Origin: Nematopogon swammerdamellus
Lineage: Eukaryota > Arthropoda > Insecta > Lepidoptera > Adelidae
Direction of reading: 5' to 3'
DNA: 64,000 nt
Assembly: GCA_946902875.1 (NCBI GenBank)
Contig: OX336340.1
Span: forward strand, 15,143,566 to 15,207,565
This document shows, piece after piece, positions 1-64,000 of this stretch (position 1 is its first letter; the number at the start of each line of letters is the position of its first letter). A program made the translations under genes and the position numbers. The notes below the pieces were generated by a model, which did no database searches, had not been told where the DNA came from, and saw only the letters and a list, made by a program, of their open reading frames with translations.

Positions 1-357
1 TTATATAATGCATGAAAAGATAAAAAATACAAGTTCGCAAAGGAGGACTTATATCATTATGAAGATTTTTTCAGTCAACCTTTTAGGAATATACAGAGTG
101 TATTATGACCATACCATAGGTCATAAAGCAAACCCAGTAGGTACTCCTAAGCCTATTTGGAGCAAAAAAGTTACATATGACATTTTGTTCTACAGTGAAC
201 TTTTTTTAACATAGGTACTAAACTAAATAAAGACACTCCATTTACGAAATGCTTCCGTGTGAAGACCGATGCACTCAGTAGGAATTTTTTTTTTACAAAT
301 TTTACAAACAAAGAAAGTTAGGTGCAAATGAAACAATATTATGGTATTTTTTTATTT

Positions 358-545
358 TATAATAATTGTTCAAAATGGCGTCCATTATTTTGTGCACAGG
401 TGTGGAACTTTATTAAGCAAATTATTATTGCTTAATCTCTTGCTCCTTTAACTTGTTTGCGACTTCGTGTATTCTCGCAACAAATTCGTTCCTGGTAGCG
501 AATGGTTTTGAATACACCTTTTCCTTCAGGGCACCCCAAATAAAA
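358..545 (-). pseudogene. C-terminal remnant of a mariner-like transposase
   Basis: Minus-strand sequence encodes IWGALKEKVYSKPFATRNEF followed by VARIHEVANKLKEQ. After a frameshift it encodes NGRHFEQLL just before a stop near 358. These match the final segment of Tc1/mariner-type transposases, which typically read FF.WG.LK..VY and end NGRHFE.LL. Upstream coding sequence is lost where the fold-back element begins at 546, so the catalytic domain is absent. Confidence 0.6.
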
Positions 546-1474
546 AATTCACAGATTTCGTGCCTTACACGACTATCGAGCACATTGAAAATTTATCTAC
601 GGAATTCGAAAAAATATTGTCGCTGAGTGACACGAGAAAGTCGGGATAAGGAAAAGGTTAGTTGGGTTCTGATGATGGAGCCGGAAGGAAGCCATAGGAA
701 CTCCTAAACTACACATGATAAGCCCATCGTGTTTGGGCTAGTTGGATTTGTCTTGGCAAGTACTCTAGTCATATGTTATTTGCAGGGTCCTGATGATGGA
801 GCCGGAAGGAAGCCATAGGAACTCCAAACTACACATGATAAATCCACCATATTTGGGCTCGTTGGATATAGGAATATAGGAATAAAGGTTAGGTTAAAAA
901 CCTAACCTATACTTATTCTTATATTCTATACCCTTATATTATATTTTTATATTTGATATTTATTTATTTGTTAGTTTAGTTAGACATAATGTCAAGCTAT
1001 CTATTTTTCTAATTAAATTTTAGGTTACATTTTTTAAGCTGCTTGTGTTTTAGAAAAATAATAAAAAATATATAAATGTAATATTTATTTTTATTTTGTT
1101 GTATTCATTTTCAATGCGACGCATCTTCTAACCTAACCTATATTCCTATATTCCTATATCCAACGAGCCCAAATATGGTGGATTTATCATGTGTAGTTTA
1201 GGAGTTCCTATGGCTTCCTTCCGGCTCCATCATCAGGACTCTGGAAATAACATATGACTAGAGTACTTGCGAAGACAAATCCAACGAGCCCAAACACGAT
1301 GGGCGTATCATGTGTAGTTTAGGACTTCCTATGGCTTCCTACCGGCTCCATCCCAACTCACCTTTTCCTTATCCCGACTTTCTCGTGTCGCTCAGCGACA
1401 ATATTGTTTCGAATTCCGTAAATTCATTTCCAATGTGCTCGATAGTCGTGTGAGGCACGAAATCTGTGAATTAA
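546..1474. repeat. Large fold-back element, arms of about 345 bp
   Basis: The left arm, about 546-893, starts AATTCACAGATTTCGTGCC; the right arm, about 1128-1474, ends in its reverse complement. Each arm holds two direct copies of a roughly 125-bp unit (CTGATGATGGAGCCGGAAGG ... CACATGATAA). The spacer 894-1127 is AT-rich and flanked by AACCTAACC. No reading frame of interest. It interrupts a mariner-like transposase remnant on its left. Confidence 0.85.
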
Positions 1475-2189
1475 TTTTTTCAAAAAGATTGAGCTACAGG
1501 GCAAACCCTTAACCCGATCGTCTTTGTTTTAGGCTCAAATTGTAGCTGACGAAATTGTCCAGAGGATTTTTTCTAAAATTTTTGATATCATTATTCGTTT
1601 CCAAAATATCGAGCGCCAAAATAAAAAAATCGGAAAAAATTGAATTTTTTTGCACTATTTCGGCCATAACTTTTTTCGTTTTTTACTTTCTCAAATAATT
1701 CTTTTTGCACCTCTCATGAATACGCGTCTTTTGAGCCTTCATAACTCTCCGAGATATATCATATCTCACCGAACATCATATCTTCATAACTTTCCGAGAT
1801 ATAAGGGATCGCACTTTTTCGTGAAATCGGGGCCTATACTGGAACACGAACCAAAAGACATTTTCAATGTAAAAAATCCTAGGGAGTTAGTTCGAGTGAC
1901 CTTGGTGGCCACGCAACTGGTGCTGGTTGGTTCAAGCTTCCTCGCCCAATGCACCTGCCAGGGAAGGTCTGTAGTCATGGATCAATAAGAGGTCTAGTAG
2001 TTACGCACGTCGAGAGCGTAAAGCATCGGGTCGCACTACCGTGGTATTTTACGCGCGAAAACGAATTTAATTAATAACTCCTTAAAGACATATCTGACAA
2101 AACTTTACTGGACCTTTTAGGCTTCAAATTAGCCAAGGAATCTCTTTTTTGCTTTATGACCATCGTGTAAACTTTGGTCAGAAGTTGGT

Positions 2190-2350
2190 GCGGGCTCCGG
2201 CCGTGCGGTGCGAGCGAACGCGGAACTGTGCGGCGCGGCGGCGCGGGGCGCGGAGCCCGCGCCTGGGGCCGCGGTGAGTGGTGACGCAACTGTAGGTAAT
2301 CGGTGCAACGCGATGCATCTCGCCACTATTGCGAAAACTGGCTCAGTTCA
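2190..2350. promoter_or_regulatory. GC-rich patch, possible promoter or first exon
   Basis: A sharp GC- and CpG-rich island in AT-rich surroundings, with a consensus donor (CGCGGTGAGTGG) near 2272. No protein I recognise. It could be the 5' non-coding exon of a gene whose body lies outside the window. Confidence 0.25.
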
Positions 2351-2511
2351 GATGCCGCGCCAACTGATTCGCAACGTTCGCACGCAACGCACAGAGATCT
2401 GGATACTGCGGTCACATTTCCGTATGGTTAGCATAATTAGTAGGTAGGTATCGTTACGGGTTTTTAGTGGTATGAAAAGATAATTTCAAATGATAAGTGT
2501 GGAGAAACGTA

Positions 2512-2802
2512 AAACGTAAAACTGCAAGTCCTTCCCTTCTTACCTTACTAGGTGGTAGGGTTTAACCATAGCCGTCTCTAATCTGAGTGTAGAGACGGCT
2601 ATGGTTTAACCAGTCCGGATTGATACCACTGCACTGAATGAAAGGTCAGTTGAAACATAAATAGTTCAGATTTTCCGTTCAGTTCAGTGTAGCCGGCACG
2701 AGGTAGCACTGATATGGCACTTAATTCACCAAGGTGTTATGGGCCGACATCACGGATGTAGTAGGTGATGTAACCATCGGTGTCAGTTTTTATAAAAAAA
2801 AA
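2512..2802 (+). mobile_element. SINE body family, 5' truncated, with hairpin insertion
   Basis: Matches the family body from CTGCAAGTCCTTCCC to the A tail. Inside GGGTTTAACC there is an extra 36-43 bp with 16-bp inverted arms at 2564-2579 and 2591-2606. Confidence 0.8.
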
Positions 2803-3920
2803 TTAGGGGCAGGGATGCCCCAAATACTTACCCAAGTATTTCCTAACTAGGTTGTTACAACCTCGTGTCCTTTATGAGGGGCGTAAAAAGACCATTGTGA
2901 AGTCGGCATGGCATTCGCAAGTCTTCGAATGTGAAAAACCCTTCTATGTGATGACCGGGTCAGTGCTGTGTACATTTGAACATTCAAGTGTAGTTAACGA
3001 GTATTTTATATAAAATAAACCGCAATGAAGAAGCGATTGCGAAGGATGAGTAGGCTACTTGAGGCTAATTTAAAGGTGTTTCAAGCAAGATGCAGCATAA
3101 TTTTAACGGCACACTTACGAACGAAGCCAAGGCTTCTGTCGGTCCGCTATGTTCTAGCTGTTCTAGTTGGACTGGCATCCTATCCGTGTGATTACTATTT
3201 TAGATTATTATTAGAATTACCTATTTCTTTTAAATATTTTGTAGAAATTATCTGTTATCTAGCAGTGTTAAGTGTGAGTGCAGAGCAACCGTTAAGTCAT
3301 GCAATGATGCGATATAATAACCCATAATGTTAGTTTTGAAACATGATTTAATGAAGCGGCTTTAGCTTTTCCCAATTAGTTTTTAGCGCAGCGCTCGCAT
3401 GAAAATATTGAGCAGTCTTCGTTAAGCCGATTTCAGGTTATCAAGTTGCTTAGATGACCTCTCGGATGGCCTTTTATGATAACATGGGGCGGCAGGCATA
3501 TGCACACCATCTGTATTTTAAATAGAAACATTTATGTGGTCCCACACTACTCTGGATCTATCATTTCCACGCGTCACGTCACGTGAAGCTTTAAAAGTGG
3601 ACACACTTTTAGAACCTTATGACCTGGTTGTACACTTTGTAACTCCACACTGGAGTCAACTATAATATGTCCCTAAAAGTGGTATTAAATTTTCCTCTCT
3701 ACTGGTGACTCTACCAAGAGCATTTCATCATGAACACGAGTTAATCCAACGTTCGCATCCCATAATATAACACTGTATAGCTTTCTTCATATTATTTACT
3801 AGGTGCGGTTTAGCCCGTCTAAACTGGTACCACCACCTCCGCATTTAATTTAGCGAATGGCGCTTGAATCTTCAAACTTCCATATTGCTTGTTACCTACT
3901 TGGTTGGTTGGTTAATACTC
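2803..3920. other. Unassigned intergenic or intronic sequence
   Basis: I see no gene or recognisable repeat. A 100-codon open frame at 3025-3327 has no motif and no splice context that would support it. Confidence 0.4.
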
Positions 3921-3924
3921 GGAC

Positions 3925-4205
3925 TTAAGTATCTAGCCGTGCAAGAGGCTGCGCGAATCGTCTAGGGTGGGGAGTGGGGACAGCCGATCTGGCTCGTTCC
4001 TTCTCCAGCGCGTCAGTCTGGCCGTGCCGAGGGGGAATGCTGCGAGCATGGAGCCTTTCCGCTGTCGGTGCCCATGGATGATATGTTTGACGTCGTTCGT
4101 TGCTCCCGTAGAAATAGAAATTGCTTTTTCGAGGTCTCAAACAATTTCTTCGCCTTGTCGTCCAACTAATTCACGAGAATAAATGTTATTGAGTACTAAA
4201 TAAAT
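3925..4205 (+). repeat. LINE-type 3' end with QRVSLAVPRGNAAS coding motif
   Basis: Plus-strand codons read LLQRVSLAVPRGNAAS; similar motifs are encoded at 7169-7375 (minus) and 15830-15895. The coding end is followed by AATAAA-like repeats (AATAAATAAATAATAAATG). I recall QR[VL]SLAVQRGNAA at the C terminus of a multi-copy retroelement protein family in invertebrates; the clade is not certain. Confidence 0.5.
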
Positions 4206-4359
4206 AAATAATAAATGTTATAAAATGATGAGGTTTTGAAAAAATGGACAAGGGAAAAGTTATTAATTTTGCCTCTAACTACAATCTTACGTCAACGTGA
4301 CACTGGTTATACATATACATCTATATTGCGCTGTAACGAGGTTTAAAGTGAGATGGCCC

Positions 4360-4620
4360 GGCGGAGCGGAGTTGGTACATTCTCCAAAGCAAATACAGCC
4401 ACCACCTGTGCGATCCATCAACCTCAACGGTACGAGCCGCGCCGGCTGCGGTGACTGTTACACCGAGGAAAGTGTTGGCTAGCCTACCTCGACCGCGCCT
4501 GCATACAACCGCCGACAGTTCGCTGGCAACTTTCCCGCCGCTCGCACGCGCCGCCGCCGCCGCGCCTACAAACGCCAAACTGACAGTTGCAAGATACCCT
4601 CGGAAATAAACGCGGCAAAC
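4360..4620. promoter_or_regulatory. GC-rich patch with downstream TCAGT-like initiator
   Basis: CpG-rich sequence with several CCGCCG runs; ATTCCAATTCAGTGG at about 4643 resembles the arthropod initiator TCAGT. No convincing ORF on either strand. Confidence 0.2.
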
Positions 4621-4930
4621 TTACGTCAACATTTAGAGTCATTCCAATTCAGTGGTTTTAAACTATTGTGGATTGGTAGAGGCAATATCAGTAATTATTG
4701 TAGAGTTATGGTCGCGTAGTTCTGGTAGAGGTGGCTGAACAATTGGTGCTCTAGGTTCTGTGCAGCCGGTGTCGAGCTGGGAGGTTGAGTTCCTGAGCTG
4801 ATTTCCTAGAGAAAACAGTCAGGAAATACGAGGACACACTGCTCGTGCTGGGTGAGGAATATCATCGATAATTGTACGTTTAATTTTTTTAACGTCATGA
4901 CCAATTGTCACGTAGTTAATTACGTGTTTT

Positions 4931-5306
4931 GTTATGCAGCCTGTTACGGTTGGCTACATCATCTATAACACCCGTGAAGTTAGCTCTTCACAACTTGGTA
5001 AACTAGGTGCCATGTCAGTGCTTCCTTTTGGTCGTTCCGGCTACACTTAAGTAGACGGAAAGTACGAACTATTTACGTAGCCGCTTCAACCGACCTTTCA
5101 CACAGTGCGGTGATATAAATTCGGACGGGTTAAATCCTATGACCTAGTAAAGTAAGGGAATGAACTTACAGTTTTACATGGAATCCGAACCACAGCATAC
5201 CCCAACGGTCGAACGGTTACACATCCTACTGCCCGCGCCCGGGTGTGCTTAACTTCACGATCAGACGTCGATCCATAACACCATACCGAACTAACGAGGA
5301 TGGCAA
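4931..5306 (-). mobile_element. SINE body family, near full-length, diverged
   Basis: Reverse-strand copy: GGTTGGCTACATCAT, GTGCCATGTCAGTGCTTCC, CGAACTATTTACGTAGCCG and CAGTTTTACATGGAATCCGA are recognisable. It ends near the diverged head CCTCGTTAGTTCGG (in minus orientation) at about 5305. Confidence 0.75.
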
Positions 5307-5319
5307 ACTATAAAGTCTA

Positions 5320-6280
5320 ATATATAAGTAGTGCATTCAAAACAAAGGTCTAGTCTAGCCTAGTTGTAGTATCGATAGTTTCAGTTAGAGTAATTCAAAC
5401 AATGTAAATGTTTTCCCAATAAAAGCAAATAGGTAGTATAAAGCGGAAGCTCTTTCGTGTCGGAAATAATTTTCCACTTGTCGTCTTTCCGGCGACTCGT
5501 GCGCACTGCGAGACCGCGAGTTGTGTTCGTTCACTCAGAGCATAACATTTTAAACATTGCAGCCACATTAAGTAGGTATATAGCTGACGTTCATGTTGAT
5601 CGAGACGAAGTATTAATTGCGCTCCTTCCTAATTTCTTACGACGACATATTCTCATTGAGCCACATACAATATATTTGTTTTGATTTGAATTGTTTTTTT
5701 TTTTCTGTTCAGTATTTTATTATTATTTTGATCTAATTTTACTTCAAAATCTACTAATTGAGGGTACTTAGTGTTGGGCACTTCATAAGTTGCTTGTTTA
5801 TTATGGAATTAGTCGACAACCAGCCAAATGAGTCTTGTCTGAGTTTTATTATTATTTGTCAGTCAGTAACATTTACATTCATGTCAATAGTTATAAAAAA
5901 TGAAAACAAAACTATCCAGAAAGATTACGAAGGTAACAAACAATAAATATGAGTAGGACTTGTGCTTAAAACTTCCAAAACTTCGAAACCAAAATCGATT
6001 TATTTTGCATGGAGCATGGATGTGGTTTAAGTGCACAATAAATAAACATAACATAACCCGTAGTTATATATCATGCATGCGATACATAAGTACTGATGAT
6101 CCAATATTATTATTCTGTTTTCCTATAAGCTCATACATGATTTACAGAAATGCGGACTGAATTTAAATCACCTCGGGCACTTCGAGGCCTCTATCAGTCT
6201 GTAATACGAGTATGTAGAATTTTGTTTCGAAATTCAAATTCAAATTTTCTTATTTGATTCACGCACCGGTTGCATTGCAT
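5320..6280. other. Unassigned AT-rich sequence
   Basis: Short open frames (for example 5457-5684) show no recognisable motif or splice partner. I see nothing I can name. Confidence 0.4.
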
Positions 6281-6289
6281 ACAGCAGAG

Positions 6290-6412
6290 TGAAATAAACA
6301 AGTACGGAAAACACTGGTTCGTACCGCTGAAAACCTCGAGGACTGGAGGAAAATTGGCGAGGCGTATCCAGCGGTGGACGCATACACGCTGACTGACAGA
6401 GTGAAATAGTTA
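6290..6412 (+). repeat. RTE-like LINE 3' tail
   Basis: Encodes a remnant like WFVPLKTSRTGGKLA and the DNA motif GGACTGGAGGAAAATTGGCG...CAGCGGTGGACGCATACACG. Related tails lie at 34190-34290, 45466-45545 and 55405-55640, and a short piece at 24476. Confidence 0.5.
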
Positions 6413-7168
6413 GTTGTATTGTATATACATAAATATGTCAGCCCTGCGTGTATGTATGTCATGTGTCGGACTATCCTAGCTTGCACGCTAGACTACCCGA
6501 GTCCATACAGACCGAACTATTGCGCAACAATCGTTCAAGCAGTTATGGACAAGATTGTGCTATTATCAGTCCCACTTTAGATTAACTGCTAGTTGGTCGG
6601 AGTCACGAACTCTTTCATTGTTAATAATCATAAAACACTGTTGAATATACCTGGACATATAATTGAGGAAATTGGGTGCTAACACCCTGCTAAGAATTTC
6701 ATGTTTATTGTTTCGAAAATTTAGTTATATAGTTGAAGATTTCGTTATATACTTTAACTTGATAATTACACTTAGACGAATGAGCGATGGATGAATGATA
6801 TAAGTGCGTTACAACTGATACTGGCAGACCTCTGCTTCCGCATACCGAAGAACCACCGATGGATTGAAATAACGAATAGCAACATTCGTATAACACCTAA
6901 CTACTCGTATTGGAGAGAACAGACTGAAAACAAGATTGCAACAAACACTGCAAGTGGTTTCCTTACATGGTTTTCAAAAATGAAGTATTTTGTTTCAAGA
7001 TTTTTTTTCTAATGTTCTTCAGCAATATAACAGTTTCACTTGGCCAAATTTTCCGGACGATTGGCAATTCTACTTCTATCTCGACATCCAACATATTTTT
7101 AGGAAACTGCCCATTAACGTACGTACCTCTTCCAATTATTTGGTACAAACATTGTGTAATCGGTGTCT

Positions 7169-7380
7169 TTATTCAAGAATATTAAAAAAAGTAATAGATA
7201 TAAATAAAGAGTTAAAACCTACCTTACAAACATTAAAATAAATATCAAAAGGGGCGGTTTCAAAAGTTCCCAGAGCACTTGCGCCATTACCCCGCTGGAT
7301 GGCAAGGCTTACCCTTTGAATGGAGTAGGCCCTTGATTGCGGGACGCCAGTTGCGTCCACCAGCAGAAGGCAGGCCTCTT
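7169..7380 (-). repeat. LINE-type 3' end with QRVSLAIQRGNGAS coding motif
   Basis: The minus strand encodes QRVSLAIQRGNGASALGTF followed by TAPFDIYFNVCKVG. The DNA tail (CCCCTTTTGATATTTATTTT, AATGTTTGTAAGGTAGG in minus orientation) recurs at 28400-28530 and 38610-38720. Confidence 0.55.
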
Positions 7381-7534
7381 CATGAAGCTTTTGTATAACA
7401 TTGTTCTTGTTTATAACTTCTCATATTAGCCAAGACGTATTTTAGACATCAACGCACTACGCAAGGAAACTTCAGCGGCCAAACACGATTACATACGAGT
7501 GTTAGCGTTTTTTAACTAAGCCTACAACGTACGT

Positions 7535-8184
7535 ATGTCTATTTGTCTGTCTGTCTTTCTGTGTGTCTGTCCGTCAGTCCGTCCGTTTGTCCGTCTGTCC
7601 GTCTGTCCGTCTGTCCGTCAGTCCGTCCGTCCGTCTGTCCGTCTGTCCGTCTGTCCGTCTGTCCGTCTGTCCGTCTGTCCGTCTGTCCGTCTGTCCGTCT
7701 GTCCGTCTGTCCGTCTGTCCGTCTGTCCGTCTGTCCGTCTGTCCGTCTGTCCGTCTGACCGTCTGTCCGTCTGTCCGTCTGTCCGTCTGTCCGTCTGTCC
7801 GTCTGTCCGTCTGTCCGTCTGTCCGTCTGTCCGTCTGTCCGTCTGTCCGTCTGTCCGTCTGTCCGTCTGTCCGTCTGTCCGTCTGACCGTCTGTCCGTCT
7901 GTCCGTCTGTCCGTCTGTCCGTCTGTCCGTCTGTCCGTCTATCCGTCCGTCCGTCTGTCCGTCCGTCCGTTCGTGCGTCCGTCCGTCCGTCCGATGGCTG
8001 TATCTTCGGAACAGTAATAGCTAGCCGGTTGGAATTTCACAGATTATGTTATTTTGGCGGATATAACAACGAATAATAAAACATTGAAAAAGTCAAAAAT
8101 TAAGAGAGGTCCCCATACAAGAAATAAAAAAAAATTGTAGTGCGGAAAACTCAGTGCACGAGTCCGATTCTTGGCCTTTTTTTT
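7535..8184 (-). repeat. GACA/GACG-microsatellite repeat family, copy with a greatly expanded microsatellite
   Basis: In minus orientation it starts GGCCAAGAATCGGACTCGTG at 8184, contains the conserved TTATATCCGCCAAAATAAC-like and CAACCGGCTAGC segments, and ends in the microsatellite. Sister copies: 18035, 18680, 42633, 46990, 59741. Confidence 0.7.
7543..7990 (+). repeat. Microsatellite of 8-bp unit GTCTGTCC
   Basis: About 55 tandem units with a few variants (GTCA, GTCTGACC, GTCCGTCC). Three forward frames are open only because the 8-bp unit contains no stop; the SVCPSVRL peptides are artefacts. Confidence 0.95.
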
Positions 8185-8189
8185 AATAT

Positions 8190-9370
8190 AAAGTATTAGA
8201 CAATCAATAGTTGTCCTGAACTAAATTTCTTAAAATTACGAACACAAATGTTGAGTTCCGACCGAGGCCATAATTTTAAATTCAATTTAACGTCAAGTTA
8301 AACAAATTCACGAAATCACTTTATACAACATAAATTGTAGTTATTAAATAGAATAAACTGCCCGAAGCAAGTACCCACCACAGGGCACAGACTCATTCAA
8401 AAATACGCTAGTTGCCCATACATAAAGCACTAATCAATAAAAATAAAATAAACCACCAATGAACATTGATAGGAATAGTAGCTTGGCTGCTCGTTCATCA
8501 TAGTATAAAATAATAAATACAAGTTTTAGGATCAGTGGAAACGTTAATTCTACACCTTGGTATATAATAGTTTAGTAGAAGATGCGAACGGGAAAAGGAA
8601 ATGTAAAGGAAAATCTATGAACACACAGGAAAGTACCTTCCTAAGTAGTTGAGCGACGACAACGGTGCGATGCCGAGAGAATCTAAACACGGTTGGTGAG
8701 GGCTACTCATAGAACAATGAATAGGGCATTCATTCGATTAGAAATGATATTGTTTGGTGCACGGAGTCGACTAACTAGCAAAATCTGTAAAATTCTAGAA
8801 CATTATTTTAAAATTGGCTATACTTTTGGATATCTTTAAACTCTATTAGGACGTACGATGTGTGTTGTTGTGGAATTGTGAGAACCTCGAAACAAATGCC
8901 ACCGTTCCATGTTCGACTAACACCAAATATGACTTCAGTTATTTTACTGTCTGGACTCCGGACTCTTCAGTTCACGGAGAAAATAGATAGAGAGAAGTTA
9001 TTGCTAGCTATAATTTCTAGTAAAAAATGGGATGCGCGGGGAGCGGAGGAGGGAGGCACGACTTCGTTTTCCACCAATCGCGGCGATGACGCTTGGCGAC
9101 CACTAATTCTATGATGTATGCCCCCAGTTGTTGGCGACGACGTACCCAGTTAGGTTAGACCGACTTCTAGCTGTCTTCTTCGTTGTTTACTCCTCATACA
9201 CAATGGCGAGATGTTATGTAGTCAAAGTCACAGATATTATAGTGTAATTATGATTTCCCACACAAAAGGTTATAGAAACTTCTACAGACATAGATCATTG
9301 CATTGGTGGAAATAATACGTTAGTAAATTGGTTTTGCCGTTCTCGAGTTATAACCGCACAAACAGACAGA
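8190..9370. other. Unassigned sequence
   Basis: No supported gene. The 84-codon frame at 8860-9114 has no recognisable motif. Confidence 0.4.
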
Positions 9371-9380
9371 CGGCAATTAT

Positions 9381-9416
9381 CTACATAGTATAAACGTCGC
9401 ATTTTATACTATGTAG
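9381..9416. repeat. Short perfect inverted repeat
   Basis: CTACATAGTATAAA at 9381-9394 and its reverse complement at 9403-9416, 8-nt loop. Confidence 0.8.
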
Positions 9417-9529
9417 AGAAGATATGTTTCTTCATACCGCTTGCTACTCTATGCATATTGGCTCCGGCCAGCTCGCTGACAAGCCGACGATGACGTAACA
9501 TCGTCGTTAGCAGCTCCGTGACTAGAATT

Positions 9530-9740
9530 TCGCGCGGGGGCAGCGGCGACAGCGCGCGCCCCGTTGAGTTCGGTCGTCGTCGCCCCTCCCCCACGCCCCC
9601 GCCCCCGCCCCGCGCGCGCGTGTCGCCCGCGCACCCGGCACCACATAGTACGACATCGATGCTGTCTAGTGCCACGCTACCACTCTGTGTGCAATGGAGC
9701 AAGTATTCGTGTTGGCGGTGCGGTGCGGTCGTCTGTCGAT
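9530..9740. promoter_or_regulatory. GC-rich CpG patch, possible promoter
   Basis: Strong GC and CpG excess with C-rich runs; overlapping open frames on both strands are a composition effect. No motif decides direction. Confidence 0.25.
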
Positions 9741-10226
9741 GTTTTGGAAACTAGGTGCACGTTTTATACATGTTTTGCTAGGCCGCGAATAAATGTTAAT
9801 TTTAACGGAGACGTCTCTGAGTGAAAGCAATTTAAGTAGGTATCCAAGGAAAACCAATGACCTTATAATAACATAGCGTATGTCTGCCTTAGGGCTTCAA
9901 AGTGCAATTTGAATTCCCAAAATCGGTCGGTAACTTTTTGAGATTTTCCAAAATTTGTCAAAAATTAAAAAAAAAAATTCGCCGACTTGGATCGAGAATT
10001 TCCCAATTTTTTTTTAAGCTCGCTATTCAAGAAAAGAAAAAAATTGAATCACGGGATTGAATTAAGCTACAGTATGAGCTATCTTAGGAGGCGGGCGGAC
10101 CAAAACTGTAGGCGGTAGCGGGTCCCTTACGCGCGAGGTTCACTTTATCGTTAGTACGATAAAGAATGAATTTCCTATTAAGGCCCTGTCAACCCTATAC
10201 ACCCGTACTCCTCTTTCAAGGGGCCG

Positions 10227-10248
10227 CACAGTGGTTCGAAAATCGAAC
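10227..10248 (+). repeat. Left terminal inverted repeat of the Transib palindrome, heptamer CACAGTG
   Basis: Heptamer CACAGTG at 10227-10233 is followed by GTTCGA-AAA-TCGAAC, a 6-bp inverted repeat with a 3-nt loop. The same bases in reverse complement form the right end (12915-12936). No clear nonamer is visible at 12- or 23-bp spacing. Confidence 0.8.
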
Positions 10249-10972
10249 GTAGAAGACTTAGGGTTTAAAAAAAATGTACTTCTTTTTTTCGATATTTTTA
10301 TTATGTTAACGTGTTGTCCATATTATAACAAATATTTTTTAATCATACACGTTTTTTTCTTAGCCTAACAGTTTAGGAGATATACCACTTTTATGGTTTT
10401 CAATGTATGAAAATAATTTTAAAAAATTAATTTCTTAAAAACCTTAAAATATATTACATAATTCTTTTCATGATACGATTAAGTAACTATTCGACTATTT
10501 TCATGCAAACGCTGTACCCTCGCAAATGCTCGCAACTCTGCACAGTGGAGAATTTATGTGAATTTTGTTTTTAAAATTAACTCATTCAAATTGTGTCACC
10601 CTACAACTCTACTTAAGAAATACTTCAAAAACAGGATTACAGGATGACTTCTGCGCAAAGATTTAAATGCTAACTGTTAACACTTGTTAGCAAATTAGGG
10701 TTATAAAAAGTTTAAAACTTGCTCATCAATTTTGTAAATTGTAGGGTATGCATACATTGGAGTTCAAAAAAAGCTAGTATACTATTAATCAGTGTAGAAT
10801 AATACACATTTCGTTTATACATACCACTGTCATATCTACAACATAGAATAAAATAAATTGCGTTTTGTTAATTTTTTTTTCATAGAATATTTATTTCTAT
10901 AATAATAACATTTAATATGTGCCGCTGATTAATGAATACCATGAGTATACCACCCGAATCAAATAATTCATC

Positions 10973-11728
10973 TTGAAAAAGAAAGATAAGCATATACTTA
11001 CGCCAGAAAAATCTCTCGGAACCATGCTATCTACAAAACTGACCAAATGGCAATATAACGCCATGAGAGCGATAACACAGAAGGAAGGAGTGACTTTGTC
11101 AACCTCGATAGCTCAGTGGTGCAGACAGTCAACTGTCGCTATTGAATGTTAAGCAACGCTGGGTGCGGTTAGTACCTGGATGGGTGACCGCTGACCGTTG
11201 GAGACTGACCGAGGTTCGGATTCCTCGTAAAACTGTAGGTCCCTTCCCTCCTAATCTTACTTGGTGGTAGGGTTTAACCCACCCGGGTTGGTACCACCGC
11301 ACTGAATGAAACGTCGGTTGAAACGGCTATGTAAATAGTTTTTGTTTTCCGACCAGTCCAGTGTAGCCGGCACGATCAAAGGGGGAGGCACGTAGTTCAC
11401 CCGTTGTTATGGGCTGAAATCACGGACGTTGTAGATGATGTAGCCAACCGTGTCAGTTTCCATAAAAAAAAAAACTCTTTTTCCTTCCTACTATAAAATT
11501 AAAAAATCCAAAGAAGAGTGCTATCCAGCAAAAGAAGACGTCACAATCACTGAGACAGATGTACAAATAAAATTACAATCTTTATTGGATTTGACAACGA
11601 AAAGGCTATTCATGCTTATATCGGATTACGATAACGAGAATGTGGAGTACAAATTAGAAAGTAAGTGGGGAGTAGACGGAGCTTCAAACCAAAGCACCTA
11701 TAAACCAAATTCTACCCGAGGATAGCGA
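10973..11728 (+). pseudogene. Transib transposase N-terminal half, left arm, split by a SINE and frameshifted
   Basis: Mirror copy of the right-arm reading frame. The frame begins near 10973, reaches the segment before LFPSYYKIKK and is broken by the SINE at about 11098-11474; it resumes at 11475 and reads to SNQSTYK. There an extra C relative to the right arm shifts the frame and it ends after PNSTRG. The two disruptions absent from the right arm show that this arm decayed after the palindrome formed. Confidence 0.7.
11098..11474 (+). mobile_element. SINE body family, full-length with tRNA-like head, inserted in left Transib arm
   Basis: The head TAGCTCAGTGGTGCAG fits a pol III A box and GAGGTTCGGATTCCTC a B box. 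The conserved body follows (ACTGTAGGTCCC, GGTGGTAGGGTTTAACCC, GGCTATGTAAATAGTT, GTGTAGCCGGCACGA, CATCACGGACGTTGTAG, GTGTCAGTTTCCATAAAA). The empty site can be read in the opposite arm (GTGACTCTTTTTCC), which dates the SINE after the palindrome. The target duplication is only about 3-4 bp (ACT). Confidence 0.88.
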
Positions 11729-12191
11729 CGATTCGTGTGTTTAGATGGCAAGTCTGGTACCCATAAAGCTTACTTGTGGCGAGAAAACAATGACTTGCCA
11801 TATAGACAGACGAATCGTCGCTATCCTCGGGTAGAATTTGTTTATAGGTGCTTTGGTTTGAAGCTCCGTCTACTCCCCACTTGCTTTCTAATTTGTACTC
11901 CACATTCTCGTTATCGTAATCCGATATAAGCATGAATAGCCTTTTCGTTGTCAAATCTAATAAAGATTGTAATTTTATTTGTACATCTGTCTCAGTGATT
12001 GTGACGTCTTCTTTTGCTGGGTAGCACTCTTCTTTGGATTTTTTAATTTTATAGTATGAAGGAAAAAGAGTCACTCCCTCCTTCTGTGTTATCGCTCTCA
12101 TGGCGTTATATTCCCATTTGGTCAGTTTTGTAGATAGCATGGTTCCGAGAGATTTTTCTGGCGTAAGTATATGCTTATCTTTCTTTTTCAA
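11712..12191 (-). pseudogene. Transib (RAG1-like) transposase N-terminal half, right arm
   Basis: An open frame of 159 codons. After a basic start it reads LTPEKSLGTMLSTKLTKWEY, then TLFPSYYKIKKSKEECYP, TITETDVQIKLQSLLDLTTK and SKWGVDGASNQSTYKQ. In Transib proteins the segments YPSY...KK.CYP, ITETSA...LQALLDHT and KWGFDGSSGHSQYKQ occur in this order. The Asp of WGVDG should be the first catalytic acidic residue, equivalent to the first Asp of the RAG1 core. The frame runs through the loop (SSVYMASHCFLATSKL) and then into antisense sequence of the other arm, so the C-terminal catalytic residues are missing. The upstream start is uncertain because the track may include part of a 5' intron or UTR. 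Confidence 0.78.
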
Positions 12192-12941
12192 GATGAATTA
12201 TTTGACTCGGGTGGTATACTCATGGTATGCATTAATCAGCGGCACATATTAAATGTTATTATTATAGAAATAAATATTCTATGAAAAAAAAATTAACAAA
12301 ACGCAATTTATTTTATTCTATGTTGTAGATATGACAGTGGTATGTATAAACGAAATGTGTATTATTCTACACTGATTAATAGTATACTAGCTTTTTTTGA
12401 ACTCCAATGTATGCATACCCTACAATTTACAAAATTGATGAGCAAGTTTTAAACTTTTTATAACCCTAATTTGCTAACAAGTGTTAACGTTAGCATTTAA
12501 ATCTTTGCGCAGAATTCATCCTGTAATCCTGTTTTTGAAGTATTTCTTAAGTAGAGTTGTAGGGTGACACAATTTGAATGAGTTAATTTTAAAAACAAAA
12601 TTCACATAAATTCTCCACTGTGCAGAGTTGCGAGCATTTGCGAGGGTACAGCGTTTGCATGAAAATAGTCGAATAGTTACTTAATCGTATCATGAAAAGA
12701 ATTATGTAATATATTTTAAGGTTTTTGAGAAATTAATTTTTTTAAATTATTTTCATACATTGAAAACCATAAAAGTGGTATATCTCCTAAACTGTTAGGC
12801 TAAGAAAAAAACGTGTATGATGAAAAAATATCTGTAATAATATGGACAACACGTTAACATAATAAAAATATCGAAAACAAGAAGTAATTTTTTTTTAAAC
12901 CCTAAGTCTTCTACGTTCGATTTTCGAACCACTGTGGGCCG

Positions 12942-13570
12942 CTTTCGCTGTTTCTAGTAGGATGCAATTAAATCAATAAATTTTAGCGCAAGCGAATATT
13001 AGGTTTTTATTTTTTTATTCCAAACTACGGATCGAAATAAAAAAGTAAAAAGCTACGGATTTAGATATATATTCAACAAATAAAATATTTTTTTTTCGAA
13101 GCCTGATTTGGTCACGTTGCCTTAAATACGTTTTTATAACTAAATTCAGAGCCATGTTCATGATTTTTTTCTATCGAGCGAAGTTAATCAAATCGTATTT
13201 TCAAAAGCTATCGATCTGCGCTGACAGATGAAGTTTTACATATTATATTAAGACTTAATCTATCGGGTAATTAATATTGGCGGTACACTTCTTGAAATTC
13301 GAGCCAAACGCAGTCTCACATCACCTTAACAAATTTGTCAAATTTTATCGTGTTCTAAATTACATTTTCAATGCCTTTGATATTTGCGCGTAGTGTGAGA
13401 TCTGTAGATTTTTTTTGAAATGTCAAAAATATATGTTTTTTTGCCAATTTTGTATGAAGTTAGTGAAAAAAAATTCTCAAAATAAAAAGTCCTAGAACAA
13501 AAGTAGATCAGTTTCAGGTTCTATTCTGTGACTATACTAACAATTAATGTAACACCGTGTATAATGTACA
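12942..13570. other. AT-rich sequence right of the Transib element, probably an older repeat
   Basis: Ends with GTAACACCGTGTATAATG, a style of ending seen in moth repeats, and together with 9880-10221 may be the older element into which Transib inserted. Not classified. Confidence 0.3.
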
Positions 13571-13577
13571 AGTTTAA

Positions 13578-13664
13578 CACTGACATGGCACCTAGTTTAC
13601 CCGGACTGACATCACGGATGTTGTAGGTGATGCAGCCAACCATGTCAGTTACCATAAAAAAAAT
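13578..13664 (+). mobile_element. SINE body family, 3' fragment
   Basis: Only the last 87 bp: CACTGACATGGCACCTAGTT through GATGTTGTAGGTGATG to CCATAAAAAAAA. Confidence 0.75.
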
Positions 13665-13669
13665 ATATA

Positions 13670-14790
13670 ATCAATATTAGCAAATCTAAAGTCCTATCAC
13701 ATGACTCGTGATTTCGAAACAATTGAACTGCACTGCAAGTTTGTCCGATTGTGCCTATGTGCACATCGAGAGTTTAAACCGTATAATTATGTAAATGAAT
13801 GCACATCATCTCGTCTCATACGTATTGTTCAAGATTTGGACTACATTGCTAGCGCGCTTGGATACGGAGCGTTGGGTTTGTGTGGCAATTAGGTGGCGGC
13901 AATGTTTTAAAGTAATTTTATTCAGTGAATTTCAACTGTTTTTTTGTAATTTAAATAAGCCATATAAGTCTTTTGCATGGAAAATAGCGAACTGTATCTA
14001 CTTTAAAAAAAATAATAAAAAAATTAAGCTTACTCTGGCTTGAGCGTGAAGCAGACGACGCGGCGCGGTGCCACCTTTCAAAAAGTACCTGCCTGACGGG
14101 CATTGCAAAAGCACAAATTCACAAACTTGTCACGTGCTTCCATCCCCGTTAGGTAGCCACATCCTCATAATGTGTCATACGCCAGCACTCGCGCCAACCT
14201 CATCATGACGATCCTCACGATTCACTCCGGATCTGACTATATCCCTATTCATTCCCATTTTGTGAGACTGTATATGACTAATTTATTACCACCAAAAACT
14301 ATTACAATGTGCAGGTCGATAAGTTGATTTTAATCGAAACTAATATAATGAGACATTTGTATGCTGGCAACATTACGATTTATGAATCCGCAGTAATGCG
14401 TTTGAATTTCGAACTCTCTTTCAGGTTCACAATCGATAATTTGTTTGGGCAACCAGTCGTTCAACTTATTCCCGTTCGGACTTCGGATGGACGGCATATT
14501 TAACGGGAGTTGCTCATTGAAGCATTGAATCGATCATAAAATAAATATTATTTTATTAACATAAAATGTTCATTACATTTCTTGAGTTCGTTGGGACACG
14601 TTCACGAATACATAAACGCCGGTAAAGCTTAGGAAAGTCAAGGTTTATTCTCGAAGTACAATTTTAATATTTGGTCAATTCCTTGATTCATTAAAAAAAA
14701 AAATCTAATTTGTCCCCCAAAATTGACTGCCAAAATTCTTTCATTTACGCTACGCGTCCGTGATCGTGTCAGTACCTACCAAATTTAAAC
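13670..14790. other. Unassigned sequence
   Basis: Frames at 13701, 13795 and 14309 are short and show no motif. No repeat identified. Confidence 0.4.
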
Positions 14791-14799
14791 TTATTATGT

Positions 14800-14912
14800 C
14801 CAGTCGATTCGGAGAAACTTAGCTGTGACAGACGGACAGACATACAGTCACTAGAGTGATCCTATACTGTTTTCGCTTTTTCCTCTTTTGAGGTATGGAA
14901 CCCTAAACACAT
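14800..14912 (+). repeat. GACA/GACG-type repeat, 3' fragment of a variant subfamily
   Basis: AGACGGACAGACATACAGTC, then CTTTTGAGGTATGGAACCCT. The ending differs from the copies above, so it may be a sister family. Confidence 0.5.
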
Positions 14913-15714
14913 TTTAACATTTGTATAGATATCTACATGTACTACCTACTAAGTTTTTTTTTATAATTTTTTAAGATAGTTTTAAAACCGCCGATCAAAA
15001 ACATACGGACGTATTTTTTGTCTTAATTTTCGGCTTTGCATCTATCTAAATAAGAAAAAATATGTATATTGTTGCATAGATATTATGTGTTTATACGTTG
15101 ACGACTAGTCGATAGTAGATGTGTTGATGACTAGTCAACGCGTAACCACTATTTTGTTTTTTTTTAAATTAAATAAGATAATAATAAACTTTAAAAAACG
15201 ATTTGAGGATACCTTACGAAAGTCGTAAAATAAAATTAATGTTAAATAATAATGGCAATCAATTTTGACCGTTAATGGTCTTGAAGAAATAAAAGTACTT
15301 TAAAGAAATAATAAAAAAAAGAAAGTCGTTTTATAAGAACAACTCGGGTTAGTAGAGCAAGTCGATGCTTGTCAACTTATGAAATTTTTACATATTTATT
15401 GCATTCACTCGGTAGTAGTTTTGCCAAAAGCATCGCATTTCCAAATGCGTTCAGCCAACTTCTAATTCAGTGGTTCACACCACCAGACTAGACCATAAAT
15501 GAAATGTGCTTAGTGCACAATGTTAGAGAGAATGATGGTATCTACTCGGCTTGGTTCAATAAGTAAACGCTATTCACTCTGGTTCAATTTTCACTCAGTA
15601 AACCTGAAAGAAAGAAACATGACAGCTTTAAATTGAAACTAAGTAATCCTGGCTGGTCCGCGGTTCTAGGTGCCCAAAACCAGAAAATAAAAAAAATACG
15701 TTGGCTATTGAGCG

Positions 15715-16020
15715 GCCACTTCGAATTCCTGGCCTTTGCTGTGGAAACACTTGCGTGTTACTCAACGAAAGAACCTTCGGAAACGACCTAAGAAAGCTCC
15801 TTATCGATCGAAGTCTGGTGATCGACGTGCCAAGTATTTCTTCTTTCAGCGAATAGGGCTAGCCATTGAAAGGGCAACGCTGCCAGCATATTGCGCGCGC
15901 GCACTGTGGCGGAGTCGGCTGAGTTGGACGAAATATTTTACTTACAGTAAGATTTTATGTAAATTTTAATTTATAAATTGTGAATATTAATAAATAAATG
16001 AATAAAGTATATTTCTGGGT
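15715..16020 (+). repeat. LINE-type 3' end with QRIGLAIERATLPA motif
   Basis: The frame at 15736-15969 encodes FFQRIGLAIERAT, a diverged form of the motif seen at 4000 and 7300, and ends in AT-rich sequence with AATAAATAAATGAATAAAG. Confidence 0.42.
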
Positions 16021-16536
16021 TAGCAAAAAAAAAATTAGTTATTAGTTATTTATTAGGTTAATTTTATTTAATTAGTTTTGCTCATTATGTAACTTGTTTT
16101 ACTATTTACTATATCATTAAGACCACTGAACTTCAAACTGTAAAAACAAATACTTTTAGAATCCATAACTAAGTAATTATGTAAAGCTGAAAATATATAA
16201 AATACTTATGCCGAAAATGTTGTCTTGGTATAAACAAGAAAGAAAAAAAAATGGAAGAAAGAAAACGTTTATTTTTCACAGTTAGCATGTACGTCGTTAA
16301 CATGTAAGAGATTAAAACTAAATAAATTAGATAGGCTATTCTACAAAACACAATAACTTAAATGATTAATTTATGATAGATAAATAGACTGAAAGAATTA
16401 CTTTATTGCTCCAAAACATTTTACAGTGCCAAATAATTTACAGGGCAAAGGCGGACTTATCCCTTACAGGTATTTCTACCAATTTATGATTAAGACGCTA
16501 GGTCAATGAATGATTAGGACATGTTCCTAAAACCGA

Positions 16537-16911
16537 TTTTTTATTATGTAACCTGGCATGTGTGGTTACATCACCTACTACACCCGTGATGTCAACACAT
16601 AACACCTTGGTGAACTAGGTGCCATGTCAGCGCTTCCCTTCATTTCATGTCGGCTACACTGAACTGGACGGACCAACTATTTACATCACTTAGGATATAT
16701 TTAAATAGCCGCTTCGACCGACCTTTTTCATTCAGTGCATGGTACCAATCCGGTCGGGTTCCCTACCACCTTATAAGGTAAAGGGAGGGAAAGGGAAAGG
16801 ACCTACAGTTAGACCTACTTGGAATACGAACTATAGCCTCAACGGTCGAACGGTCACCCATGCAAATCCTGCCCGCTCCATCCATTGCACCACCGAACTA
16901 CCGAGGCTGAT
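16537..16911 (-). mobile_element. SINE body family, near full-length with diverged head
   Basis: From the T-run (A tail on the minus strand) through GTTACATCACCTACTACACC to the head AACTACCGAGGCTGA at 16897-16911. Confidence 0.8.
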
Positions 16912-17104
16912 AAATATGAATAATATATGTACTTGATCTTGGCGTCAATTATTCCTAGCTTCAGAGCCTCGAAACTGCTTAGGCACGTATATAAACAACT
17001 AACTTCATCCATTTACTTCAGACTTACATACATCATTAACGTCAGAATTGTGTCAATCTAATCAGTGTTGTGCTGTAATTTACCAGAGTTCTTGCAGCAC
17101 TACA

Positions 17105-17155
17105 CCCATTACTCTGCTTACCCCGATTGTCGGGATTCAGCGTGTGTGATATGTA
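17105..17155 (+). repeat. Short shared repeat CTGCTTACCCCGATTGTCGG
   Basis: The same segment lies at 44429-44462, so both belong to a dispersed repeat, probably a LINE 3' region. Confidence 0.5.
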
Positions 17156-17398
17156 ATTATCTCCATTAGGAGAAAAGAACGACAACATAATACGATCGCA
17201 TATAGAATTATGTAAGACTATTGATGACTGCTGCAACTTGTTAATTACTTACCGTCCGTTTGACACGATCTAGATAATTACATAATAGCGTTAATAGCGA
17301 TAGCACAGCCTCTGCAGTCACTGACCTCAGGTAGCGAACCAAAATTCGATCATTGCCACACAACAGAGATTTTTTTTATGAACATCAGCATGCGTTTG

Positions 17399-17765
17399 TC
17401 AGCCTCGATAGCTCAGTGGTGCAGACAGTCGAATGTCGCTATTGATTGTTAAACAACGCTGGGCCGGTCAGTACTTGGATGGGTGACCGCTTGACCGTTG
17501 GAGGCTGACCGTGGTTCAGATTCCACGTTAAACTGTAGGTCCCTTCTGACCTTACTGGGTGGTAGGGTTCAACCCGCCCGGGTTGGTACCACCGCTGAAT
17601 GAAACGTCGGTCGAAACGGCTATGTAAATAGTTTGTGTTTTCCGTCCAGTTCAGTGTAGCCGCACGACCGAAGGGAAGCACTGACATGTCACCTAGTTCA
17701 CCCGATGTTACACATTACGGATGTTGTAGGTGATGTAGCCAACCGTGTCAGATTCCATAAAAAAA
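17399..17765 (+). mobile_element. SINE body family, full-length, tRNA-like head
   Basis: Starts CAGCCTCGATAGCTCAGTGG (A box) with GGTTCAGATTCC (B box, 17514-17525), followed by the conserved body and the CATAAAAAAA tail. It is the cleanest reference for the family in this window. Confidence 0.88.
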
Positions 17766-17769
17766 GAGT

Positions 17770-18005
17770 GACTGCGCCGAGGGACCAATGGTGCAGCCCA
17801 CAGAGCTAATTTGACATCTCCTCGCGAAACCAGGCTCAGTGAGATGCCATGCCACCAGATTAGCGGACTGTTGTTGCTGGGCTGTCCAGCCTATTGATAC
17901 GACTATTGAAGACTCCCAGGTTTTAAAGGATTCGGGAAGCGCACTCGTCGGAAGACAGTTCCATCCACGCCCGAATGTAGCGACGCAGGAACTAGCTTGA
18001 CAAAC
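17770..18005 (-). pseudogene. Decayed LINE C-terminal end and 3' UTR
   Basis: The minus strand encodes GRGWNCLPTSALPESFKTWE, like the WNxLPxxxFP motif near the C terminus of some non-LTR ORF2 proteins. It is followed by GGTGGCATGGCATCTCACTG, a 3' UTR segment also found at 35768 (plus) and in reverse at 56560-56605. Confidence 0.5.
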
Positions 18006-18034
18006 GAAAAGTTCTCAAAAGACCAATATCAATA

Positions 18035-18428
18035 AAAAACCGGCCAAGTGCGAGTCGAACTCGCGCACCGAGGATTCCATATCGCCATGTCATGGTCAGC
18101 GCCACTCACACCATCTATGGCGTGTTTATGAAATGCTTCATACTATTTAAAGTTCATGATTAGTTAAAATTGTTCTTACTCTTTTCGGTAGATGGCGCGC
18201 GCGCATACACTTTTCAGTTTCTTCTATGGGAACCCCCGTGAATTTTTTACTTTTTCTTATTTTTATTATTTGTTGTTATACCGGCCATAATAACACTATT
18301 CTGAGAAAATTTCAACGAGTTACCTATTACGATTCAAGAGATACAGACCTCGGACAGACATAGGGAGACAGACAGACTGCGTAGGCTTAGTAATAGGGTC
18401 CCGTACCGGATACGGAACCCTAAAAAGG
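18035..18428 (+). repeat. GACA/GACG-microsatellite repeat family, full copy
   Basis: From CGGCCAAGTGCGAGTCGAAC through CATCTATGGCGTG, GTAGATGGCGCGCGCGCATA, CGGCCATAATAACAC and GACAGACAGAC to CCGGATACGGAACCCTAAAA. Confidence 0.8.
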
Positions 18429-18679
18429 ATGCTGAGCCCCTCTGCGACAGGTGAAGATTTCCTGTAGTATACATACATTTCCAACAGTTGGTAGTTGCTG
18501 TCATCGATGGTTCCTGTAACCACCGCCGCACGCAACAACCGGCCAAGTGCGAGTGAGCTTGTCAACGTTTCCGCATCAAACAAATTGTCGTATCATTTCA
18601 TTAAATCCGGCTTCTGTCGTATTACAATAAGAACAGATGAATTTCATGCGATGTGGATTCAGCTTTTGAGCTATTCTCA

Positions 18680-18958
18680 AAAACCGGCCAATCACCGAGG
18701 TATCCGTACCACAAAAAAAAAAATTAAAAAAAAAACATGTTTCTTGTATGGGAACCCCCCCCTAATTTTTTACTTTTTCTATTTTTTATTATTTGTTGTT
18801 ATATCCGCCATAACAACACATATTCTGTGAAAATTTCAACGGGCTATCTATTACGGTTCAAGAGATACAGACAGACGGATGGACGGACGGACAGACAGAC
18901 AGACAGACGGTGTAACCTTAGTAATAGGCTTCCGTACGGAATACGGAAACCTAAAAAA
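18680..18958 (+). repeat. GACA/GACG-microsatellite repeat family, partial copy
   Basis: AAACCGGCCAATCACCGAGG, TATATCCGCCATAACAACAC, GGACGGACGGACAGACAGAC, ACGGAATACGGAAACCTAAA. The middle part is shortened relative to 18035. Confidence 0.75.
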
Positions 18959-18999
18959 GTTTTCTCCACTTATTGGTCACGTTGATAGTTTCCTCTCGC

Positions 19000-20210
19000 G
19001 TGTTGGTGTCTACCTCGTAAACTCTCTTACGAATATGTTATCATCACGCGTGTTACGATTATTGTATGAGAACAGCAGTTGACTGGAATGAATCTGTCAG
19101 GGATAAGATATATAGCCCTTTCCACTTGATGTAAATTATCATAATGTGCTTGTTTTTGTAAAATGTTTTGCATTAGGTAATATATTATTTTTATGTTCTA
19201 TCCAGCACAGAATTTATTTTGTTCTTTCAGTTATAATAGGAGTATGTCAGTATCGCTTTACAATAACATTATTGCATGCTGGAATGGGAGGTGGTTACCG
19301 CCACGATTCACTTTCTCTGCACCTGCAGTTCCACTCGCTGACGCACGTTCGGTTGACGTCCGCGAACAGCATCAATTCCTCGGCATAGGTCTGTCTGAAA
19401 TTATTCTTCAAACAAAAAATCAAATTCTCGCTAGGTAGTAGGCGAGCTACTAACCTTTCCCGTGTGCTTTCGTGTTCGAAAAAATATTATATTTTTGGGC
19501 CAAAATGTATGTTAAGCCAGAATCTGTTCGTGAGAGTTTATTTGGTGAAAATCGTAGGAGCACTTTTGACGCTATCGCAAGTTGTACTGAGTGAGCGCGA
19601 GAGCACACTTGGGGAGATGGTGGAGACGTCATCGGTGGTGGGGGGAGGTCGAGTGCACGGTTTTGTGTCGTCCCCGGATGGGTCAGGCGTCACATTTGTA
19701 GGTTGTATAGTTTGGCAGCAGGAATCTGTCGAAAGTACATACTTTATGTCGCCAACTTTCTGGACGCAAAGCGTAAGACATTCATCGAATTCACGTCAAG
19801 ATTTACTTTACAGAATTTAATAAAGCTATAGAGCACCATCCAGTCATCCACTACAGTGTACGAGTATAAAACTGTTCGTGCTGAATAAATTGCTGACCCT
19901 ACCTACTACATACAAGGTAATGCAAGAGCAAGATGTTTCGGTGCGAATACGAAAGCATATCATTTTGGAGTCAAGGGCTATGGCAGTTAATTCCCAGGAC
20001 GAGCTCACTTGACCTAGCTGCCTATATCGAGCGGTCACGGAGCAGAGTTTCGAAATGATATACATTGCCCACATGGCTGGCTGGCTGGCTGGGGCGGACC
20101 TAGATCTTGTTGTTAGGGGGCGGGGTTCTGACCGAGTGGGAACATTTGGAGATACAGGCTGCTTCTAGATATTAAATCCATCATAACTGGGATATCAGAA
20201 ACTTGTCAAT
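19000..20210. other. Unassigned sequence
   Basis: The 118-codon frame at 19464-19820 and overlapping frames near 19193-19438 show no motif or splice context I can support. Confidence 0.35.
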
Positions 20211-20249
20211 CTAAAGTCAGTTATGATTCCGCTCCGAATCTGCCCCCAA

Positions 20250-20410
20250 GACCATTATTGGGGCGTTGCCCCACCTGCCCTCTCCCCCCATAGATCCGCG
20301 CTTTGTTGTCCGTTCGGTGGCGCTCGCGCAGGCGCACCGCGCACTGCAACGGCGGCCATATTTCACAATGCGCACCTGAACAATCATGGCCAAACGTTTG
20401 ACACAAATTG
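20250..20410. promoter_or_regulatory. GC-rich patch, possible promoter
   Basis: CpG-rich segment with GGCGGCCATATTTCACAATG. Direction and gene unknown. Confidence 0.2.
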
Positions 20411-20419
20411 AAGCGCGCT

Positions 20420-23400
20420 GTGGCTTGCTAGCATTTTAAATTTTGGATTAAATGCACACGCACAATCACGCAATAATTTGCGAACATACTCGTAATCTTT
20501 AGAATCTTGTCGCGCAAGCGTCGTACGTGCGTCATGTAGTGCTTAGAGTACGCTCGAGATTGTGAAAAAGTTGTTTCAATCCTTCAAAATACTGAACTTA
20601 CTTAGGTAAATTCCTATTCACGAATCACATCGATCAGCTGCGTGGTGAAAAAACCTACCGCGATCAGGCAAAATGTAGTCATGCAATCAATTGAAGATAT
20701 GCCTGAAACCGTACGCATGATGGGTGTGTTCGCTTGTTGTAAGATCCGATGTAGGTAGCGATTTAATTTGGTACTTAGGTGACTTGATGTTTTCAGGAAT
20801 TTATTGTCGACAGGAACAATGAAGCGTGAAGAATTGGAAAACCAGACCTACTTACAATGTTTATTAATGTATACATTTTAGTGAAACAACATGTAGTAAG
20901 TATGTAAATGTAGGTGTCCCAAAGTTTAACCCGGACCTGCGTTAATACTCACGGTGTCTCAGTGTGTTTGTCTGTGTTTCTGTAAGCCTTTTATACAATC
21001 AACTTTTAGCTACATCGATTTCAACGATATGTTTTTCAAACGTACAACGATTAGCTCGCGTTATTAAGGTGACATGATACCTGAGAAAAATATTTGAAAT
21101 TGGCGCAAACGCCAAGAAATCTCGAACAAAGCAAAAGTTTCTTTGAGCACTGCATATGTGGTACATCACCAAAACCAATTCTAGTATTCTACTAGACTAG
21201 AGAGTATCTCTCGTGTTTTAATTTATTGTTGTAATGTATAGCTTAAGTCGAAAACGTGGCTAGTCGCGACACTTGACAATTAACCAGTAAAAGTTCAATA
21301 ATAAAATACCCTCACCGCTTATGTTAAGGAGTAATCGCGCCTGAAAGTTTTTCAAATCTGTTAATTTATTTTTTATGAATTTATTTATTTCAGCCAACTA
21401 GGGATATATTATAATTTTTTTATTAAATTATAAACTGTTCCCTTTTCGAGGGTTTCGCTTAGCCAGATTTTCAAATTAGTGAGTGAAGTTTCAAAACATT
21501 ATTAAAATGATAGGTGGCAGATATGGACATTCTCAGGTATCATGTCGCCTTAAAATAGGGCACACATGCAAATTATTCAGTAAATTTATTTAATCCATTT
21601 TCTAATCCGTAGCTCACCATCTAATCCGTAGGCTAAATAAATAATGCGAATATGTGTGTGCATATAAAATTAACCTTTAAGATTAGCATTTTTGAAGAAA
21701 AATGAATCGGCTATTATTTCACGAATATTCTTCGAAAATAACCGGACAGACGGCGCTACCGACTAATTAGGAGTTAGCTGTCAACTGCAGTTATCGTTTT
21801 AATTATTGGTTCACAATCAGCAGTTAACGCGAGCGGTGTAGCGTAATGGCAGCTTGAAGCGATGTGACTGATGCCATCACACATTGCCTCACTGCGGAAA
21901 TGTATCCTTCTTCTTGCGTTACATAGATAATAATAACCTGACATAATATGGTATACGTACGTTGTAGATGTGGCCGATCAACAGTCAAATGCAAATGTTT
22001 CATTATTTTCACTGTAATTCGAAGAAGTTGGAGAATATAAAAAAGACTTGATAAATACATAAAAAATGGTAATACATTAAAAAGTGTCGTACCGCATCAG
22101 CTGACGTTCACAATAATATAATATATCTGGCCTTCCTCTGGACGAATATTGGAGTAGGTAATTTAAATACGAGTAATCAACTGTTCATATATTGTCACAT
22201 AATGTACTCTGTGCTTGTCACCAAACATTAACTATGAAGAGCACACCGCACTGGTATTTTAATTTCAAAGTTAAGAATGCGAATGTAGGCTTTTTTGTTT
22301 TTTTCTTTTCCACCTGGCTCACGGTTAATACACGGCTCTTACATCAGTCAGTTACGTTTTTTCCCAAGCAATAATATATGGTTTATTATTTCTAGAAGCC
22401 GTGTTTCAGAGCGTTTTCCCGAGTTAACAATGTTTCCGTAGCGAATAAATGAAGCGGCACCGAGCACTTTCCCGCGCCCAGGGTAATCGACAATTAACGG
22501 CGCGTGCGCAGCGGACTAAATACTAGATTGAGACAACTGATGGGTAATAAATACCTACCTAATAATAGACATCTTGACTGATAAAAAAACTTTTTACAAC
22601 TTACTTTCTATTGTGGGGATTCCCACTATAGTGCGACATGTTGCAAAGCTTTTGTGCTATTTCTGCCGCAATCAATCCGTTTCTTTATCGAGTAAACAGT
22701 AGGTATGAAAGAAAACGCACTGTAAGAACTTTATGAATGACGGTAGCACGAACTTTTCACTAACTCCGATCAATTTCTCCGTCCGTCAATTTCTTTTTGC
22801 TCTATTTCTCAAACTCTATTAAATATGAGTTTATGCATGATTGAATTTTTGAAAGCTTCTATTCCTCTAGGAATGTTGGTGGATATAATGCTATAACACT
22901 GTTCCATCTACATATTATACTTTTACTAGTAGATATACTTTTTCACACAATTATAAGAATCCTCTTACTGTGCAAACAAGTCATGTCACAGTGTAAATAT
23001 AGGTACATTAATAAAATGTCCGGATACGCACGAACCAACCGACATACTCACGACCAAACAAAATAAAACTCAAATCGATTCCATGGCTCCAATTGCTGAT
23101 TTTGAGTAAATTTTCGATCCGCTCCACTGACTCTTGTCGGAATAAAAAGTCAAACTTATTTTACTTATATCAGTTTTCATTTTGGTAAATTATACTCAAA
23201 ATAGTGTGGGAATACTTCATCCTTCCTATACGCTGTATGAAGTAGAAGAGATAGAACCTACTGTTCGTTGAATTTTCTACTCCGTTCGCGACGTTAGTCG
23301 TTGCGACACTTTAGCATACAAACCAAATCAAAATTAAATTAAATTGTACTTAAAGAAATAATTCTAACAACCTTTAAAACCGACTTTAAAACACAAAAGA

Positions 23401-23890
23401 AACAAGCTTTTATAATCAAGAACATCAGTTGAAACGGCGGCGCCACCAAAGTCTGAAATAATAACTTATGAAAAAATATGACCAAAATAATATTAATACG
23501 AACTACTTCAAAGCATCAGTAGACAGTGTCCTTAGTATAGTTAAAAACGCTAACATATCCGAAGCGAGTGTCAAATCGAGATAATTTTGAAAAATATGCC
23601 GCTATCCGGGTTGAACTATCTTCTATCCATAATAATTTAGACCAGATTGAGTTTGAACGTGCTGTTTCCATAAAAGACAGCTCTATCAAAATAAAATAAA
23701 ATAAAATCATATATATTTATTTCATCGGACTGTACTGCGACATGTTGGGTTCACATCCATAAAAACACGCAAAACATTTAAATATAAAATACCAAAAGAC
23801 AAAGTTATGTTACTATTTTAAACTTAATTTAGTAAGTAGTACCGATTTATTCCTTGCCATTATACATTGCCCAGTACCTGTAATTACTGC
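20420..23890. other. Long unassigned AT-rich stretch
   Basis: No gene, SINE or LINE that I can recognise in about 3.4 kb; all open frames are short. Likely intergenic or a large intron. Confidence 0.45.
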
Positions 23891-24105
23891 TGCTGCTATG
23901 AAAGCCTCGGTAGCTCAGTGGTGCGGTCGGTCGGCTGTCGGTCGTGACGTGATCATAAGCAAACATGGGCGCGTTCAGTAATTGGATGGGTGACCGCTCG
24001 ACCGTTGTAGGTTCTGATATCACGTAAAACTATAGGTCCCTTCCCTTCTTACCATACTAGGTAGTAGGGTTTCACCCGCCCGGTTTACACCACTGCACTT
24101 GAAAT

Positions 24106-24619
24106 TGGGCCAAAAGTAATCACCCCATTGGACGACGCTATTTGACATTTGTGAAGTAAACAGATGGAGAATACACGTCTATAAGCCATGGAACGATATT
24201 CTTCTCAAGAACGCGGAATAATTGAATCAATTTTTTTGCGCAATAATTCGTCTGCGTTATTGACGCAGCGTGAATTTCGTCGAAGATTTCCGACTTCGGC
24301 CTCGGACTCTTGAAGCACTTAAAGAACCTATCGCCGGAAGTTCTGACACAAGTGATGAAAAATCCCATAAAACGAGCCCGTATGGTCATTAATTCTGACG
24401 GCGGACACTTGGCCGATATAATTTTCTCGATTTAATGAAAAATATTATAATTATATTATATTAATATTATAGTTATGTCCAGCAGTGGACCGATACAGGC
24501 TGATGATGATGATGATGATTATAATTCATTAAATAAACATAATCCTTAAGAAGAACCAATGTTTTCCTTTAAAAAAAAATATTACAGCCAAAGAACATCA
24601 GGTGATTACTTTTGTCCCA
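24106..24619 (+). mobile_element. Internally deleted Tc1/mariner-like element (MITE) inside a SINE
   Basis: The ends are TGGGCCAAAAGTAATCACC and, on the other strand, TGGGACAAAAGTAATCACC. Inside, plus-strand sequence encodes ERYSSQERGIIESIF and LTQREFRRRFP, the N-terminal helix-turn-helix start common in insect mariner-like proteins. After an internal deletion it encodes a segment ending RMVINSDGGHLADIIFSI and a stop, which resembles the C-terminal end. No catalytic domain is left. Confidence 0.75.
24476..24520 (+). repeat. Short RTE-like tail with (GAT)n
   Basis: ATGTCCAGCAGTGGACCGAT followed by GCTGATGATGATGATGATGA, the classic end of this LINE type. It lies inside the mariner-type MITE. 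Confidence 0.5.
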
Positions 24620-24789
24620 CCTTGTAGTTCGTGTTTTCCGTCCATTTCAGTGTATCCGGCACGGCCGAAGGGAAGCACTGACTGGCGTATAGTTCACCAA
24701 TGTGTTATGGGTTTACATCACGGATAGTAGGTGAATAGGTGATGTAGCCAACCGTGTCAGTTTCCATAAAAAAAAAACACCGTGGTCAC

Positions 24790-25480
24790 TATCGCCTGAT
24801 TTGGTGACATAACCTGTAGATAGCAAATTACGTTACATAAAATTTTCCAGCCTATTCAAATTGAGCCTATTTTTCAAATCTTTACTAAGATAGGAATGAT
24901 GAAATAAGGCATAAATAAGGCAACTCTTGGCGAATTGTCCGCAGAAGACGTTTAATATCGTGCATCACAATAACTAAGAAGAATCTTCAACTTCAATACA
25001 ATTTATCGAACGCTAGTACTGTCACTTTACAATCTCATCTAAAGTAATCCATTTAATCATAAACGCCTTCATTTGACTTCGAACGAGCTGTGGGAGCGGA
25101 ATTCAATGACGTAACCGCCATCTACATTGTCGTAAGAGAAAGAAGTTCTGCCCACCTCCGAATACATTTTGGTGGCAATTTATTTTCTTCATACCTCGCT
25201 AATTGATTCGTCAAAAGGAATGTGTAAATTCTAAAGTAATTGTTCAGGTTAATGTGTTTAAATTAATGTATTTTTTTTACAGGAAAAAAGCAGCGCGATA
25301 GTGCCAGCAGAAGGTCTTCTAAATAGCACATGGTAAGATATTTAAAGAATAATACCTACACATCATTATTTTAAACGAACATTGCCAGACGTGCCCATTC
25401 CACGAGTAAGAATAAATAACTGTAAAATAATGCAGTGATGCCGTTAGGTATTTTCTTCGATGATACAATTTTACTATCTA
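24790..25480. other. Unassigned sequence
   Basis: No gene or repeat recognised. Confidence 0.4.
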
Positions 25481-25483
25481 TTC

Positions 25484-25870
25484 TTTTTTTATGGAAACTG
25501 ACACGGTTGACTACATCACCGTACTAGGTCCGTGATGTCAGCCCATAAGACCGAGTGAACTAGGTGCCATGTCAGTGCTTCCCTTTGGTCGAGCCGGCTA
25601 TACTGAACTGGATGGAAAACACGAACTATTTACATAGCCGTTTCAACCGGCCTTTCAATCAGTGCGGTGGTACCAACCCGGGCGGGTTAAACCCTACCAC
25701 CTAGTAAGGTAAGAAGGGAAGGGATCTACAGTTTTACGTGGAATCCGAACCACGGTCAGCCTCGACGGTCGAACGGTCACCCATCTATCCACTGACCGCG
25801 TCCAGGAGTGCTTACTATCGGACCCACAGTGGAGTGGACCGACCGCACCACTGAGCTACCGAGGATGACA
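25484..25870 (-). mobile_element. SINE body family, full-length
   Basis: T-run then ATGGAAACTGACACGGTTGA at the left. Head CACTGAGCTACCGAGGATGA at the right, which is the tRNA-like A box in reverse complement. Confidence 0.83.
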
Positions 25871-26183
25871 AAATATTATATCTATATATGTAGGCAATTA
25901 TATACTTCCTACATGTTTAAACATTAGATATGAATTGAAAAAATTGTGCAAATTACTTTTGAGGGGAATAGGAAATGTATATATGTACCTATATGGCGTA
26001 CGTACATATATATGTTGAAGCCAACGATCATCGATATCTATAATATCATATTTTTTATTATAATTTGAATACTTACGAATATAAAGAATATGTTTTGATT
26101 GTGTAGAGAATATTTATTGGCGATCGGGGGCCGCCGCCCGCCCGCCTTCCTCAGCCGGCCGCGCATGTTTTATCCTAGAACGA

Positions 26184-26217
26184 TAAAAAAGGTACCTACC
26201 TTTTTTATCGTTCTTGG
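26184..26217. repeat. Perfect 16-bp inverted repeat between GGCCGGCCG boxes
   Basis: AACGATAAAAAAGGTA, two bases, then TACCTTTTTTATCGTT. About 20 bp outside on each side lies CCGGCCG/GGCCGGCCG, giving a larger imperfect fold-back (26152-26238). Confidence 0.8.
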
Positions 26218-26239
26218 GTTTATCCATGGCCGGCCGCCC

Positions 26240-27290
26240 CTATGCGATCTCTTGCTCTGTGGATTTACATACATCTAGTTATCTAAAGCAAGGTTAGTTT
26301 TATTGAAGTCAATAGGTGATTAATTTTTTTTTCCATTTATCCACAAGTAATACAATAATCGAATTTAATGGGATTGAAATTAACTATTCCTATTGTTGTT
26401 TATTAACTATTCCTGTTGGCTATTGGTATGTAACTCTAGCTAGACTATGTAACAGCCGATATCACGATCAACGCGAATGTTTTCACCTGCACAATGTTCA
26501 AACTAGTTGGCTCTCTGCCGGTCGGCATTAAGTATATGTGTAATTATGTCTGTTCACCTTTCTTTACTTTCATTAAGAAAGTCAGGAGATGGTCAGAGCC
26601 GACACGTGACTGTTTATTGTTGTGTCTGCCCACAGATCAGAGATCAAAGATTACTAATATATCCAGGCATATAATATATCCTCTTTGATATTTAGGGAGG
26701 TGTTATATTTGTATTTAAAATTAAATCTAATTTTTATGTACCCTAGATCCTACCCACCCACATCTCCCCAGGCCATATTTGCTCATTAGGTGTATAGGTC
26801 ACTGAGATGAGACGTAAAAGCAGTCAGCTACGCAGTAAAATGTTAGTAAAGTTGGTTCATGCAAAATAATTATACATCTGACACCAGACCGTACATTTTG
26901 CACCACCACCTATGCTATGATCCACATGCAACCTGACAAGGTGTATTCATAAAATTGACGCGAGAAACAAGGAGTGATAATCCAAACCGCCTTATTTCCT
27001 TACATACGAAATTTACAGAAACTAAAAAAACATAAAGGTAACATAATTACATAATATATCAAATTTCAATGAAAAAGGCTAATTATAAGGAAAATAAATA
27101 AATATTTTTTTATAATTTTCAAATACATAGTTTAAAATATATATAAAATATACAAAAATCGATCATTCCCCCACATTATCACCGAAACTACTGAGACTAT
27201 AATTTTCAAAAAAAAATGAAATATAGGGCCTGTAAATGTAGGAAAACCTAAATGAAAATCCTCAGTTTTAAAGTGCTCACGGAAAACGGA
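26240..27290. other. Unassigned sequence
   Basis: No gene or repeat recognised; short frames at 26316 and 26494 lack motifs. Confidence 0.4.
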
Positions 27291-27304
27291 ATGGTTCGGA
27301 AATC

Positions 27305-27390
27305 CTTTCCACGCGATTTCGACTCCGTCACTGGATACTGGATAAACGAATTTCCCATTCGTTTGGTTGCCACCATTTAAAAAAAGAAGG
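27305..27390 (+). repeat. LINE 3' tail, third copy of the (GAA)-tailed family
   Basis: Contains CCGTCACTGGATACTGG, CATTCGTTTGGTTGCCACCA and AAAAAAAGAAGG. Only the last 85 bp or so of the element remain. Confidence 0.65.
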
Positions 27391-27414
27391 AGAGAAGAGC
27401 GATTTCGACTCGCT

Positions 27415-27800
27415 TGAGCGCTTTTTTTTATTAGAAAGCTGGTTTAACGGGGATGGTTCTTAGCTTTGTTTGAATCGTCGAATGCGTCGTCGAAACTTTT
27501 CCTATTACGTCTCTTAAAAAACTTGAAATAAAAGTTTAATTACACATTTTTAAACCCCCGACACATCAACGACGATCCTTAAAAGTCAACAATAATTTCC
27601 TTTTAGTTACTTAAAGGCGTCGGGGGACCGCTAAGTAAATAAAATAAAACTCAGAACTGCGCGGTTCGGGGGACTCGACGCCACCGAGTGAGTGACGCGG
27701 TTCGGGGGACTCGACGCCACCGAGTGAGTGACCCGAACTCGGGCTCGGGCAGACGCGTGAGGGCATACGTCGTTGACGGTTGTATCCATTTTGCAATTTT
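27415..27800. repeat. Repeat related to the fold-back at 30410, with a 36-bp tandem duplication
   Basis: TTTTTTTTATTAGAAAGCTGGTT, CAACAATAATTTCCTTTTAG and CGTCGGGGGACCGCTAAGTA recur at 30245-30500. A 36-bp unit is perfectly repeated at 27661-27696 and 27697-27732. Confidence 0.6.
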
Positions 27801-28396
27801 TTCTGAGAAAATTACTTAAATTTTACAAGGCACCCTAAACAAAATGAAGAGGAAATAAATATAAACTCATCCAATTATTCCCTCACCCTATTTACTTATT
27901 CTTACCCCCGTAGGCGTGGCTATGTGCCCGACTCGCTACGGTGGTGGCAGAGAAACGAAACCGCTCACCACTTTCTCGTACGAGTTTTGACACCATTACG
28001 AACGGGATTGCCTGTGCTCAAGCGCAGCAGGTTTTTGTCTCACTCTCCACTCGATGCGCGTGACCTAAATTTCACTTCTGGCTACTCGATACGATGACAG
28101 TTGATATTTATACGTCTACCCTGCATCGCGCGTCTTTCGGCATCTGGTTACTGTGAGATCGACGTAGTACCTGCTATTATAGCACTTTCGATCAACTTGT
28201 GATGAGAGCTTTTTATCGATCGACTGTCGAAGTTTCAATTACTTATTGTCCTACAGCACGAACTTCTGCTTTCTCATTATGTAATTCTTATTTACTCGTA
28301 AATCAAAATATCGAATTCAAACGGCCTGAAGCAATTTTTTTAGATAATGCGTTTTTACATAAATTTTATAATTTATCATAAATCTAATTGTAATCC

Positions 28397-28535
28397 AGTG
28401 GGGCAATGCCGCAAGCGTTCGAGAAACTTTCGAAAACATCCCTTTTAATAGTTATTTTCATGTTTGTTAGGTAGTGTTTCGTTATTTGTATCGCTTTAAC
28501 GTAAATTATGTACAATTATAAAATTCCTTAAAAAT
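28397..28535 (+). repeat. LINE-type 3' tail, same family as 7169-7380
   Basis: GGCAATGCCGCAAGCGTT, GTTATTTTCATGTTTGTTAG and GTTATTTGTATCGCTTTAA match 38610-38720 and the reverse complement of 7190-7290. Confidence 0.5.
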
Positions 28536-29270
28536 CCTAATTCAATTTTCAAGTCGAATTTAAAAGAAAAACATGTACTATCTTACTTTCTATTTCTTTC
28601 GATTCCGTAAAAAATACTCCCTACCTATTCTGTATTATGCCACAGAACAAAGATGGAAAATGTTTAAAACTCTGCGATATAAATAAACTGTCTTCTACGT
28701 ACCTGTTCCGTACATACCAATTATATAAATTCAATAATATATAATGGCCAGAGCTCAACACAGTCTGCCGTGGGTGTGCCTTTTGCTTTTGCAATTCAAA
28801 TAAAAGTTTAAATAATCAAGTTATTCTAGTTTCTTTTTATACGCAAAGGCTTCGTTGGTTATCGTAATCAATAAGCGAAAGTAGAGAGAGAGAGAGGTGC
28901 GTGCTTACTTACAGCTGGGGCGAGCGATACTACTATATAGGTACTTTATATAGGTCTGGTCTAGTAGCTAGGTACCTACTGTAGCCTCTGACTGAAGTTG
29001 AGATACCTACAACCAAGACTACAACTGTACAATCTTGTCACTATATATCTATTAGTAAAATTATATCTTCCTGGTCCTTGCAGCAATAATCGTCACTACA
29101 ACAGACAACTAGTTTTATGGCTTAGACCCATTGTCTTCAATGGGAATTGGTCAGAATGGTTCATGGCTAGAAGGCTCAGGACGGTTTAACGTTGTTAGAG
29201 AAGAGCATCACTATAGATGATGTCCTAAATGTAATTATTAGGTTATCTCTTCTACCTATCATGGCTCCTC

Positions 29271-29297
29271 TATGTGTGTAGGTAACCTACACACATA
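29271..29297. repeat. Short perfect palindrome
   Basis: TATGTGTGTAGGT, one base, ACCTACACACATA: 13-bp arms. Confidence 0.8.
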
Positions 29298-29943
29298 AAT
29301 TTTTCAGCTTGCTCTTTTTGCATCTTTAATAACTTGATGAGGTAACGTAATTTCGAATTGCTCGAATTTTTTAAAATTTTAATAATTTTGAGGGTTTCAT
29401 AAAAAATTACGTCCATTGCATATATAAAACGACATTATTGTCAATTACCAACCACTACGCCTAATATATTTCTTACATAATTTCTTATGTGTTTACTCGA
29501 ATTCTTATATAATATTTCATATGCGTAAACCAATGCATAAAAGTAAAGATGAAATGTAATCGCTTGATGTGAAAATTGTTTACTTTATAATGATGTGAGT
29601 GTTTCCTTGTGAGGAGCAAAAAGCTAGTGGACAGAGGATTAAAAGGACACTTCATGCAAGGGCACAGTGTATCTACAACTTTAGACAGGACCTTAATAAT
29701 ACCATAGTGATGGGAAGAGACCACAGATCAAGAAATGGCGTCGCGCTCGGGTGAAGACGGCCGCCCCGATCAGATGCGTGTTCTGTAGAAGGGACCTATA
29801 TTTTTGGCCAATTCTCTGAGTGACACAACTTATTAAGTACATATAATTAAATAATCATTTGTATCCACTCATTTATATACAATTTTTATCATGAATCGAA
29901 AATGAGCGAAAAAAATACCTAAGGATTCAGTCAGTACATAACT

Positions 29944-30166
29944 GTGCTGTATAACGAGGCTCCCACCACCTGGAGTAATCGTGATGTCGAAGGGCGAGAA
30001 AGCAATTTGGCTTTCGTCAAATTGACGTCGCGACTCGCGGCCTGCGCTTATTGCATCTTAGAATACATAAAGCTGGACAAAAATGTATCAGAGTATTCCA
30101 GACCGGCGAATATCTTTAAAGGCCTTCGTCGAGCCATAATAGGTAACCGACGAAAAAAACGGAGGG
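29944..30166 (+). other. Unidentified open segment, possible exon or repeat-derived coding sequence
   Basis: The frame encodes ESNLAFVKLTSRLAACAYCI and KNVSEYSRPANIFKGLRRAI before a possible donor (AATAGGTAACC, near 30142). Amino-acid composition looks protein-like, but I do not recognise it and found no partner exon. It is followed at once by the GGGCCGATTTGGATGCGG repeat, so it may belong to an unnamed mobile element. Confidence 0.22.
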
Positions 30167-30199
30167 GTGTTATAAGTTTGACGTGTGTGAGGGTGTGTG

Positions 30200-30410
30200 T
30201 GTCTGTCTGTGGTATCGTAGCTCCCAAACGGATGGGCCGATTTGGATGCGGTTTTTTTTTATTAGGAAGTTTGTTTAATCGGAATAGATCTTAGCTATGT
30301 TTGTAATCAATTAATAAGTAATAAAGTAATAAAAAAAAAATTATCTTAAAAAGTGGGCCGATTTGCATGCAGTTTTTTTTTAAACTTGAAATAAAAGTTA
30401 AATTACAAAT
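30200..30410 (+). repeat. Dispersed repeat with GTAGCTCCCAAACGGATGGG motif
   Basis: CGTAGCTCCCAAACGGATGG, CCGATTTGGATGCGG then T-run and TTAGGAAGTTTGTTTAA. The second half recurs at 27420-27475. Confidence 0.55.
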
Positions 30411-30604
30411 TTAAAAAACTCCCGACTCCTCAAAAGTCAAAAATAATTTCCGTTTACTTACTTAAAGGAGTCGTGGGACCGCTAAGTAAATAAAATATAG
30501 AAACTCAGAGCTGGCCGGGAATTTACTTAGCGGTTCACCGACTCCTTTTAAGTAAGTAAACGGAAATTATTTTTGACTTTTTAAGAGTCGGGGGTTTTTT
30601 AAAT
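30410..30604. repeat. Fold-back repeat, arms of about 82 bp
   Basis: The left arm, 30410-30491, runs from TTAAAAAACTCCCGACTC to GACCGCTAAGTAAAT. The right arm, about 30520-30604, is its reverse complement with few changes. Loop about 28 bp. Confidence 0.85.
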
Positions 30605-31339
30605 TGGTAATTTTCAAATTAATCTGGTAACTCATCTTTAATAAAAGTTCTGGCAAAATAATAATTGCTTAAGCTTGGATTCCAGAAAGCTTTGCCACTC
30701 TCCCTTCTAGCGAAGATGTGACATTTGAAGAGACTTCTAGAGGCTTATAGGGATACCAGTTTCCTTAAGATGTACCAGACTATAATATATGTACATACTA
30801 ACTCATTCTTTTATGGAGGAGAAAGTGGTGTACCTACCACGCTTCGAAGAGTATTGACGGTCGTGCACGCGTGCGGGACGTGGGATACAAATTGTAACGT
30901 AGCAGAGCAAGTGGCGTCGTCGCGTGGTCACGCACTCTATAAACACGCGCTCTTCCGTTTGTTTACATTTGAATAACGCGTGTGGACGTCACACTGCAGT
31001 AGCTTCGTGTCACTGACTTATTGTGTTGCGTAATCAATACTCTTCTGCTTTTATAATGGTTATTTTGTTGTTATTTTTAGAATTTTAATAAGTTAATTAT
31101 TCATTAAGAAATGTGGGCGTGCAGCATATACACGTTCGGATTAGGGTTAACACAGCAGCTCCCTAGTCAGATATTATGTGCGTAATTGACGCTGGAACAC
31201 ACCGCAAATTAGGCCCCACGCACGCCGTCGCCCCGGCCCATGCACATACACGACGATCTAACTAAAGGATCACTTGATCGTTTGTACTTTTAAATTTATA
31301 ACTAATAATTAACAACTATTAGTCACTATTCTGTCATTT

Positions 31340-31520
31340 CTAGGTAGTGTAGGGCTGGACTTAAATACAGCGCTGAATCTTCAATAGATTCAGCACAGGC
31401 TGTGTCCAGTCCTTTTTTTCTCTTATTCATAGCTATTGTTATCTAGTATTGATTTTGTACTTATGTATTTGAAGTGAAAAATAAATATTTCTTATTCTTA
31501 TTCTTATTCTTATTTCAATT
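31340..31520 (+). repeat. Retroelement-like 3' end with hairpin and (TTCTTA)n
   Basis: Inverted arms GCTGAATCT/AGATTCAGC at 31372-31394 with outer GGCTGGAC/GTCCAGTCC; then AATAAATATTTCTTATTCTTA repeats to 31516. A repeated hexamer after an AATAAA-like signal is typical of a LINE tail. Confidence 0.45.
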
Positions 31521-31529
31521 TACGATGTT

Positions 31530-32440
31530 TCAGTGGGATTTTAATATATCCAAGTATTTAATAGGTACACGCGGATCGAATAGAGCTTCCAAATAAATTT
31601 TGAAGTGCGTAATTTTTTTTTCATTTTAAATTAAATTAAATTAAGTTGTAAATTAAGTTATGTTCCTTGAACCGTTTTGCATTTAAAATAAGATGACAAT
31701 ATTATGTGCGTGAAAGCCTTATGTTTGAGAATACGTCTTAGAGTTCGATTTCTATTAGTAGCTATAGGGTGGTAGGTAAACTGGGAAGAAACGAAAATTG
31801 CGTTATCTTTGGTTCCAAATTCCACATACATAAAGTCGTTTTGGCGGTACGATCACAATTTTTTTAATGTTAGTATATTTATTTCACTGTTTGAAATTAT
31901 ATAATATTAACAAGCAATTAAATTTAATTTATTAAATAAACTAAAACTACCTATCAAATATAATTTACCTACAAATATAACTAATTAAAAAACTTACAAT
32001 AATTACCCTATTAAAAAATCACGCATCTATAAAACTGTCATCCAAATGGCCCGATGACGGGAATGTGCCCATAACGCTCGCGGCATTGCCCTTCTGTACA
32101 GCCATGCTGATGCGACAATTAGAAGATGATGTTGAAAGATCTCGCGGCTCGGTGTACTGTAGGTACTCTTTTAACGAAACACGATCGTGAGGGTGTGATG
32201 ATGTTTACTGCTGAGGAAGCGGACGAGAGGTGAAATGAAAATATTTATAGGTTTCTATAACGGTTAATTTTTTATAGGTGGGAACAGGCAGGAAATCGTT
32301 TCTTGTTGTGGTGAACGTACGGATTTTTTTTCATGACATTTTATAAATTTTTCAAATTTATTTTAGGGCTTTTAACAATAAATTGTATCAGTCCTATAGT
32401 ACTCATAATCTCTATCCCTTAGGACCCAGATTCCCTATGG
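31530..32440. other. Unassigned sequence
   Basis: No gene or repeat recognised. Confidence 0.4.
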
Positions 32441-32452
32441 GATAGAGAACAC

Positions 32453-33073
32453 TAGAAATCCAACACAATAATAATTACTAAATCCCTCTCACTTGGGCTC
32501 AGGAATTTAAATTTATTCCATGTAATGTGGCCAAAATGAAGTCTTACAGCTAGCACTATTTTAAGCCTATGTAAATTGCACTCCTGGAACCAGGGAACTT
32601 TTTGAGGTTCTGATTGCAAGATTTTATACCATATCCAACTCCGTACGGATCGACTGTCAAAATGCTCTTTCAATATGTTTTTGCACAGTGTCTTCTTCAC
32701 ACACTTCTTGTAATTTGTAATAATCGTTTACACATAGTGGGGCATTCAACATAACTAGATAAATAGCTTCTTTTGCCAAGTTGTCCGCTGTTTCTTTGCC
32801 CACAATACCCACGTGAAAATTAATAGTCCTGTTGTTATTTACTAATGAATTGAAGATTTCGAGGACATTGTAGGCAATGGCTCTTCCTATTATGCCCTTC
32901 GCACAGTCCGTCAAGCGTTGAAGCCATGACATTTGTGCCCTTAAATTGCACCAAATACGGCCACGCCACGTAGTGTAGGTACCTAGCAGATAGGATAGCT
33001 CGCCGTGTTTTACGTATTTGCGGTCGTTCTTACTGACCCGACCCCGTCTTGTGTTTTGTGATCTTATTCTCAA
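32453..33073 (-). pseudogene. Decayed LINE ORF2, RNase H end
   Basis: The minus strand encodes HVGIVGKETADNLAKEAIYL (end of RNase H, like GNExADxLAKEA with the final acidic residue of the DEDD set). In a second frame it continues with ILKEHFDSRSVRSWIWYKIL and LHRLKIVLAVRLHFGHITWN. A frameshift between 32657 and 32700 and scrambled upstream sequence show it is dead. It is a different lineage from the intact ORF at 62211 as judged by the sequence after the RNase H. Confidence 0.65.
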
Positions 33074-33239
33074 TAAGTCAATATCATAGATGATCTCGGA
33101 ATCATAATGTATTTTTGTATCGAGTTTCTAAATTTAAATCAGTGACCCAGCGTATTGGTTATTTTTAAACCGCTACGTAACATAACTTGTACCAAACACG
33201 ACTAATATGCTAATAAACTTAATCTCGTTATTAACTTCC

Positions 33240-33470
33240 GTTTTCGACCCTACACACGAGAGCATGCAAATGGTGCAGATGTAACATGCCCTCGTGGCCT
33301 AGATTTCCTAATGACGTCTTCGCCGCCTGACCTGACGCACGCCGCGCCGATTAGACGCACAATGGCTGAAGAGAATAATTCGGCGTAGCGAGTCCGCATC
33401 TCTCCGGTGAACGCCCGTCCTTGTGTAGGCCGAGAGAGAGACACAAGACTCTTTTTAATAAAGTCATCGT
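33240..33470. other. Moderately GC-rich unassigned patch
   Basis: CpG-containing sequence with no supported ORF; could be a promoter or exon fragment. Confidence 0.2.
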
Positions 33471-33539
33471 TTTCAGGCGACTTTACATTTTGGAAACTTC
33501 ATCGCAAAAGCGTCGTCGTTATATTCGAATTACACATTA

Positions 33540-33665
33540 CAGTGTAGCCGACGCGAAATGAAGGGAAGCAGTGACATAGCACCTAGTTCACCCGGTGTTA
33601 TGGGCTGACATCACGGATGTTGTAGGTGATGTAGCCAACCGTGTCAGTTTCCATAAAAAAAAAAC
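33540..33665 (+). mobile_element. SINE body family, 3' fragment
   Basis: Begins at AGTGTAGCCGACGCG and ends with CCGTGTCAGTTTCCATAAAA; the 5' two-thirds are absent. Confidence 0.78.
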
Positions 33666-33861
33666 ACATTGCGAAGGTAATTTTGTGTGAATTTTTTTGT
33701 CATTTCAGTTTACTTAAACAGTAAATAAATATAAATTTACTGTTTAACATTGGCTGATATTTATTTTATTGGTTTTTATCATATATTTTCTTATTAAATT
33801 GATACACCGTGCCACATAAATTTTATTAGAATTTTATTTAACTAAATTTGTATTTATTAAA

Positions 33862-33935
33862 AGTAAATCCGGTTAGGATGGCTAAGTCAGAGGGGCCAAA
33901 GGTTCCAACCAGCCAATATCACCTCCGAGGAGATG
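33862..33935 (-). repeat. Tail fragment of the second SINE family
   Basis: GGCTAAGTCAGAGGGGCCAA and CAGCCAATATCACCTCCGAG match 37575-37640. The rest of the element is missing. Confidence 0.6.
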
Positions 33936-34184
33936 TTCGAACCTCGAACACTGAGGTCAAGAGTCCGAGCCTTGGCTGCGCTCAGAATCTGAACTGTAGA
34001 TAATATTGACACATTTTTATCAAACTGTTTAATACAAAATTTTAACATAGCTTTTGATTGTATAATTGTTTTGGACACTGGGTGCGGTTAGGCTGAAATG
34101 ACAGTGTACTGGGTACGTCAACCGACGCGACGACTACCATGGAGTAAACAGGTCCTACACTGGCTGCCGTAGACAGAGAAACCA

Positions 34185-34292
34185 GTTAGAGATGATCTGT
34201 GCCCATAGATTCCGTAACGCTGAACGTCTCCCGGACTGGAGAAAAATTGGAGATGTGTATGTTCAGCAATGGACACATAAACACTGACTTGC
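34185..34292 (+). repeat. RTE-like LINE 3' tail
   Basis: CCGGACTGGAGAAAAATTGG and GTATGTTCAGCAATGGACAC align with 6340-6400 and 45500-45535. Confidence 0.5.
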
Positions 34293-34539
34293 TTTGTGAA
34301 GTTATTGCTTGTGCGGATCGCAAGGACTATTTACCCTGAACACATTGATTTAATAGAATTTGAACGGGCCTATTGTCAACCCTGTTACACAACGACGTTC
34401 CTAGTACCATTGTTAATCTAGGTACCTATAAAGTATTTTCTTCACCGGAGGGACGGATTCAATTGAATAATTGCTGCCAAAATAAAAGCTACGATGTTTT
34501 TTCGACGAATTTTCATAAATGTAAAATCTGCTTTGCAAC

Positions 34540-34605
34540 ACCACCGCGAGCCGCGACGACGGTGGCGCACGGCGGCGGCGCGCGGGCGGGGCGCGGCTAG
34601 GCAAG
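34540..34605. promoter_or_regulatory. Short GC-rich patch
   Basis: GCGACGACGGTGGCGCACGG and neighbouring CpG-dense bases. No other support. Confidence 0.15.
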
Positions 34606-34619
34606 GAGTCATTAGCAAC

Positions 34620-37550
34620 ATAAAATACACGAGTTGTCGTTCTAATGGCTTTTTGGTTCAATGCCTATTGTAAGTGTTTCGTTATAGTTTTTTGTTAGGA
34701 GATATATTGTTGGGTTGAGGCTTGTTGCTGAGTATTGCAATAGGTAGTGACTAAGTTCTCTCTCAATCATCGACGTGTAAAGACACTTTTCAACACTTCA
34801 TTAGGGCATTATTACAAAAATTTCAAAACGCTTTACTTCGGGTCCATTAGAATAATTACATACAAAATAATTCATTCATTTTATTTGTACATAATTTACA
34901 ACGAAATATTTTAAACTTGTGTTGCCTGATTTATGACCGTAATTAAAAATTCGAGTAAGAAAATAGGTATTCAAGCATTGCATTGTTGTGTGGATACACA
35001 AACGTAATTGATAATATACATAAATTCTTAATTTGTTATTACGACGCCTTCTGTTAGTTGGTATGAATGTAATAATAAAATTCTTCCCAGTTTTGTGTTC
35101 TACCTTATGCACCTTTCAAGTTTCAAAACATCCTACAACTAATTCCTACAGGAATATTTGGTGTATGAGCCGACATACCGTCGTACACTAATATGCCTAA
35201 GTACTTTCTAATACACTGTTAACCCAAAAAGTAAGATCGTATTCAAAATAAATTATGAAACATCCGCACCGTTTAGCAATTTACGCCAACTCCACTCACA
35301 AACAACGGCCGATTGTATTGTGGCTTGGCTGTCAGACACACTCTGCATACAGGCTGTCACACTTGTTACATACGACGGGTTTATGTTTGTTTGAGAGACT
35401 GTCAGCTAACTGCTATATAATTTTTTTTTCATTTATATTATCCACCTTCATGCATTTTTTCCACATCACCAAGGTCACTTTGTAAAGAATTATTGATAGC
35501 ATTAAACTCGCCTTTTTTGTCCTATGTTTTAATGGTGTGCAATAAAGTATATTTTGATTTGATGAGTTATCATATCATTGTAGCGTAGACTATTTCATCT
35601 ACAATAAATTGGAGTCACACATTGTACAGCATACAGGATACAAGGTGAAGTTTAATTACTCCCAAGTAAACATGTTACGTACACCGATTACTATGTCAAA
35701 GTGCAAACGATTATGGTGTTCCCAAAACAGCCCGAAAATCACACTGAGCTGGGAAAATCATCTGGTATGGCATATCACTGAGTGAAGTTTCGCGAGAAGA
35801 GGTGAATTTGGCTCTGTCGAATGCAGCAAATTTGTGATAGTGATGGGGGTTTCTCGGCACATCCACCTCTGCTGGTTTTCAAAACAAAAAGTAAAAGTAT
35901 ATTTACAATCCGAATACCCGAAATTACTATCTAATCTATCTAAATCAAACAATTTCAGGAAATCGTAATCAAATAAAATTCAACATAACATTCCTTCCTT
36001 CCCATTTCATCAATTCATTCATCCAATCAATAGGTTGACTGATTGACTGACATTATGTCAGTCAAGTCAGTGACATATTTTCATGGCTTGTCTTGTCACT
36101 TGTCCGTCTGTGGTTTAGTTAGGCCATTACGGCCTTTAAAAAATTGCCATAGCGGACGGTATTTCACGTCCACCAGGCGGGGTATTGGTAAAGTTTTCAA
36201 CTAGCAATAATCGCACCTCGGTTAAACCTCATTGGTTACGATATTGCCTCTGCGCAAAGTTAGCAAGACGAACCCAGTATGGAGCTTATAAACTAAGAAA
36301 AGTAAATGTCTCCACTGTCATGTATTTGTCAATGTGGCGCCATCTGTGATCGCGTCGGATAAACAAGAAGTCGCGTGCGAGAGTTATGCGGTGGCATGTA
36401 CCAACCAATGGATATATCGTACCAATGGGTATGATATAAGTGGATAATAATACCTAGTTATTCTAGTGCAGGAACCACAAGGAAACCTGTGCACGGCCAA
36501 GGCTGACTGGAAGAAACTGCATTTTGCAATTTACCTACTAATAGTAGGTTATTTTACCATACATACTAGGCTACTATGTATTGTAACATATGCAATACAC
36601 AGGTAATAAATTGTTATTTATTTATTACATATTTATTTTCTGCTAATAATGCCAGTCTTAGTCGTTATTAAGGTCTATTTGGTATATTGGAGGCTATTTT
36701 TGCTATTGAGAAAATATTTTGAATCATTATTGGTACCTATTTGATTGCAAAGCTCAATAATGTAGATACGTATATTCTGGCCTTCAGTTATTGTTACGAT
36801 CATTCGTAAATTGAATGCAAGCAACACAATTTCTATTTAAATTCTTGTCAGTTTAATTTCTTCATACAAAAGAGTTGAACGCAGCAGGAAACCCAGGCGT
36901 CGTCGCGTCGTTGTCGGTCGGCACAATCAATATTATACCCGTGTGTTATTTTGAACAAAATGTAGAATACCATTTCAAAATTTACCAAAAATTGCGACCA
37001 CGAAAATTTTCGAATGTTACATTGAAAAAATAAAAATATTTTCTAATGGGGCTTGTGGCGTATTGTTGGAACCGGTGGGCAATCACGAAATAATTCACAA
37101 AACTTAAATACCTATTTAATGAAAAATATACAAAATTAAAATTCAAAATTTGAAGAACATGCAAAAATGGTGTCCCATCCCTATATTTCTAAAATGATAG
37201 AATACGAATTTCCGAAAAAAAAATCACAGTCTGGATAATTTATTGATAATTACAGGGAAACAATAACAATAAAGTATATACAAATAGTGGTCGCAACAAT
37301 TCGGCGCGTTCCACCCTATATTATAACTCGAATAAGAACCGCATAGCTTTGAATTCTTTTTCAGATTTGGATATGCAGCAGTTTTTTTGTAAAAATCTCC
37401 AATGCGATGGATCTGGATGGAATCATGATGATACAACTTGTCCATCTGTCTGTCTGTCTCCATATCGTAGCGCTAAGTGGGTAATAGAACATTTAAATTT
37501 TTTATAATACAGAAGAAAAAAAGACATAATTTTCGTGTATGGAAATTTAG
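34620..37550. other. Largely unassigned AT-rich stretch
   Basis: Apart from the LINE fragment at 35755-35850 I see no gene or named repeat. Confidence 0.4.
35755..35850 (+). repeat. LINE 3' UTR fragment, same as in 17770-18005
   Basis: TCTGGTATGGCATATCACTG and TTTCGCGAGAAGAGGTGAAT match the minus strand of 17800-17860. Confidence 0.5.
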
Positions 37551-37552
37551 TT

Positions 37553-37979
37553 TTTTTTTATGTAAACCGGTATGGGTGGCTGAGTCAGAGGGGCCAAAGC
37601 ACGTGATCTGACTAGCCAATATCACCTCCGAGAAGGTAGGTGCCATACCGGAGACTTCCCTGGATTGCTGGCTATACTGGACTAGAGGAGAACACAACCA
37701 AGGCTGTTATTGTTATACTTTAATAATATTATAACTGCGGCCATCTTACACCCAGTACGGTGGTACCAACCCAGTCGGCTACAATTTGAGCCTACCACCT
37801 AGTAAGGGGCAAGGGAAGGGACCTACAGTTTTACACCGGTTCCGAACGGTGGAGCAGCAAGTGTAGGTATGCACGTAGATTTTTTCGTCAGAAAAACTCA
37901 TTGGTACACGCCGACCGGATTCGAACCTCGGACCTCTCGCATGAGAAGCCGATGCCCAAACCACTCGGCCACCCGCCAC
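37553..37979 (-). mobile_element. Second tRNA-derived SINE family, full-length
   Basis: In minus orientation the head reads GGGTGGCCGAGTGGTTTGGG (A box) and GAGGTTCGAATCCGGTCGG (B box), a tRNA-like start different from the main family. The middle shares GGGACCTACAGTTTTAC, CCACCTAGTAAGG and GGTGGTACCAACCC (plus orientation) with the main SINE, while the tail (GGTATGGGTGGCTGAGTCAG) is different. The apparent 66-codon ORF across the head is a by-product of the repeat. Confidence 0.8.
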
Positions 37980-38365
37980 AGTATGCGTGTCAAAAGTATC
38001 TATGATATTACTATACTATAGCACCTATCACAGCTCTTGTGCAATATCGTTCACTAGCTGTGCGAACTTGATCTGCTAACCTATATTGAAGTGGAAGAGT
38101 TACTGGCGTGTTTTAAAGTCTTTCGACGTTTTTAAGTACACTAAAGCTTTAAAAATGAAGTATGGAGAGCGTGGTTGTATGCAGTAATTCCAGTTCAGAA
38201 TAAAGGGCGCCAAGAATCGCGAACCCTTGAAATATGAATGAGGCCTACTACTCTCATAATTTGTATAGAATCAAACCTGTTGATCTTTCAAGGATAGGTA
38301 GTAGTAGTGGTCAGACACAGGAACTTTTTGATGTGATCCCACAACCATCAATATCTACTGTTGGT

Positions 38366-38480
38366 TTTTAGGGTTCCGTAGCAAGCCACGCTGGCAGGAA
38401 TTCTAATAAAATCGGTCAGGTGTCTGTCCATTCATCCGTCCGCCCGTAGCTCCTAAACGCTTTCGAGGTTTTCTTGAAAT
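38366..38480 (-). repeat. GACA/GACG-type repeat, fragment of a variant subfamily
   Basis: TTAGGGTTCCGTAGCAAGCC then GTCTGTCCATTCATCCGTCC and CGTAGCTCCTAAACGC, the reverse-strand layout of this kind of repeat. Confidence 0.45.
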
Positions 38481-38606
38481 TTGGAATGTTGATAGATTTC
38501 CGATAGGGAAGAGAGCTTTAAGTAGTAAGCAAACGCAAGTCGCAAAATAGCCTAGAATACAAATATTTTTGAAAACAAATGTTATTGTATATAGCCAATA
38601 TATCCA

Positions 38607-38722
38607 CGCCGCAAGTGTTCTGGGAACTTTTAAAAACGCCCCTATTGATATTTATTTTAATGTTTGTTAGGTAGGTTTAAATTCTTTAGTTATTTGTATT
38701 ACTTAAAGAATTATACAAGTGA
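38607..38722 (+). repeat. LINE-type 3' tail, same family as 7169-7380
   Basis: CGCAAGTGTTCTGGGAACTT, GATATTTATTTTAATGTTTG and TAGGTAGGTTTAAATTCTTT; only the last 110 bp or so. Confidence 0.55.
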
Positions 38723-39125
38723 AAAAATCCATTCAATTATAAAACTTATACGGATGACGGATGACCTACGTATGGCGACCTCGTAAAATCTATTCAAAAT
38801 GTTTTCATTGCGTCACCTTTGCTATGAGTTGTGTGACACTAATAACTGGAAGCACCCGCTTCCGCACACTTCGTCAAAAGATCAGCTGATTGTGTGCACG
38901 GCGCGGGGGCGGCGTTCACGGGGCATTCACTAATGCGATGCTCGTTGCGCAAGCGCACGCTCCGGCATTAAGAGATCGCTGATGGATGCATTATTTGGAA
39001 ATGCTTTGAAATGCTTTTAGTCGTTAACCGTATCAATTTGCAACATCGGATTACTAAAGCAGGCATTACCTTACACACTTGCACACACATGTTAAAAAAG
39101 AGTAAATAAATTTTGGAAAATGTAT

Positions 39126-39490
39126 TTTTTTATGTAACCTGACATGTTTGACTACATACGTCACCTACCCGTGTCAGCTCATCGCACCTTGGCGAACTAA
39201 GTGCCGTGTCAGTGCTTCCCTTTGGTCGTGCCGGCTACACTGAACTGGATGGAAAACACGAACTATGTATTTATATAGCCATTTCGACCGACCTTTCATT
39301 AGTGCGGCGATACCAATACGGTCGGATTAAACCACCTAATAAGGTAAGGGAAGGGACCTACAGTTTTACGTGGAATCCGAACCACGGTCAGCCTCAACGC
39401 TCGAACGGCCACCCATTTCATCTATGTTCTGACCGCGCTCATTCATAGTTTCACGATCGCAAGCCGATCAATTGCACTACCGAAGGTGAT
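39126..39490 (-). mobile_element. SINE body family, near full-length
   Basis: Begins at TTTTTTATGTAACCTGACAT and ends in CACTACCGAAGGTGATG, a mutated tRNA-like head. Confidence 0.8.
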
Positions 39491-40069
39491 GATTGAATCA
39501 TTTTGTTTCCATTGAAAATTATATTTTAGCCCAAATTACATTTTAAACATTCTATGTTTTATAAGTAGTCGGGTGTTTAACTAGTACATTGAAGAAATCA
39601 AGTTCTCCCACTTCATAGAAAATACATAATTATTCGATCAATGTTCTCGCAATCATCTATCGCCATTTTGTTGTCTCATTGCCGAAAACAGGCTGTATGT
39701 CATGGCACTTAGGTAATATCGACAGGAAACGTCTCTTGTAAATTATAATTCGAGAAAATTATGGTACGGCCGTGCTTTCTCGACCTGGCTAATAGCAGAT
39801 GATGTCGACTATGTTAGGTCCAATAAAAATGACAATACCTATAACAAATTTATTATCAACAACAAGAACGGAATGCAAGAAACTAAATCTTTCATAATAT
39901 CAACCATCATTTTGTTGAAAGAGACATGAAATTGCATGAAGACTTACTAATATGAAGTCGGTTAAAAATGGCTTAACCCTTTATTGTTACGTCGAAGCGA
40001 GACGCAAGCAAAGACTAATGCGTCGACCTGAATTCTCTATGGGCCGAGACGTCAGACAGAAGTGGTTCG

Positions 40070-40205
40070 CTTCAAATCGGCCGTTACGTAAAGGCCGTGG
40101 CATTGCACAGTCGGCCGGCGACAGCCGACAACACGAGACGGCGGCGGCGCGGAGGGGAGGGATAGGCAGTGTCGGCGACAGACAGAGTATACACCGTTCA
40201 CAGTT
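40070..40205. promoter_or_regulatory. GC-rich patch, possible promoter
   Basis: CpG-dense sequence with GACGGCGGCGGCGCGGAGGG. The open frame 39952-40218 crosses it but has no motif. Confidence 0.22.
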
Positions 40206-40719
40206 ATTTTACCTATAGCTATTAAGTTGGCTAACCTGAGTTCTGTGTTGCCTTAGTCGGTTTGTACCATTCCCCTGTACGAAAATATAAATTTATTTAT
40301 AGAAATAATTCTAGCGATTACGCAGTCTTTCTGTATTATAAACTGTTGGAACAGAGACCTGATAACATTGAAAAATTTAGGTTTTATTCAGCAAGGGAAT
40401 AAACAAACAAATTTAAAAATATCTGCAAGAGAATAATACAATATTATGATGACATTTGAATGAACAAGATGACAGTTCCGCAATTCGAATTTAGAATATA
40501 ATCAATGATATAAACATTTGTATCTCATGGAATCCTAGACATAGGAATCCCTTCTTTCGATAGTACAGCAAGTACCTATATTTAATTTTATTTTGCACTA
40601 CTATGGGGAAAATATAAATAGCAGGTAACACTTTTTTCGATTTAGCGCGAAATGCCAACCTAGCGGGAACATAAAGTGAAACAATGTCAGAGTTAAAATA
40701 ACTATGAACGGACTATAAT

Positions 40720-41623
40720 CCAGTAACCTTGTCGGCTGAGAGGAAGAGGTACCATGCGTCAAATCCGGTAGTTCTGATTTTTTGCAGACTTGTTTATGAT
40801 GTTAGCCCAATGAATAATCCAACTTTGTGACCTCGAGCGCCGAACGCAACCTTGTCAAAAAAAATAAAAACCGCGAAATTCTCGACTTTTTTAAAGTTTT
40901 TGGCGATTTTAAGCCTAAATAACTAGTTATTTGATAAAACTTACTAAACACGTTTTAAAGTAGACTAAATTTTCTACAATATGATACTAAAACTGTCTCT
41001 GTAGACGTAATAGTTTTTGAGATAAAACATTTTAAAAATAGACTTTTTTTTTCGAACTTCAAAATTTTCTTTCAGACAAAAACCGAAATGGAAAAAAAAT
41101 TGGTTAGATTAGGTTATAAATGTGCTACAGGTGGGTGAAATGTTAAAAATGTAAAGCAGGGGGGAGGGGGGAGGGAAGAATCTGTGGGCCCCTCAAACCT
41201 CTTCAGGATCCACTGGAATATGATCGGGGTGTTCAGAAGAAATAGGGTCAAAATTCATTCAGAACGACAAAATATTGCTGGAAAGAAAATTTGGAAGTTA
41301 AAAAAAAAAGTCAATTTTGAAAATGTTTTACCTCAAAAACTATTGGGTATATAGAGACAGTTTTAGTATCATATTGTAGAAAATTTAGTCTACTTTAAAA
41401 TGTATTTAGTAAGTTTTATCAAAAAACTAGTTCATTTGGCTTAAAATCGCCAAAAACTGAAAAAAAAGTCGAAAATTTCGCGGTTTTTATTTTTTTTGAC
41501 AAGGTTGCGTTCGGTGCTCGAGGTCACAAACTTGGATTATTCATTGGGCTAACATCATAAACAAGTCTGCAAAAAATCAGAACTACCGGATCTGACGCAC
41601 GGTCTGAAGTATACGGTTACTGG
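40720..41623. repeat. Large fold-back element, arms of about 340 bp
   Basis: Outer ends are CCAGTAACC (40720-40728) and GGTTACTGG (41615-41623). The arms align from about 40748-41085 with 41275-41600 (for example GGTAGTTCTGATTTTTTGCA and its complement, and TAGACTAAATTTTCTACAAT and its complement). The centre has a purine-rich run (GGGGGGAGGGGGGAGGGAAG). No ORF. No clear target duplication. Confidence 0.87.
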
Positions 41624-42632
41624 GGGTTGGTTGCAAAACAAACACTCGAGACGTACCTTGCGTGCGAGTCCAAAGGAACACTGGGCGAAGGTGAGTAGCG
41701 ACTGAGATGAAAATGCGGCAGTAACAATTTGAAGAAAGAAAGTAGTTCATTCAACATTCAACTCCACGTCGGGAGTGCCACCCGCTTTATTATTTTATTT
41801 CTCTATCTATTGATTTCCTCTGATTAGGTATTCAGCCTACCCTGGAAAGTACATAGTAGCATTGAAAAAAATCCGTGGCGTATAGACAGAAGCGAAGTTT
41901 CCATGCAAGAAAAAAAAAATTTAATGAAAAAGAAAAAAATTATATCCGTAGAACTCGTGTCCATCTACGCGACACTTGTTCTATTAAAAGGACGACTTTT
42001 AAACTACAAGGACCACCACGACCTTATATATAAACGAAAGGAAAACGGGAATGGGTTAGAATCACGACCACTTTAATGTATAAGACTAATGTACATCGGT
42101 CCCCTCATATGAGGGGAGACAAACTATCAATAAAAAGGGAAATACCATCCCGCATCCACAGCGCCTTTACTATGTCATCATTCAAATATAATATGTACAT
42201 TAGGACACAATTCAAAGGTTATACCGATGTACATAAGTAACACAGAGTATTGTGGGAAAATGCAAAGAATTATTTGGAAGGAGCACGTAAAATGTAATGT
42301 AATCCCTGGCGTTAAAGAAATCTCAATGCTAGGAATGTCGATGCAGGTGGCGTGCGCCATCGGTGGTACACCCAGCCCCACGTACCGCCCGATTGCGCCA
42401 CCACCGCACCTGTGTGTGGTACTCTCCTCCGGCCTATACTGTGTTGACTAACGAACAACTCTATCCGGCTCGAAGGACCATTTTCGTTAAGATTTTTTTA
42501 TCTACAAGCATATTAAGTTTAGTATGGAATTTATTCTTATGCCGTACTATTTGCTTGTGTATTGTATTGTAGAATAGAATCGTAGATATATAATATACGA
42601 GTATAACATGGGCATGGACAAAAAAAAAACGG

Positions 42633-43044
42633 CCAAGTGCGAGTCGAACTCACGCACCGAGGGTTCCGTATCGCCATGTCATGTTTAGCGTAACTCACGC
42701 CATCTGTGGCGTGTTATGAAATGCTTCATATTAGTTAAAATGCTTCACACTCCATTCGGTAGATGGAGTGTGTGCGCGCGCATACACTTTTTGGTTTCTT
42801 CTATGGGAACCCCCGTGACTTTTTTACTTTTTCTTATTTTTATTATTTGTTGTTATATCGGCCATAATAAGACATATTCTGTGAATATTTCAACGGGATA
42901 CCTATTACGGTTCAAGAGATACAGCCCTCGGACAGACAGGCGGACGCCGGCCGGACGGACGGACGGACGGACGGACGTACGGACAGACAGACAGACGGCG
43001 TAGGCTTAGTAATAGGGTCCCGTACCGGATACGGAACCCTAAAA
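42633..43044 (+). repeat. GACA/GACG-microsatellite repeat family, full copy
   Basis: ACGGCCAAGTGCGAGTCGAA at the start, a GGAC/GACA microsatellite at 42950-42998, ACGGAACCCTAAAA at the end. Confidence 0.82.
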
Positions 43045-43418
43045 TGAAAACGATAAAATAATGACGGCATTTGTCAATATAATACAGCGTCACAGAGATT
43101 GGCAATCTTTTGGTACGCATTATTAATTTCGAACGAGGCCGGTCGAGGGTGAAACGCAAGGCCGATGGGACTATAGCATGAGTGAGTCTGAGTACAATAT
43201 AATAAAAAGGTCAATAATCGCGACCTCTAGGTTGAAAACGTTACTGCTGGGTCGCCGAATATTTGCCGCGCCACAGATGAGATATTAGATGGCTGCGTTA
43301 CGGATCGATTGGTACTGAAAAATGTTTGCATATTTTAACGTTTCCATCTTCACCATCACAGAATCTATGCTGCAACGCGAGGTACATTAAAATTATCTTA
43401 GGTTGAGTTATTATTACC

Positions 43419-43732
43419 GTGTGGGGCCGGTACTTTAAAAGAATAGCCCCACTGCATCTCTCCCCGTGAATGTCGTAAAAGGCGACTAAGGGATATGACT
43501 ACCTTCTTATATTACTAGGTGGTAGGGTTTAACCCGCCCGGGTTGATACCACCGCACTGAATGAAAGGTCGGTCGAAACGGCTATGTAAATAGTTCGTGT
43601 TTTCCGTTCAGTGTGTAGTCGGCACGACCGAAGGGAATGCTGACGTGGCGCCAAGTTTACCCGGTGTTATGGGCTGACATCACGGATGTTGTAGGTGATG
43701 TAGCCAACCGTGTCAGTTTCCATAAAAAAAAA
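43419..43732 (+). mobile_element. SINE body family with alternative (non-tRNA) head
   Basis: The body and tail are the same as in the tRNA-headed copies. The 5' part is instead GTGGGGCCGGTACTTT...ATAGCCCCACTGCATC then TCGTAAAAGGCGACTAAGGG, joined to the body at CCTTCTTATATTACTAGG. Confidence 0.8.
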
Positions 43733-43744
43733 CTAAATAAAAAA

Positions 43745-44410
43745 ACCAAGTAGATGCCGAAGATAGAGCTATAAAATAGAGTGTAAATAAAGGAATGGCA
43801 TATAATTATTTACCTCATGCTTGCACGACACCGACGAAGACGTAAAGTCGCTGTTCGTTTTCTAAAAATGTTGCAAGCTCCTAGCTAGCTAGCTAGGCTA
43901 TAGATTAAGATGTGATTGCACTGCAATTCACTGCATTACATAACGCAATGTTTAGTGTTACGTGTTCCTACTTGTGAACTGATGTTCCTAGCCATTAGTT
44001 TAATCGCCAATTGTTTGAAGAAATTGCCGTGTTGCGTTTATTGTTTCGTAATAGAAATAAGCTATTTTCTAGCTTGAAGCACGTTCGCCAATTCAAATGT
44101 GACAGCGGGCCGCGGTGTTTGTGCAATCTTTAAAAGTTAGTTTTAAATACATAGTAAAAACAGTGCGAACGTTGTTCAAACACAGAGGGTTGTGTGTGTT
44201 GTGCAAGTGAGCGCTGTTATCACGCGTTCGCTGTGCACTAGAATGCTATATTCTCAATACCTAACCATATAAGATGACGCGCTAAAGGGCGACAGGATAG
44301 CCATCTCTCACCTTGGCGCGGTCTTTCCACCGAGTCATGCAGTGCAGTCCATGTGCCTTACTTGCTGCCTGATAGTTATCTTGTCCGAATACTTTGCTAA
44401 ACGTGGTGGT
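43745..44410. other. Unassigned sequence
   Basis: No gene or repeat recognised. Confidence 0.4.
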
Positions 44411-44414
44411 CGGT

Positions 44415-44470
44415 GTTGTGCTGCACCCTGCTTACCCCGATTGTCGGGATACGGGGTGTGGTATATATAT
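44415..44470 (+). repeat. Short shared repeat, second copy
   Basis: CTGCACCCTGCTTACCCCGA and TTGTCGGGATACGGGGTGTG correspond to 17100-17145. Confidence 0.5.
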
Positions 44471-44755
44471 ACCATATAAGATATCAAAATATGTTTCGTG
44501 TTCTAAGGACTAAATTGACTACTTTATACGTTTTTATGATTTATTGAGATTTTCGTTACGGAGTAATCACCTTGGTTGGACAGGGCGTGTGACAGACGGA
44601 CGGACAGACGTCTGACCCATTTTATATTTAATCCGGCTATCTACAGAACCTTTAAAAACGTTGGAGTTGTACTAACAACTAAAAAGGTTTTGATGTGTAC
44701 ACTACATAACACAAACCCATTCCAGATAGAGCTATTATTCAGAAAATATTTTGTT

Positions 44756-44882
44756 TTTATGGAAACTGACACGGTTGGCTACATCACCTACTACATCCGT
44801 GATGTAAGCCCATAACAACGTGGTGAACTAGGTGCCATGTCAGTGTTTGCCTTCGATCTAGCTACACTGAACTGAACGGTAT
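44756..44882 (-). mobile_element. SINE body family, 3' fragment
   Basis: TTTTATGGAAACTGACACGG through GTGCCATGTCAGTG to CTACACTGAACTGAACGG. Confidence 0.78.
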
Positions 44883-45269
44883 CAGCTATGTAAACTAAGT
44901 TATGCATGAGACCTAGGTTTAACAAGAAACGCAAGGTCACTGACGCAGCTCCAATGACCCATTCCACTTAGCTGCGTCACAAATTACTTAACAGTATTAT
45001 AAGCGCCGATAATTTATGCACTGATTATACATAACCCAAACTCTAGCAAAAAGTAATCCATAATCTATTATGCAAACCGAGAGGAATTCATTACGCTTAG
45101 ATCAGTGCAACTTTCTATTGACGCTCCAACGCACCTTCGGCCTAATGCTTTTTTACCCCGCCAGGTGTCTTGCTGCTATTTTGTTAGAACTTCGTGACTT
45201 ACGAAATCCAGATGCACTTACCTCTAACACGCTGAAAGCCGCGGAAAAGAAGGCCAACAGTGCTGATTC

Positions 45270-45385
45270 ACCGTTTGGAACCGGTGTAACTGGTTCTGGT
45301 TCAACTGGAACAGTAGGTTGCTCTTGCCCCTTACTAGGTGGTAGGCTCCACCCTTGGTAGTCTCAAATTGTAGCCGACTTAGTTA
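45270..45385 (+). repeat. Second SINE family, middle fragment
   Basis: GCCCCTTACTAGGTGGTAGG and TCTCAAATTGTAGCCGACT match the reverse complement of 37770-37830. Confidence 0.55.
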
Positions 45386-45465
45386 CTTACTTACGACTGC
45401 GTATACCCACTGGACACTCAAGTAAGTACGGTACTTAGTATAATATTCTTTGCTCAGGTACGTCA

Positions 45466-45548
45466 ACGGAAATCAGTGGTTCCGACCGCTGAAGGCCGGG
45501 AGGACTGGAGAGACTTATGTCCAGCACTGGACACACATAAAAGAACAG
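45466..45548 (+). repeat. RTE-like LINE 3' tail
   Basis: CGGGAGGACTGGAGAGACTT then ATGTCCAGCACTGGACACAC; it sits between two pieces of the second SINE family. Confidence 0.55.
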
Positions 45549-45569
45549 GCCCATTGGACGAAAGATAGT

Positions 45570-45776
45570 GGAATATCAGCCTCGGCTGTGTTCTCTTCTA
45601 GTCCAGTATACCCAATAATCCAAAGGAAAGTCACCGGTATGCCTCTCCTCTTAGGTGATATTGGCTGGTCGAATGTGCCAGGCCCCTCTGACTCAGCCGC
45701 TGAGTCAGAGTGGCCTAGCCTGGTGGGTGGCTGAGTCTCAACCACCCACCGGATTACATAAAAAACCCACCGTTCA
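45570..45776 (+). repeat. Second SINE family, 3' part with an internal inverted duplication
   Basis: CTTCTAGTCCAGTATACCCA through TAGGTGATATTGGCTGGTC to CCACCGGATTACATAAAAAA follows the tail of 37553-37700 in reverse complement. The GGCTGAGTCAG motif is present three times; two copies form a 25-bp palindrome at 45686-45710. Confidence 0.6.
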
Positions 45777-45779
45777 TAC

Positions 45780-46010
45780 GGGTGTTACCGGTAGGCGACC
45801 CCATATGTTTCGTTCGGGCCGCGCTGGGGTCACCCGCAGATTCACCGGCAGATGACACCTTGGTGTTGCATTCATGCCACTGAGGTCACTGGTAGTGGTG
45901 GCGAAACCTACTCACGACACCCGTCACCACTTCTAGGTACATAATATAGTGTACCGTTCAGTTCAGGTCGTTGTGATCACCAAGAAGGTGAGGCAGACTT
46001 TTAAATTTTC
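45780..46010. other. Unclassified repeat-like sequence after the second SINE family copy
   Basis: GC-richer than its surroundings, with several short inverted motifs (ACGGGTGTTACCGGTAGGCG, CACCACTTCTAGG). Not assigned. Confidence 0.25.
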
Positions 46011-46249
46011 CGATCAAATTAAAAAAAACATTATATTTCAGTTACCAAGTAGTAAAAACAAAATTAAAAAGTATTATGGACGAAGGAGGTAGGTAGTGAA
46101 AGCGTTAATATTATACTATGTAAATAATGTAGGTATCCCCCTTGTGTACTTGTTGAGTACGAACCTAACCTAACTAGAGTCACGTCCGCTTGTAGGTATA
46201 TTTTTTGGTGATTTCTTACATAAAACCGAGTAAGTAATACATAATAATG

Positions 46250-46495
46250 GTGATTTGGTTACGCATTTCAGGGGGTTAATCTGTGTTGAAAACTAAGTAG
46301 ATTCCAAAAAAGAACTGTGGAAAAATTGGAAAAAATAATTACTTCTCGATACATTTTGAGGTTAGGTAGGTATTTACGAAAATATATTGAGAACTCAAAT
46401 ATATTTTTCCAATTTTGACACCGTTATTTTTTGGAATCTACTTAGTTTTCGATACAGATTAACCAGTGATATATGCGGCATGGTAACAAAATCAC
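46250..46495. mobile_element. Palindromic MITE of about 246 bp
   Basis: Ends are GTGATTTGGTTACG and CATGGTAACAAAATCAC; inner arms GGTTAATCTGTGTTGAAAAC and its complement, then AAGTAGATTCCAAAAAA and its complement. No coding sequence. Confidence 0.8.
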
Positions 46496-46989
46496 TCTGT
46501 ATATGTATTTTATTTATTTCTTTAATGTTGGACTCTCACAGCACAGACAACTTTTACTCAAAAACAACTCAAGGAGCCTTGTGAGTGACTCATGTTTATG
46601 AGTAAAATTCACATTAGAAACAGGAATTCCGACACCTCGGGTCAAGCTCACTAATTAATAATTAGCACCATTTACAAGCACGAAAATATTAATTGTATTT
46701 AAATAAAAACATGACGTTTATACAATGTTTAGAGATGCCTACGTGTGCTAACCGAAGAGCACCGAGGACGTGTCGCTTGGTTTCGCAAGTCGCACGCAAC
46801 GTAACGCACTGCGCGTGCCAAAAATAAGATATAATAAAAAATAAGTAATAGTTTGAAAAGAAACCGATACATACAGGTAGTCATATCATAACGTTTTACT
46901 TTAGAGTGTGCACTATAATCACACCAAGTTTGACGCTTGTATGTATGGCGATAGAGCAAATCCAAACAAAAAAACTTGCATTGCATGTA

Positions 46990-47182
46990 TTCCTTAATTT
47001 TTTTACTTTTTCTTTCTTTATTATTTGTTAGTATATCCGCCATAATAACTCATAATATTCTGTGAAAGTTTCAACCGGCGACCCAATACGTACGGTTCAA
47101 AAGATACAGCCCTTTTAAATGTAGGACTAACAGACGGATAGACGGCGGCTAGGGTCCCGTGCTGATACGGAACCCTAAAAAT
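46990..47182 (+). repeat. GACA/GACG-microsatellite repeat family, 3' half
   Basis: TATATCCGCCATAATAACTC, TTTCAACCGGCGACCC, AGACGGATAGACGG, ACGGAACCCTAAAA. The 5' half is missing and the microsatellite is very short. Confidence 0.7.
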
Positions 47183-47189
47183 TAACCGC

Positions 47190-48530
47190 CACCTCCAAAT
47201 GTGTGTGAGCGTAATTTCATGTAATGATTCCATATGTAAATTCTCAACTATTTTAATTAAAGTGTATATGTCCATTTTTAATGTAGAAATTTTAATTTTT
47301 GCGCCGCACTTCTCTGTGAATGAGATCTCTCCGTGAAATAATGCATTTATGCGGTATCACTAATGCACTCCAACACTTACACAACATTTTGATCTTTATT
47401 CACATGTGTACAATAACGATTTTTGTTTGATAATTTAACTGTGGCATAGTTTTTTCATATTCAATTCTCCATGGCATATTTTAGTCGTGAGAATGAATTG
47501 TAAATGATAATATACATGATAAGAATTCCTCGTTACTTTCTATTGCATATTATAATTAAGCGAAATTTCATTCACTGCATACTGCATAGGTACATTCAGC
47601 ACAAGAAATAATGGATGCCATTATACAAATACTTCGGCATTCACACGCTACGTTTTGTAGTATCCATGCACTCTACCCGATAAACGTATATAGGAAGGAT
47701 TACTCATTGATGCTGATCATTGTTTATGTAATGATAATAAATTATAGTATTTTAATCATTCAGTAGGTGGATAGATATATATCCCTATTTAATTATTCAT
47801 ATTTAAACAAATAACAGCTAATATTTAGTTCCCTATTTAATTAGTTTTAGATAAGTTTAGATAGATTATGGATTACCAAAAACGTCCGGATAAAAATGAA
47901 AACGAATGGCATCCTGAGCACAAAATTAATAAAAACTCCACGCACCTTCAGTATTATATGAATATTTCCATTTACAACTTCTGCCTGCTTAGAAGTCAAT
48001 AATAAATACGTTTATCAATGCTTAAAGTAATTATCCTTGAATTTATTGAATTAAAAAATTATGTGTTCTATTTAGTTATTGACTTATTTATTAATTACTG
48101 GTTTTGACAGCGAAGATCGCCTTCTTACATAATCACCGAGGACTGCTCGTTGTACACAACAAAATGCACATTCGAACCTTGCACGTCCAAAAACTCATGC
48201 ACAAAAATATCCAATAAATAATACAATATATAAAAAAAACTGACGTAAACTTTATGAGCTTTCTCGGCGAGGCCATTCCGTCCACATACTTCTATAATAG
48301 GTACTTCAACATTTACCTAGAGCACGTGTTCGAGACTTTATGTAACAGACATAAATAAACACCATGTAATAGAAAGAGTTCAACATAAACCTTATTATCG
48401 CACCGGTAGAGCATCGATCGAGATTGCATAAGGCCCGAGTCCGGCTGCCGGAGCGGGGGCGGTTCCGCATGCAGACCAAGGTTCTATTAGGAAGTGGACG
48501 TAACACCTGGCTCTGGAATCTAATACAACC
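47190..48530. other. Unassigned AT-rich sequence
   Basis: No gene or repeat recognised. Confidence 0.4.
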
Positions 48531-48539
48531 TATAGTACT

Positions 48540-48680
48540 GTACTATACACATATTAGTGTGGAGGAGAGGTGACGAGTAGAGTTAAAGCACCGACTTCTC
48601 ATACGAGACGTCTATGGTTCAAAACCCCTATGGTAAGTAATCTACCTATGAAGGAAGCCATCAGGAAACCTAAACAGTAA
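48540..48680 (+). repeat. Degraded tRNA-like SINE
   Basis: CACCGACTTCTCATACGAGA resembles the anticodon arm of the head at 37940-37965 and ATGGTTCAAAACCCC a B box. TGAAGGAAGCCATCAGGAAA that follows is a motif I associate with lepidopteran SINE bodies. Confidence 0.4.
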
Positions 48681-49221
48681 TATGGATGGATTTCCGTGTA
48701 ACTCCCAAGGTCAACCAACAGCGACACACTCCCAGTCTATGACTAAAGAAGTCTACCCCTAATAGCAATGAGGAATGTAGTCAATGCTTGGCAGTGAGAC
48801 GATCAAAGGGGATCATTTTATTTTTGTTTATTCAGAAATGTACAATTCAGTTGCATATTTTGTGGTATTTATTTCGGTTCGAAAATTTTGATAGTAGGTA
48901 TCATTCATTAAACGTTTGTTAAATATTTAAACAGGTAATATGTTAAGTACGAGTAGTATAAATATTCATGTCAGTAAAGTGTTCAAAGTAGAAAATAGAT
49001 TGCTATATAGACGATAAAATTATTTAATAATTAGTTAAAGTGCGAGGCCGCATGCATGTGTGAATATATGATAATAGCAAATAATTGCCAGCAATGTGTG
49101 TATTGGTAATTTCAATAATGTCCGATGACATTAGCATTTTTTACATTTTTGTGCAAACAAAATGTAATACAAACATAAGGAGCAGTATCGCGCAAAATCA
49201 GACAAATGGTCGGGATTTTTT

Positions 49222-49550
49222 ATTTTATTTTATGGAAACTGACACGGTTGGCCACATTACCTACAACATCCGTGATGTCAGCCCATAACACCGGGTGAAC
49301 TTGGTGTCACGTCAGCCTTCCCTTCGGTCGTGCCGGCTACACTGAACTGTACGGAACACACAAACTATTTACATACCTAGCCGTTTCGACCGACCTTTCA
49401 TTCAGTGCGGTGGTACCAATCCGGGCGAGTTAAACCCTACCACCTAGTAATATAAGAAGGGAGTCATATCCCTTAGTCGCCTTTTACGACATACACGGGG
49501 AGAGATGCAGTGGGGCTATTCTTCTGAAGTACCGGCTCCACACGGTACGG
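49222..49550 (-). mobile_element. SINE body family with alternative head, just upstream of the lipase first coding exon
   Basis: The body reads from TTTATGGAAACTGACACGG to CCTAGTAATATAAGAAGGGA, then the same alternative head as at 43419 (CCCTTAGTCGCCTTTTACGA, GATGCAGTGGGGCTATTCTT, CCGGCTCCACAC). It ends about 40 bp before the splice acceptor at 49591-49592. Confidence 0.82.
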
Positions 49551-49592
49551 TACGGTATCTTGTAGTCAACCTTTGTGTGTTGTTGATTGCAG

Positions 49593-49604
49593 AGAGGAGG
49601 TGCC
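49593..49604 (+). promoter_or_regulatory. 5' UTR start of the lipase first coding exon (splice acceptor at 49591-49592)
   Basis: A T-rich tract followed by TTGATTGCAG precedes AGAGGAGGTGCC and the ATG at 49605. This reads as a splice acceptor, so transcription likely begins further upstream in a non-coding exon. That exon and the promoter were not identified; a SINE occupies the bases just upstream. Confidence 0.5.
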
Positions 49605-52600
49605 ATGTGGCAGATCCATCTAACAGACAGCCAGCTGCGCGTTACACTGTGGTGCATCCTGCTGGGGCTGCAGCCGGCCTTCGCCGGCATCCTCGACCCC
49701 TTCAACTGGGCCCGCTCGGACCGCATTGAGGTCAACATACCGTGGCTGCCCTGTCAGTATTCACATTCTTTTGAATTTGTCTCCTCATCACCCGATGGCA
49801 GATGGGAGGGAGATGTTATAGTGATTTGTTCATCTGTGTTCACTCCTGCGCTTATTTACTTCTTGCCTAAATGATAATTTAACCGACTTAAAGGAGGAGG
49901 TTCTCAATTCGTCGGAATCTTTTTTTTATGTATGTTCAGCGATAATTCTTTACCACTTGGACCGATTTCGAGTATTATTATTTTTATTAGAAATGGGGTC
50001 CCATACAAATTTGTTCAAGTTCTGATGATAGGATGCATGAGAAAATAATCAAACTCTTAAATTTGCATAAGCATGTGCATTGACAAACGGGCGAATAATT
50101 GGGCGAATAATAAATGTTGGAAAGGATGTACTTCAGGGGTTGAAGTAGCTTTTTAACTAAAAAAGAGTTATTAACATCAAAAACTCATGTTAAGTACAAG
50201 TTTAGCATCCTCATAGTTTCAACTGATGCAATCATGCAATGAACGTGGTGCAATGAATTCACTTATTGTTTTTTATCGCACCTGACATATAGTTGGCTAC
50301 ATCACCTCCTCTCGTGATCTCGGTCTTGGTGCGCTAGGTACATGGAAGAGCTTATCCCGTTGATCGTGTCGACCACACTAAACTGGACGAAAAACACGAA
50401 CTATTTTCTTAGCCGTTTCGAACGATCTTCATTCAGTGCGCATGTAATGATCCGGTCAGGTTAAACTCTAACACCATGGTAAGGTAACTGAAGGGACCTA
50501 TCGTTTTACATGGATTGGGATCAACGAACAGGCTGAACGGTCGGAATGTTACCCAACCAAAGTCCGACCGCGCCCGTCGTGTTTCGAGCTAAAGAGGCTG
50601 ATGAAGAATCTTATTCTTTAAGCTTGTAATAAGTTGTCTGTTCTACATTCACATTTCACTAGACTCGGTAAGTTATCGCTTAATAGGTCATTTCATCTTA
50701 TTTAATGTCTTATTATTTTTTGCTTTTGTTAATGTTTAAGTTGAAAACGAAACGAGATGCTACGACGAGCTGGGGTGCCTGAACATCACACGCAGCTGGT
50801 ACCACCTCATCCACCGGCCCTTCAACGTGTTCCCGCTTCCCCGTTCCGTTATCAACACCAGGTGTGCATTCTGTAATAGTCTTAATTAGTAAACAGTTTA
50901 AAGCTGCAGAACACAGGTTTCTTCAAAACAAACCATTCTTATATAATAAAAAATACACTTTTACTGGCATATTTGTTTCTACTGATGAACGTTTTAAATT
51001 CAGTTGAGTGATTCGTGTTATTTTTGTCTATTATTTCATTTAATTTGAGTGCAATAAATATATACAAACAAATTGTTTTTGTGAACATTGACATTTCCTT
51101 TAGCTTTATCAAAATTGAATGTATCAAAATTACTTTTGTCGTGATATACGATCATGATTTTCTTTACAGTTTTCCAGAACTACCTAAAACCTTATATGTT
51201 TATTTGGAACTAGCTGAGCCCGCGTTTCCGCTCGCGTCGTTATCGTTTTTGAATGTTTAAGTTTAGGGAAGTTATTCCCATATTCACCTGTAAAAACACT
51301 TTTTATTTTGAACTTGCATAAAATAAAATCAATATCATATAAGTAATAATATTTTATAATTTCTCCGAAAGCGATCACTTCTGACCTCATCAGCTGACAT
51401 GAATAATGGTATGGATGGGGTACCACGGGGTACAGCGTCGTGGTATGAATGTATGTATATATGCTATATAGCCAATAACATATGTAGCTATATTTTCCAA
51501 TTTAAATCGTATACGTTTATGAAAACTCCATCCGAATTGAGATAGTAGTTTTTACGTCAACGATACAATTAGATAATACTCGTAATTCAAAGTGTTAGCA
51601 CTTATCATTCAAGCCCATTTTTATCAATATTTTCAATGTACAAACACGCCAAGCTTACAGTTTTATTATATGAATTTGTCATACAACTCAACAGGTTCAT
51701 CTTGTACACAAAAAAGAATCCGACCGACGGCCAGCTCATGAACGTGAACCTGAATAAAACCATCGTCAAGTCTAACTTCAATCCGAACCGCCTCACCAAA
51801 ATGATCATACACGGCTTCATCGATACCCCTCTCTCCAACTGGGTAAGGGTGATTCCTCATCTCGTCCCGTGTCATTCCACAGTGATCATTGTTCTTAGGT
51901 TGTAGTCAGACAACCGGCGTAATCTTGCTCTTTCGACATATTCTAAGGTACATCAATTCGAATCCAACCGGGGCGGCGCCTACCAATGAGTTAGATTTAA
52001 AAATGTAGGTCCATGTAAACATGTAGGTCCACTGGGATGACTGGAGGAAATTGCCTAAGGCAATAATTCCACCCTTGCCACGAATAAAGTAGCATAAAGT
52101 GTATGTTATTATTATTTATTGTGTACAATAAGTTGATCGTTCAATAACGTACCATTCGTACGCAGTCAAGTACTAATTTTTGTTGTTGTTTTTAAATAGT
52201 CCTGCTGGTAGGCTGGTACTGGTAAAAAAAACAATAGAAAAATGTTTCCTTCTTTAAACGTTGATTTATCTACAGGTGAGCGAAATGAAGGATGAGCTTG
52301 TAAAATCCGGGGACCACAACGTAGTGGTAGTGGACTGGGCAGGCGGCAGTCTGCCTCTGTACACTCAGGCGACAGCCAACACTCGTCTAGTCGGCCTAGA
52401 GGTCGCGCATTTCGTCAATACACTGGAGGTGAGAAGAACGTCAACATTGGTATACTACTGATGAAATTATAGTTCCACGAAGAGTGGCATAAGTACATAT
52501 TTGCTAGAGACACATTCAACAAGAAGATGCTCCGACAAATGGCGCGGAGCAGTTTTCCTTCATTTGAATTGATTTTTCTGCCAATCTATATCACCTACAA

Positions 52601-55600
52601 CCACCGTGATGTCAGCCCATAACACCTTGGTGAGCTAGGTGCCATGTCAGTTTTTCCCTTTGGTGCCGGATACACTGAACTGTCTTTTCTAATTAAGATT
52701 TAGCTAGTTTAGAATAGGAATGACGAAGAATTCTCTACATAAATTGTTTTGTTCTAATGTATTCCAGAAAGATCACGGTCTGAATCCGCTGAATGTACAT
52801 ATTATTGGACACTCTCTCGGTGCCCACACGGCTGGCTATGCAGGAGAGAGAATACAGGTTGGCATCAAACAAAACCTAGCTTTCACTCACTTGTTGACTA
52901 TGCACAAAATATTTGTTACTTCAAATATTATCTTCTTATTGTTTGCTGTGATTATTAAATTATGTTTTGGAAGAACTTTTTATTATGATTCTAAGGATTA
53001 TTAAGTATGTGTATTTTGTAGGAAAACCTACCTAGGTATAGTTATTATTTTTATTGTTGTATGGTTGTTTATATTTTCTCGTTCTCAATGCATTGTTTAT
53101 AGTTTTCCTTGATTTAGCTTCGTGTGTTCTAGGGTCTAGGTCGGATCACGGGGTTGGACCCTGCGGAACCCTACTTTCAAGGGATGCCCGTGCAGGTGAG
53201 ACTCGATCCCACTGACGCAGAGTTCGTAGATGTTATTCACACCGATGGCAAGAGCATCTTCCTCTTAGGTAATATGTCATGTTATAGTTCATCGTTTGCT
53301 GTATTCCATACGTTGCTGTCGTGTTCTTTTTTTTTCATTTATTTATAATTTTGATTTATAATCTCTATATTTTGTTACAGTTGCATGATTTTTTTTTATA
53401 ATTTATATTTTGTGTCGAACTGTATTGCTTGTATATTATTTAACGAAATCAGATTATTACGCTTCATCTTTGTACGTTTTAGTTGATTGTGTTTGAATGT
53501 ACCATTAATGCGTAAGTATTTATTTCACGCATGCCATAGACTTTGTATTTATGGCAGGATATGGAATGAGCCAGCCTGTGGGCCACCTAGATTTTTATCC
53601 CAATAACGGGAAAGAGCAGCCCGGCTGTGACCTCACAGAGGGACCGCTTGTGCCATTGACGCTCGTGAAGCAGGGCTTGGAGGAAGCGTCGAGAGTCTTG
53701 GTGGCCTGCAATCACGTCCGTGCCATAAAATTGTTCACAAACTCGATCAATGGGAAATGCCCATATATTGGTAAGTTTCCAAATATATTTTAATTAGCCA
53801 AGATAATGTTAGTGTCACCTCATATTGAACTTTTTGTATGACCCTCTTTTGCCTTCTTAACTTTGGCTGCTAACTTCACACCGGTTATTTTCAATAATGT
53901 TGATGCAATGCAACACGAAGGAAATGACTTTACCTCCATTAGATTAGTTAGAAGCTAACTATTTGAAAGTGTTATTTATTTATTCTTAATTAAATTGTTA
54001 TTTCGATCTTCGATTAAGTGTTTACAAAAAGAGTAAAGTTAAAGTAAAAAAATAAAAAAAGTAAAAAATTTACGTACCTATTTATTTCTAAATAATGAGG
54101 CCGTCTACGTTTTTTGCCTCCGAAAATAGCCACTACGGCCGTAGCATCGCGGAGACACAGTAATTTCCACAAATAAAGAAGAACCGTAATGTCACTTAAT
54201 TTTTTTTTTTATGGAAACTGACAGTTGGCTACATCACCTACAACGTCCGTGATGTCAGCCCATAACACCGGGTGAACTAGGTGCCATGTCAGTGCTTCCC
54301 CCCTTTGATCGTGCCGGCTACACTGAACTGGTCGGAAAACACAAACTATTTACATAGCCGTTTAGACCGACGTTTCATTCAGTGCGGTGGTACCAACCCG
54401 GGCGGGTTAAACCCTACCACCAAGTAAGATTAGGAGGGAAGGGACCCACAGTTTTACGAGGAATCAGAACCTCGGTCAGCCTCCAACGGTCAGCGGTCAC
54501 CCATCCAAGTACTGACCGCACCCAGCGTTGCTTAACATTCAATAGCGACAGTTGACTGTCTGCACCACTGAGCTATCGAGGCTGCCATAATTATACAAAT
54601 TAGGCACAATAGGAGAGCTTAATGTCTTAATAATTAACAGAAAGTACATTTAAATTAACTTTAATGTATTTCAGGTCATCAATGCCCGTCGTACCAACAC
54701 TTCTTGGATGGAAAATGTTTCAATTGTGGCCATGGATGCGCTATTATGGGGTGAGCCATTCTTACTAACCACATATCTATTGCATTATGTAATTATCTCT
54801 AAGTTTGATATCTAAATGAATTGAAAAAATAAGAATATTGAAAACAAACATTCAGACTTCATAAAGGTTCTTGCTTCATATAGGTTCCACGCCGACAGTA
54901 CACCCGGACTCATAACGAACAAGAACAACCAATCAGAGAACGAAGTATTTCCATCAGAAGAGAGAGATACTATCGGTGCTAAATACTTTCTAAGTACAGG
55001 AAAGGAGTTCCCATTTTGCCGTAAGTAGAAATTACACACAAGGGGTGGTTCAAATAAATATATTATAATTATTCTCTGAGTGAAAAAACATAGTTAATAT
55101 TAATTTCTTATTAAAGTATTTATGTAGTAGGTATTCGTTTGTAGTTTATCAATTATTATCATACATATTTCTTTACAGTTTAATACATTGCCACAAACTA
55201 TTTTGTTCGCCTGCATGTACTACTCCCACATTCCAAAGGTTAGTTGGAATAGAATGCCTCACGGCATTAAGCTATCCTATTGTGCCTAATTTGTATAAAT
55301 TGATGTTCAATAAAGAATATATAAATAGGTACACAATAAGTTAGTAACATGTATGTAGTCTGGAAATATAAAAATGGTTGCATAATTCACTAAAAGGAGT
55401 AGAGTCAGTCAGTCAGCGTGCATGCATCCACTGCTGGACATACGCCTCTCCAATCTTTCTCCAGTCCTCCCAGCCTTCAGCGATACGGAACCACTGATTG
55501 CCTCCGAAGTACTAGGTAAACGTCGTCGTCCCGCCTGGCGGGTGGTCTTCCCACACTCCGTGTTCCTTTCCACGGCCGCCAGTGTAGGACCCGTTTGCTC

Positions 55601-57168
55601 CAACGGTCGTCGTCTCATCGACTGACGTGCTCAGCCCAAAATCAATAGAACACAACAGAAAAAAATCCATTTCTAGCGACAGAAACACTGTTATTGTCAT
55701 GAAAACTGCTCTGATCTGTTCAATAGACTGAGTGCATAAATAATGTTGTGTATTTTTTCACAGAACGACATTATCGGATAACAGTACACCTGGCTAACCC
55801 GAAAGGTGCCGAATCCTGGGTGCAGGTTAGTCCAAAAAAAATTATAATTTAACATGTTTTCGAACAAAAGAATACTCAACAAATGGAAAACTTTCATGAC
55901 TTATTTTGTAGAAGCTTTAAGATACATAATTCATAATTAAATAAAGTGTATTGAACTTTGTTCACACAGGTGAATTGAAACGCCATTGAACAGCGGGCTC
56001 TAACTACTTTACCCAATTGAGCAAAATGGAGCTAACCAATATTGTGACGTGTGTAATAAATATAAATAAATGATTGGAGGAAGTTTGATAGCAATTTTGC
56101 ATTTCACAGGGCTTCTTAAAAGTAAGTCTGCTGTCAGACCGAGGAGTGATCAGGGGCATGGATCTCACGCCCAATAATTACGTTAGGTGAGAACTTACAA
56201 AATGTATATTGTGTAAAGAAATTCATTAAAAATTACATGAACATTTTATTATTGAAATAATTTAAATTGCAGATTAGAACACGGGACCACTTATACAGTC
56301 GTCGTCACACATCCTATGGATTTGGGCGGTAAAGTTCGGAAGGTATTGTAATTCATTAATAAGTATTCAGATAGATAATAGTTCATGTCATATTTTATGT
56401 ATCTCAATGGTTATTTATGTTTAATTTGATGCAGTTAGCAAATTCTTTTTGCACGTTGCTCATCTCATTCGTTCGTTTTATTTTTTTATAATGATTTCGT
56501 ACTGATGGATGTACCCAAAAGTCCGTCGGACGATCAGACATAGCCAATAACACCACTCCACGCGAAACCACGCTCAGCGAAGCGCCATGCCAGCTGGCGG
56601 ACAAGAAGGTGTAATTAATTGACACGCATTTTGAAGAGTCCCGTTTTTATGTACTAGTAGTAGGAAACATACTCACTGGAAGACAGGAAGTTATATTTAA
56701 ATAGGTTTTCATTTTGTGAAAATGAATATGAGCGGCCTGTCTAGTACACATGTCGCAGTGAACGTCGAGTCTCCTGTAAAGTAGGAAGTGAGAGTGTTGC
56801 AACTCAAGATGTGGCGTGTGCAGGTGGAGCTCGCGTGGGAGTACGATATGAACGTTCTGGAGCCGCGCTCGCTCTGCATTCTGTGGTGCAACGATCGCCT
56901 CTACGTCAAGTCCGTCGTCGTCGATGAGATGGAGCTGCCGACTAGAGGGTACATTTTCCTCTGATACTGTACAACTATTATTTATCTCTTTTCTCTGTTG
57001 CTTTTATATACTTGAAGTCAGTCATTATAAATGTCTAAATATTTTAAAACGTATTGTTCCAGGAAAAGAAACGTCGACTTCAGTAGCAAACTGTGTACGG
57101 CGAAGAGGGAATTTGCAGAGATACCAAACAGAGGATCAGCCAGTTTTTACGACAACTGTGGGAGATAA
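49605..57168 (+). CDS. Secreted pancreatic-lipase-family lipase with C-terminal PLAT-like region, 14 coding exons
   Basis: Coding exons: 49605-49752, 50741-50861, 51695-51842, 52276-52428, 52768-52857, 53133-53268, 53558-53770, 54675-54750, 54884-55020, 55764-55825, 56110-56186, 56273-56342, 56824-56948, 57063-57168 (stop TAA). All joins are GT-AG and in frame, giving 553 aa. Residues 1-27 look like a signal peptide ending AFA, so the product should be secreted. The nucleophile Ser206 sits in GHSLG (exon 5), Asp229 in GLDPAEPYF (exon 6) and His318 in CNHVRA (exon 7), the lipase triad that hydrolyses ester bonds of acylglycerols or phospholipids. Cys289-Cys316 bound a lid of 26 residues. Residues from about 407 onward resemble a beta-sandwich PLAT domain. 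The ATG lies 13 bases after a good acceptor (AG at 49591-49592), so an upstream 5' UTR exon probably exists outside what I could identify. Insect relatives of this architecture act in gut or fat body; substrate and tissue are not decidable here. Confidence 0.9.
50262..50604 (-). mobile_element. SINE body family, degraded, in lipase intron 1
   Basis: AGTTGGCTACATCACCT, CACGAACTATTTTCTTAGCC, CATTCAGTGCG and CCTATCGTTTTACATGGATT are recognisable despite many changes; the head is barely readable. Confidence 0.65.
52585..52685 (-). mobile_element. SINE body family, fragment in lipase intron 4
   Basis: ATATCACCTACAACCACCGT to GCCGGATACACTGAACTG, about 100 bp without the A-tail or head. Confidence 0.7.
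54200..54588 (-). mobile_element. SINE body family, full-length, in lipase intron 7
   Basis: Begins with a T-run (the A tail) and ends with CACTGAGCTATCGAGGCTGC, the tRNA-like head. It lies antisense to the lipase, about 85 bp before exon 8. Confidence 0.85.
55405..55640 (-). repeat. RTE-like LINE 3' end in lipase intron 9
   Basis: CATCCACTGCTGGACATACG, CTCCAATCTTTCTCCAGTCC and the following GC-rich 150 bp are the 3' region of a LINE in antisense to the lipase. The open frames on both strands here come from its base composition. Confidence 0.6.
56515..56610 (-). repeat. LINE 3' fragment in lipase intron 12
   Basis: CACGCGAAACCACGCTCAGC and GCGCCATGCCAGCTGGCGGA match 17820-17865. Confidence 0.5.
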
Positions 57169-57239
57169 AATAATGCTCAATGAAATATTTGAGATTAAAT
57201 ACGAGAACAAATTAGAGAAATAAGAAAGTACATTTTTGT

Positions 57240-58620
57240 TTGTACATTTACAGTATCTAAACAAATGAGAAACCATGCAGTTTCCCTTTGCAATTAATTA
57301 TAAACTTACAAGTTAATAATTTCGACCGGATGATTGTACATAGGTATAGATAGATCCTAGATAGATACAATGGTAGTACATACGATTGCCTATACCTACT
57401 TAAGAACTTTTGAAACTGCAATTGCGAGATTGTCTCTCTCTAAGTTAGTGTGGAAATGTCTGTTTGTGCCCGAAATTATAAATGTCTATGTATCAACATG
57501 CATGTATCTAGGACAGTTAACTTGTAGAGCAAGGTAGGTAGTATGATATGAGTGTCGACGCTATGCGATAGTGAAGTCAAGTAGGTACATATTTATGTTT
57601 TGTGTAGAAAGTTAAACACGAAGTTGTTGACTGTTTATTGAGAAGCATTTCTATTTAAAGATTGATCGAAAAGAAGATCCTGCAAAATTATTTCGAATTC
57701 TACATAAGTAGGTGCTTAGGTATAATGTCTATAACTTTTTCATACGTGTTGTATATATATGTAGATATAATTTGCGTGCCCTCATTTCCTAGACTCGTTA
57801 CAAATTAATTACACTAGGGCTACTGAAGCTTTAAGATTTTTTACACTAGTTATAATACGTTGAAAATGTTTTCTTTTTCGTTTTGACGATGTATAATTAG
57901 TTATTTAAGTGTTGTAAAAAAGCATTTAAGAAAATTATTTTGTTTATGAGTTGTAAGTACCTCTTCATTACATTTTAGCGCAGACGTAGGTTGCACACAA
58001 AATTATCTGTAAATATCATTATTCAGTATTTCCACATTGCTCTTCATATGGATTCATTGGTTCGAATGTCTATCTACAATTCGTTCGTAAATACTTTCTT
58101 TCTTTCTTTCTTACCGAGCGAGGTAGGTAAGTAGTTAATTACTCTTACATGCATGTTTTCGCTTAAATTTGAACATACCTACAAAGATCTCAGTCTCCAC
58201 GATTTTACAGAGTAATCGATGTTTTCATAACCCTGAAGTTTGCCCTGAAGCACCCTGAAGTATAAACATTCATGGCTGAGTAGCCATAAATTCAGATCAT
58301 TTAGGTATGTAATTGACTGCAGTAACTATAATAGTAAATAAATATTGTATTTTCATAAAATGTAAAAAAAAACTATTTATTGTAGGTACCTACCGCTTAT
58401 ATTTTTTATTGTGGTAATTTTACTTGCCTTATAAAAATGTTAATTTTGTTATCATGAATTGTGTTATTTACCTACCTTCTACCTATCCTAAACCCAATTT
58501 GTAGGAACATACCAAGAAATTATGACTAAATTAATGGACTAAATTGATAATGCATAATATTAAACTAAACGCATTTTCCTTCTTTTTGCTTCGGGCAGTC
58601 GGGTAAAAAGGGGTACAATT
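57240..58620. other. Lipase 3' flank, probably 3' UTR and intergenic
   Basis: AT-rich with a short (CTTT)n at 58098-58112. No ORF of note. Confidence 0.45.
58336..58341 (+). terminator. Possible polyadenylation signal AATAAA of the lipase transcript
   Basis: AATAAA followed by AT-rich sequence and an A-run lies about 1.17 kb after the lipase stop. It implies a long 3' UTR; a nearer non-canonical signal is equally possible. Confidence 0.3.
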
Positions 58621-58624
58621 TTCA

Positions 58625-58770
58625 GAGCAAACTATTTAGAGCGTTGCGTGATGGATGATCTGTGAGCGAGATGGCGCATGGCGCCCCAGTTTATTTCTAT
58701 GGGTGGCATCGCTACCAACATACCGACGACATGGCCGGGGCGAGGGCGGCGGCGGCCGGGCGCAGACGGG
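58625..58770. promoter_or_regulatory. GC-rich patch downstream of the lipase gene
   Basis: CpG-dense (GGCCGGGGCGAGGGCGGCGG). Could be a promoter for a gene outside the window; direction unknown. Confidence 0.22.
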
Positions 58771-59341
58771 GGAATAATGGGGATAATGAATGAATAATGA
58801 ACTGGGGTCTGGGGCCATATCCATTAATATACTTAACTGACTATAGATTCGATATTAGGAACTGTTCAAGGGAAAACCAGTTTGCTTTGAAGATATTTTT
58901 ATTCGACATAGATTTATATACCTACATTTTATATTAGACATCTTTCAAGACATTTCTATACCTACAAGACATTTTAGACTGTATTAAAAAGGGTCAAGTG
59001 CGTAGTACCCGTAACCGACGAGCAGCATACATACATTGTATGCATGAAGAACATTATGAGAGTGAGTGGAAGAGGCGGCAGAGGTGCGTCAGGATCGTGG
59101 CATATGGGAATCAGTTGTGTCTGCCTACCCCACCGGGAAACAAACGTGGCGGTATGTATGTATGTATGTATGTATGTAACGATTAATCGGTTATAGGAGG
59201 TCGATGACGACGTTTGCAGCGGTCACGTTACATAGTCAGTTTTGGGCCGCCCTATGTTGCTCTCTCCTAACGGGCTCGGGGCTGGTGAAAATGCGGCGTC
59301 AGTCAGGGCGCCAGCAAAGAGTATCAGATAGACAAATTATT

Positions 59342-59566
59342 TATTTACTTTCATCTTCTTATATAAAACTGTGTGTCTACCAGAATTTGTGCATGCAAAC
59401 TAGTAACTTCAAGTGTCTCGTTGCTTTCAAAATCATAAATTTATGCCGTGCAGCGCCGTCACTGGATACCTACTGGCAGTAAGAAGCAAAGAGTAAAGTA
59501 ATGTAAGAAGCGAATTTCCTATTCGTTTGGTTGCCACTATTTTAAAAAAAGAAGAAGAAGAAGACA
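59342..59566 (+). repeat. LINE 3' tail of the same family as 62209-63616
   Basis: Shares CCAGAATTTGTGCATGCAAA, the CCGTCACTGGATAC segment and CCTATTCGTTTGGTTGCCAC, then an A-run and GAAGAAGAAG. Coding sequence is absent, so it is strongly 5' truncated. Confidence 0.75.
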
Positions 59567-59740
59567 AATGTCTAGTCTGTGCGCTCTGTATCGTGGCCCA
59601 GTAGTATTATATTCTTTGGTGGCCCTGTTCAAAGAGTTTGAATAACTCATTCTACGGATTTGTGCCTAAAGTTAATAAGAAACCAAAGACTTGGTTGTAC
59701 GGTCAAACGACCCACGCCTTTCCAAGGATAAAAAAAATCG

Positions 59741-60128
59741 GCCAAGTGCGAGTCGAACTCGCGCACCGGGGTATCACCATGTCATGGTTAGCGCCACTAA
59801 CGTCTCACGCCATCTATGGCGTGTTATGAAATGCTTCATATTAGTTAAATGTCATGATTTGTTAAAATGCTTCACACTCTATTCGGTAGATGGCGCGTGC
59901 GCATACACTTTTTGGTTTCTTCCATTTTATTATTTGTTGTTATATCGGCCATAATAAATAACACATATTTTGTGAAAATTTCAACGGGCTACATATTACG
60001 GTTCAAGATATACAGCCCTCGGGCAGACAGACAGACAGACGGACGGACGGACGGACGGACAGACAGACAGACAGACGGCGGCGTAGGCTTAGTAATAGGG
60101 TCCCGTACCGGATACGGAATCCTAAAAA
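59741..60128 (+). repeat. GACA/GACG-microsatellite repeat family, full copy
   Basis: CGGCCAAGTGCGAGTCGAAC to CCGGATACGGAATCCTAAAA, with (GACA)n(GACG)n at 60025-60078. Confidence 0.82.
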
Positions 60129-60423
60129 AAGTCTACTGTCTTGTCTGTGGTTTAGTCGTTCATGTCGTTACCTATTTATGGCGAAGAATAGACATTAAAG
60201 TACAACAGAAAAGGCTGTACCTATACTTTAATTAGTTTTCCTGTCCCGGAAGCATATTTTCAAATCCACTAGGCGAAGTGCTCTGATTGGTCGTTCTCAG
60301 TTTTGCGGGAAAATTTAAATTTCGGAAGTATTTTCGAAAATAAAGTTTTTTTAGCTGATTATAAAAAGTAACCTTAACCTAATTTTAACACCCTAACATT
60401 GCTTAAAAAAAACAAAAAAAAAT

Positions 60424-61500
60424 TGTGGGATTCGAACCCATCGTCGCCGTTCTGGCAATAGGTCGTATGTCAAAAATTTTCGATTTTCTTTTTATAGTGC
60501 CATTTGAAAGGGAAAAATCATTGCATATATGGCAATACCTCCAATGTCTAAAACTATAGAGTAAAAATTTAAAAGGCTAGGCGCCCAATCAAATCTATCG
60601 TATGTTGGCATCACTGAGATTTGGTTCTACAATTTATCGTATGTCACGCACGACATACGATAAATTGTTACCCATATGCATGTTACCCATACGGCATGAC
60701 CTACAATTTGACATACGATATATTGACTTTTTAATAGTCACGCAATCCGAAGGGCCGCAAGAAAATGTCCACTCCAACCAGATTTAGTTTTTACACATCG
60801 TCCCACCCATGCCAAAACGACGAATGTGCAAAAAGGTCATTTTTCACACATTCCAGTGCTAAATTAACCAATGTTACAAATTCGTGATTATGGCATGGCA
60901 AAAATTAAATAACTTCTAAATTATATTAGAATAATTTCACAAATAATATACATTAGTGTGTTTGGCACAGTAAAATCGCAAAAAGTCACATTCGTTATTA
61001 TTTCACAACGAAATATCTCTGAGTACCGATATTTAGAGATTCGTGACTTTGGCATTGCAAAGATTTGATAAAAATTAATGAAACTACATAAAAAGGTTAT
61101 TTTCGCCAAAATTCACATTCGTTGTTTTGGCGTTGGTCCCTCCCATGCCAAAACAACGAATATGCAATTGTTTCCAGTTCACACAAGTTTCATTCACCAT
61201 GTCATGCAAATTATCGTATGTCAACATTTGAGACTATTTTCAATATCGAATAAATCGTATGTCAGTGTAACTCAGTGTTTTAATTTCTCATTATTGAATG
61301 ATTAATTTATTGTTTGTGTACATAAAACACTGCATTTCTTGTGAACAAAGTGTTTTATTAAATAAACCCGGACAAAGTTATAATGTTTTTTTTTTGTCTC
61401 CTGAAAAGTTGGTAAAAGTTTACATACGACCTATTGCCAGAACGGCGACGCCATGGTCATAAAATTGCAATCCCTACACCATACCACTGCGCCACCATAT
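60424..61500 (-). other. tRNA-like pol III promoter sequence inside the terminal-repeat element (interrupted)
   Basis: In minus orientation GGTGGCGCAGTGGTATGG (61500-61479) fits an A box and GATGGGTTCGAATCCCAC (60442-60425) a B box. Removing the nested element places them at tRNA-like spacing; the B box is followed by T-runs that could stop pol III. It may be a captured SINE head. Confidence 0.5.
60442..61450. mobile_element. 1009-bp element with perfect 29-bp inverted ends, nested
   Basis: Inverted ends at 60442-60470 and 61422-61450 (CGTCGCCGTTCTGGCAATAG and onward). CCAT occurs at 60438-60441 and 61451-61454, a likely 4-bp target duplication. Interior: no ORF of note, many copies of TCGTATGTC on both strands and of ATGCCAAAACGACGAATGTG-like words. 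Superfamily not assigned. Confidence 0.82.
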
Positions 61501-61736
61501 CACATAAACAAGCTAACGAATATCGGATTCACTAGGTTCGCTGGGAGTGCCGGAGGCGGAGCCAGACGAAATTTAAATTTTCCGCCAAACTGGCATCGAC
61601 CAATCAGCATCATTCGCCTAGTGGACTTTGGATATATGCGTCCCGGAAAGGGACGAATAAATAAAATAAAAACATTATGGCGAAAACAATAACAACAAAA
61701 ACGTTCATGTAGTTAAAATATGTCGTACTCTCCTAA

Positions 61737-62087
61737 GCATTTCAACTAAAAGTTCCCTTCGCCGTTATGTTGGCTCCACTGTCAGTGTCAATGTCAGTGC
61801 CAATTTGGGTTGCCAGATTGTGAAGATTATATTACCTAATAATGTAATCGGTACAATCGGTACAATAAATACGGTAAATACCGATAATTACGGGAAAATC
61901 TTTACACATAGCAACCCTCAACGCTGTTTTGACAGATATACAGTGGAGCCAACATAACGGCAAAGGGAACTTTTAGTTTTTTTTTTTTTTTTCTAAATTT
62001 TTATTGGGACTTTTGCCGATTTCGACTATGTCAGACCCATGGTAACAACTTGAAAATAAGTACATCTAAACTTTTAGTTGAAACGCT
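61737..62087. mobile_element. MITE split by a retroposed tail
   Basis: AGCATTTCAACTAAAAG at 61737 and CTTTTAGTTGAAACGCT at 62071-62087. The arms continue inward as TTCCCTTCGCCGTTATGTTG and its near complement (61949-61968). Confidence 0.82.
61977..62068 (-). mobile_element. 92-bp 5'-truncated retroposon tail with 9-bp target duplication
   Basis: AACTTTTAG flanks both sides (61968-61976 and 62069-62077). The T-run on the left is a poly-A tail in minus orientation, preceded by CAATAAAAATTTAG. Confidence 0.82.
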
Positions 62088-62208
62088 TTCTAGTGAGTGT
62101 CAAAAACAATAACAACAATAACAACAACAGCTCTCTAGTGTCAGGTGTCAGATAAGTTACTCTATGGGTGTCAGTGTCACTGTCATGCACACTTCAAAAT
62201 AACCTCTT

Positions 62209-63616
62209 AAAACCTACAAAATAACCTACTCGCAGAACACACTCTGAATGGGAGGTACTGGTTTAATAAACTGAAGCCCAGACTCATTCAGAGCGTCACT
62301 AGGTTTAGCAACCTTGAAGCCCCTACCTATCGCTCTCCGACATTGCCTTTGCACGGATCGAAATATGAGGCCGTAATCTTAAAACCGAATGTAATTTTAG
62401 ATTTTGGCCTTGAAAAGGACATGCCACGCGCTGAAGAATCGTTCAAGATTATTCTTGATAGAGATTGGCACGGGTGGGATGTAATTTTTACGGATGCCTC
62501 AAAATTAACACCAAAAGGTAACGTAGGAGTTGCCGTATATAAGCCCGGAAGCAACGACTACATGCGCACTCAGTGCCCACCCGAGTCCTCGGTCTATACG
62601 GGCGAGTGTATGGCTCTACTGGAGGCTGTCAGATTTGTGTCCCTCTCCGACACACTGGAACGGATCATAATTTTCTCAGATTCCCGCAGTTCTCTTCAGG
62701 CATTGGTACAGAACCCATTCAATTGCCAAATTCATAATCCCATAGTTCTATGTATTAAAGATACATTACTCACCTTAGGTCAAAAACAACTTGTTTTTGC
62801 CTGGATACCTTCACATACCGGCATTCGAGGCAATGAGCGTGTAGACGCTCTAGCCAAGGAGGCGGTGGTGTGTGGAGATAGGGCTCCGTTCATTAATTTT
62901 CCCCATGATTTGTTGGCACTCCCAAAAACATACCTTCATGATTCCTGGTCCGATGAATGGTCCGTGTCCAGTCGAGCGAGAGGGTCTTACTATGCCACCA
63001 TTCAGTGGGTCATACCCGCAAAGCCTTGGTTTTTTAAAATTACGGCTAATAAAAAGGAAACCTCAGTTCTGTGCCGAATGAGAATTGGACACTGCTGCAC
63101 TCCAGTGCATCTAGCCCGACTTCGTATACTTGACTCATCAATCTGCGAGTGCGGACTGGACGAAGGAACCCTAGACCATATCCTCTTTGGTTGTCCAATT
63201 ACCCTCGCGGTTAATTCCCCTCCGTTATATGCCACTTTACATTTGTTTAAAGTCCCACTTCCTACTAACATACAAACGATACTGTATACTAACAATTCCC
63301 ATGTTATAAAATATATATTAAAATTTATAAAATGTAATGACGTAAGACTGTAATTAATTATATATAAATATATGTATAATGTTTTAGTTATTTATTTTCA
63401 TCTTATTTACAACTAAGTATGTGTCTTCCAGAATTTGTGCATGCAAACTAGTAACTTCAAATGCTTCGTTCCTTTCAACATTATTTTGTTTTATTATATT
63501 ATAAAAAATAATCACAAATTTATACCGTGCAACTCCGTCACTGGATACTGGCAGTAATAAACGAATTTCCTATTCGTTTGGTTGCCACTATTTAAAAAAA
63601 GAAGAAGAAGAAGAAG
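62209..63616 (+). mobile_element. 5'-truncated non-LTR retrotransposon copy with 8-bp target duplication and (GAA)n tail
   Basis: The direct repeat AACCTCTT lies at 62201-62208 and 63617-63624 and marks the insertion edges. Between them are the 3' part of ORF2, a 3' UTR containing TATTCGTTTGGTTGCCACTA, an A-run and (GAA) repeats. The open ORF and intact duplication suggest a recent insertion. Other tails of the same family lie at 27305-27390 and 59342-59566. Confidence 0.85.
62211..63353 (+). CDS. LINE ORF2 C-terminal part with intact RNase H domain
   Basis: The frame is open from 62211 to the TAA at 63351-63353, about 380 codons, with no start codon expected because the copy is 5' truncated. 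Counting from the codon at 62343, the RNase H acidic residues are D51 (FTDAS), E88 (TGECMALLEA), D113 (FSDSRSSLQAL) and D168 (GNERVDALAKEA), preceded by WIPSHTGIRG. All four catalytic positions are present. A C-terminal CxC-type cluster (ICECGLDEGTLDH then FGCP) looks like the zinc knuckle found after RNase H in such ORF2 proteins. The reverse transcriptase and endonuclease domains are absent. RNase H points to the I-like group of non-LTR elements, but the clade is not certain. This is a transposon gene, not a host gene. Confidence 0.85.
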   Translation, partial: NLQNNLLAEHTLNGRYWFNKLKPRLIQSVTRFSNLEAPTYRSPTLPLHGSKYEAVILKPNVILDFGLEKDMPRAEESFKIILDRDWHGWDVIFTDASKLTPKGNVGVAVYKPGSNDYMRTQCPPESSVYTGECMALLEAVRFVSLSDTLERIIIFSDSRSSLQALVQNPFNCQIHNPIVLCIKDTLLTLGQKQLVFAWIPSHTGIRGNERVDALAKEAVVCGDRAPFINFPHDLLALPKTYLHDSWSDEWSVSSRARGSYYATIQWVIPAKPWFFKITANKKETSVLCRMRIGHCCTPVHLARLRILDSSICECGLDEGTLDHILFGCPITLAVNSPPLYATLHLFKVPLPTNIQTILYTNNSHVIKYILKFIKCNDVRL

Positions 63617-63816
63617 AACCTCTTGGTCTAACCTAAGTTATTTCTGTTTTTGATTTTAAGTGATATGCTAAAGTTGTAATATATAAGTCAGTAATATATA
63701 AGTCATATATAAGTCAATGAGCTCTTTATGATTATAACCACAGATTACCAATATTATAACACTGTAAATAGATACAGATAAATACACTGTGTGAGTTTTC
63801 TACGGAACCGACGGAG

Positions 63817-64000
63817 ATGTCGACCCTTTCCAGACTCGTATTGTTTACGTCGTGCGCATCAGCAGTCGGCATAGTCGGATACGTTCACTACAAGCAGCAA
63901 TCGGACAGGTTTCTTCATTCAATGTCCTTCATTTACGTTTCACCGCATCCATAACCCAGACTGATATAACCACAGATTAGAACTGAAGAAAGTTTGGGTT
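63817..64000 (+). CDS. PET117: PET117-like mitochondrial cytochrome c oxidase assembly protein (5' part, runs off window)
   Basis: Exon 1 is 63817-63908 and exon 2 starts at 63976 after a 67-bp intron (GT at 63909, CACAG acceptor ending 63975); the window cuts exon 2. The readable protein has 39 residues: MSTLSRLVLF at the start, one hydrophobic segment at about residues 7-23, then GYVHYKQQSDR and a basic stretch. This fits the small PET117 family, in which an N-terminal hydrophobic segment is followed by a [V/I]HxKQxxDR motif and a helical tail. Members sit at the matrix side of the mitochondrial inner membrane and help assemble cytochrome oxidase. The donor site is weak and the residues after DR are less typical (LELKKVWV), so the second exon join is the less certain part. 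A young LINE copy ends about 200 bp upstream of the ATG. Confidence 0.62.

Follow-up and report, generated by a model that had tools for sequence, protein, structure and literature searches.

The palindromic element at positions 10227–12936 of the window (the whole 64,000-nucleotide stretch of Nematopogon swammerdamellus DNA analysed here) very probably belongs, as a non-autonomous member with an internal deletion, to a Transib family in which one ~1.2 kb sequence forms both ends, in opposite orientations. Throughout the sampled members the 3′ end repeats the 5′ end, which is best read as an extension of the terminal inverted repeat (TIR) of the kind proposed for Galileo. A sequence-only reading of the window had described a 2.7-kb near-perfect inverted repeat with CACAGTG at both outer ends and GGCCG on either flank, all of which is borne out by the sequence; what its account of the arms left out is a SINE-like insertion of 378 bp, carried by the left arm alone. 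The parts of the element are as follows (coordinates in the window, strand, description and basis).

10222..10226, no strand: left target-site duplication GGCCG (sequence)
10227..12936, no strand: palindromic non-autonomous Transib element, 2,710 bp (inverted-repeat search; 2,710/2,710 identity to the L031 copy)
10227..10233, plus: terminal CACAGTG of the left end, resembling the RSS heptamer (sequence)
10227..11754, plus: left arm, comprising the 5′ non-coding region and the N-terminal transposase part, split by the SINE-like insertion (inverted-repeat search, alignment)
10541..10547, plus: second CACAGTG, 314 bp inward from the left end, with its mirror copy at 12616–12622 (sequence)
~11096..11473, plus: SINE-like insertion of ~378 bp with an A-rich tail, missing from the right arm (alignment)
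11477..11792, plus: transposase segment as it stands in the left arm, frameshifted and with a TAG in frame at 11742 (sequence, alignment)
11755..11791, plus: 37-bp loop, continuing the left-side transposase sequence (sequence; the same stretch reads on into the gene remainder in L045 and L046)
11712..12191, minus: open frame for the N-terminal transposase segment, ending just past KWG-DG-S-YKQ and lacking all later enzyme regions
11792..12936, minus: right arm, repeating the 5′ end in inverted orientation and free of the SINE (inverted-repeat search, alignment)
12930..12936, minus: terminal CACAGTG of the right end, inverted (sequence)
12937..12941, no strand: right target-site duplication GGCCG (sequence)

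Aligning the arms with each other, as that reading had proposed, gave 20 substitutions and 5 gap columns per 1,150 aligned columns (left-arm insertion excluded), and the inverted-repeat search resolved them into blocks of 457, 420, 235 and 52 nt at 97, 99, 98 and 92% identity. The first 48 bp are identical between the two ends in the alignment, so that no 12/23-type end asymmetry is seen over this stretch in a comparison scored by letters and not by nonamers. At up to 3 mismatches, the window has two occurrences of the terminal 18-mer, where shuffles lead one to expect 0.04. The second CACAGTG, ~314 bp inside each end, was found in the window element and in both arms at 19 of the 20 loci compared, and may be either a buried end or a chance occurrence. 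With TIRs of many hundred bp that make up most of its length, the element is of the long-TIR or Foldback-like type. MITEs are short non-coding elements of less than about 0.8 kb, and the window element, at 2,710 bp and with transposase fragments inside it, is not one of them.

The SINE-like insertion is present in 20 of the 21 elements compared (it is missing from L049) and is also missing from two SINE-free longer members described below, L051 and L052. The same host repeat, with its A-rich tail, has many matches in the window at 69–94% identity (e.g., ~54201–54587, 17395–17765 and 25481–25872); by eye its head looks 5S- or tRNA-like, and an Rfam search with the copy at 11096–11473 returned no match. 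Elsewhere in the window we observed an array of ~56 copies of the 8-bp unit GTCTGTCC at 7545–7993, inside a 160-codon open frame, a full-length match to the U4 spliceosomal RNA at 36123–36261 on the minus strand (121 bits), and a 336-aa open frame with an RNase H domain at 62343–63353 on the plus strand, which is probably from a non-LTR retrotransposon.

Transposase segment and superfamily

The right-arm frame (minus strand, 12191–11712) matches residues 6–135 of the Helicoverpa zea Transib chain 6pqn_A with E=3e-33, the match including SKWGxDGASNQSxYKQ, which confirms the earlier claim that the arms hold a Transib transposase segment. We infer that the Asp in SKWGVDGASNQSTYKQ is the first catalytic Asp; for the H. 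zea enzyme, Hztransib, the residues quoted are D126, D225 and E436 (excerpt of PMC6941560). The segment in the window arms stops shortly beyond SKWGVDGASNQSTYKQ, and an active enzyme is therefore not encodable by either arm. A protein database search gave two relatives, P0001 and P0002, among 54 candidates; the window copy ends at about residue 233 of P0001, the longer members L045 and L046 cover its residues 129–578 and 129–554, respectively, and this coverage, together with the match to 6pqn_A, assigns the gene to the RAG1-core-like DDE transposases. A complete catalytic gene was not found in the window copy, and the four full-centre copies read (L045, L046, L051 and L052) are broken. Since its transposase gene is incomplete, the window element is a non-autonomous Transib member. 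A Pfam search with the window fragment gave no match for the transposase piece, and no relative was found in a viral sequence collection.

Transib ends start with CAC, like the V(D)J signal (excerpt of PMC8355894), and CACAGTG stands at both ends of the window element. GC-biased 5-bp duplications are described for RAG-type elements and for Transib (excerpt of PMC8289069), and GC-rich 5-bp target-site duplications accompany 22 of 23 elements of the present family. The identification as Transib, made previously from the letters, is supported by the transposase match, the CACAGTG ends and the 5-bp target duplications together.

Movement of the palindrome and spread of the family

The window element is identical over 2,710/2,710 positions to a copy on another contig (L031), and differs from two further sisters by 2 substitutions (L032) and by 1 substitution and 1 indel (L033); the SINE, the loop and the differences between the arms are carried along in these copies. 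The target repeats are GGCCG, CGCCG, CGCCG and GCCGC for the window, L031, L032 and L033, respectively, and the 2-kb flanks of the four copies have no common sequence at the insertion points, their matches being dispersed repeats only, at least 100 bp away. Identical or near-identical palindromes of 2,710 bp at unrelated sites, each with its own target repeats, indicate that the window palindrome moved as a unit, by independent insertions, as the sequence-only reading had claimed. That reading had also named a circumstance that would speak against it, namely that GGCCG belongs to a longer shared repeat; we looked at this, and the repeat is 5 bp long and the sister flanks are unrelated. Because a palindrome with a SINE and a ~2% arm difference stands almost unchanged at three other places, its multiplication must be very recent.

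Two other explanations of the palindrome were considered and rejected. It could have formed in place and never moved as such, with the GGCCG match due to chance or left by the original insertion, and the family targets are indeed so similar that two random ones match with probability about 0.31. The sister copies refute this scenario, which we regard as highly improbable: exact target repeats occur in 22/23 elements, and the near-identical 2,710-bp palindromes lie at unrelated sites. Palindromes are also classic assembly and fold-back artefacts, a source of error that had been named in advance as one that would refute the interpretation. The arms differ by substitutions (~2%) and by the SINE insertion and are therefore unlike a fold-back read artefact, and the palindrome recurs with the same internal differences at four independent sites, with relatives at many more, so that an artefact of either kind is scarcely credible.

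The genome search for matching Transib copies that had been suggested was carried out with the arm against the window's own 699-Mb assembly, where the best 40 of 184 candidates were scored and fell at 31 distinct places, nine pairs of matches being the two arms of one element. Scoring was best first, which under-represents older or rearranged copies and makes the family copy number a lower bound. Of the 31 places 23 were examined (the window, 20 fetched loci, and parts of L028 and L030), and a second, inverted arm was present in all 23, just 70 bp of it lying within the piece for L028; three of the remaining eight (on C19, C21 and C25) have an inverted second-arm piece by their coordinates in a search with the centre of L046. 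The CACAGTG heptamer is found at both ends in 19 of the 20 fetched loci, L036 being without one end. A perfect 5-bp target duplication flanks 22 of the 23 fully fetched elements (19/20 loci plus the window, L051 and L052), with the same L036, which has lost one outer end, as the exception; the targets (n = 22) are CGGCG in nine cases, CGCCG in eight and five further sequences, each seen once. At eight of 20 loci (L034, L035, L038, L039, L042, L043, L045 and L050) one end has a point change or a missing base within its first 26 bp, and the end rows are alike over 48 bp in 20/22 cases, the other rows differing by point changes or one lost base.

Longer relatives and the origin of the arms

Four longer members, two with the SINE (L045, 3,987 bp; L046, 4,000 bp) and two without it (L051, 3,457 bp; L052, 3,529 bp), hold most of the remainder of a broken transposase gene between ~1.2 kb inverted arms, each arm consisting of the 5′ non-coding region and N-terminal transposase sequence that reaches to about residue 241 of P0001. 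The right arm of L046 reproduces 869+351 bp of the left side, and in L045 the repeats are 833+351 bp long; small deletions occur in the arms of L045, L051 and L052. L046 aligns to the window apart from its positions 1565–2855, about 1,291 bp of centre, and the deletion joint in the window (AACAATG/ACTTGCC) has a single G common to both sides. This alignment indicates that the window copy is an internal-deletion derivative of a longer member: a deletion of ~1.29 kb with a 1-bp overlap turned a 4-kb member into the near-perfect window palindrome, and the 37-bp loop is the uneven left-side remainder.

The centres of other members vary. The arms of L047 and L049 meet at a joint that is shorter than, and unlike, that of the window copy (L049 being without the SINE), and L037 and L048 have a centre in reversed orientation with respect to the SINE-bearing arm, which suggests recombination between the two arms. 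Nine palindromes (L034, L035, L038–L043 and L050) have a further insertion near the centre, at arm position 1089–1098. In L034 it is ~840 bp long, has CATCGATG at its ends and is flanked by an 8-bp target repeat (CCTATAAA); L050 has the same borders. L034 also shows a THAP-like start, and we label the insertion P-like; this nested element apparently owes its multiplication to the Transib ends.

The search with the L046 centre, in which the best 40 of 69 candidates were scored, was informative about the right end of the family. All 16 matches that span the query from position 1 to at least 1217 are adjoined by 55 bp of the second arm in inverted orientation, this arm is complete in all four full-centre matches that were fetched (L045, L046, L051 and L052), and an ordinary copy with a different 3′ end was not found among the scored matches. 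Weaker matches, at 66–70% identity, are probably other Transib families; one of them, L053, has short local palindromes only, with no long inverted repeat within 4.3 kb, and no end pair passing the filter was found in it. The four full-centre members read are not intact: all four have a stop where P0001 and P0002 have a conserved Trp, as well as frame breaks, and no intact transposase is found among them. As the four full-centre copies read are all broken, the family has been moved in trans, now or until recently. A transposase acting in trans would pair the two like ends, excise the element and reinsert it, duplicating 5 bp of GC-rich target.

Each end of the element consists of sequence from upstream of the transposase gene, and the earlier description of two 5′ ends therefore holds, in many copies. 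The accompanying claim, that the 3′ end had been replaced in the window copy, does not: a second 5′ end is present in every examined member, so that any replacement or extension is ancestral, and the window copy lost only its centre. The origin of the long arms would lie in an ancestor and was probably a single event; the most likely mechanism is recombination or repair synthesis by which the right side received an inward copy of the left end. In L045, L046, L051 and L052 the right arm is followed by 22 bp that correspond to arm position 663–684, and then by the 3′ non-coding region; this inner junction with its 22-bp piece is common to six members (these four, L037 and L048) and shows a 4-bp overlap.

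A tree of 40 arm sequences from 21 elements also bears on this history. The opposite arms of 12 of the 21 elements cluster separately from the SINE-side arms, but in the nine elements that carry the further insertion the opposite arms fall among the SINE-side ones, and L049 has its own two arms clustered with each other, a pattern that we read as one old duplication with later homogenisation. Partial homogenisation of the arms within subfamilies means that arm divergence gives no date for the duplication, and its use as a clock was rejected; the inner junction common to six members is the stronger sign and speaks for a single founding duplication. Sites 49, 50, 105 and 115 separate the arms in most of six elements compared, and the outer ~115 bp of the right end were considered as a relic of a distinct 3′ end; this too was rejected, because L051 and L052 are without those site differences.

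There is an even chance, in our judgement, that long symmetric arms are simply the old, ordinary state of this lineage, as in Hztransib, so that no 3′ end was ever replaced and the inner part was lengthened later. Hztransib is a 3,518-bp element with 489 aa, described with 'long TIRs' (excerpt of PMC1852546), to be set beside the SINE-free copies of 3,529 and 3,457 bp, although its TIR enters the comparison by the description 'long' only, without a length. The 22-bp piece is as expected if an older repeat of 684 bp ended there before its extension to ~1,220 bp, but it could also be a templated insertion at a repair junction, and the arms do not diverge consistently more over their outer 662 bp than over the inner part. 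Slightly short of even is the chance we give to the loss of a distinct 3′ end in one step, in which repair synthesis by a folded-back strand, or by one that had invaded a sister copy, placed the 5′ 1.2 kb on the right side and left the 22-bp piece as a template-switch scar. The make-up of the junction (the piece from 663–684 and the 4-bp overlap) and its recurrence in six members fit such an event, which is opposed by the lack of any different 3′ end among the scored matches to the L046 centre (best 40 of 69). For the sampled members as a whole we retain TIR extension as the best reading; under the Galileo-type model, a broken terminal repeat would have been repaired on the template of its partner, the copying extending past the repeat into internal sequence, and the 22-bp piece would mark the inner limit of the older repeat of ~684 bp.

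Comparison with known systems and significance

Hztransib resembles the present family in its related RAG1-like transposase, its 5-bp target duplication, its 'long TIRs' and its length of 3,518 bp against 3,529 bp for L052 (excerpt of PMC1852546; PDB 6pqn). Its purified enzyme is active and cuts with a hairpin on the flank (excerpt of PMC6941560), whereas the four full-centre copies here are broken, and near-perfect palindromic derivatives are not mentioned in the excerpted parts of the Hztransib reports (PMC1852546, PMC6941560). ProtoRAG of amphioxus is likewise a RAG-type transposon with GC-biased 5-bp target duplications, but prefers an asymmetric 5′/3′ end pair (excerpt of PMC8289069), whereas the ends of the window element are alike.

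The likeness to Galileo of Drosophila lies in the architecture. According to the excerpted account (PMC3573991), the TIRs of Galileo were lengthened by recruited internal sequence (TIR1-F1-F1-TIR2), the proposed origin is a broken TIR2 repaired from TIR1, and some copies are reduced to two TIRs and a short middle. The two differ in superfamily and transposase, and in that the Transib repeat takes in the N-terminal transposase segment and that the recruited part adjoins 16/16 full-centre matches. The P superfamily, to which Galileo belongs, has a THAP-type P transposase and an 8-bp target duplication; the window element, with its RAG1-like segment and 5-bp duplication, is not a member of it.

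Mu killer of maize holds part of a transposase gene as an inverted duplication and has one terminal repeat in two copies; hairpin RNA and silencing have been proposed for it (excerpt of PMC3440606). It is a locus, whereas the present family is mobile and multicopy. One could imagine a Transib lineage that lost its own 3′ end, lives with two 5′ ends and is efficiently mobilised by the pairing of identical ends, and whose palindromes, if transcribed, would yield an N-terminal hairpin RNA, so that the family would spread its own silencer as a mobile counterpart of Mu killer; we consider this combination improbable. A palindromic Transib family was not noticed among the matches listed from the open-licence literature (titles and abstract openings), which is no proof of absence. 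A Transib repeat that includes part of the transposase gene, stands beside every full-centre match examined and yields mobile near-perfect palindromes may be new among those literature matches.

The sequence-only reading had presented the element as a natural test of end symmetry. Copies with identical ends have indeed been amplified, but the test is weak: the ends are reported to be symmetric in most Transib families (excerpt of PMC8289069), few families have 12/23-like ends (excerpt of PMC8355894), and Hztransib itself has 'long TIRs'. The finding alone overturns nothing, because symmetric Transib ends were already reported as usual. What it adds is a RAG-family transposon that has been amplified in nature with the same ~1.2 kb end on both sides, its members ranging from near-complete elements to near-perfect palindromes. 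The lengthening of TIRs known for Galileo would thereby extend to the superfamily that founded RAG1, with coding sequence drawn into the repeat, and the family offers ready substrates for asking how dispensable the end asymmetry favoured by V(D)J recombination and ProtoRAG is in Transib.
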